Source: Chthoniobacterales bacterium (GTDB taxonomy: Bacteria; Verrucomicrobiota; Verrucomicrobiia; Chthoniobacterales; UBA10450). Taken from it: 33,059 bases of DNA. Under the pieces are notes generated by a model. The model did no database searches. It was given only the letters and a program-made list of their open reading frames with translations, and had not been told where the DNA came from. Location of the stretch: assembly GCA_025929155.1 (NCBI GenBank), contig JAICMR010000021.1:1-33059 (forward strand). The letters are read 5' to 3'. The number at the start of each line of letters is the position of its first letter. Position 1 is the first letter of the stretch. Positions 1 to 33,059 of this stretch are shown in pieces. Position numbers and translations under genes: made by a program.

Positions 1-90
1 GACCTGCAAAATGGGCCGACCGAGTTCCTGCGCGATGCCGAGATCGATCAGGGCTCGGAGTGCGTATTCGCTGCGTTTAGAAATGTTCAT
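1..90 (-). CDS. Rrf2-family transcriptional regulator, N-terminal fragment
   Basis: The 30 residues visible before the window edge begin MNISKRSEYALRALIDLG, the typical opening of the winged-helix DNA-binding domain of Rrf2 regulators (the family of IscR, NsrR, RirA and CymR). The rest, including any Fe-S-binding cysteines, lies outside the window, so the effector cannot be named. ATG at 90-88 is the start; there is no clear Shine-Dalgarno sequence, only AGAGA directly before it. A long perfect-armed dyad abuts the start codon and is the obvious candidate for an autoregulatory operator. The family call is firm for so short a piece because the ISKRSEYALRAL stretch is highly characteristic; the specific regulator is unknown. 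Confidence 0.8.
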   Translation of the reverse strand, partial: MNISKRSEYALRALIDLGIAQELGRPILQV

Positions 91-141
91 TCTCTAGTGC
101 GGTAGTAGACTTAAATCGAAAGTCTACTATTCCACTAGAGA
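91..141. promoter_or_regulatory. 51-bp dyad, probable operator of the Rrf2 regulator
   Basis: The dyad has two nested perfect arms about one centre (base 116). The outer arm TCTCTAGTG (91-99) pairs with CACTAGAGA (133-141). The inner arm TAGTAGACTT (103-112) pairs with AAGTCTACTA (120-129). They are separated by 3 unpaired bases and a 7-base centre. It ends one base before the regulator's start codon and is flanked by an AT-rich tract (151-170). Rrf2 proteins bind dyads as dimers, so autoregulation is the simplest reading. A hairpin acting in the mRNA leader is the alternative. Confidence 0.6.
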
Positions 142-192
142 TGACAACAACTTTTTTAAATTTTTTTCGACAGGCCGCAAAGCCCGCCCGAA

Positions 193-525
193 TTATTCCC
201 GCCGCTGCTTTTCCATGAGCGTCTTGAGCTGGCGCTCCATCGCCTTAAAGGCATCGTTGATCACTTTGCCGAGCGGCTCATGCATTTCATGCGCACCCTG
301 TTTTTCATCGGCAACCAGCTCGTGGCCCGGCGGCACCGTGACGTCGATGCGAACGCGAAACGGGTTGCCATTATGTTGAGCTTGGTTCGGATGCTCGACG
401 ACCACGTCGCAGCGGCTGATGTGGTCGCAGAAGTGATCGAGCCGCTCGGCTTTGCTGCGAATAAGTTGATCGAGTTGGTCCGTCTTCTCCACGCCCCGAT
501 ACGAAATTTCAATTGGTAGGTGCAT
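193..525 (-). CDS. HPF/RaiA-family ribosome-associated protein
   Basis: This 110-residue protein belongs to the S30AE/sigma-54 modulation family, whose members bind the 30S subunit and promote ribosome inactivation or hibernation in slow growth. The pattern fits: an N-terminal strand (LPIEISYRGVE), a helix (DQLDQLIRSKAERLDHFCDHI), the alternating strands CDVVVEHPN and FRVRIDVTVPPGHELVA, and a C-terminal helix (INDAFKAMERQLKTL). It is a short-form member without the C-terminal dimerisation domain of long HPF. It starts 16 bases after the stop of the host-attachment-family gene, so the two are probably co-transcribed. A stress or stationary-phase operon with glgX upstream is plausible. RaiA and short HPF cannot be told apart here, so no symbol is given. 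Confidence 0.8.
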   Translation of the reverse strand: MHLPIEISYRGVEKTDQLDQLIRSKAERLDHFCDHISRCDVVVEHPNQAQHNGNPFRVRIDVTVPPGHELVADEKQGAHEMHEPLGKVINDAFKAMERQLKTLMEKQRRE

Positions 526-541
526 CTTCTTTGGTCCCCGA

Positions 542-1003
542 TCAGAGCGGCTGAAGCGAACGAAAGTGCGCGGACAATTTCGGCGGCTCGATTTTCACAA
601 GATCACTTTTAACATGTTCGACGACGCGATTCCGGATCGGCGGCGGGAGGAGTTCGGTGATTGCAGAATGAATCGCGGGGGGCGCGGCAAACGACCAACC
701 CTGAGGCTTCTCGCGCTGCACAATGTCAGTGATGTGCTCGGCGAGCTGCTTCTGAATGCGACGGTCGGTTTCGGTCTCGAGAGTGGTGTGTTCGGCGATG
801 GAACTGGCGTGCGTCGAGTTACCGTCGCCGACGGGAAAGCTCCCGGCCTGATCGGTTAATTTCTCGTCGTATCGCTGATGCGCGTCCGTGATGTCGAAAG
901 CTTGTATGAGTTGCAATCTGGCGCCGCGGGTCGGGGTGTCATTGACTCGATAAGCTTTTAAGCTGCCGCGATCCGCTACGATGATAAGTGATGTCGGTGT
1001 CAT
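542..1003 (-). CDS. Host attachment family protein
   Basis: This 153-residue soluble protein resembles the family annotated as 'protein required for attachment to host cells' (an archaeo-eukaryotic release-factor-like fold). Visible hallmarks are the N-terminal strand LIIVADRGSLKAYRV, a disordered middle with a GDGNSTHASS stretch, and the C-terminal part WSFAAPPAIHSAITELLPPPIRNRVVEHVKSDLVKIEP, which matches the conserved 'fAPP..lg.lR..l...v...v..e..kDL' layout. The family name comes from a plant-associated bacterium and should not be read literally; the biochemical role is unknown. It lies 75 bp after glgX and 16 bp before the HPF-like gene. Co-occurrence with a ribosome-hibernation gene suggests a stress role, which is inference. 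Confidence 0.7.
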   Translation of the reverse strand: MTPTSLIIVADRGSLKAYRVNDTPTRGARLQLIQAFDITDAHQRYDEKLTDQAGSFPVGDGNSTHASSIAEHTTLETETDRRIQKQLAEHITDIVQREKPQGWSFAAPPAIHSAITELLPPPIRNRVVEHVKSDLVKIEPPKLSAHFRSLQPL

Positions 1004-1078
1004 AGGTGTCTCAACAAATTCGCGCGCGGAAGACGCTTTGCGCTCACTTTGAGCGGTGATGTCAGCGGGAAGGTGCCG

Positions 1079-3364
1079 CTACGATTTCGGTTTGGATGAA
1101 GTGACCGCTGTTCCCTCAGCTTCTGAGTTTTCCTTCTTCTCTGCTTCAGCAGCCGGTTTGCTCTCGCCATTGTGAGGCGCGGCGAATTGCCGCTTTTTCC
1201 AAGATTCGTGGCGCGCTTGCGCGGTGGAACCGGTTGTCAGTTTGAACAGCATGGTGGCACGAGCTTGGACCTCGGCTTCGTCTCCAGAGACTAACGCCTT
1301 CGGATCATCGCAGAAGCCTTTCTCCGACGTCGTGTCGATGATCAATTGCCACGCGACATCTTTCTGACCAGGGAGGACGAACGCGATGGATTCGTGGTGC
1401 GCATTGATCAGCAGCAGGAAAGTGTCGTCCCGGATCAACTCGCCTTGGAAAGTCTGCACGTCGATGGTGTCGCCGCTGAGGAGCATCCCGAGACAGCGGA
1501 CGAACGGCGAGTTCCATTCTTCGTCGGTCATTTCATTGCCACCGGGGTTGAACCACATCACGTCGCGAATTTCGGAGCCGCGAATCCGGCGACCCTGGAA
1601 GAATTTTGGACGCCGAAAGACGGCGTGATCGTGCCGAAGCTGGATCAGTTTTTTGGTGAAATCGAGGAGGCCCTGTTTTCTTCCGTCAAGTTCCCAATCG
1701 AGCCAACTGATCTCGTTATCCTGGCAATAAGCGTTGTTATTCCCCTGCTGGGTGCGACCTCGTTCATCCCCTGCGGTGAGCATCGGCACGCCCTGAGAGA
1801 GGAAGAGCGTAACCAGGAAATTTCGGAGCTGCTGAAGACGGAGCTGGTTGACTTCGGGGTCGTCGCTCGGGCCCTCGACGCCGTGATTCCAGGAGTGATT
1901 GTTATTGTCGCCGTCGCGGTTTTCTTCGCCGTTGGCTTCGTTGTGTTTGTCGTTGTAGCTGACGAGGTCGTTTAGGGTAAAGCCGTCGTGCGCGGTAATG
2001 AAGTTGACGCTCGCGTAGGGGCGGCGCCCGCTCATCTGATAGAGATCGGGGCTGCCCGTCAGCCGGTAGGCGATCTCGCCGATTTTGCCTTCATCGCCTT
2101 TCCAGAAACTGCGGATGGCGTCGCGATATTTGCCGTTCCACTCCGCCCACAGAATCGGGAAGTTGCCGACTTGATAACCGCCTTCGCCAACGTCCCAGGG
2201 TTCCGCGATTAGCTTCACCTGCGAGAGGACCGGATCCTGGTGAATGATCTCGAAGAAAGCGCTGAGCTTATTCACTCCGGTCGCATCGCGCGCGAGAGTA
2301 GAGGCGAGGTCGAATCGAAAACCATCCACGTGCATTTCGAGCACCCAATAGCGCAGGCTATCCATCACGAGTTGGAGAGTGCGCGGATGGAGCAAGTTAA
2401 AGGTGTTGCCCGTGCCGGTGAAGTCCATGTAGAAGCGCGGATCTTCCGGCGAGAGACGGTAGTAAGCCTGGTTATCGATCCCGCGAAAGCTCAGCGTTGG
2501 GCCGAGATGATTTCCTTCGGCGGTATGGTTGTAGACCACGTCCAGGATCACTTCGAGGCCCGCCTGGTGGAGGTTCTTCACCATTTGTTTGAACTCATCG
2601 ACCTGCTCGCCGGTGATGCCGCTGCTCGAATATTTGGTGTCGGGCGCGAAGAAACCGATCGTGTTATAACCCCAGTAATTCGTTAGGCCGCGATCGACCA
2701 GCACCTTATCGTTGATAAAAGCCTGGGTCGGGAGGAGCTCGACCGCGGTGACGCCGAGGTCCTTGAGATACTTGATGGACGGTTCGCTCCCGAGCCCGGC
2801 ATAGGTGCCGCGCAACTCCTCCGGGATTTCCGGGTTTAATTTCGTGAAGCCTTTCGTGTGCAGCTCGTAAATGATCGAGCTGTGCAGCGGCGTTTTGGGA
2901 CGGTGCGAGTCGCCCCAGTCAAACGCATTATCAATCACAACCGACTTCGGCATCCCCCAAGCATCGTCGCGAAAATCGCGCGCGAGATCTTCCGACGGTC
3001 CGCCTACCACATAACCGAACATCTCGTCCGACCAGTTTACCCGGCCGGCGATTGCTTTTGCGTAGGGATCGATCAAAAGCTTGGAACTGTTAAAACGCTG
3101 GCCCCGCTCCGGATCGTAGGGACCGAAAACGCGATAGCCGTAGAGCTGACCGGGCCGCGCGTCGGGCAAAAAAATGTGCCAGACCTGATCCGTGTGCTCA
3201 GTCATTGGGACGCGGATGTTTTCCTGACGTGAATCAGGTGCGTCGAAAAGACAGAGATCAACGGAAGCCGCGGTCTCGGAGAAGAGGGCGAAATTGACGC
3301 CGTTGCCAAGCCAGGTGGCGCCGAGAGGGTAGGGATAACCAAGCCAAATTTTTACAGGAGTCAT
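1079..3364 (-). CDS. glgX: Glycogen debranching enzyme GlgX (isoamylase type, GH13)
   Basis: The 761-residue protein hydrolyses alpha-1,6 branch points in limit dextrin during glycogen breakdown. An N-terminal CBM48-like domain (about 10-130, with [18 protein letters not shown]) precedes the GH13 barrel. The conserved blocks are [11 protein letters not shown] (about 275-285), DGFRFDLAS with nucleophile D352, LIAEPWD with acid/base E388, and [10 protein letters not shown] with D460. The length is slightly above the usual 650-720 because of a low-complexity, lysine- and glutamate-rich tail of about 40 residues. The start is ATG at 3364. Two minus-strand genes follow closely and may share the transcript. 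One copy of the CGTTAGGC word lies inside it (2681-2688), read as Leu-Thr. GlgX and TreX are close relatives; GlgX is preferred. Confidence 0.93.
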
Positions 3365-3471
3365 AGCGAAAAGCCGGATTGTTTATGCTATTCGAAGGTG
3401 CGGCCTACAAGAGGCCGGAAGAAAATAAGTTTATCAGCCAGACCTCTGAGAGGCGGTCTTCAAAACAGTTT

Positions 3472-3635
3472 TGAGCGGAGCACAGCGCAGTCGAAGAACC
3501 GTGGATTTGCCACGAAAATTCGAGGGCGTGACCCAAACCGTTTTTCGGTGGAGCTCAGGAGGTTGGAGCTGCGGACGGAGCGTCCCGTATTTCTTACGGG
3601 ACCCGCCGACATCGCTGCGCTCCACTCAGGATGAC
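3472..3635. repeat. Inverted-repeat (REP-like) element 1
   Basis: The ends TGAGCGGAGCACAGCGCAGT (from 3472) and CGACATCGCTGCGCTCCACT (from 3607) are imperfect reverse complements (about 18 of 22 bases). The right end continues into CAGGATGAC, the family's terminal signature. A small inner hairpin CCCGTA/TACGGG lies near 3585-3601. The element sits just 3' of the ntrC-type gene and 5' of glgX, in an otherwise empty 285-bp spacer. A separate 6-bp hairpin (CGGCCT/AGGCCG, 3401-3417) lies closer to glgX. Confidence 0.6.
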
Positions 3636-3649
3636 GCTGTCTTAGTTTG

Positions 3650-5020
3650 TCACTTTCTCGCCTTGAGCTCGAGCTTCCGGTAGAGCGTCGCCATGCTAAT
3701 GCCGAGCACGCTCGCGGCGCGTTCCCGCGAATTTTTGTACTGCGCGAGGGTCGCCTCGATATACTTGCGCTCCTGCTGTTGGATGAACTCGTCGAGCGAC
3801 TGCCCAACTGGCATTCGGTCTCTCGATTTCCGGCCCGATTCCTCTCTGTTGAAATCGACGATCTGCGGCGGAAGATCACCCGGCAAAATCAGGTCGTTGT
3901 CGCAAAGTGCGCAGGCACGTTCTATGGCATTTTCGAGCTCGCGCACATTGCCGGGATAATTGTACTGCGAGAGCAGCTCGATCGCCTGGGGATCGATTTT
4001 TTTCGCCTCGGTGCCGGTGAGCGACGCCTGTTTCTGCAGGAAATGATTCACCAGCAGCGGCACATCCTCGAGCCGCTCGCGGAGTGGCGGAATCTCCAGC
4101 GGAATGACCGCGAGCCGGTAATAAAGGTCTTCGCGGAAACTGCCTTCGCTGATTTTGTCCTGGAGCGGTTCATTCGTGGCGCCGACAACTCGGACGTTCA
4201 CCGGAATACTCTTGTTCTCGCCGACCCGCCGCACTTCGCGCTCTTGCAGAACCCGGAGCAGCTTCGTCTGCAACGACGTCGCCATCGAGTTGACCTCATC
4301 GAGGAAAATCGTCCCGAGATTCGCCTCTTCGAAGAGCCCCTGCTTGTCGGCCACCGCGCCGGTGAACGCGCCTTTTTTGTGGCCGAAAAGTTCCGATTCA
4401 AGCAAATTCTCTGGGAGCGCGCTGCAGTTGATTGCGACGAACGGATGATGCTGCCGGTTGCTGTTGAAGTGCAATCCACGGGCGACCAGTTCCTTGCCCG
4501 TCCCGCTTTCTCCCTGAATCAAAACCGTGCTGTCCGTGTCGGCGACCTTATTGATCAGGTTGTAAACCTTCTGCATTTTCTCGCTCGCCCCGACGATGTT
4601 CTCGAACTTGTATTTGTTCTTCAGCTCCTTCCGCAGATACGTGTTCTCACGCATCGTCGATTGATAATCGAGGGCGCGCTGCACCGTCATCTGGAGCTCG
4701 TCGATCTTGAACGGCTTCGGCACGTAACCGTGCGCGCCCATCTTCATCGCCTCGATCGCGGTGTCGACCGACGCATACGCGGTGATGAGAATGACGAGCG
4801 TCTGCCGATGATGCTCGCGCACGTGCCGGAGCACATCGAACCCGCTCATCGTTTCCATCTTCACGTCGGTGATCACGATCTGCGGCTCGATCTCGTCGAG
4901 TTTTTCGACCGCCTTGGCGGCGGAGCTAAAGGGAAAGACTTGGTGACCTTTGTCGCGGCAGAGAGTCACAATGACCTCCACCATTGCCGGCTCGTCGTCG
5001 ATGATGATGATTTTGGCCAT
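3650..5020 (-). CDS. NtrC-family sigma-54-dependent response regulator
   Basis: The 456-residue protein activates sigma-54 promoters when phosphorylated. The receiver domain (about 1-120) has the acidic pair D8/D9, phospho-acceptor D52 (ITDVKM), T80 and K102. The AAA+ domain (about 140-370) has Walker A GESGTGKE (170-177), the sigma-54-contacting GAFTGA loop (217-222), Walker B TIFLDEV (237-243) and the arginine-rich second half. The C-terminus has a Fis-type helix-turn-helix (RERAASVLGISMATLYRKL). All catalytic residues needed for activation are present. No sensor kinase lies next to it, so it is an orphan in this window and its signal and targets are unknown. It has no CGTTAGG copy, and its neighbours on both sides are separated by REP-like repeats, so it is probably monocistronic. 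Confidence 0.92.
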   Translation of the reverse strand: MAKIIIIDDEPAMVEVIVTLCRDKGHQVFPFSSAAKAVEKLDEIEPQIVITDVKMETMSGFDVLRHVREHHRQTLVILITAYASVDTAIEAMKMGAHGYVPKPFKIDELQMTVQRALDYQSTMRENTYLRKELKNKYKFENIVGASEKMQKVYNLINKVADTDSTVLIQGESGTGKELVARGLHFNSNRQHHPFVAINCSALPENLLESELFGHKKGAFTGAVADKQGLFEEANLGTIFLDEVNSMATSLQTKLLRVLQEREVRRVGENKSIPVNVRVVGATNEPLQDKISEGSFREDLYYRLAVIPLEIPPLRERLEDVPLLVNHFLQKQASLTGTEAKKIDPQAIELLSQYNYPGNVRELENAIERACALCDNDLILPGDLPPQIVDFNREESGRKSRDRMPVGQSLDEFIQQQERKYIEATLAQYKNSRERAASVLGISMATLYRKLELKARK

Positions 5021-5130
5021 GGTTTCGGGGCGGAGGTTATTTCACGCCTGAGAAAAGAAAAGGCAAATATGAGAATCGTGCGACCTTTCCGTTCTCAGAT
5101 GGGAGAATATCTGAGGGTGTGAATCCGATC

Positions 5131-5163
5131 ATCTTGACTTCGCTCCAATTCGCTCAGGACGAC
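5131..5163. repeat. REP-like element 2, single end
   Basis: Only one end of the inverted-repeat family is recognisable: TTGACTTCGCTCCAATTCGC followed by TCAGGACGAC. On the minus strand it reads GTCGTCCTGAGC, and its TCC TGA supplies the last serine codon and the stop codon of the DR2241-like gene. The partner end is missing or too eroded to see. Confidence 0.5.
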
Positions 5164-5825
5164 GGGAGTTCCGGTATTCGTGCCTTTACGACTTTACGCG
5201 CTTCCGCCACGAGCAGGCTGCACGCTTCCGGACAGAGCAACGGCACCACGTTTTCGCCGCGCCCGGTCTGGTCGCCCGGCGCGATGAATTTATCGAGCGG
5301 CAGGCGTAAGGAGGGCCGCGCCCTCGAGTCATCGCGCGGCCAAAGAATCGTGCGGAGACAACCCGGCTCCCCACCCTGCGAACGACAAAAGCGCCCGACA
5401 AGCTGATCGATCTCCCGATCGCAAATGCTGGCCGCGACCCGGTACATTCCGGTCTGGCGCTGTAACTTTTCCCGAAGCGGCGTCGGCCTCAGCCGATTAT
5501 CTTCCCACGCCAGTAGCGTCGGAAGACGGCCCGGATAAAAAAAATCGAGCGCCAGTTGCAAGTCGCGAAGATTCCTCAGTTCGAGTCGCCAGCCGTGGCG
5601 CAAATCCGGCGCCGTCTTCAGCGCGCGATAAACCCCCGCGTCCGTCAACCGCGCGAGCTCGATCGCATTCTCGGGCGAATAATAGCTTTCGAGTGCTTCG
5701 CAATGTTCATCTTCCCGGTGACAAAGCGTGAAGCCTTCGCTGTTCTTTCGGATCAGGATTTGTCCCATCCCGCGCGCACCGGCCGCGAGCCACTCGGCCA
5801 GCACCCGCTCAACCGGCGGGGTCAT
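5154..5825 (-). CDS. DR2241-like 4Fe-4S protein linked to CbiX chelatase
   Basis: The 223-residue protein resembles the C-terminal part of Deinococcus DR2241, where a CbiX-type chelatase domain is followed by a stabilising domain and a [4Fe-4S]-binding domain. Residues about 20-120 (ILIRKNSEGFTLCHREDE, AGVYRALKTAPDLRHGW) match the stabilising part; QTGMYRV begins the Fe-S part. Candidate ligands are C135, C147, C156 (in GCLRTILWP) and C198/C202 (CPEAC). Here the domain is a separate gene, two genes after cbiX and overlapping the GAF gene by 17 bases, so translation is probably coupled. The likely role is redox or Fe-S support of tetrapyrrole metal chelation, by inference. The stop codon lies inside a REP-like end, giving the tail PSS. 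Confidence 0.65.
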   Translation of the reverse strand: MTPPVERVLAEWLAAGARGMGQILIRKNSEGFTLCHREDEHCEALESYYSPENAIELARLTDAGVYRALKTAPDLRHGWRLELRNLRDLQLALDFFYPGRLPTLLAWEDNRLRPTPLREKLQRQTGMYRVAASICDREIDQLVGRFCRSQGGEPGCLRTILWPRDDSRARPSLRLPLDKFIAPGDQTGRGENVVPLLCPEACSLLVAEARKVVKARIPELPSS

Positions 5826-6297
5826 CTTTTTTCGGTGCGCAAATCGCCTGCGCGAGAAGCACCGCCGCGTGTTCGAGGAAATCTCGATCGTCGGCAGTGA
5901 ACGCGTTCACTTTCTCGCTCTCGACATCGATGATCCCACAGACGCGGCGTTTCTCGTCCTTCACGATCGGCACAACGATTTCGGAGCGAGTCGTCCAGAA
6001 AGTCGGGAGATAACGGGGATCTTTTTTCACGTCTGGCACTACCAGCGTTTCGGCCGATTCCACGACCGCGCCGCAGAGACCTTGCGTGACCGGAAAGCGC
6101 GGATAAGTCGGAGGTTCCTCACCTGTCCCGGCGACGATGACACACTCGCCGCGCGTCACTTTGTAAATGCCAACCCAGCGATATCCGCGTTCAGCGCGGA
6201 TCAGCTCCGCAGCTCGCCGGACGCAGAGCGGTTGGTGCGAATCGGCGAGGACAAAAGCGCCTAGGTCTTGCAACAATTTGGTCGAAGAAGTCTTCAC
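5809..6297 (-). CDS. GAF-domain protein
   Basis: This 162-residue single-domain GAF protein starts at GTG 6297. Conserved GAF features are RWVGIYKV, FPVTQGLCGAVVESAETLVVPDVKKDPRYL and SEIVVPIVKDEKRRVCGIIDVESEK. The layout is that of the free methionine-R-sulfoxide reductase (fRMsr) branch, but only one of the three cysteines of E. coli-type fRMsr is present, the one in GLCGAV; the positions before the FPVTQG loop and before SEIVV have no cysteine. Catalysis of that reaction is therefore doubtful, and a ligand- or redox-sensing role is as likely. It starts 8 bases after the cbiX stop and overlaps the next gene by 17 bases, so it is the middle gene of a tight operon with cbiX and the DR2241-like Fe-S protein. 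Confidence 0.8.
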   Translation of the reverse strand: MKTSSTKLLQDLGAFVLADSHQPLCVRRAAELIRAERGYRWVGIYKVTRGECVIVAGTGEEPPTYPRFPVTQGLCGAVVESAETLVVPDVKKDPRYLPTFWTTRSEIVVPIVKDEKRRVCGIIDVESEKVNAFTADDRDFLEHAAVLLAQAICAPKKDDPAG

Positions 6298-6305
6298 GCG
6301 AAGCG

Positions 6306-7154
6306 CTAACCAGAGACAGTCTGCGCGGAAGTCGCGAGATCAAGCGCGCACGCGTCGAAATTTTCCGCCTGGGCAATGAGAATATCCGCGAATTCCGGTG
6401 CCGTCCCGATCGCGCTCGCATAATAGAGGGCCCGTCCGTGAAGTCGATGCGGATTGGTGCGGAAAACTTCGCGCGTCCCGGCTCCGATCATTGTGTCTTC
6501 CTGTTCGATCCCGAGGAGCACTGGGATGTCCTGGTAACTGTGGAGCCCGTCCGAGATGAAGAACGGAACAATAATGACGTTTGGCGTATTCGTTAGGCGC
6601 GCCCAATCGGAGATGAGAGGCGGCTCTTCCATGTAGGCGCTTTGGACAGAGGCGTAGCGGCCGAGCGCCGAAATTTTTTGCACCTGCCGTTTCGCGGCCA
6701 CCGCGCTCTGGTCGTTCAAAGCCGTACCATGGCCGACAATCAAAAGAGTGGTTTCCGCTTCCGCCACTTCTGGCGCGATCTCGCCGGCGCGGCGCAGGAG
6801 CAGATCGGTCACGCCGGGATGATTTCCCACCGGCTCGCAATATTTCCAAACCTGGCCGTCCGGTCGCGTCGTTAGGCGTCCGTCCAGCTCGAGCTCCCGC
6901 GGAATGATCTTTTGTGTGAAATAACCTTCGCTGATGAAGTTCGGGACCACGAAAACGTCGTGGATTTCAGGATCGGAAAAGAAGAGCAGCGCGTCGTGAA
7001 AACTCGCTTCCTCTTTCCAGAAACAGCAGGCCACCTCCCGGAAAATTCCTCGCGCCCGAATCACGTTGGCCTGCGCCAGACTCGGCGCGCTTGAATCCCG
7101 GTTCACGGTCGAGCCGTGGCCGGCAATTAAAAGCGCGGAATGTTCGTACGACAT
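6306..7154 (-). CDS. cbiX: CbiX/SirB-family chelatase, two-domain
   Basis: The 282-residue protein has two tandem CbiX-type domains. Enzymes of this family insert Co2+ or Fe2+ into sirohydrochlorin (cobalamin or siroheme synthesis). The N-terminal half has AGHGST with H13, but the position expected to carry the second metal-binding histidine reads FISEGYFTQ, with no histidine. The C-terminal half has both: GHGTALND with H142 and FFISDGLHSYQDIP with H205. The active site may therefore be in the C-terminal half, or shared. The metal cannot be told from sequence; no other cobalamin or siroheme gene is nearby. It is the first gene of an operon with the GAF and DR2241-like genes. Two CGTTAGGC copies lie inside (6591, 6870). 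Confidence 0.82.
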   Translation of the reverse strand: MSYEHSALLIAGHGSTVNRDSSAPSLAQANVIRARGIFREVACCFWKEEASFHDALLFFSDPEIHDVFVVPNFISEGYFTQKIIPRELELDGRLTTRPDGQVWKYCEPVGNHPGVTDLLLRRAGEIAPEVAEAETTLLIVGHGTALNDQSAVAAKRQVQKISALGRYASVQSAYMEEPPLISDWARLTNTPNVIIVPFFISDGLHSYQDIPVLLGIEQEDTMIGAGTREVFRTNPHRLHGRALYYASAIGTAPEFADILIAQAENFDACALDLATSAQTVSG

Positions 7155-7213
7155 CGCGGAACTCTACTCGCACTGCGCATGATCCGAAATCAAGTCGAAG
7201 CTAATCTTCGCTC

Positions 7214-7345
7214 CTGTCATTCCGAGCGAAGCCGAGGAACCCGACGATTTTCCTTGAGCGTCAATCTGGAAAAAATTCGCCGCTTGGAAAAAGCGACGGG
7301 ATCGCTCAACGCTCGCTTGCGGCTTCGCCGGGGGCGATAGCCGGC
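7214..7345. repeat. REP-like element 3
   Basis: The left end GTCATTCCGAGCGAAGCCGA (from 7215) is a clear family terminus. The right end is eroded, with only CGCTCGCTTGCGGCTTCGCC (about 7309-7330) recognisable. The element fills most of the 201-bp spacer between the PBP2 stop (7356) and the cbiX start (7154), next to the 3' end of the PBP2 gene. Confidence 0.5.
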
Positions 7346-7355
7346 GAGCTTCCCG

Positions 7356-9245
7356 TTAATCAGACGTGTCTTCCTCCGATTCCGGCTTTTCGCGTTCGGT
7401 GCCCTGGCCGTAAATCTCTCGCAGAATTTTTCCGATCATTGGTGCCGCCGCCGATCCCCCGTGGACCGTGCTGCCGACGTCGCCTTCGTAAAGCGCAGCG
7501 AAAGCATACTGCGGATGCTCCGCTGGGACAAAGCCCGCGAACCACGCCGCGGTCCGCTCTTTCTCCTTCGGTCCCCATTGCGCGGTGCCGGTTTTGCCCG
7601 CGACGCTGACCTTGTCGAGGCTCGCCTGGTGCGCGGTGCCAAGCGGTCCGTTCACCGCGTCGATCATTCCGTGGTGCACCTGATCCATCGTCTGGGGGCT
7701 CGCGCCGATTTCCTTTTTCACCCGGACCGCGTAGGCCGCGACGATTTCGTTGCTCCCGGTTTGCACCTGCTGCACGAGCCGGGTTTGATAAAACGTCCCG
7801 CCATTCGCCACAATCGCCATCGCCTGCGCCATCTGGAGCGGCGTCGTGAGCAGATCGCCCTGGCCGATCGAGAGGTTTGCGATGTCGCCGCCGAGGATCT
7901 TCCGGCCGTGCATTTTTTGCATGTAAGAGTCGTTAGGCAAACGTCCTTCCGCTTCGCCCTTCAACGGCACGCCCGACTTTGCGCCAAACCCGAGCCGCGC
8001 TGCCCAATCCATGATCGGCTCCGCGCCCGTCTTGATGCCGACCTGATAAAACCAGGTATCGCAGGACTGGGTGAGCGCCTGCACGAAATTCAGCGAACCG
8101 CGGTCCGTGTGCTTCCAGTTATGGAAGGTGGTGTTGCCGATATTCATTTCCGGCACGCATTCATATTGGTCTTCCGGAGTGATCGTGCCGCTCTCGAGTG
8201 CGGCGATGCCGACCGCAACCTTGAAAGTCGACCCCGGCGGATACGCTGAACGCCAGGCGCGCGGGAGCAGCGGAATATTCGGATCACTTTGCAGCGCTTT
8301 GAATTTCGCCGCCGAGATCGAGGGGACGAACTCGTTAGGATCAAACGTCGGCCATGAAGCCATCGCGAGAATGTCGCCGTTGTTCGGATCGATGATGACA
8401 ATCGCGCCGCGCTTCGCTTTCGCGGCGAGCGCTTTCTCCGCCATTTCCTGGAGGTGGAGGTCGAGCGTCGTGACGACGTTATAGCCCGGCACCGGCGGGT
8501 CGATCACGCGGTCGGAAGTCTTCCTGCCGTTTTTGTCGAAGGTCACTTTATAGTGCCCGTAGCGCCCGGTGAGCATGCTGTTGAAAGTTTGCTCAAGACC
8601 TTCGCGCCCTTCCGTTTCCGGCCAAAGCAGCTGGCCATTTTGGATGATGCCGTCGGCGTTACGACTCGTCCGACCGGTGTAGCCGATCAGCGCGCCGGCC
8701 ACGCTGTCGTGAGGATAAATGCGCAGATAAATCGGCTTGAGCGAGAGCGCGCCGGTCAGCGCGGTCTTCAACTTCTCGCGCTCGTCGGTGTTCAAATCCT
8801 GCGCGATCTCAAAGGGCAGAAAGCCGCGGTTGTGGTAATGCCGCAAAATCGCCTTGTCTGAAACCTGCAGCGACCGGCCGAGCAGTTTTTCGGCCGTCGC
8901 GATATTCTCGTGCGCAAACTCCAGTGCGCGCGCATCGGAGAAATCGAGCGGCGTCGGGAAGTCGATCGTCAGGTTGTAACAGAGACGATTTTGCGCGAGC
9001 GGCGCACCGTTGCGATCGCTGATCTGCCCGCGCGGCGCCGGAATATCGAGAACGTAAGTCCGCGCCTGCTTCTGCGTCTCGAATGTCGGTTTGATCGCCT
9101 CGACAAACGGGGTCGCGATCGGTTCGTTGGCAGGCTCGTTAGGCTGTTGCGCAGCTGCGAGCGACACCCCGCATCCGAATACAATCCATAGATGGCGCAG
9201 ATTCACACAGAGTTTTGAGAAAGAGAAGGCCGTGTGGAATTTCAA
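7356..9245 (-). CDS. mrdA: Class B penicillin-binding protein, PBP2-like transpeptidase
   Basis: The 629-residue peptidoglycan transpeptidase has a PBP dimerisation domain (about 65-240, starting RGQISDRNGAPLAQN) and a transpeptidase domain with S339-x-x-K342 (GSTFK), S394-C-D396 (QSCDTWFY) and KTG 551-553 (GKTGTAQW), an elongation-type PBP2 pattern. The N-terminus is unusual. The only start that keeps a hydrophobic segment is TTG at 9245, and the first 30 residues (KLCVNLRHLWIVFGCGVSLAAA) are encoded by sequence resembling common non-coding filler. The hydrophobic stretch is short for a PBP2 anchor, and the first internal ATG is at residue 224. It follows uvrC by 32 bases. No rodA or mre genes are in the window. 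CGTTAGG copies encode PNE or PND at three places. Confidence 0.88.
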   Translation of the reverse strand: MKFHTAFSFSKLCVNLRHLWIVFGCGVSLAAAQQPNEPANEPIATPFVEAIKPTFETQKQARTYVLDIPAPRGQISDRNGAPLAQNRLCYNLTIDFPTPLDFSDARALEFAHENIATAEKLLGRSLQVSDKAILRHYHNRGFLPFEIAQDLNTDEREKLKTALTGALSLKPIYLRIYPHDSVAGALIGYTGRTSRNADGIIQNGQLLWPETEGREGLEQTFNSMLTGRYGHYKVTFDKNGRKTSDRVIDPPVPGYNVVTTLDLHLQEMAEKALAAKAKRGAIVIIDPNNGDILAMASWPTFDPNEFVPSISAAKFKALQSDPNIPLLPRAWRSAYPPGSTFKVAVGIAALESGTITPEDQYECVPEMNIGNTTFHNWKHTDRGSLNFVQALTQSCDTWFYQVGIKTGAEPIMDWAARLGFGAKSGVPLKGEAEGRLPNDSYMQKMHGRKILGGDIANLSIGQGDLLTTPLQMAQAMAIVANGGTFYQTRLVQQVQTGSNEIVAAYAVRVKKEIGASPQTMDQVHHGMIDAVNGPLGTAHQASLDKVSVAGKTGTAQWGPKEKERTAAWFAGFVPAEHPQYAFAALYEGDVGSTVHGGSAAAPMIGKILREIYGQGTEREKPESEEDTSD

Positions 9246-9277
9246 TCTGCGTTAAAGCTGCGACATCTGCGGAGAAT

Positions 9278-10975
9278 TCAGTGCCGCTCCAGAAAGCGGT
9301 GCACCTCCTCAGCCAACTTTTGGCCTATCCCTTCGGTCGACGCAATTTCTTCAACCGTCGCCTTGCGCAAACGCTGCACCGATCCGAACCGGCGCAGGAG
9401 CAGACTTTTCCGGTTTTGGCTCACGCCCGGACAATCATCCAGAATGCTTTCGCCGATCCGCTTTTTCATGAGCAACTGGTGATAACTGTTCGCGAACCGA
9501 TGCGCCTCGTCGCGGATCCGCTGAAGCAAACGCAACGCCCCTGAATCCTCTGGCAACTGCAACGGAAGCGCGCGGCCCGGCCGGTAGATTTCTTCAAATT
9601 CTTTCGCAAGGCCGATGATCGGAAGCTCATGCAACCCGAGTCGCTGCAGCTCGCGACAGGCTGAGGAGAGCTGGCCCTTTCCGCCATCGACGATGATCAA
9701 ATCCGGCAGCCGAATGAATTTGATGCGCACACTATCATCCGGAGCCGAGCGAAGCGGAGTCGAGAAATCCTGATCGGTTTTTGGAGAACGCTCGAGTGCT
9801 TTCGGCAGAGTGAGAGGAACTGTGGAAGGAGCTTCACGGTCGCCGGGAGGGATTCGTCGGTTTCGATCTGTTTCGCTCCGGATGATCATGCGCTTGAGCG
9901 CTTCCTCCGGCGTTTCCTGCGAAAACTCCGCAGTCTCCGGATTCTCGGCCCGGGCCTGGAGAAGCACGCGCGAGTAACGTCGCCTAACGACCTCCGCCAT
10001 GCTCGCAAAATCATCCTGGCCTTCTACCGTCCGAATTCGATAACGCCGATAATTATTCTTGTCCGGCACGCCGTCTCGGAACGAAACCATCGAAGCCACG
10101 ACATGCGTCGTCGAGATGTTCGAGATGTCGAAGCATTCCATCACTTTCGGCAGCGCAGGCAGTTGCAGTGCATCAGCCAGCGCGCGCACATCCGCCTCCG
10201 GATCGATCGTGCTCGGCAAGCTGTGCCGCGTAAAACGTCGCATTGGCTTCGTCGTGCGCCGCAAATCTTCCAGCATGTTCCGCAGCTCCGCCGCTTTCTC
10301 AAAATCCATCTTCGCGGCCGCTTTGCGCATTTCCTCCTCGAGCGCATTCATCATTTCGCGCGAGTGACCCTCGAGAAATTGCGCGGCCTGCTCGACCCGT
10401 TGTCGATAGGTTTCCGCGTTGATCTCGCTCAGCCGCATCGGTACCTGATAGGTTGAAGATTTTAATTCCCGCTCCGTTGGCGAACCGCGGCCAAACGTGA
10501 GTACGCCGAATTTTTTCCGCATGAAATTCAGCGTCTGCCGAAGCGCACCGGCATGCGCATACGGTCCGAAATAGCGCGCGCCATCATCCTTCTTGAAGCG
10601 CGCCAACCGGAAGCGCGGCCATTCTTCCGTTGGATCGACTTTCACGACGAGAAAGCGCTTGTCATCGCGGAACGAGATGTTGTAGCGCGGCCGATATTCC
10701 TTAATCAGCTTGCCCTCGAGCAGAAGCGATTCCGGTTCGCTCGCTACCGTGTGGACTTCGAAATCCCAAACCGCTTCGAGCAGCGCGCGCGTCTTCAAAT
10801 CGGCGACAGCCATCTTCGACGGCATGAAATACGATCCCACGCGCTTGCGCAGATCGCGCGCTTTCCCCACGTAAATCACGCGGCCAAACCGGTCGCGCAT
10901 CAGGTAAACGCCCGGTTTGTGTGGAACTTCGTGGACCCTCTTGTTCAGGTCCGGCTTTTCCTTCGACAAGGCCAC
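9278..10975 (-). CDS. uvrC: Excinuclease ABC subunit C
   Basis: UvrC makes both incisions in nucleotide excision repair. From the N-terminus: a GIY-YIG nuclease (PGVYLMRDRFGRVIYVGKARDLRKRV), a UVR motif that contacts UvrB (EEEMRKAAAKMDFEKAAELR), an RNase H-like endonuclease (CFDISN, DLIIVDGGKGQL, RDEAHRFANSYH, holding the acidic residues and histidine), and tandem HhH motifs at the C-terminus (DCPGVSQNRKSLLLRRFGS, STEGIGQKLAEEV). GTG 10975 is chosen because it gives about the usual leader before VPHKPGVY; ATG 11008 adds MRPTRPPLQLS from a repeat-like hairpin. An in-frame insert of about 51 residues between RMIIR and RLPDLIIVDGG coincides exactly with a REP-like element (9734-9886). PBP2 follows 32 bases on. 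Confidence 0.93.
   Translation of the reverse strand: MALSKEKPDLNKRVHEVPHKPGVYLMRDRFGRVIYVGKARDLRKRVGSYFMPSKMAVADLKTRALLEAVWDFEVHTVASEPESLLLEGKLIKEYRPRYNISFRDDKRFLVVKVDPTEEWPRFRLARFKKDDGARYFGPYAHAGALRQTLNFMRKKFGVLTFGRGSPTERELKSSTYQVPMRLSEINAETYRQRVEQAAQFLEGHSREMMNALEEEMRKAAAKMDFEKAAELRNMLEDLRRTTKPMRRFTRHSLPSTIDPEADVRALADALQLPALPKVMECFDISNISTTHVVASMVSFRDGVPDKNNYRRYRIRTVEGQDDFASMAEVVRRRYSRVLLQARAENPETAEFSQETPEEALKRMIIRSETDRNRRIPPGDREAPSTVPLTLPKALERSPKTDQDFSTPLRSAPDDSVRIKFIRLPDLIIVDGGKGQLSSACRELQRLGLHELPIIGLAKEFEEIYRPGRALPLQLPEDSGALRLLQRIRDEAHRFANSYHQLLMKKRIGESILDDCPGVSQNRKSLLLRRFGSVQRLRKATVEEIASTEGIGQKLAEEVHRFLERH
9734..9886. repeat. REP-like element inserted in frame within uvrC
   Basis: The two ends are reverse complements. 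The plus-strand left end is ATCATCCGGAGCCGAGCGAA (from 9734), running on to GCGGAGTCGAGAAATCC. The right end, read on the minus strand, is ATCATCCGGAGCGAAACAGA (from 9886). The termini match the intergenic inverted-repeat family. The length is 153 bp, exactly 51 codons, with no stop in the uvrC frame. It encodes a polar, proline- and arginine-rich segment ending STPLRSAPDD, absent from the usual UvrC layout between the UVR region and the VDGGKGQL block. Confidence 0.7.
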
Positions 10976-11027
10976 AGACAACTGTAGCGGCGGCCGTGTC
11001 GGCCGCATGTGCGAAAGTCAAACTGGG

Positions 11028-12074
11028 ATGTGGGATGTCGCCATCGTGGGGAGCGGTCCGGCCGGCGCGAGTTGCGCGGCTTTTTGTGCCGCGGCAGGGC
11101 TGCGCACGCTCGTGATCGAGCGCGCGATCTTTCCTCGCGAAAAAGTCTGTGGCGATTGCCTGAATCCGACCTGCTGGCCTGTCCTCGAGCGACTCGGGGT
11201 GGCGACGGAAGTGCGCGCCGTGCCGCACGGGACACTGGGGCGGGTCGATTTCATCGCGGTAGGTGGTCGCTCCGTCAGCGCACCATTGCCCCTCGGTGTG
11301 ACAGCGGAAATCGCGATCCGCCGCAGCGTGCTCGACCAGATTTTGCAGTGCCGCGCCGGGTCGTTAGGCGCGGAAGTGCGGGAAGGCGAAACGCTACGGC
11401 TCGTTAGGCGAGACCCCGCGGGCTGGAAGGTCGAGACGGAGAACTTTTGTGAGCCGGCAACCTTCCTCGTCGCGGCCGACGGCCGCAATTCCACCGTCGC
11501 GCGCCTCTGCGAGCTGATGCCGCGGGTGGCCCGCGATCGGGTGGCGCTGCAAACGCACCTTCCGATGCCGGCGAACTTCGGCGAGCGCGTGGTCCTGCAA
11601 TTGTTGCGCGAAGGGTATTCCGGACAGGCGCCGGTCGGTGACGGCTTGCTCAATCTTTGCCTGGTGAGTCGGCCTAACGACTTGCCAAAAATCAAAAAGT
11701 GGGCGGAGAAGCAGTTCGCGATCGCACTGTATCACAACTGGCGCACGATCGCGCCGCTCGCCCGCGCGCCGCTGCCGCCGAGTCAGCCGGGCCTGTTTCT
11801 GGTCGGTGATGCGGCGCGTGTGGTCGAGCCGTTCACGGGCGAAGGGATTTACTACGCGTTGCGTGCCGGTGAGCTCGCGGCGGAAGCAATCGTGGCCGGC
11901 GATCCGGCGGCTTATCGAAGGTCGCACCGCCGGCTTTACTCCGGTCGTCTCTGGCTAAACGCGCTCGCCCGTCTTGCAGTCGAGCATCCGCGCCTAACGA
12001 GCGGCCTGCTGCGGGTTTTGCCTAACGAGCAAAAACTGTTGCGGCTGCTCACGAGAAAAGTCGTGTCATCCTGA
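11028..12074 (+). CDS. FAD-dependent oxidoreductase, geranylgeranyl-reductase-like
   Basis: This flavoprotein of about 348 residues has an N-terminal Rossmann motif (WDVAIVGSGPAGASCAA), the DG motif (VAADGRNSTVAR) and the second FAD motif (LFLVGDAARVVEPFTGEGIYYALRAGELAAEA). The CGDCLNP segment and overall order match the geranylgeranyl-reductase/p-hydroxybenzoate-hydroxylase-like superfamily, whose members reduce isoprenoid chains or hydroxylate aromatics; the substrate cannot be told. ATG 11028 is preferred because it starts at the FAD fold; ATG 11007 adds seven residues. It is transcribed divergently from uvrC, with a GCGGCCG-TGT-CGGCCGC hairpin between them. Its stop TGA lies in the first bases of a REP-like element. 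Five CGTTAGGC copies lie inside (11362, 11402, 11672, 11992, 12020), the densest cluster in the window. Confidence 0.82.
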   Translation: MWDVAIVGSGPAGASCAAFCAAAGLRTLVIERAIFPREKVCGDCLNPTCWPVLERLGVATEVRAVPHGTLGRVDFIAVGGRSVSAPLPLGVTAEIAIRRSVLDQILQCRAGSLGAEVREGETLRLVRRDPAGWKVETENFCEPATFLVAADGRNSTVARLCELMPRVARDRVALQTHLPMPANFGERVVLQLLREGYSGQAPVGDGLLNLCLVSRPNDLPKIKKWAEKQFAIALYHNWRTIAPLARAPLPPSQPGLFLVGDAARVVEPFTGEGIYYALRAGELAAEAIVAGDPAAYRRSHRRLYSGRLWLNALARLAVEHPRLTSGLLRVLPNEQKLLRLLTRKVVSS

Positions 12075-12224
12075 AGGCGTAAACCGGTCATCCGAAGGGG
12101 AGCGGAATCGAAGGACCCCGCACGGTTGCCAAAGCTCCGCACCAGATCCCCGCGATCGTTGTTCCAGGCAGCTCCACGGGATCCTTCGACTCCGTTGCGC
12201 TCCACTTCATCCGCTCAGGGTGAC
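12064..12224. repeat. REP-like element 4 between convergent genes
   Basis: The left side is GTCATCCTGAAGGCG (12064) followed by a second left-like end at about 12088 (GTCATCCGAAGGGGAGCGGA). The right end, read on the minus strand, is GTCACCCTGAGCGGATGAAG, followed by GGAGCGCAACGGAGTCGAAG and a GGATCCCGTGGAGCTGCC interior shared with element 7. Both flanking genes end inside it: the flavoprotein stop is the TGA of TCATCCTGA and the folD stop is the TGA of TCACCCTGA. Confidence 0.65.
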
Positions 12225-13108
12225 CGGGTTCTCGACGCCTTTGCCGCTTTCACTGTGTTCGACATCAGCATCGCAATCGTCATCGGCCCAACCCCGCCGG
12301 GCACAGGCGTGATCGCAACCGATTTGGGGGCGACTTCGTCAAACGCGACATCGCCAACGAGCCGATAGCCACGCGGCGCGGCCCCATCTTCAACCCGATT
12401 GATCCCGACATCGATCACGACCGCGCCTTCCCGCACATGCTCCGCTCTAACGAATCCTGCTTGACCGATCGCAGCGACCACGACATCGGCCGCCCGCGAG
12501 ATCTCCGCGAGATTTCGCGTGCGGGAATGCACGACTGTGACGGTCGCGTCGATGCCCTTTTGCATGAGAAGAAGCGCGAGCGGCTTGCCAACGATCATGC
12601 TCCGACCCAGCACCACCACATGTGCCCCGCTGATTGCGACCCCGCTTTCCTTCAGCAAACGCAAACAGCCTAACGGCGTGCAGGGCACAAATCCGCTCGC
12701 GTCGCCGAGCGCGAGCTTCGCGATGTTGAGCGGATGAAAGCCATCGACATCCTTCGCCGGATCGAGAGCGCGAACGATCGCGCTTTCGTCGATCTGCTTT
12801 GGCGGCGGCGATTGCACCAGGATGCCATGAATCGCGGGATCATGGTTTAGTTCATCGACGCGCGCGAGGAGTTCGGGCTGGGACGTGTCCGCGGGCAGTT
12901 CGAGTTTGACCGAATGAAGCCCAAGCTCGCGACACATCTTGTCTTTCGAGCGCACATATGCGCGCGACGCGGGATCATCGCCGACGAGAACCACCGCCAG
13001 TCCGGGCGTCGTGCCCTGTGCCTTAAGCGCCGTAATTTCTCTCCGCAGTTCCGCGTAGACCTTTTCCGCGATCGCGCGGCCGTCGATGACTTTGGGTTCA
13101 TTCGGCAC
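12215..13108 (-). CDS. folD: Bifunctional methylenetetrahydrofolate dehydrogenase/cyclohydrolase
   Basis: FolD (297 residues) interconverts 5,10-methylene-, 5,10-methenyl- and 10-formyl-tetrahydrofolate, supplying one-carbon units. Visible features are the N-terminal catalytic YVRSKDKMC with Y51 and K55, the substrate loop [22 protein letters not shown], the dinucleotide-binding [14 protein letters not shown], and the C-terminal [27 protein letters not shown]. The length is normal. The start is ATG 13108, and the last residues (RTRSP) and stop run into a REP-like repeat. It is convergent with the flavoprotein gene. A CGTTAGGC copy at 12668 is read as Pro-Leu-Gly with a TTA leucine codon. Confidence 0.95.
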
Positions 13109-13381
13109 AACGAGTTCTGTGTAGCGGTGGTCGCAGCGAGCCGCAAACTTTCGTGAAATGCGCGCGCATTCGGGGAGGACGGGGTGCCACCCCCGTCTTT
13201 TGGGAGTCTTTCCGCAAAACGGGCGGCGTTACGCCTTTGTTTTCAGCTGGTGCTTTTATGCGGCGCAGCGGCTTTTGCCGCGGCAAATTCCTCCGCCGCT
13301 CCCCCGGTTGCGCTTGCGCAAATCTGCAGCGGGCAGACCGTCCGTCGCCCCCAGGGGGCGGTCACGGACCAGGATTGTTCG
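13109..13381. other. Intergenic spacer with GC-rich hairpin
   Basis: This 273-bp spacer lies between the folD start and the acyltransferase stop. It holds a perfect 7-bp hairpin GACGGGG-TGCCAC-CCCCGTC (13178-13197), a TGTAGCGGTGGTCGCAG segment next to folD that resembles the one at the uvrC start, and GC-rich low-complexity sequence. A plus-strand open frame (from GTG 13183) encodes a signal-peptide-like stretch but has no recognisable domain and runs antisense into the next gene; it is not called. Confidence 0.5.
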
Positions 13382-14026
13382 TCACCGCATTTCCACCAAC
13401 TGCATCATGGTCTCCTGCAACCGCGCCCGTTCGCGCTCGAATTCCGTTTCGCCGTTCGTTAGGGCGACGCGCTGCGGCGGGCCAAAGATGACGCGAACTT
13501 TCGAGAATGGCTTCGGCAAAACGAAACGATCCCAGCTCTTCACCCGCCAGCAGCTTGCGTATTCCAAATTGATAGGCACGACCTGCGCGCCGGTTTGTTG
13601 CGCCAGAAAAATAATGCCCGGCCCCAGTTGGTAGGCCGGCCCGCGCGGGCCATCCGGCGTGATTACGACGTCTTTGCCGGCGGCGATGACTTCCGCCAGT
13701 TGCCGCATCGCACTGACGCCTTTGCGCGAACTCGAGCCCCGCACCACTTCGAAATCAAGTCGCTGAATGAACCCGGCGAGAAGATCGCCATCGCGGCTCG
13801 GGCTGATGAGCGCGGCGCCGCGACGCTCCGGCAGGTAGCGCCTGATCACGAAGGGCAAAAGCAAAAGCCGGTTGTGCCAGAGCGCGCCGATGTATCGTTC
13901 GTTAGGCGAGCTACCGATTAGCTGCGCCCGATCGTCGATTTCAAAATGCAATGTGCGCGCCCAAACCTGGAGAAGACGATGGCCAAGACCAATCAAGCAA
14001 CGGGCGCGCCAGCCTTCAATTTTCAT
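13382..14026 (-). CDS. DUF374 lysophospholipid acyltransferase-family protein
   Basis: The 214-residue protein has the DUF374 layout: GALWHNRLLLLPFV (the HX4-like block), LISPSRDGDLLAGFIQRLDFEVVRGSSSRKG and DVVITPDGPRGPAYQLGPGIIFLAQQTGAQVVPI. These blocks correspond to the catalytic and glycerol-phosphate-binding motifs of LPLAT acyltransferases; DUF374 proteins are thought to act on lipid A or phospholipid precursors at the inner membrane. The substrate is not known. It carries two CGTTAGG copies (13457, 13900). A REP-like element and 165 bp separate it from the upstream xylB gene. The C-terminus and length are typical. Confidence 0.82.
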   Translation of the reverse strand: MKIEGWRARCLIGLGHRLLQVWARTLHFEIDDRAQLIGSSPNERYIGALWHNRLLLLPFVIRRYLPERRGAALISPSRDGDLLAGFIQRLDFEVVRGSSSRKGVSAMRQLAEVIAAGKDVVITPDGPRGPAYQLGPGIIFLAQQTGAQVVPINLEYASCWRVKSWDRFVLPKPFSKVRVIFGPPQRVALTNGETEFERERARLQETMMQLVEMR

Positions 14027-14080
14027 CGCAGGATTCCCGCGTCGCGCGCGGCGCCGCCTTCCATGGCCCCATGAAAAGCC

Positions 14081-14174
14081 ATCATCCCGAGCGGAGCCGA
14101 GGGATTTCGTGGTGAAATCTTGGCGCTGGCCATATGGGATTTCTGGACTCCGCTAGGCTCCGCCCGGAATGACC
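14081..14174. repeat. REP-like element 5
   Basis: The left end ATCATCCCGAGCGGAGCCGA (14081) and the right end, read on the minus strand, GTCATTCCGGGCGGAGCCTA are near-matching inverted termini. This compact copy lies just 3' of xylB (stop 14192) and 5' of the DUF374 gene. Confidence 0.65.
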
Positions 14175-14191
14175 AACTTCTTAAGCGTCCT

Positions 14192-15691
14192 CTAAAGGTA
14201 GCCACCAGATTTCAGCTTTTTCGTGAGGTCGATTTGCCGCGAAAGCAGTTCACGATAAAGCGCCGCGTTCTGTTTTTGGGGCTCGGCCCGAGACTTCTTC
14301 TCCACCCGCACGAGATCGTCGACCAGTTTCTCGAGGGCGAGCGGTTTTCCTTTCACCCGGCAATAAGTCCAGGCGGCATGAATGGCCGCGCCTAACGACG
14401 CTGCTTCCGTTACTCGCAGCGCGAGAGTCGGCAGACCGAGCACATCGGCGGCGAGTTGTCGCCAGACCGCGCTGCGACTTCCGCCACCTGTAAGGCGGAT
14501 TTCTTCGGGCTTGATTCCGAGATCGGCGAAACGGCGCAAGCCATAGGCGAGTCCGAGCGTGACCCCTTCGAGGACGGCTCGCCCCATGAATTCGGGCCTC
14601 ATGTTCGCGGTCGTCAGGCCACGGAACACGCCGTTGCCCTTCGGCAGGTTCGGCGTCCGTTCACCTAACAAATAAGGGAGGAATTGCAGCCCGCCCGCAC
14701 CAGCCGGAACACGGCTTACTTGTTCCTCCATCGTCGGCATGTCCCAGCCGAAAAGCTTGCGCATTTGCTCGGTCGCGAGCGCGACGTTCATGGTGCAGGT
14801 GAGCGGCAGCCAGTGATCGGTCGCGTCGCAGAAAGCCGCGATTTCGCCTTTCGGATCGATCACCGGTTCCTCGGCAAACGCGCAAATCGTGCCAGACGTT
14901 CCGAGACTCACCGTCACGACGCCGGGTCGGATATTGCCAGTGCCGATCGCGCTCATCATGTTGTCGCCGCTCCCGGCGCTCACGAGCGCATCGTCGGCCA
15001 GTCCCCAGGCTTCGCGCAGACTGCTCCGGAGCAATCCAGCCGGCCGCGTCGAGGAGCGGAGCGGCGGAAGCATCGACTCGAGTTTCGGGTCGATGAACTT
15101 CAAGATCGGTTTGCACCAGGCGCGCATGCGCACATCCATCAATCCAGTGCCGGAGGCGTCGCCGTATTCCATCTGGCGCTCGCCGGTCAGCCAAAGATTC
15201 AGATAATCGTGCGGCAAAAGGACGCTCGTTAGGCGGCGAAAATTGGCCGGCTCGTTTTCTTTCAGCCAGAGAATTTTCGGGGCCGTGTAACCCGGAAGCA
15301 TCGGATTGCCAGTCAACTCGATTAGCCCTTCTGGCCCGCCGAACTGCTTGTTGAACGCTTCGCATTGCGCGTCGGTCGAGACATCGCACCAGAGCTTCGC
15401 CGGCCGGAGCGGCGCGCCCGCTTCATCCAGCGCGACCAACCCGTGCTGCTGCGCGCTCACGCCGATCGCTTTGATCTCGCTCCGGCGCGCGCCAATCGCC
15501 TCGAGACAGGCGGCAACCGTTTTTTCGGCGGCCTCAATCCAAAGCTGCGGATCCTGTTCGACGTGCCCGGCCGGAAGGTCGGCAATCGTGCCATAGGTCT
15601 CCTGTGCGAGAGCCAGGACTTCCCCCGACTCGATATCAAGCACGAGCGTCTTCGTGCTTTTAGTTCCGCTATCGATTCCGAGGCAAAGCAT
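14192..15691 (-). CDS. xylB: Xylulokinase (FGGY carbohydrate kinase)
   Basis: This FGGY kinase of about 499 residues phosphorylates D-xylulose to xylulose 5-phosphate. The start is ATG 15691, giving MLCLGIDSGTKSTKTLVLD, the ATP-binding phosphate-1 motif; an upstream in-frame extension is non-coding filler. Other blocks are GVSAQQHGLVALDEAGAPLRPAKLWCDVST (substrate pocket), SAGSGDNMMSAIG with the catalytic aspartate, SLGTSGT, and RLTGGGSRSAVWRQLAADVLGLP, the C-terminal FGGY signature region. Xylulokinase is the closest subfamily by the QQHG and WCD motifs, but no xylose isomerase or transporter is adjacent, so substrate is inferred from family only. CGTTAGGC copies at 14390 (Ser-Leu-Gly) and 15227 (Leu-Thr). 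Confidence 0.88.
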   Translation of the reverse strand: MLCLGIDSGTKSTKTLVLDIESGEVLALAQETYGTIADLPAGHVEQDPQLWIEAAEKTVAACLEAIGARRSEIKAIGVSAQQHGLVALDEAGAPLRPAKLWCDVSTDAQCEAFNKQFGGPEGLIELTGNPMLPGYTAPKILWLKENEPANFRRLTSVLLPHDYLNLWLTGERQMEYGDASGTGLMDVRMRAWCKPILKFIDPKLESMLPPLRSSTRPAGLLRSSLREAWGLADDALVSAGSGDNMMSAIGTGNIRPGVVTVSLGTSGTICAFAEEPVIDPKGEIAAFCDATDHWLPLTCTMNVALATEQMRKLFGWDMPTMEEQVSRVPAGAGGLQFLPYLLGERTPNLPKGNGVFRGLTTANMRPEFMGRAVLEGVTLGLAYGLRRFADLGIKPEEIRLTGGGSRSAVWRQLAADVLGLPTLALRVTEAASLGAAIHAAWTYCRVKGKPLALEKLVDDLVRVEKKSRAEPQKQNAALYRELLSRQIDLTKKLKSGGYL

Positions 15692-15850
15692 CAGGTAAGA
15701 AAATCCGAAGCCCGAATAACGAAGTTCGAATGAATTTTCGAACAACTAATGCAAATTTCGAACTCGCGCGGCGAGCCGTATTGAATTCTGAGTCTTCCGC
15801 CACGTTTGATTTGGATTTCGAAATTGGAATTTCGTGCTTCCCTAAAGACG
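15692..15850. other. AT-richer spacer with TTCGAA-type filler
   Basis: The divergent spacer between xylB and the VOC gene is AT-richer than its surroundings and made of short near-repeats such as TTCGAATGAATTTTCGAA and GATTTCGAAATTGGAATTTC. No convincing promoter could be singled out, although both genes must be transcribed from here. Similar filler occurs near 32535-32700. Confidence 0.4.
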
Positions 15851-16237
15851 ATGATCAAGAAGCTATTGCACACGCGCTACCGTGTCACCGATCTGGAAAA
15901 GACGGTTTCATTTTATCGCGACGTGCTCGGGTTGGAAGAAGTGCGGCGCCATACTTCCGGTCGCGGTTCACAGCTGGTTTTTTTGAAGGCACCGGGGAGC
16001 GAACAGGAAATCGAGATCTGCAAGTTCGACGAGAGTGGTCCAGTGCAGGTCGGTCCCGATCTCACTCATCTGGCGTTTGAGGTCGATGATCTCGAGACGT
16101 TCGCGAAGCAGACGGCGGCGAAGGGTTACCCACTCTCGGATGGTCCGCATCCGAATGGCAAGGGCGGCGCGATCGCGTTCATTGACGCGCCGGAAGGTTA
16201 CGAGGTCGAGCTGATCCAGCGCAGCGGCGCTCGTTAG
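15851..16237 (+). CDS. VOC-family protein, glyoxalase I-like
   Basis: The 128-residue protein resembles lactoylglutathione lyase (GloA). The start is ATG 15851, giving MIKKLLHTRYRVTDLEKTVSFYRDVLGLEE; an earlier in-frame start would add filler. All four expected metal-ligand positions are occupied: H7, a glutamate of QEIEI (53-55), H73 in LTHLAFEV, and a glutamate of GYEVELIQ. That supports a metal-dependent glyoxalase or related isomerase acting on a glutathione or similar adduct of methylglyoxal. The stop codon TAG is formed by a CGTTAGGC copy (16232-16239). The dacF-like gene follows 44 bases later on the same strand, so co-transcription is possible. Confidence 0.82.
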   Translation: MIKKLLHTRYRVTDLEKTVSFYRDVLGLEEVRRHTSGRGSQLVFLKAPGSEQEIEICKFDESGPVQVGPDLTHLAFEVDDLETFAKQTAAKGYPLSDGPHPNGKGGAIAFIDAPEGYEVELIQRSGAR

Positions 16238-16281
16238 GCGCGATCGTTCTTCCCGTAGAAACCGGAACGACTTAACGAAGA

Positions 16282-17220
16282 ATGAAAAGAAACATTTCCG
16301 CGAAATGCGTTCTGTTGGTTGCGCTCTTGTTTGCCTTCGTCAGCGTCGCGGGAGCCGCTCCGAAGCAGAAAAAGCATCATTCCGTCAAGCGCGCCATCGC
16401 CGTCGAAGAAACCACGCCGCCACCCGTGCCGGTCACGGCGCCCGCCGCCTTTCCCACTCCGCGGCCCGGCGCGCGGGAAGAAAATGGCGCGCCGAAAACA
16501 CGCGCTGCCGCCGTGCTCGTGACGAACGTGCGCTCGGGCGAGATTCTCTACGAGAAGAACGCCGACGCACCGCGGGCCGCCGCCAGCACGCAAAAGCTGC
16601 TGACGGCGTTGATCGTGGCGGAGACGGGTTATCTCGATCAGCCGGTGACAGTGGAGCCGAGCGACACGGAGGCGGAGCCGGTGCGGCTGAACATCAAGCC
16701 GGGCGAAGTCTATCCGCGGATTGATTTGCTCCGCGCGCTGCTCGTGAAAAGCCCTAACGACGTCGCGCGCTGCCTGGCGCGGGATAACGCCGGCAGCATC
16801 GAAGCGTTCGCAGACAAAATGAACGCGAAAGCACGCGCGCTCGGCGCCACCCATTCGCATTTCGTAAACCCGAACGGGCTCCCAATTCCCGACCAATGGT
16901 CCACGGCGCGCGACCTCTCGATCATCGCGCGAGCCGCGTATGCGAACCCGACGATTCGCTCGATCGTTTGTCTGCCGCGTCTCACCTTTCGTTATGCCAA
17001 TGGCCGCACCCGGGAACTCGAGAACACGAACAAAGTCCTGAAAAGTCTTGCCTATTGCAACGGGATGAAGACGGGCTACACAGAAGCGGCCGGTCATTGC
17101 CTGATTGCGAGCGGCACGATCCCCGGCCGTGAAGTGATCGTGGTTGTGCTGGGCGACAGCAAGGCCGGCGTCTGGCGCGACGCGTCGGCGCTGCTTTCAT
17201 GGGGTTTGGTGACGATGTAA
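16282..17220 (+). CDS. D-alanyl-D-alanine carboxypeptidase (S11, DacF/DacA-like)
   Basis: The 312-residue protein is a low-molecular-weight PBP that trims the terminal D-Ala of peptidoglycan stem peptides. A signal peptide (VLLVALLFAFVSVAGAA, cut near residue 26) is followed by a proline-rich linker (TTPPPVPVTAPAAFPTPRP), then the S11 domain with S102-T-Q-K105, S157-P-N159 and K263-T-G265. Most relatives have Ala or Gly at the middle of the SxN motif; here it is proline, encoded by CCT of a CCTAACG word that overlays the motif exactly. It lacks a long C-terminal domain, so it is a short secreted or periplasmic form. A REP-like element begins two bases after its stop. Confidence 0.9.
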   Translation: MKRNISAKCVLLVALLFAFVSVAGAAPKQKKHHSVKRAIAVEETTPPPVPVTAPAAFPTPRPGAREENGAPKTRAAAVLVTNVRSGEILYEKNADAPRAAASTQKLLTALIVAETGYLDQPVTVEPSDTEAEPVRLNIKPGEVYPRIDLLRALLVKSPNDVARCLARDNAGSIEAFADKMNAKARALGATHSHFVNPNGLPIPDQWSTARDLSIIARAAYANPTIRSIVCLPRLTFRYANGRTRELENTNKVLKSLAYCNGMKTGYTEAAGHCLIASGTIPGREVIVVVLGDSKAGVWRDASALLSWGLVTM

Positions 17221-17222
17221 CG

Positions 17223-17347
17223 GTGATTCCGAGTGGAGCCGAGGGATCTCGAAATTCCCGTGAAGCGCAACCGCAGAAGTTTGCGATCGTGGCTTCGAGG
17301 CGCTCCACAGAATCCCGTGACTCCGCTGCGCCGCGCTCAGAATGACA
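17223..17347. repeat. REP-like element 6
   Basis: The left end is GTGATTCCGAGTGGAGCCGA (17223). The right end, read on the minus strand, is CTGTCATTCTGAGCGCGGCG, followed by AGCGGAGTCACGGGATTC and an interior GTGGAGCGCCTCGAAG that parallels elements 4 and 7. It lies directly after the carboxypeptidase stop. The rest of the spacer, up to bioF, contains CATCCGTGCCCATCTGTGGC, which looks like a second class of dispersed filler. Confidence 0.6.
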
Positions 17348-17400
17348 GAGGCATTATCAATGTTTCATCCGTGCCCATCTGTGGCTAAATTTCTTCTGCC

Positions 17401-18744
17401 GTGAATGATTTGTTCCAGGAGCAACTCCAGGCGCTCCGGGCGCGTTCGCTGCATCGCCAGTTGCGTGAGATCGGCTCGGCGCAAGGGTCCGAGATCGAGA
17501 TCGTTGGCCGCCATCTCGTTAACTTTTCCTCAAACGATTATCTGGGTTTGGCGAACGATCCGCTGCTGAAAAAAGCCGCGATCGCAGCGATCGAAAAGTT
17601 CGGCGTCGGCGCGGGGGCATCGCGACTTATCAGTGGAACGCAATCGCCGCACGTCGCGCTGGAGGCGGCGCTCGCGAAGTGGAAACGCGCTCCGGCGGCG
17701 CTCGCCTTCAGCAGCGGATATGCGGCCGCGGTCGGTGTTTTGCCGGCGCTTGCTTCGAAAAACGACGTCATCATTCTCGATAAGCTGAGCCACGCGTCGC
17801 TCATCGACGGCGCGAGGTTAAGTGGGGCGACGCTCCGCGTTTTTCCGCACAACCACCTCGGCAAACTCGAGAGCCACCTCGAGTGGGCGCAGCGCGAACT
17901 GCCGGAGGCGCGCCGCGTGGTCGTGACCGAATCGGTTTTCAGCATGGATGGCGACCAGGTGCCGCTACGCGAGTTGATCGAACTGAAGAAGCGCTTCGGC
18001 GCCGTGCTGTTGCTCGACGAAGCGCACGCGATCGGCGTGGTCGGCCCGAACGGCCGCGGGCTTACTGCCGAACTCGGACTCGAACGCGAAGTCGAAGTGC
18101 AACTTGGCACTTTAAGCAAGGCGCTTGGCGTAAGCGGTGGCTACGTCTGCGGGTCGCGGGCATTGATCGATTGGCTGATTAATCGCGCCCGCCCCTTCGT
18201 CTTCTCAACCGCGCCGCCGCCAGCTCTCGCGGCGGCTGCGACAGCGGCGATCGAATTTCTCGCGAGTACGGACGGCGAAATCCGCCGGATTGCGCTCTGG
18301 CGGCGCATCGCAAGGCTGGGGCAGGAATTGCCGCACCGACGCCAGCTTGGTGGATCCAGCCCCGATCGAGCTGAGGGTGCGGCGGTGGCGGAAGTCTTTC
18401 CCGGCTCGACAGATTCTCGCCCTGCCACTTCGCGCGCAGCTAATCCCGGAAGTGATTGGGTGCGGGAGAATTCCGCGCCCGCGACGAGCGCGATTATTCC
18501 CTGGATGGTGGGGGACGAACAGGCCGCGCTCGATCTGGCGCGCGCTTTGCGGGAGCAAGGCCTGCTCGTGCCGGCGATTCGTTATCCGACGGTCGCGCGG
18601 GGTTCAGCGCGTCTTCGCATTACTGTCAGCGCGACGCATACCGAGGCCCAAATCGCGCAGTTCGGCGCCGCGCTGCGCCGACTCTGCCCGGGCGATTACG
18701 GCTGCGAAGCGGCGGAACGACGCAGGAGTGGAGAGGGGACGTAG
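17401..18744 (+). CDS. bioF: 8-amino-7-oxononanoate synthase
   Basis: BioF is a PLP enzyme that condenses pimeloyl thioester with alanine in biotin synthesis. The start is GTG 17401. Features are NFSSNDYLGLAND, GAGASRLISGT, SGYAAAVGVLPAL, TESVFSMDGDQVPL, LLLDEAHAIGVVG and the PLP lysine K240 in GTLSKALGVSGGY, then GSARLRITVSATHT near the C-terminus. At 447 residues it is longer than the usual 380-395. The excess is an in-frame insert at about residues 312-362 between LGQELP and SAIIPWMVGDEQ, polar and low-complexity. Other alpha-oxoamine synthases (Kbl) are possible, but BioF fits best. No other bio genes are adjacent. It overlaps the convergent small lipoprotein gene by 49 bases. Confidence 0.85.
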   Translation: MNDLFQEQLQALRARSLHRQLREIGSAQGSEIEIVGRHLVNFSSNDYLGLANDPLLKKAAIAAIEKFGVGAGASRLISGTQSPHVALEAALAKWKRAPAALAFSSGYAAAVGVLPALASKNDVIILDKLSHASLIDGARLSGATLRVFPHNHLGKLESHLEWAQRELPEARRVVVTESVFSMDGDQVPLRELIELKKRFGAVLLLDEAHAIGVVGPNGRGLTAELGLEREVEVQLGTLSKALGVSGGYVCGSRALIDWLINRARPFVFSTAPPPALAAAATAAIEFLASTDGEIRRIALWRRIARLGQELPHRRQLGGSSPDRAEGAAVAEVFPGSTDSRPATSRAANPGSDWVRENSAPATSAIIPWMVGDEQAALDLARALREQGLLVPAIRYPTVARGSARLRITVSATHTEAQIAQFGAALRRLCPGDYGCEAAERRRSGEGT

Positions 18745-18941
18745 GCGGGATTCGCGTTCACGTCCTGCGGGCCTTCCGCCGGAATGTCGGCTTCGTTAGG
18801 ACCTTCGGCGGGCGGAGCTGGCTCGGCGTTGTTGGCGTAGCGCGAGTTCTTTCCGTTGATGTTGTTCGCGGAGGTTTGTGTGCTGCTGCAGGCGGGGAGC
18901 AAAGCCGCGGCGAGTAAACTGAGGGCGATTTCCGTTTTCAT
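18696..18941 (-). CDS. Small lipoprotein of unknown function
   Basis: The 81-residue protein starts at ATG 18941. It has a lipoprotein signal MKTEIALSLLAAALLPACSS, with a lipobox ending at C18, followed by an asparagine-, proline- and glutamate-rich segment. That segment holds a near-repeat, AEGPNEADIP / AEGPQDVNAN, whose first copy contains a CGTTAGG word (18794). No domain is recognised. Its 3' end runs 49 bases into bioF on the opposite strand. The clean lipobox makes a real gene likely despite the small size. It is probably anchored in the outer or inner membrane leaflet. Confidence 0.65.
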   Translation of the reverse strand: MKTEIALSLLAAALLPACSSTQTSANNINGKNSRYANNAEPAPPAEGPNEADIPAEGPQDVNANPAYVPSPLLRRSAASQP

Positions 18942-19163
18942 GATTTCGTTGTCCGTCGTCAGGCGAATCTCGTTCGCCGCCATTGCCCGTCATAATTACT
19001 GTATTTCGCTTTTGGCCGGCAAGACTTGTTTTGCGCGGCAGTCATCTCCGAGCACGCGAGTCGAAATTCAGCTCACGTTTGGCGAGATGTCCCGCGGCTC
19101 GAGCGGGGACGATCTGCCGCGTTGAGTCTGCGAACAACTGCGCTGGAGGACCACACCGACGCG

Positions 19164-20036
19164 CTAATCGAGAAATCGCCGCAGAATCGGCTCCAGATAT
19201 TGCTTCGTCTTGGCTGGCCAGAGTTTGGGATCCGTGACGAGTGCCGAATCAAGCGCGCGATGTTCCGGCCAGTTCGCCTCCGTCGGAAGGCGCGGGATGA
19301 CTTCGGCCAAAAGCTTCTTCGCAGTCTCGGCGTTGGCTAGCAGATGCTCGACTACGGTTTGTGCGGAAACCGGTTCTTCCTCCACTTTCCAACAATCGTA
19401 GTCGGTGACCATCGCCATCGTGGCGAGCGCGATCTCCGCTTCCCGCGCCAGTTTCGCCTCGGGCACATTCGTCATTCCAATCACGTCGAAACCATGGCGG
19501 CGGTTCAGCTCGGATTCCGCGCGCGTGGAAAAAGCCGGGCCGTTCATGTTCACGTAAGTGCCACCGTTGTGCACGTTCAGGCCTAAAGACCGCGCCGATT
19601 CGGCGAGCAGGTTGCGCAGCTGAGTTGAAATCGGCTCCGCGAAAGTAACGTGAGCCGCGATCCCGTTCCCGAAGAAGGTGTGATCGTTCCGCGGGCTCGT
19701 CCGATCGTAAAACTGTGACGGCAACACCAGATCCCGCGGTGCGTACTTCTCCTGGAGACTCCCCACCGCCGTCACGGAAATAATCCAGCGCACGCCTAAC
19801 GAACGAAGCGCGTAGATATTCGCACGGTGATTCAGCTCATGCGGCAGGAGCCGATGCCCGCGCGCATGCCGGGGCAAAAAATAGACGCGCCGGCCGCCGA
19901 CCTCGCCGCCGATGATTGCGTCCGAAGGTTTGCCAAATGGCGTCTCGACCACGTGCTCCTGCGGATTGATGAACCCGTCGATCTGATAAAGTCCGCTCCC
20001 GCCGATGATGCCGATCGCTGCCGTCTCCTGATCCAT
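19164..20036 (-). CDS. mtnP: S-methyl-5'-thioadenosine phosphorylase
   Basis: The 290-residue protein cleaves 5'-methylthioadenosine to adenine and 5-methylthioribose 1-phosphate in the methionine salvage pathway. The start at ATG 20036 gives MDQETAAIGIIGGSGLYQID, the phosphate-binding opening; the longer open frame upstream is not PNP-like. Other blocks are PRHARGHRLLPHELNHRANIYALRSLGV, ISVTAVGSLQEKYAPRDLVLPSQFYDRT, GGTYVNMNGPAFSTRAES and GFDVIGMTNVPEAKLAREAEI, and the late VTDYDCW. The RHxRGH...NHRANI pattern and TNxPEAxLAREAE place it in the MTAP rather than the general PNP group. No other salvage genes are nearby. A CGTTAGGC copy (19794) encodes Ser-Leu-Gly. Confidence 0.9.
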   Translation of the reverse strand: MDQETAAIGIIGGSGLYQIDGFINPQEHVVETPFGKPSDAIIGGEVGGRRVYFLPRHARGHRLLPHELNHRANIYALRSLGVRWIISVTAVGSLQEKYAPRDLVLPSQFYDRTSPRNDHTFFGNGIAAHVTFAEPISTQLRNLLAESARSLGLNVHNGGTYVNMNGPAFSTRAESELNRRHGFDVIGMTNVPEAKLAREAEIALATMAMVTDYDCWKVEEEPVSAQTVVEHLLANAETAKKLLAEVIPRLPTEANWPEHRALDSALVTDPKLWPAKTKQYLEPILRRFLD

Positions 20037-20105
20037 AATTCGGGGCGCAGCTTCCTGCGTTCGGTGCCTTGTATGCAAGGAGGAAGCTTCGGCTAACGTG
20101 AGGAA

Positions 20106-20836
20106 ATGACCGCGCGACATCTCTTCCTCTCGCTTTTTTTCCTCCTGCTGATCGCCGCGTGCAGCGCGCCACCTTCCGGCTCGCTCGACCAAACAGCGGC
20201 CAGTTCCGATTTTGCTCAGCCGCCACACGATCGCCTGGGTCTCGGGACCAAGTGGGGCGAAACCCGCAAGTCGGCTGCGAGCGCGACGACCTTCCTTCGC
20301 GCCACTCCGACTGAACCACTCGCCGCCGAGCTTTTTTACAACGACCAAGCCGGGATTGAAGCAATGGCTGCGGCTTCAGAATTTCGGCGCGTCTGGCCCA
20401 TCTTGCGCGAACCGATTGCCGGTCTGTTTCGATTGGACTCAAGGACCAAAATGGGCATTTTCTTCCGGGGCTGACCGTCGGAGATCGGTGGTTTGTCGTG
20501 GGTGAGGAGGGCCGCCGCTACTCGATTGTGCTGAAAAATCGAAGCAATTTGCGGCTCGAAGCCGTGCTCTTGGTTGATGGCTTGGATGTGCTCGATGGCC
20601 GGTCGGCGTCAGTGCGGAAGCGCGGTTATGTAGTCGGTCCGCATCGCACGCTCATAGTGGAGGGTTTCCGACAAAGCAACGATGCTGTCGCGGCGTTTCG
20701 TTTCAGTCCCGTCCCCGAATCCCACGCCCAGGAAAAGTTTGGCCGTAATCGAAACGTCGGCGTGGTTGGCCTCGCACTTTTCAACGAATGCGGCACCTAT
20801 CCCTGGACCGATCGCGAGGTGAAAAGGCGGCCCTAG
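20106..20836 (+). pseudogene. Frameshifted lipoprotein gene
   Basis: The N-terminal part (from ATG 20106) has a lipoprotein signal, FLSLFFLLLIAACSAPP, then LGLGTKWGETRKSAASATTF and LAAELFYNDQAGIEAMAAAS. After about 20420 the sensible reading continues in another frame (position 2 modulo 3) with SIGLKDQNGHFLPGLTVGDR, then YSIVLKNRSNLRLEAVLLVD and GVVGLALFNECG, ending with TAG at 20834-20836. The original frame stops at 20472-20474. One single-base indel between about 20395 and 20430 would restore a protein of about 243 residues. It is either a true frameshift mutation or an assembly error. The function is unknown; it is a secreted or anchored beta-rich protein by appearance. Confidence 0.6.
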
Positions 20837-20935
20837 GCGAATCCGTTTCCAAATCGTTTCGCGACGCCGCCTAACGACTAGCTGCGGGCGCGGCTCTGGC
20901 GAGCAGAGCGTGTTTATGTAAGTTGGCGGCCCGGG

Positions 20936-22345
20936 ATGCCGAAATTTTATATCAAAACTTACGGCTGCCAGATGAACGAGCGCGACTCGGAACAGGTGGC
21001 GCGCTCACTGCTCGATCGAGGCTACCTCGCCGCCCAGACGGCGGAAGAGGCGGACGTCATCCTTTTAAATACTTGCAGCGTGCGCGACATGGCCGACCAA
21101 AAGGCGATCGGCAAAATGGGCATGCTGGGCAAAATCGCGAAGGATCGGCCGGAGACGGTTTTCGGCTTTCTTGGCTGCATGGCGCAAGCGCGCGGTGCGG
21201 AGCTTTTGCGGGCGGCGCCGCATGTCGATCTGGTCGTGGGCACGCAAAAGTTCCATCGTGTCGCAGATTATGTGGACGAGCTGGTCGCAAAGAAGCGGAC
21301 GCGGCAGATGGACGACCCGCGTTACTCGATCGTTGATACGGCGGAAGAAGCCGGCTCGCAGGCGACGATCCGCGAGCACGCGCTCCGCGACCATCAGGCG
21401 ACGGCGTTTGTCTCGATCATGCAGGGCTGCAACATGCACTGCACGTTTTGCATCGTGCCCCGGACGCGAGGGAGCGAGCGGAGCCGGACCATTCCCGAGA
21501 TCGTCGCGGAAGTGCGTGAACTGGTCGCGCGCGGAGTGAAGGAAGTCACGCTGCTCGGGCAGATCGTGAATCTTTACGGGCGGCACGAGTTTGAGAAGCG
21601 TGATGGCAAGAGTCCGTTCGTGCAGTTGCTCGAAGCGGTCCACGAGGTCGAAGGGCTCGAGCGGCTCCGCTTTACCTCCCCACATCCAATCGGGTTTCGC
21701 GCTGATTTAATTAACGCTTTCGCGGAGTTGCCGAAACTCTGCGAGCACGTTCACCTGCCGCTGCAGTCGGGTTCGGATCGCATTCTCAAAGCGATGCATC
21801 GCACTTACACGGCCGAAAAGTATCTGCGCCTCGTCGAACAACTGCGGGCCAATTGTCCCCGCATCGCCCTAACGACCGATGTGATCGTCGGATTTCCAGG
21901 CGAAACCGACCAGGATTATTCCAAAACACGCGACCTGGTGGAGCGGATTCAATTCGATAATGCATTTGTCTTTCGCTACTCCCGGCGGAGCGAAACGCCG
22001 GCTGCGGAATTACCGGGCCAGATCGATGAGGTGACGAAGGAAGTTCGTAACCACGACCTGCTCACCGTTGTCGATGCGGCGGCGAAACGTGCGGGTCAAA
22101 AGCTCGTCGGAACGACTATCGAAATTCTGGTTGAAGGCCCGAGCAAAACCAACGCAGCCCGGCTCACCGGTCGCACGCGCACGAACAAAATCGTCGTCTT
22201 CGAAGGTGAGAAGGAGGAAATCAGCCAACTTCTCCATTTGCAGATCACGCACTCGACCGGATTCAGTCTCTCGGGTGTGCCGATCAGTTGTGCTACGGCT
22301 GGAAAGGGCCAAGTTCTGCCGCCGGCCCTCGCTCCGCTTTCATGA
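20936..22345 (+). CDS. miaB: tRNA-2-methylthio-N6-dimethylallyladenosine synthase MiaB
   Basis: The 469-residue radical-SAM methylthiotransferase adds the 2-methylthio group to i6A37 of tRNAs. The N-terminal UPF0004 domain has its three cluster cysteines C11 (YGCQMN), C47 (NTCSVR) and C81 (LGCMAQ). The radical-SAM motif is C165-x3-C169-x2-C172 (CNMHCTFC), and a TRAM domain lies at the C-terminus (about 375-445, GTTIEILVEGPS...). The TSPHP and DVIVGFPGET blocks are typical of MiaB rather than RimO or MtaB. The start is ATG 20936. It overlaps the next membrane-protein gene by 4 bases (ATGA), so the two are co-translated. One CCTAACG word (21868) is read as Leu-Thr. Confidence 0.94.
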   Translation: MPKFYIKTYGCQMNERDSEQVARSLLDRGYLAAQTAEEADVILLNTCSVRDMADQKAIGKMGMLGKIAKDRPETVFGFLGCMAQARGAELLRAAPHVDLVVGTQKFHRVADYVDELVAKKRTRQMDDPRYSIVDTAEEAGSQATIREHALRDHQATAFVSIMQGCNMHCTFCIVPRTRGSERSRTIPEIVAEVRELVARGVKEVTLLGQIVNLYGRHEFEKRDGKSPFVQLLEAVHEVEGLERLRFTSPHPIGFRADLINAFAELPKLCEHVHLPLQSGSDRILKAMHRTYTAEKYLRLVEQLRANCPRIALTTDVIVGFPGETDQDYSKTRDLVERIQFDNAFVFRYSRRSETPAAELPGQIDEVTKEVRNHDLLTVVDAAAKRAGQKLVGTTIEILVEGPSKTNAARLTGRTRTNKIVVFEGEKEEISQLLHLQITHSTGFSLSGVPISCATAGKGQVLPPALAPLS

Positions 22346-22887
22346 TTTACCATTTGTCGCTGCACACCGCGGGTCTGATCGCGGGCCTGATTCTGATCTT
22401 GCTCGGTGGATTGGGGCTCATATTTCCAGCCGCGAATTTTCTTCCGCGCTTCCCTCGTTCCCGCACCGCTGGAGCCGCTTTGCTCACGCTGGACCTCGTC
22501 TGGAGCGTCTGGCTCGTAGCCACGATGGAGATGGGCGAGTTCTCGCATTTTCGTGGCCCATTGCTGATCATTTTGCCGATCGGGTTTTTTCTCGTCCTCC
22601 GATTTGCGGATGAATTTCTCGCGGTGCGCGCGCTCGGGATTCTTTGCCTCCTCGCGGCCGAGCCGCTCCTGGATGCAGCGTTTCTGCGCGCGGAAATGAG
22701 CCGGCTGCTCCTGGTGGTGCTTGCCTACCTGATGATCGTGCTGGGGTTGCTTTGGGTGACGATGCCGTTCCTGTTGCGTGACCAAATCTCGTGGAGCACC
22801 AGAACCTCCGGCCTCTGGCGCGTGGTCACGGGCGCGACGCTGCTCTTCGGGCTCGTGATCCTGGCCTGTGCGGTGGTGGCCTATTGA
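22342..22887 (+). CDS. Hypothetical multi-pass membrane protein
   Basis: The 181-residue protein is dominated by hydrophobic segments (about 8-30, 43-62, 72-88, 94-110, 114-137 and 155-178), so it is an integral membrane protein with about five or six passes. No catalytic motif is evident. The start is ATG 22342, overlapping the miaB stop (ATGA), which suggests translational coupling. Charged loops such as RFPRSRT and LLRDQISWSTRTSG separate the helices. No family is recognised. The GT9 gene follows on the same strand, so all three may form one transcript. Confidence 0.7.
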   Translation: MIYHLSLHTAGLIAGLILILLGGLGLIFPAANFLPRFPRSRTAGAALLTLDLVWSVWLVATMEMGEFSHFRGPLLIILPIGFFLVLRFADEFLAVRALGILCLLAAEPLLDAAFLRAEMSRLLLVVLAYLMIVLGLLWVTMPFLLRDQISWSTRTSGLWRVVTGATLLFGLVILACAVVAY

Positions 22888-23024
22888 GGCGGTCTTGGTG
22901 TCAGCCGCCGGAAAATTTCATCGTCAAAGCGAGTCTCGCGAGAGCAGGCAGAGTTGAAGCGAAGCGCCGATCCGCCGAGACGCTCTCGAGGCCGCGTCCA
23001 GCGAATCCGCTCGCGACGGACGAG

Positions 23025-23942
23025 GTGAAACGGATTCTCGTCATTCGCGGCGGGGCAATCGGTGATTTCATTCTTACGCTGCCGGCGCTGAAGATGTTGC
23101 GCGACGTTTTTCCTGCCGCCCACTTCGAACTGCTCGGTTACAAACACATCGTCGCGCTCGCCGAGATGAGCGGGCTCGCTGAGGGGACGCGTTCGATCGA
23201 ATACGGACCGCTCGCGAGCTTTTTCAGCCGGGATGGCGAGCTGCCTTTGGAGCTCATGCAATACTTCAAGAGCTTTCAACTAATCGTCAGCTTTCTCTTC
23301 GATCAGGACGAAGTCTTTGCCGCAAACCTGAAGCGCGCTGGCGTGTCCAATTTACTCGCCGCTTCGCCGAAGCTAACCGGGCGGGAGCACGCAGCCCGGC
23401 AACTCGCACGCCCGCTCGAGCGGCTCGGGCTTCATCTCGAAGACCCGGCCGCCTGGCTCACGCCGCTCGGAGCTGCTGCGATGGATTCCGAGAGACTGGC
23501 GATTCATCCCGGCAGCGGCAGCGAAAGGAAAAACTGGCCGGTCGAGCGTTTTGCGGAAGTGGCGAAGTGGTGGCTTGCACCTAACGAGAACCGGAAAATT
23601 CTGGTCGTGGGCGGCGAAGCGGACGACACTCGGATCGCGACCCTGCTGGCGGTTTTGTCTAACGATCGTCTGGAACTCGCGCAAAACCTTCCGCTCCCGG
23701 ACTTGGGCGCGCGGCTGCGCGACTGCGGATTGTTTCTCGGACATGACAGCGGAATTTCCCATCTGGCCGCGGCTGTGGGAACGCGCGCATTGCTGCTCTT
23801 TGGTCCGACCGATCCGGTGATTTGGGCTCCGGCGAATCCGCAGGTGCGGGTTTTGCGCCCGTCTTGCCTAACGATGGCAGGAATCGCGGTGGCTCAGGTG
23901 AAGTCTGCCCTGGAAGACGCAGGAAACTGGCGCCGGCCGTAG
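23025..23942 (+). CDS. Glycosyltransferase family 9 (heptosyltransferase-like)
   Basis: This protein of about 305 residues begins at a candidate GTG with KRILVIRGGAIGDFILTLPALKML, the GT9 N-terminal motif. The C-terminal donor-binding half has LAIHPGSGSERKNWPVERFAEVA, ILVVGGEADD, LGHDSGISHLAAAVGTRALLLFGPTDPVIWAP. GT9 enzymes transfer heptose or related sugars from nucleotide donors to LPS core or similar glycans. The open frame extends upstream to 22791, but that portion overlaps the membrane-protein gene and lacks GT features; the exact start is uncertain. Two CGTTAGG copies lie inside (23580, 23866). It is convergent with dnaN. Confidence 0.82.
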   Translation: MKRILVIRGGAIGDFILTLPALKMLRDVFPAAHFELLGYKHIVALAEMSGLAEGTRSIEYGPLASFFSRDGELPLELMQYFKSFQLIVSFLFDQDEVFAANLKRAGVSNLLAASPKLTGREHAARQLARPLERLGLHLEDPAAWLTPLGAAAMDSERLAIHPGSGSERKNWPVERFAEVAKWWLAPNENRKILVVGGEADDTRIATLLAVLSNDRLELAQNLPLPDLGARLRDCGLFLGHDSGISHLAAAVGTRALLLFGPTDPVIWAPANPQVRVLRPSCLTMAGIAVAQVKSALEDAGNWRRP

Positions 23943-24000
23943 CACCAGCGGGCGTTGTCAGCGGGAGTCTGCAAATTGGCAGCCGAGATCCCGTCAGCGT

Positions 24001-24019
24001 CACAGGCAGAATGCCAGTG
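24001..24019. repeat. Short hairpin between convergent GT9 and dnaN genes
   Basis: CACAGGCA (24001-24008), loop GAA, TGCCAGTG (24012-24019) forms a 7-of-8 stem. It ends at the dnaN stop and lies 58 bases after the GT9 stop. There is no U-run, so it is not called a Rho-independent terminator, but a transcript-end hairpin is plausible. The word resembles a common dispersed hairpin class. Confidence 0.35.
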
Positions 24020-25117
24020 TTACGAACTGATGCGCATCGGCATCAGGACGTAAAGGAACGGGCTCTGGATCTTGATTACGCCGGGACTCATCTCATCGAT
24101 CAAGTCGAGAAAGATTTCGTCCTCGCTCAGATTGCGGAGCGGGGCCATCAGGAACTCCGGGTTGAACGCAATCGAAAGCTCGCGGCCTTTGTAGGCAACC
24201 GGCAGCGACTCTTTCGCTTCGCCGACTTCGGGCGTGTTCGCCGTGATGTCGATGTTGTTCTTGCTGAAGTTGAGTTTGATCGAATTCGATTTGTCGCTCG
24301 CGAGAAGCGAGACCCGCTTAAGCGAGTTAAGGAAAGTTTCCCGTTCGAGCGTGACCCGCTCCTTCATCTCGCCTGGGATGACCTGCTTGTAGTTTGGGTA
24401 ATTTCCTTCGATCAACTTCGAAACCAGGAGCGTGTTGTTGAGGTCGAACGCAATCTGTCCGCTGGTCACGCTCACACGGACGTCGCCCTCGTCGGTCAGG
24501 AGACGCTGCAATTCCGCGACCGCTTTGGTCGGCACGATGATGTCGGCTTCGTGGCTGCGCGGAAATTCCAAGTCGATATCGAGCATCGCGAGGCGCCGTC
24601 CGTCGGTGGCGACGAGCGTGAGTTTGTTGTCCTTGAAACTGAAGAGGACGCCATTCAGGACGTAGCGCGTCTCGTCGGTCGAAATCGCGTAAGAAGTCTT
24701 CTTCAGCCCATCGCGCAGATCCTTCTGCCGGATCGTGACGACTTTGGCCTCATCGAATTTCGGGAGCGGCGGGAACTCTTCCTCGGGCAGGCCGAGAATC
24801 TTGAAAAAGCTCTGACCGCTCCGGATTGAAGCGGCGTTTTTCCCATCAACGTCAAATTGAATTTCGCTCGAAGGGAGCTCGCGGATAATCGTGAAAAGCC
24901 GGCGCGCCGGCAGCGTGGTGGCGCCTTCTTTTTCGACTTCCGCCTCGAAACTTCCGCGCACTCCGACATCGAGATCCGTCGTCGTTAGGCGGACATCATT
25001 GCCGTTGGCTTGCAGAAGGACGTTCGAAAGAATCGGCAGGGTCGTGCGGGTGCTGACCACATTCTGAACCTGCTGCAAACATTCGAGGAGTTTCTCTTTC
25101 GTAACGCTAAATTTCAT
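24020..25117 (-). CDS. dnaN: DNA polymerase III beta subunit (sliding clamp)
   Basis: The 365-residue clamp encircles DNA and tethers the replicative polymerase. The opening MKFSVTKEKLLECLQQVQNVVSTRTTLPILSNVLL is diagnostic, followed by LPARRLFTIIRELPSSEI, TRYVLNGVLFSFKDNKLTLVATDGRRLAM, and the C-terminal MPMRISS, equivalent to the MPMRL tail of the peptide-binding pocket. The length is as expected. It lies downstream of dnaA on the same strand, the classic dnaA-dnaN order, with a 289-bp spacer containing a REP-like element. recF and gyrB do not follow; a GT9 gene is convergent instead. A CGTTAGGC copy (24983) is read Leu-Thr-Thr. Confidence 0.95.
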   Translation of the reverse strand: MKFSVTKEKLLECLQQVQNVVSTRTTLPILSNVLLQANGNDVRLTTTDLDVGVRGSFEAEVEKEGATTLPARRLFTIIRELPSSEIQFDVDGKNAASIRSGQSFFKILGLPEEEFPPLPKFDEAKVVTIRQKDLRDGLKKTSYAISTDETRYVLNGVLFSFKDNKLTLVATDGRRLAMLDIDLEFPRSHEADIIVPTKAVAELQRLLTDEGDVRVSVTSGQIAFDLNNTLLVSKLIEGNYPNYKQVIPGEMKERVTLERETFLNSLKRVSLLASDKSNSIKLNFSKNNIDITANTPEVGEAKESLPVAYKGRELSIAFNPEFLMAPLRNLSEDEIFLDLIDEMSPGVIKIQSPFLYVLMPMRISS

Positions 25118-25214
25118 GAGTTCGGAACGGAATCGTTAAGATGTAAGGCGTTCGATTTTATCCGGCAACCGCAAACTCATGCGACTCGCGCAAAAGCGAA
25201 GAGTTTCCAAGTTC

Positions 25215-25371
25215 GTCATCCTGAGCGGAGTCCAGCGGACGCGCGACGAAGTCGAGGGATCGCGTTCACATGCCGTGAAGCGCTCGATCCTTGTCTCGCA
25301 CAGCGGCTTTCTGGCAGCTCCGCGAAATCCCTCGACACCATTTCGCCGCGCTTCCCTTCGCTCGGGATAAC
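25215..25371. repeat. REP-like element 7 between dnaA and dnaN
   Basis: The left end is GTCATCCTGAGCGGAGTCCA (25215). The right end, read on the minus strand, is GTTATCCCGAGCGAAGGGAA, followed by GTCGAGGGATTTCGCGGAG and CTGCC, an interior shared with element 4. It occupies the middle of the dnaA-dnaN spacer. The rest of the spacer holds a partial DnaA-box-like TTATCCGGC near 25158 and a CGTTAGGC word (25391) just after the dnaA stop. Confidence 0.65.
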
Positions 25372-25406
25372 GCGGTGTTCGTCTCACACTGCCTAACGGA
25401 CCGCGC

Positions 25407-26771
25407 TTACCGTTGCAGCGCGCTATCGATATACGAGATCGTCTGGCGGATTTTGTCCTGCTCCTTCATCCGCTTTTTCACCAGCTTGCAGGCGTGCAAG
25501 ACGGTGCCGTGATCGCGGCCGCCGAACGCTTCGCCGATTTCGTTGAGCGACGCCTTCGTCAACTCGCGCGCGAGATACATCGCGATCTGGCGCGGGAAAG
25601 CGATATTGGCCGGCCGCCGTTTGCTCGTCATGTCCGCGAGGCGGACGTCGAAATGTTCCGCCACGCGCTTCTGGATCTGATCGATCGTGACGGAGCGGCG
25701 GGCTTCTTCCTGAAGAATATCCTTGAGCAAATGCTCGACGACTTCGTGCGTCAGTTCCTTCCCGCTGAGCGAGGCGAAAGACGCCACCCGCATGAGCGCG
25801 CCTTCGAGCCGACGGACGTTGGTTTTGATCCGGTTCGCGAGGAAATCGAAAATTTCCTCGCGTAACTTGATGTGGAGCGTGCGCGCTTTTTTTCGCAGGA
25901 TTGCCATGCGCGTCTCGACATCCGGCGGCTGGAGCTCCGCCGTCAGGCCCCACTCGAAGCGCGAAACGAGCCGGTGCTCGAGGTTCGCGATTTCCGAAGC
26001 CGGCCGATCGCTTGAAAGCACGATCTGTTTATGGCCGTCGAAAAGGGTATTGAAGGTGTGGAAAAATTCTTCCTGCGAACGTTCCTTCCCTCCCAGAAAA
26101 TGGATGTCGTCGATCAGCAAAAGATCGGCCTGGCGATAGCGCTTCCGGAATTTTACGAGGTTGTTGTGCTGGATCGCGTCGATGAATTCGTTGATGAACA
26201 ACTCGCTCGATAGATACATCACCCTGGTGTTCTTGCCGTTCAGCGCCAGGTAGTGACCGATCGCCTGCATCAGGTGCGTCTTACCGAGCCCGACGCCGCC
26301 GTAAATGAAAAGCGGGTTGTAAGTTTTGGCGGGCGATTGCGCGACGGCGAGGCTCGCGGCGTGCGCAATTTCATTGTTAGGCCCGATCACGAAGGATTCA
26401 AAGGTGTTCCGCGGATTCAACCCTGCCGGCGTTTTGCCGTTCGCCTTCGCGCTCGTCGCGGTGACCGCAGGCTCGGATATTTTTGCGCAGGCGCCGAGGT
26501 CTCCCGATTCCTCCACGTCGCCGACCGCGCAGCAAAATTTTACCTGGCGCGGGCCGCCCATGACGGACTCGATCGCAGTCTGCAAAGCGGGCATGTGATT
26601 ACTCTCGATCCAGAACTGGTAGATGTTATTCGGGACCAAAAGAGTGACGGTGCCGGCCGTCGAGGAGGTCAGTTTGACGGCCGAAAACCAACGCTTGTAA
26701 GTATCGGCGCTGACCTGTGGTTTGAGCGCGGCTGACAGCTTCGCCCAGAGCTGGGAACTCTTCTCGTCCAT
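25407..26771 (-). CDS. dnaA: Chromosomal replication initiator DnaA
   Basis: DnaA (454 residues from ATG 26771) binds DnaA boxes at oriC and melts DNA. Domain I is seen in LWAKLSAALKPQVSADTYKRWFS, and a short linker covers about 85-120. The AAA+ domain begins NTFESFVIGPNNEIAHAASLA, with Walker A GGVGLGKT (158-165) and Walker B LLIDDIHFLGGKE (D221, D222), and the sensor region follows. Domain IV contains the GGRDHGTVLHACKLV signature that contacts DnaA boxes. An open frame extends 48 codons upstream but lacks family features, so ATG 26771 is preferred. There is no Shine-Dalgarno sequence. A possible oriC lies upstream. Confidence 0.95.
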   Translation of the reverse strand: MDEKSSQLWAKLSAALKPQVSADTYKRWFSAVKLTSSTAGTVTLLVPNNIYQFWIESNHMPALQTAIESVMGGPRQVKFCCAVGDVEESGDLGACAKISEPAVTATSAKANGKTPAGLNPRNTFESFVIGPNNEIAHAASLAVAQSPAKTYNPLFIYGGVGLGKTHLMQAIGHYLALNGKNTRVMYLSSELFINEFIDAIQHNNLVKFRKRYRQADLLLIDDIHFLGGKERSQEEFFHTFNTLFDGHKQIVLSSDRPASEIANLEHRLVSRFEWGLTAELQPPDVETRMAILRKKARTLHIKLREEIFDFLANRIKTNVRRLEGALMRVASFASLSGKELTHEVVEHLLKDILQEEARRSVTIDQIQKRVAEHFDVRLADMTSKRRPANIAFPRQIAMYLARELTKASLNEIGEAFGGRDHGTVLHACKLVKKRMKEQDKIRQTISYIDSALQR

Positions 26772-27358
26772 GCGACTTGTTAACAGCGTTAAATAACGCC
26801 GGAAAAGCTGGGTTGCGCTGAGAAGAGAGCGACCGTCGAGGAGACGCCGAGAGGAAATCGAGTGACGAGGCGCCCGGCGAAGCCGCAGGTGGAGGAGCGG
26901 AAAAATGCGCTCCACGAGGGAACAATCGGGTGGAGAGCAGCTCAGCCGAGGGAGGCGACAGCTCGGGGCCCCGGGAAGCGGCGGGTGGATTTAGTTTGGC
27001 TGATTCTCTTCATACGATCGATCTCCGGTTCAGGCACCCGCCTTGTTCACATGTTATTCACACCCGCGATTCTCATTCCCGCCGAGCGGCTTCAGACTAG
27101 GAATCAGACCGCGCTCGAACAAGAAAAAATCGGAACTTTATTTTCGATTTCGGCCCAAAATTTCCTTGACGCTAAATCGGGTTCGGCAGTGCGCGATTTT
27201 TCCCTCGCGGCGCGGATTGATTTCGTTAGGCGGTCGTTAGGCGAAAGACGCGCGCGGCTGCCGCCTTGACCATTTTCGAGCCCGCAGCCGAACCGTTACG
27301 CGAAGCAAAAGGGTTCGCGCACCGGACCGTTTGCCCGCAAGTTTCGGCGAAGAATTCG
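26772..27358. other. Intergenic region upstream of dnaA, candidate oriC
   Basis: This is the only gene-free stretch above 300 bases. It carries two DnaA-box-like nonamers in tandem (27043-27051 and 27054-27062), followed 55 bases later by an AT-rich patch (about 27117-27180) that could serve as an unwinding element. At 27224-27242 come two CGTTAGGC words in direct repeat 11 bases apart. The dnaA-proximal half is GC-rich with no clear signal. Position next to dnaA and box content support oriC. Only two boxes is few, so the call is tentative. Confidence 0.45.
27043..27062 (+). promoter_or_regulatory. Two tandem DnaA-box-like nonamers
   Basis: TTGTTCACA (27043-27051) and TTATTCACA (27054-27062) lie in the same orientation with an 11-base period. 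The second matches the TTWTNCACA consensus fully; the first differs at one position. An 11-base spacing places both on the same helix face, as expected for cooperative DnaA binding. Confidence 0.55.
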
Positions 27359-27763
27359 ATGAGAACTCTCTGGAAAATGAGCTGGGGACGAGTCGCGCTT
27401 GGGCTTTGCCTGGCGCTCGCCGGCGCGGCATGCCGGACGACCCCGACCAGTCCGCAGCCCGCGACACATGTGGTGCTGATGTGGATGAAGCATCCTGACT
27501 CGACTTACGATCGGGCGCGCTTGATTCGCGGAGCGCGCTCACTCCAGATGATGCCGGGCGTGGTGCGGGTCGATACCGGCCGCACGGTACCGATGGAGAA
27601 CGATCAGACCGACCGCAGTTTCGACCTCGGCGTAGCGATTACGTTTCGTGACCGCGCGGCGCTCGGACGTTATGAGCGCGATCCGCGGCGCGCCGCTGCG
27701 CTCGAACGTTACCTGAGTCCCCTCGTGCAGCGCTACGTGGTTTATAATCTCGGCAGTCGTTAG
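27359..27763 (+). CDS. Dabb (stress-responsive A/B barrel) domain exported protein
   Basis: The 134-residue protein starts at ATG 27359. An N-terminal signal (WGRVALGLCLALAGAACRTTP) suggests export, possibly as a lipoprotein; the position three before the cysteine is glycine, so the lipobox is weak. Residues about 33-130 match the Dabb ferredoxin-like fold: THVVLMWMKHP, RGARSLQMMPGVVRVDTGR, SFDLGVAITFRDRAALGRYERDP and YLSPLVQRYVVYNL. Dabb proteins are usually small dimers; some bind or cyclise small molecules, others have unknown roles. The stop codon TAG belongs to a CGTTAGG word (27758). The next gene begins six bases later, so they form a pair. Confidence 0.78.
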   Translation: MRTLWKMSWGRVALGLCLALAGAACRTTPTSPQPATHVVLMWMKHPDSTYDRARLIRGARSLQMMPGVVRVDTGRTVPMENDQTDRSFDLGVAITFRDRAALGRYERDPRRAAALERYLSPLVQRYVVYNLGSR

Positions 27764-27769
27764 GTCACA

Positions 27770-28288
27770 ATGCGTTTCTTACCGGCGGCGGTTGTCGCGC
27801 TTCTTCTCTACCCGATTTTCGCCTGCAGCGCGCAGGAGATTCCACCGCCCTTCGGCTTTCGCTGGAACGATGCGTCGGCGCGAGTCGAGCGCGTGTTGAA
27901 AGGCGCAAAAGCGAAAATTGTATCCCGCGACAAGACCGGCGCAATGGAAGTCTGGACGGTGACCGGGTTGATTCATCCCGGGTTGAAGCGAACGCTCTTC
28001 AGCTTCAAGAGCGGTGCGCTGCGCCAGGTCGAGCTGCAATACGAATACCCCGATTGGACGCTCGAGCATTACAACAATCGCATGGGGGAAATCCGACGTT
28101 ACTTCGACGAGAAATATGGAATCGGCCGCCTAATCTCGCGAAAACGGGACAACGACACCGAGGTGATTCAGACGCTCGTTGGCTATCAATGGGTGGTGGG
28201 GAAATCCGCGCTCGAGCTTTTCTATTTCTCGGCGCAGAAGGAGCCGAATGTGTATCGGAATATCACAGTGACTTACAAGGCGCTCTAA
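27770..28288 (+). CDS. Hypothetical secreted protein
   Basis: The 172-residue protein has an N-terminal signal peptide (MRFLPAAVVALLLYPIFACSAQE, cut near residue 22). The mature part is beta-rich: FGFRWNDASARVERVLKGAKA resembles the opening of secreted proteins with a 'G..wg.s...v...L' pattern, followed by EVWTVTGLIHPGLKRTLFSFKSGALRQVELQYEYPDW, and a C-terminal VVGKSALELFYFSAQ...YRNITVTYKAL. No named domain is assigned with confidence. It starts six bases after the Dabb gene and is presumably co-transcribed with it. A REP-like element begins immediately after its stop. Confidence 0.75.
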   Translation: MRFLPAAVVALLLYPIFACSAQEIPPPFGFRWNDASARVERVLKGAKAKIVSRDKTGAMEVWTVTGLIHPGLKRTLFSFKSGALRQVELQYEYPDWTLEHYNNRMGEIRRYFDEKYGIGRLISRKRDNDTEVIQTLVGYQWVVGKSALELFYFSAQKEPNVYRNITVTYKAL

Positions 28289-28390
28289 TTTCCGAGCGGA
28301 ACCAGAGGGATTTCCCGAGAGTGTCAAAACAACGCGGCACTTTTCGTTGGGTCGCGGGATCCCTTGGCTCGCTCGGGCCGAAGGGAGTTC
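28289..28390. repeat. REP-like element 8 between convergent genes
   Basis: The left end TTTCCGAGCGGAACCAGAGG (28289) and the right end, read on the minus strand, CTTCGGCCCGAGCGAGCCAA with GGGATCCCGCGACC, are diverged family termini. It fills the 104-bp gap between the stops of the secreted-protein gene (plus) and def (minus). Confidence 0.5.
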
Positions 28391-28392
28391 GG

Positions 28393-28953
28393 TTAACGAC
28401 GCGGCGCGTTTTCTCTCTGCATCCGCCTTAATCGGCTGCGAAGCGCGACCTTTGTGACCGCGCTCATCCGGTCTATGAACAAGATCCCGTGCAGGTGATC
28501 GACCTCGTGCTGGAGCGCGCGCGCGAGCAGGCCGGTCGCCTCGATCTCGATCGTCTTGCCGTCGAGGGTTTCGGCATAACCCAAGACCGAGCTGGCGCGC
28601 GAGATATCCGCGGTGATCTCCGGGAAGCTTAAACAACCTTCCAGACCCACCACGGTCGAGTGAGCGAGCGTCAATTCCGGATTCAATAAGACCAGGGGCA
28701 TCGAGGTTTTAGCGTCCACTTCTTCGCCGTTCAGCTTCAACGTGCTCGCCTGGTCTTCAGCTGCGCCGACATCGATTACCGTAAGTTGGAGAGCCTCGCC
28801 GATCTGCTGCGCGGCGAGGCCGACGCCGTTCGCTTCGTGCATCGTCTCGAGCATGTTTGCGGCGAGCTCGCGAATTCGGGCGTCGACTTTCTCGACGCGT
28901 TTCCCTTTCGCCCGCAAAACCGGATGGCCGTAGCGCACGATCGGCAATTTCAT
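28393..28953 (-). CDS. def: Peptide deformylase
   Basis: The 186-residue metalloenzyme removes the N-formyl group from nascent proteins. All three motifs are intact: GVGLAAQQIG (43-52), EGCLSFP with C107, and QHEVDHLHG with H149, E150 and H153. The opening LPIVRYGHPVLRAKGKRVE is typical. ATG 28953 overlaps the exbD stop by four bases, so def is the last gene of the tonB-exbB-exbD-def operon. The tail (about 165-186) is basic, with RLRRMQRENAPRR. The usual partner fmt is not adjacent. Confidence 0.95.
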   Translation of the reverse strand: MKLPIVRYGHPVLRAKGKRVEKVDARIRELAANMLETMHEANGVGLAAQQIGEALQLTVIDVGAAEDQASTLKLNGEEVDAKTSMPLVLLNPELTLAHSTVVGLEGCLSFPEITADISRASSVLGYAETLDGKTIEIEATGLLARALQHEVDHLHGILFIDRMSAVTKVALRSRLRRMQRENAPRR

Positions 28954-29360
28954 TCTCCCGCCCCCTGGGTGAAAGCTGGCAGGTTTTTCACCCCGGCAAG
29001 TTTCAATGCATCCATAACTTTGATGATGATGCCAAACGACGCCTTCTGGTCTGCCTTCAGAACAATCGACGCTTTGCGCGGCGGCGTCAGATTGTTAACC
29101 GCTTCCTCGAGCTGATCGACCGCGATGGTCTTGCCGTCGAGCATCAGTCCATCCTGCGCATCAACGGTAACGATTGCGTGGTCGAGCTCAGCCGGTTTCG
29201 CGCTCGAAGTCTTCGATTCCGGCAGGTGGATGTTCACCTCCGGCTGGTCCTTTTTGAAAGTGGTCGAGACCACGAAAAAGATTAGGAGGATAACGAGAAT
29301 ATCGACGAGCGAGACGATGATGATCGACGGGGCGCGTCGTCGGCGGACGGCGAACTTCAT
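28950..29360 (-). CDS. exbD: ExbD/TolR biopolymer transport protein
   Basis: The 136-residue protein is part of the proton-driven energising complex with ExbB and TonB. After a basic N-terminus (MKFAVRRRRAPS) one membrane helix (SIIIVSLVDILVILLIFFVVSTTF) carries the conserved aspartate (D20) of the proton pathway. The periplasmic part has VNIHLPES and the late IIIKVMDALKLAGV. ExbD and TolR are hard to separate; the adjacent TonB-type gene favours ExbD. It overlaps def by four bases and starts 21 bases after the exbB stop, with a CGTTAGGC word (29380) across the end of exbB. Confidence 0.9.
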   Translation of the reverse strand: MKFAVRRRRAPSIIIVSLVDILVILLIFFVVSTTFKKDQPEVNIHLPESKTSSAKPAELDHAIVTVDAQDGLMLDGKTIAVDQLEEAVNNLTPPRKASIVLKADQKASFGIIIKVMDALKLAGVKNLPAFTQGAGE

Positions 29361-29381
29361 GAGAAAAGGAACGCCAAATCG

Positions 29382-30113
29382 TTAGGCCAAAGGTCGCGGC
29401 GCGTGGGCGATTCCGGGCGTGGCGAGAGCGTGGCTGGGTCGAGCGCTGAGCGGTTCCGCCACGCGGCCGTAGTAACATTTGCCGATCAACTCGACCACGA
29501 GGGTTTCCATCTCGATCGACATCACCTCGACCTTTTTCGAAAAATAACTGAAGGCGATCAGAGTCGGTACCGCGATCGAGAGACCGAAAACGGTGGCATT
29601 GAGCGCCTCGGAAATCCCGAGCGCGATCGCTTTCGTGTCGGCCGTGCCGGCGCCGAGCCCGAGATTGGAGAAGACGTGGATCAAACCCGAGACGGCGCCG
29701 ATCAATCCCAGGAGCGGCGCGATGCCAGTGATGATCTCGAGCACGATCAGTCCGCGTTCGAGAGAGACCATTTCATGACGTGCGCGCGTCTCGATGGCTT
29801 CCACATTTTCCGAGCGCGGGGCGCGCAAGTGTTGCAGAGCCACGCCAGCCAGTCGCGCGAGCGGAGATGAATCTTCCTGCACGATACGGTTCAGCCGATC
29901 GGGGCTTCCGCCGGGCGCGAGCCGCTCAATCTCGCTCTCGATCACGAGCGGGAGCACGTTTCGCCGCCGCAACGCCATCGTGCGGAGAATGATCACCGTC
30001 AGCGCGACGATCGAGCAGGCCAGCAAAGGCCACATGAAAAGGCCGCCGCGAAGGATGAAGTTGAGCGCGCCGCTGAACGCGTTAGGCGCATCAGCCAGCA
30101 GGAGAGAAATCAT
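29382..30113 (-). CDS. exbB: MotA/TolQ/ExbB proton channel protein
   Basis: The 243-residue protein forms the proton channel pentamer with ExbD. It has an N-terminal helix (GGLFMWPLLACSIVALTVIILRTM, about 23-46) and two further helices around IVLEIITGIAPLLGLIGAVSGLIHVF and ALNATVFGLSIAVPTLIAFSYF, with the family GIAPLLGLIGAVSGLI block and conserved threonine and proline residues. Its start overlaps the tonB stop (TAATG), indicating translational coupling. Short spacing to exbD supports one operon. A CGTTAGGC word (30080) encodes Pro-Asn near the N-terminus. Confidence 0.9.
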   Translation of the reverse strand: MISLLLADAPNAFSGALNFILRGGLFMWPLLACSIVALTVIILRTMALRRRNVLPLVIESEIERLAPGGSPDRLNRIVQEDSSPLARLAGVALQHLRAPRSENVEAIETRARHEMVSLERGLIVLEIITGIAPLLGLIGAVSGLIHVFSNLGLGAGTADTKAIALGISEALNATVFGLSIAVPTLIAFSYFSKKVEVMSIEMETLVVELIGKCYYGRVAEPLSARPSHALATPGIAHAPRPLA

Positions 30114-31138
30114 TAGTTGGCGAAAATCGTGAAGGATTCCTCCATTTTCAAGTGACCGTCCGGAAGCGTCGGGATGAGATCGTCCGGGATTGGCGGGAAC
30201 TTTGTCTCCTGAATCGAGCGCAGAGCGATGCTAGCCGAGGCTTCGTTCGCGGTGTTCTCCGAGATCCGCATTTTCGTGACGCTGCCGTCGGGTTCGATCT
30301 CAAATTCGATCCGCGTCACGCCGATAGAGGCAAGGTCGATCCGGGAGTTGATATAATAATACCAGCGCGAACCGATCGCATCCTCGATCTGCTTCCGGTA
30401 ACGCCCGAGCGGTGTTCCGACGGCATTTACCGCGGAACGCCCGCGATTGTTGATCCCGCCGCGGATGATCGTTTGCTCCGCCAGGCTCTGATATTTTGAC
30501 GCGGGCCTGGGCGGCGTCTCGACCGGAACGGGCGTCGAAATCGGCGTCGTCGTTGGCGTCGGGATGTCGGCTGTTTTTTCTTCTTTGGAAGGAGGCGATG
30601 GGATCGGCGACGGCGTTTGCGTAAGGAGCGCAAGCTGATCGACATCGGGCGCCGGTGTGGGCGTCGGTGCTACCGTGGCCTCTGGAGTCGGCGAAGCTTT
30701 TGGCGGCGCGGTCGGCGCAGGCGTGGGAGTCGCGGCGGCAGCGCCATCGCGCGCGAAGGTTTGCGCATGATTATCGAGGCTCATGAACGGTCGTTCCTTG
30801 CCATCCTGGCCGGGGAGGAAATTCTGCGTGGTCGCCGGCTTTTCCGCGGCCGCAATCGAATTTTCGTTAGCCTCGAACGTCTTTTCGGTAGGCGCGATTT
30901 TCGAGGCCCGCGTCGGGTCCACCGTCGTTTGCATCGTGTTTTTCTTCGGCGGTGGTGTGGGCGGCGGTGTCGCCTCCGAGAGATCCATCATCGTCAGTTG
31001 GACGGGCGGCGGTTCCGCTGCCTCGGGCACGACGGATCGTTCGGCGAAAGCCGCCAGCGCAAGACCGATCAACAGGTGCAGCGCGACCGAGGCCAGCACC
31101 GCCCACCAGACTTTTCGCTGATCCCGTTTTCGTTCCAT
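30113..31138 (-). CDS. tonB: TonB-like energy transducer
   Basis: This protein of about 341 residues starts at ATG 31138 with a basic N-terminus and one anchor helix (VWWAVLASVALHLLIGLALAAFA). It has the long Pro/Thr/Ala-rich periplasmic spacer expected of TonB (PPPTPPPKK, then many PTP and APT stretches), and a C-terminal TonB-box-binding-like domain (ALGRYRKQIEDAIGSRW region, IEFEIEPDGSVTKMRI, IPDDLIPTLPDGHLKMEESF). It couples the ExbBD proton motive force to outer-membrane transporters or another partner. It is first in the operon. No TonB-dependent receptor is near. An earlier in-frame start would add 26 residues without a function evident. Confidence 0.82.
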   Translation of the reverse strand: MERKRDQRKVWWAVLASVALHLLIGLALAAFAERSVVPEAAEPPPVQLTMMDLSEATPPPTPPPKKNTMQTTVDPTRASKIAPTEKTFEANENSIAAAEKPATTQNFLPGQDGKERPFMSLDNHAQTFARDGAAAATPTPAPTAPPKASPTPEATVAPTPTPAPDVDQLALLTQTPSPIPSPPSKEEKTADIPTPTTTPISTPVPVETPPRPASKYQSLAEQTIIRGGINNRGRSAVNAVGTPLGRYRKQIEDAIGSRWYYYINSRIDLASIGVTRIEFEIEPDGSVTKMRISENTANEASASIALRSIQETKFPPIPDDLIPTLPDGHLKMEESFTIFAN

Positions 31139-31222
31139 GAGTGCGTCCGTCGCGCTGTGAGAATCAACCGGTCCGAAGAGAGCGCGGGGCGGACGGTGCA
31201 AGCGATTTCGCCGCAAATTATC

Positions 31223-32071
31223 TCAACTGCCCGGCGCTGACAACCGGCGCGCCGTCGTCTTCCGCGCGTGGTGAAAAAGGTATTGCTGCGCGTAGCCGCC
31301 ATGCGCGCCGAAGTGTTGCGCACTGAATTTCTCCAGTTCGCCGCGGCGCAATTTCCGGCGGCGCGGGAAATATTTCTCGCGCAGGACGCGTTCGACCCAG
31401 ACGTCGATGGGAAACGCCCGAAGCCGCTCGTAGGCGAAAAGCATCACGCAGTTCGCGACCTTCGCGCCCACGCCCGGCAGCGCGCAAAGCGCCGCGCGCA
31501 GGTCGTCGTCCCGAAGAAGCGCAAGCTCATCGAGATTGAATTCGCCGCTCGTGATCAGGCGCGCGGTTGCGAGAAGATTTTTCGCACGATAACCGAGCGC
31601 ACAATTGCGCAGGTCCTCTTCTTCCAGATCCGCGATCACGTCCGCCGTCGGATAGCTGTAAACGTGCAGGTTACCCAACGAGCGCCGCAGACCGAAACGC
31701 TCGCGCATTGACAGCGAAATCTGCCGGATGTGCGCGACCTGTTTCATGGACGAGGTGATGAAGGTGGCGAGACATTCCCAGCGCGGTTGGCGCATGATCC
31801 GGAGCCCGCGACAGAATTTGCAGGCGGTTTGCATCGCAGCGTCGTTAGGGAAAGAGGCGCAGATTTCTGAGAGCGGATGATCGAGGGCGAAGTAGCTGGC
31901 AATGGACTTTGCGGGGGCGCCGCGGAATTTCAGGATGTCGCGGATTTGCTCGACATAGACTGCGCGTGCACCGATCGCGCCGAGAAAGCCTTTGCCTAGC
32001 GACGTCCATTGAAAGGTCTGCCCGGAGTCGAGCGTGAGGGCGAGGTCGAAATCGGACGTGGGCATTTCCAT
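31223..32071 (-). CDS. OGG1-type 8-oxoguanine DNA glycosylase/lyase
   Basis: The 282-residue protein removes 8-oxoguanine and nicks the abasic site. It belongs to the HhH-GPD superfamily: an N-terminal OGG-type domain (SGQTFQWTSLG, about 16-26), the helical core, and the HhH/GPD block LPGVGAKVANCVMLFAYERLRAFPIDVWVERVL, with the catalytic lysine K204 and aspartate D223. The conserved lysine marks a bifunctional glycosylase/lyase. The order matches eukaryotic-like OGG1 and bacterial relatives rather than MutY or Nth, since there is no C-terminal Fe-S cysteine cluster. It lies upstream of the tonB operon on the same strand, with an 84-bp gap. A CGTTAGG word (31843) encodes Pro-Asn-Asp. Confidence 0.88.
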   Translation of the reverse strand: MEMPTSDFDLALTLDSGQTFQWTSLGKGFLGAIGARAVYVEQIRDILKFRGAPAKSIASYFALDHPLSEICASFPNDAAMQTACKFCRGLRIMRQPRWECLATFITSSMKQVAHIRQISLSMRERFGLRRSLGNLHVYSYPTADVIADLEEEDLRNCALGYRAKNLLATARLITSGEFNLDELALLRDDDLRAALCALPGVGAKVANCVMLFAYERLRAFPIDVWVERVLREKYFPRRRKLRRGELEKFSAQHFGAHGGYAQQYLFHHARKTTARRLSAPGS

Positions 32072-32220
32072 CGCGTAATATAGCGGCCTTATCTTGATGA
32101 CTCAGCTGGATCAAGCGAAGGCGCACGACGCTCCGGCCTGACAACATGAACAATGGCGCGTATCCGGAACCCGGCGCGTTGGTTGCGTTACCCCGGCGGC
32201 GGTCGAATGGTTCGAGAGAG

Positions 32221-32583
32221 ATGAAATCGCCTAACGACGAACCGTCGCCTAACGAGAGGAAGCTGCGCTTTGCCTCCTTTGCCGTGCACGCGACGCGTGG
32301 GCTGGTGCGCGATCAGCAGACCCGGCGCGTGACGATGTTGATTCTCGTGATCGTTGCTCTGGTGATGCTTTTTCTCGGCGCGACTTTTCTTACCCCGGCG
32401 CTCAATCCACGCCTGCGCCCGGGTTGGTTTCTTTTCTACTGGGCAGTCTGCGCGTGGGTCACCGTGACCGCCGCGCTGCTCGCGCTCTTCGATTTGGTGC
32501 TGGTGCGAGCGCAGGCGCGTAAAGAGCGACGCGGGGTAAAATCCGAATATCGGATACCGAAACCGGACGGAAAATTCGAGTAA
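32221..32583 (+). CDS. Small two-helix membrane protein, unknown function
   Basis: The 120-residue protein starts at ATG 32221 in a GAGAGAGATG context. It opens MKSPNDEPSPNERK, where both SPN[DE] units are written by CGTTAGGC words (32229, 32247) in direct repeat. Two membrane helices (MLILVIVALVMLFLGATFLTPA and WFLFYWAVCAWVTVTAALLALFDLVLV) follow a soluble N-terminus; the C-terminus is charged. The last 15 codons (VKSEYRIPKPDGKFE) are written in AATCCGAATATCGGAT-type sequence that resembles intergenic filler, so the end may be a read-through product. No family is assigned. An earlier in-frame ATG at 32146 is less likely. Confidence 0.6.
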   Translation: MKSPNDEPSPNERKLRFASFAVHATRGLVRDQQTRRVTMLILVIVALVMLFLGATFLTPALNPRLRPGWFLFYWAVCAWVTVTAALLALFDLVLVRAQARKERRGVKSEYRIPKPDGKFE

Positions 32584-32702
32584 CGAGAACTGAACCGCAG
32601 GAACTTGAGATCGAAGGAAGCGGAAAGGTTGAGAACAGAAATCTTCAGCCTTCGTTGATTACAGACTTGGATTGATTTGGGTTTCGATCTTCGAATCTTC
32701 AA

Positions 32703-33059
32703 ATGTTGGCGAACGAATCAGGATTCGAGGATGGCGCCGAGCTGCCGGCGAGTGGTTGGAAGCGACGCGAGGAGATGGAGGCGGACGAACGGCGGGCGCT
32801 CGCGCCTTACGCGCAGAAGTCGGGCGATTCCCGCGGTCGCGAGTTCCCCGAGCCGCGGCACGCCTATCGAACAGAGTTCCAGCGTGATCGGGCGCGGATT
32901 ATCCATTCGCGAGCGTTCCGCCGGCTGGAATACAAGACGCAGGTTTTTCTCAATGGCACCGCCGATCATCTGCGGACGCGGTTGACTCATACCTTTGAAG
33001 TCGCTTCGGTCAGCCGCACAATTTCGCGCGCGCTCGGCCTAAACGAAGACCTGACGGAA
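32703..33059 (+). CDS. dgt: Deoxyguanosinetriphosphate triphosphohydrolase-like protein, N-terminal part
   Basis: The frame runs off the window edge after 119 codons. The visible sequence has the typical dGTPase opening: a polar leader ([25 protein letters not shown]), then [33 protein letters not shown] and [19 protein letters not shown] with the first histidine of the HD motif (RLTHTFEVA). dGTPases hydrolyse dNTPs to deoxynucleosides and tripolyphosphate. The catalytic HD pair and C-terminal half lie outside. ATG 32703 is the first in-frame start after filler-like sequence; an ATG at 32775 is a possible alternative. Confidence 0.87.

Follow-up and report, generated by a model that had tools for sequence, protein, structure and literature searches.

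A CbiX–GAF–iron-sulfur protein operon as the probable ferrochelatase of a siroheme-dependent heme route in a family of Chthoniobacterales

Three adjacent genes in the window (the whole 33,059-nucleotide stretch of Chthoniobacterales DNA analysed here) probably encode the sirohydrochlorin ferrochelatase of a siroheme-dependent heme pathway that ends in ChdC. The unit would consist of a chelatase, CbiX, a DR2241-type iron-sulfur protein, FES, as its partner, and a GAF protein in a tuning role. The three-gene arrangement itself is confirmed as real and not a product of chance, because other members of the family to which the window belongs have the genes in the same order. The operon is a variant of a known chelatase system, and the main gain is its pathway context: the data point to heme synthesis via siroheme in the window's genome, a reading absent from the preliminary description of this DNA.

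The genes are read from the minus strand in the order CbiX, GAF, FES, with a gap of 8 bases (6298-6305) between the first two. The features, in positions of the window, are:

6306-7154, minus strand: gene for a CbiX/SirB-type class II chelatase (ORF of 282 aa, ATG start; Pfam and phmmer alignment)
5809-6297, minus strand: gene for a stand-alone GAF protein (ORF of 162 aa, GTG start; relative of type II free methionine-R-sulfoxide reductase, fRMsr, with T99 at the catalytic-Cys position)
5154-5825, minus strand: FES gene, a DR2241-type iron-sulfur protein (ORF of 223 aa, ATG start; DR2241 stabilising domain and 4Fe-4S domain)
5809-5825, minus strand: 17-base overlap of the GAF stop and the FES start (from ORF coordinates)
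3650-5020, minus strand: downstream gene for an NtrC-type sigma-54 response regulator, a recurrent neighbour in the order, listed without implying membership of the unit

The reading frames, the 8-base spacing and the 17-base overlap agree with those first described, and the overlap suggests translational coupling of GAF and FES. Pfam matches exceed the cut-offs for CbiX (PF01903, 82.8 bits; cut-off 22), GAF (PF01590, 58.8 bits; cut-off 22.4) and both FES domains (DR2241, PF18069, 63.2 bits, cut-off 26.4; Fer4_23, PF18009, 61.7 bits, cut-off 27). The top solved-structure match for CbiX and FES alike is DR2241 of Deinococcus radiodurans (2jh3), which has the same CbiX fold, DR2241 stabilising domain and 4Fe-4S domain. 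DR2241 is a single polypeptide, whereas the window has two genes with the GAF gene between them, as had been pointed out. Elsewhere in the window, a protein resembling the Host_attach/baeRF family is encoded at 542-1003, near a GlgX gene.

Gene order, conservation and the presence or absence of pathway genes were computed across the window's family (f1, 83 genomes) and its order (213 genomes). FES, as detected by PF18009, occurs in 169 of the 213 order genomes and in 37 of 387 genomes sampled from the phylum, all except one weak match lying within the class. A genome contig scan yielded two named relatives of the window's contig, both Chthoniobacterales MAGs at 68-70% identity. Our locus set, drawn non-randomly from the listed matches with up to several per genus, comprises 113 loci: 110 fetched around FES, plus the window, L002 and L003. 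Of these, 37 are in f1 and 76 outside; L002 and L063 are one contig (60684 bases), leaving 112 distinct loci, 36 of them in f1, and this duplicate is included in the counts of 113, 37 and 102 used below.

Within f1, 34 of 37 loci (33 of 36 distinct) have the GAF gene between CbiX and FES, and in the remaining three the contig starts inside GAF. None of the 76 loci outside f1 has it there; in 52 of these 76, CbiX stands directly upstream of FES, and seven of these 52 are fused into one protein, the only fusions among the 113 loci. In the other 24 there is no CbiX in the fetched stretch near FES, at least in L120 because the contig ends. A GAF orthologue (E below 1e-30) is present in 64 of the 83 f1 genomes, and the best match outside f1 has 42% identity and lies on a contig other than that of FES. 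Because of these counts inside and outside f1, the split CbiX–FES pair is the common state, the fusion a variant and GAF a family-specific insertion. The proposed CbiX–FES unit is thus borne out as a pair that recurs across the class, whereas co-occurrence of all three genes holds throughout f1, with GAF absent from this locus in all 76 loci outside it. Likewise, the locus was correctly called split relative to DR2241, but being split is the usual state in these bacteria.

In many relatives, L002 and L003 among them, the gene after FES is an amidohydrolase (c2, related to aminofutalosine deaminase), and its cluster covers 71 of the 113 loci. As a partner or missing enzyme it was rejected for now: in none of the loci from outside the order does it stand beside FES, and it is absent from the window, where some 130 bases (5020-5154) separate FES from the NtrC-type regulator. 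In several loci (L114, L136-L140 and L143-L145) a FES gene without CbiX adjoins a gene run that, where named (L136), encodes ATP synthase alpha, gamma, beta and epsilon.

CbiX has the hallmarks of a class II chelatase, with its domain above cut-off and a catalytic histidine pair in one half of the protein. H142 and H205, in the C-terminal half, are invariant (102/102) and match His127 and His187 of Paracoccus CbiX (4ccs), counted by hand along the phmmer alignment. Both are described as essential for in vivo sirohydrochlorin ferrochelatase function of that enzyme (PMC4063343, in the text available). The sirohydrochlorin ferrochelatase of Paracoccus pantotrophus is likewise class II, with its two essential histidines in the C-terminal half; it serves siroheme and heme d1, and the accessible portion of the same paper mentions neither a FES partner nor a GAF gene. 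In DR2241 the position equivalent to H142 is not His, whereas the window's CbiX keeps both catalytic-type histidines. In the N-terminal half, H13 is invariant (99/99), and F79 (100/100) lies in the region of the second histidine that is expected by analogy with the paired motif of the C-terminal half.

FES has both domains of the DR2241 family above the curated cut-offs and four cysteines, C147, C156, C198 and C202, as putative cluster ligands. Conservation of the Fe-S cysteines in homologues had been set as a test of the operon reading, and all four are kept in 113/113 sequences, together with R67, W79, Y97, R123, Q124, G126 and W162. A structure model of a natural CbiX–FES fusion (pLDDT 93, pTM 0.92) is closest to DR2241 (TM 0.81), followed by SirB and Paracoccus CbiX (4ccs).

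The GAF protein, modelled with a pLDDT of 89, has as its closest fold the type II fRMsr of Thermoplasma acidophilum (4mmn), to which it is also close in sequence. The two have most pocket residues in common: at what we take to be the fRMsr pocket positions, Y45 and E106 are kept, position 41 is W in 31 members and F or Y in 4, and position 126 is acidic (E or D). The catalytic cysteine of fRMsr presumably sits at position 99, in the loop that precedes the SEIVVP motif. This position aligns to Cys of 4mmn and 3ksf and is T in 22, A in 9 and N in 6 of the 37 members. An active fRMsr was rejected on this replacement in 37/37, and by its residues the protein appears to be a catalytically dead fRMsr relative. 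The protein had been credited with one of the three fRMsr cysteines; that is right for the window (C75), but does not generalize, as only 27 of the 37 members have Cys at this position, and the catalytic cysteine is lacking from all of them.

GAF would most likely tune the CbiX–FES complex, with a small ligand or the redox state as the signal. It may instead be unrelated to the chelatase and merely share its transcript, which we regard as possible but on balance doubtful: the pair outside f1 stands without GAF, but in f1 the gene has a fixed place between genes that are otherwise adjacent or fused. A GAF orthologue is also found in 64 of 68 FES-bearing f1 genomes and in none of the 15 without FES, most of which co-absence can be explained by missing contigs. 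Co-absence of CbiX, GAF and FES was accordingly set aside as evidence for a unit, since most of these MAGs are incomplete and a similar share of the genomes (11/83) lacks SUMT. The 15 FES-less f1 genomes, of which 14 keep ChdC and 13 keep PF17805, likely reflect MAG incompleteness, although they include G117 and G121 at 95-96% completeness. Of the operon as first read, then, the CbiX–FES unit, the invariant cysteines and GAF as a fixed third member in f1 stand, and sensing of redox or a ligand by GAF, or its action on the chelatase, is a conjecture.

The pathway assignment draws on the tetrapyrrole genes of f1. SUMT is present in 72 of 83 genomes, and siroheme sulfite/nitrite reductase (NIR_SIR) in 0/83. 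Uroporphyrinogen decarboxylase (HemE; counted in f1 and the control genomes) and ferrochelatase (HemH) are each found in 3/83, the same three genomes (G126, G143 and G150), where the two genes lie about 3 kb apart (L220-L222) and were possibly gained. The window's genome has a cluster of ccsB-like, hemA, hemC and SUMT–HemD fusion genes; a two-domain AhbA–AhbB-like fusion, matched by AhbA, AhbB and siroheme-decarboxylase HTH models but below the NCBI equivalog cut-offs (79.6/125 and 47.4/140 bits); and a ChdC that passes its NCBIfam equivalog cut-off (265/253 bits). ChdC, AhbC and, for the AhbAB-type siroheme decarboxylase, PF17805 were counted in 80 genomes, 44 of them in f1, hand-picked to cover both states. 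Of the 80, 70 have ChdC and 66 have PF17805, usually as a pair of domains within a single frame. Among the 44 in f1, ChdC occurs in 43 (in one, G160, only as an edge fragment below cut-off) and PF17805 exceeds its cut-off in 37. AhbC (TIGR04546) has a full-length match in 0/44; the best match scores 81 bits, against a cut-off of 650, and covers the radical-SAM core only. Terminal decarboxylation by ChdC thus agrees with an Ahb-type pathway in f1, and AhbC is the part that was not found. No substitute for AhbC or precorrin-2 dehydrogenase was recognised among the neighbours of AhbAB, ChdC, SUMT and AhbC (20 stretches, with some of their genes scanned).

Since f1 lacks HemE, HemH and the siroheme reductases yet has SUMT, CbiX/FES, the AhbAB-like protein and ChdC, we take these genes to form a joint heme pathway, and its iron-insertion step is therefore assigned to the CbiX–GAF–FES operon. 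In the mechanism that we infer, covering metal, substrate, complex, cluster and regulation, uroporphyrinogen III would be converted to precorrin-2 by the HemD-fused SUMT. Precorrin-2 would become sirohydrochlorin and then, by the CbiX/FES unit, siroheme; here CbiX would insert Fe(II) into sirohydrochlorin, with FES as its [4Fe-4S] partner subunit, part of the same polypeptide in some relatives. Siroheme in f1 would serve as an intermediate of heme synthesis and not as a sulfite/nitrite reductase cofactor. The fused AhbAB-like protein would yield didecarboxysiroheme; this would give coproheme in a step to which no enzyme is assigned, and ChdC would produce heme b.

That siroheme is made only as a cofactor of assimilatory sulfite/nitrite reductase, and that the heme link is coincidental, is unlikely. 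NIR_SIR is present in 113 of 213 order genomes, many of them with CbiX and FES, but f1 has none, and two one-contig, 0.9-Mb genomes of the order, G209 and G211, lack NIR_SIR and HemH and have no AhbC candidate, yet keep SUMT, CbiX, FES, PF17805 and ChdC. That CbiX–FES takes the place of HemH as a ferrochelatase of non-orthologous origin, acting on coproporphyrin or protoporphyrin, we consider quite improbable. HemH is found in 21 of the 213 order genomes, one below cut-off, and missing in 192, and 70 of the 80 hand-picked genomes have ChdC, a coproheme user, which would suit such a replacement. Action on coproporphyrin is disfavoured because HemE, which leads from uroporphyrinogen to coproporphyrinogen, is missing too, in 80 of 83 f1 genomes, and an AhbAB-like siroheme decarboxylase is present.

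A role as cobaltochelatase in cobalamin synthesis is very improbable. Cobaltochelatases do occur in the CbiX family, class II chelatases are for the most part not specific for one metal (PMC7689651, in the part available), and specificity cannot be read from sequence. A cobalamin role is nevertheless disfavoured by the mostly single SUMT match per genome: 66 of the 72 SUMT-bearing f1 genomes have one TIGR01469 match, against 4-6 in several members of the order, and the cobM and cobI models also pick up SUMT, so that methyltransferases of the corrin ring would probably have shown up too. Moreover, the active-site histidines lie in the C-terminal half, as in the Paracoccus siroheme CbiX, and not in the N-terminal half as in Bacillus CbiXL.

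Returning to the sirohydrochlorin ferrochelatase reading, the rest of the order and the controls show how far FES tracks the heme genes. FES is rarer where HemH exists (10/20 versus 159/193; Fisher p 0.002, with relatedness ignored). G052, G054, G095 and G206 have HemH without ChdC and PF17805 and would be classical-type on these three genes; G095 and G206 carry FES all the same. Family f8 has CbiX and NIR_SIR in 9 of 11 genomes each without FES, and FES is therefore not needed for siroheme in general. Of 14 control genomes, just two have FES, Deinobacterium chartae and Haloferax volcanii; in each of them HemE and HemH are missing and ChdC and PF17805 are present. Both also have NIR_SIR, and therefore a second use of siroheme. 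Sulfolobus acidocaldarius shows the same profile, with HemE and HemH missing and CbiX, ChdC and PF17805 present, yet it has no FES; this and the NIR_SIR results in Deinobacterium and Haloferax speak against a strict FES link.

A bolder and rather unlikely reading is that FES carries out or enables the missing acetate removal, from siroheme to coproheme without AhbC and with or without CbiX and GAF, which would be an undescribed route in which FES and ChdC stand in for AhbC and AhbD. It is suggested by G037 and G041, in which an AhbC-type match is accompanied by PF17805 and by a second radical-SAM gene next to it, and both FES and ChdC are missing, a profile that looks like an anaerobic-type version. 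It is also suggested by G211, which keeps FES about 15 kb from CbiX and has no AhbC candidate. We keep it only as a bold reading because of several misfits and because Haloferax has both FES and AhbC. Eight of the 80 hand-picked genomes, all outside f1, have full-length AhbC-type matches (392-465 bits, all under NCBI's cut-off of 650); in several of these eight (L223-L230) a second radical-SAM gene lies beside the AhbC/NirJ-type match, which may serve heme d1 or heme.

The route proposed for f1, with CbiX–GAF–FES at the iron-insertion step, has a close counterpart in Haloferax volcanii, which likewise has no HemE or HemH and has ChdC, PF17805 and the FES family. Haloferax differs in being an archaeon with NIR_SIR and with AhbC and AhbD (PMC8305020, accessible text), whereas f1 has no AhbC among 44 genomes. 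Its CbiX2 is predicted in the same text to be the ferrochelatase of the siroheme-based heme route, and in the available part of another study a process of unknown kind supplying coproheme to the aerobic ChdC is not excluded (PMC5746218).

As far as the accessible text of PMC4607532 goes, hemD, hemE, hemY and hemH are missing from the Xiphinematobacter genome, with the intactness of its heme pathway left open; hemD, hemY and hemH are unannotated in its relative Chthoniobacter flavus; and diverged hemE homologues are suggested in outgroups. Heme synthesis via siroheme, with the operon as the ferrochelatase step, fits this reported gap and could help to explain heme synthesis in relatives without the usual heme genes. 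In the portions available, one paper from 2021 describes the AHB pathway as specific to archaea (PMC8529089) and another includes sulfate-reducing bacteria (PMC3942049). A bacterial version that ends in the peroxide-dependent ChdC without AhbC would widen that pathway, with one enzyme still to find. The purpose of Fe-S centres in chelatases is described as unclear (PMC7689651, in part), and an invariant Fe-S partner together with an apparently dead fRMsr-like GAF protein may offer a handle on it. The open-access literature, as far as it was accessible, yielded no description of a CbiX–GAF–FES operon or of a siroheme-based heme route in Verrucomicrobia.

A second CbiX gene (mostly 538-633 aa; 294 in G068) occurs at L205 and L207 and in G008-G010, G015-G018, G067, G068 and G071. 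The genomes that have it carry 3-6 SUMT-model matches, and this second gene is therefore probably a cobalamin-type chelatase.
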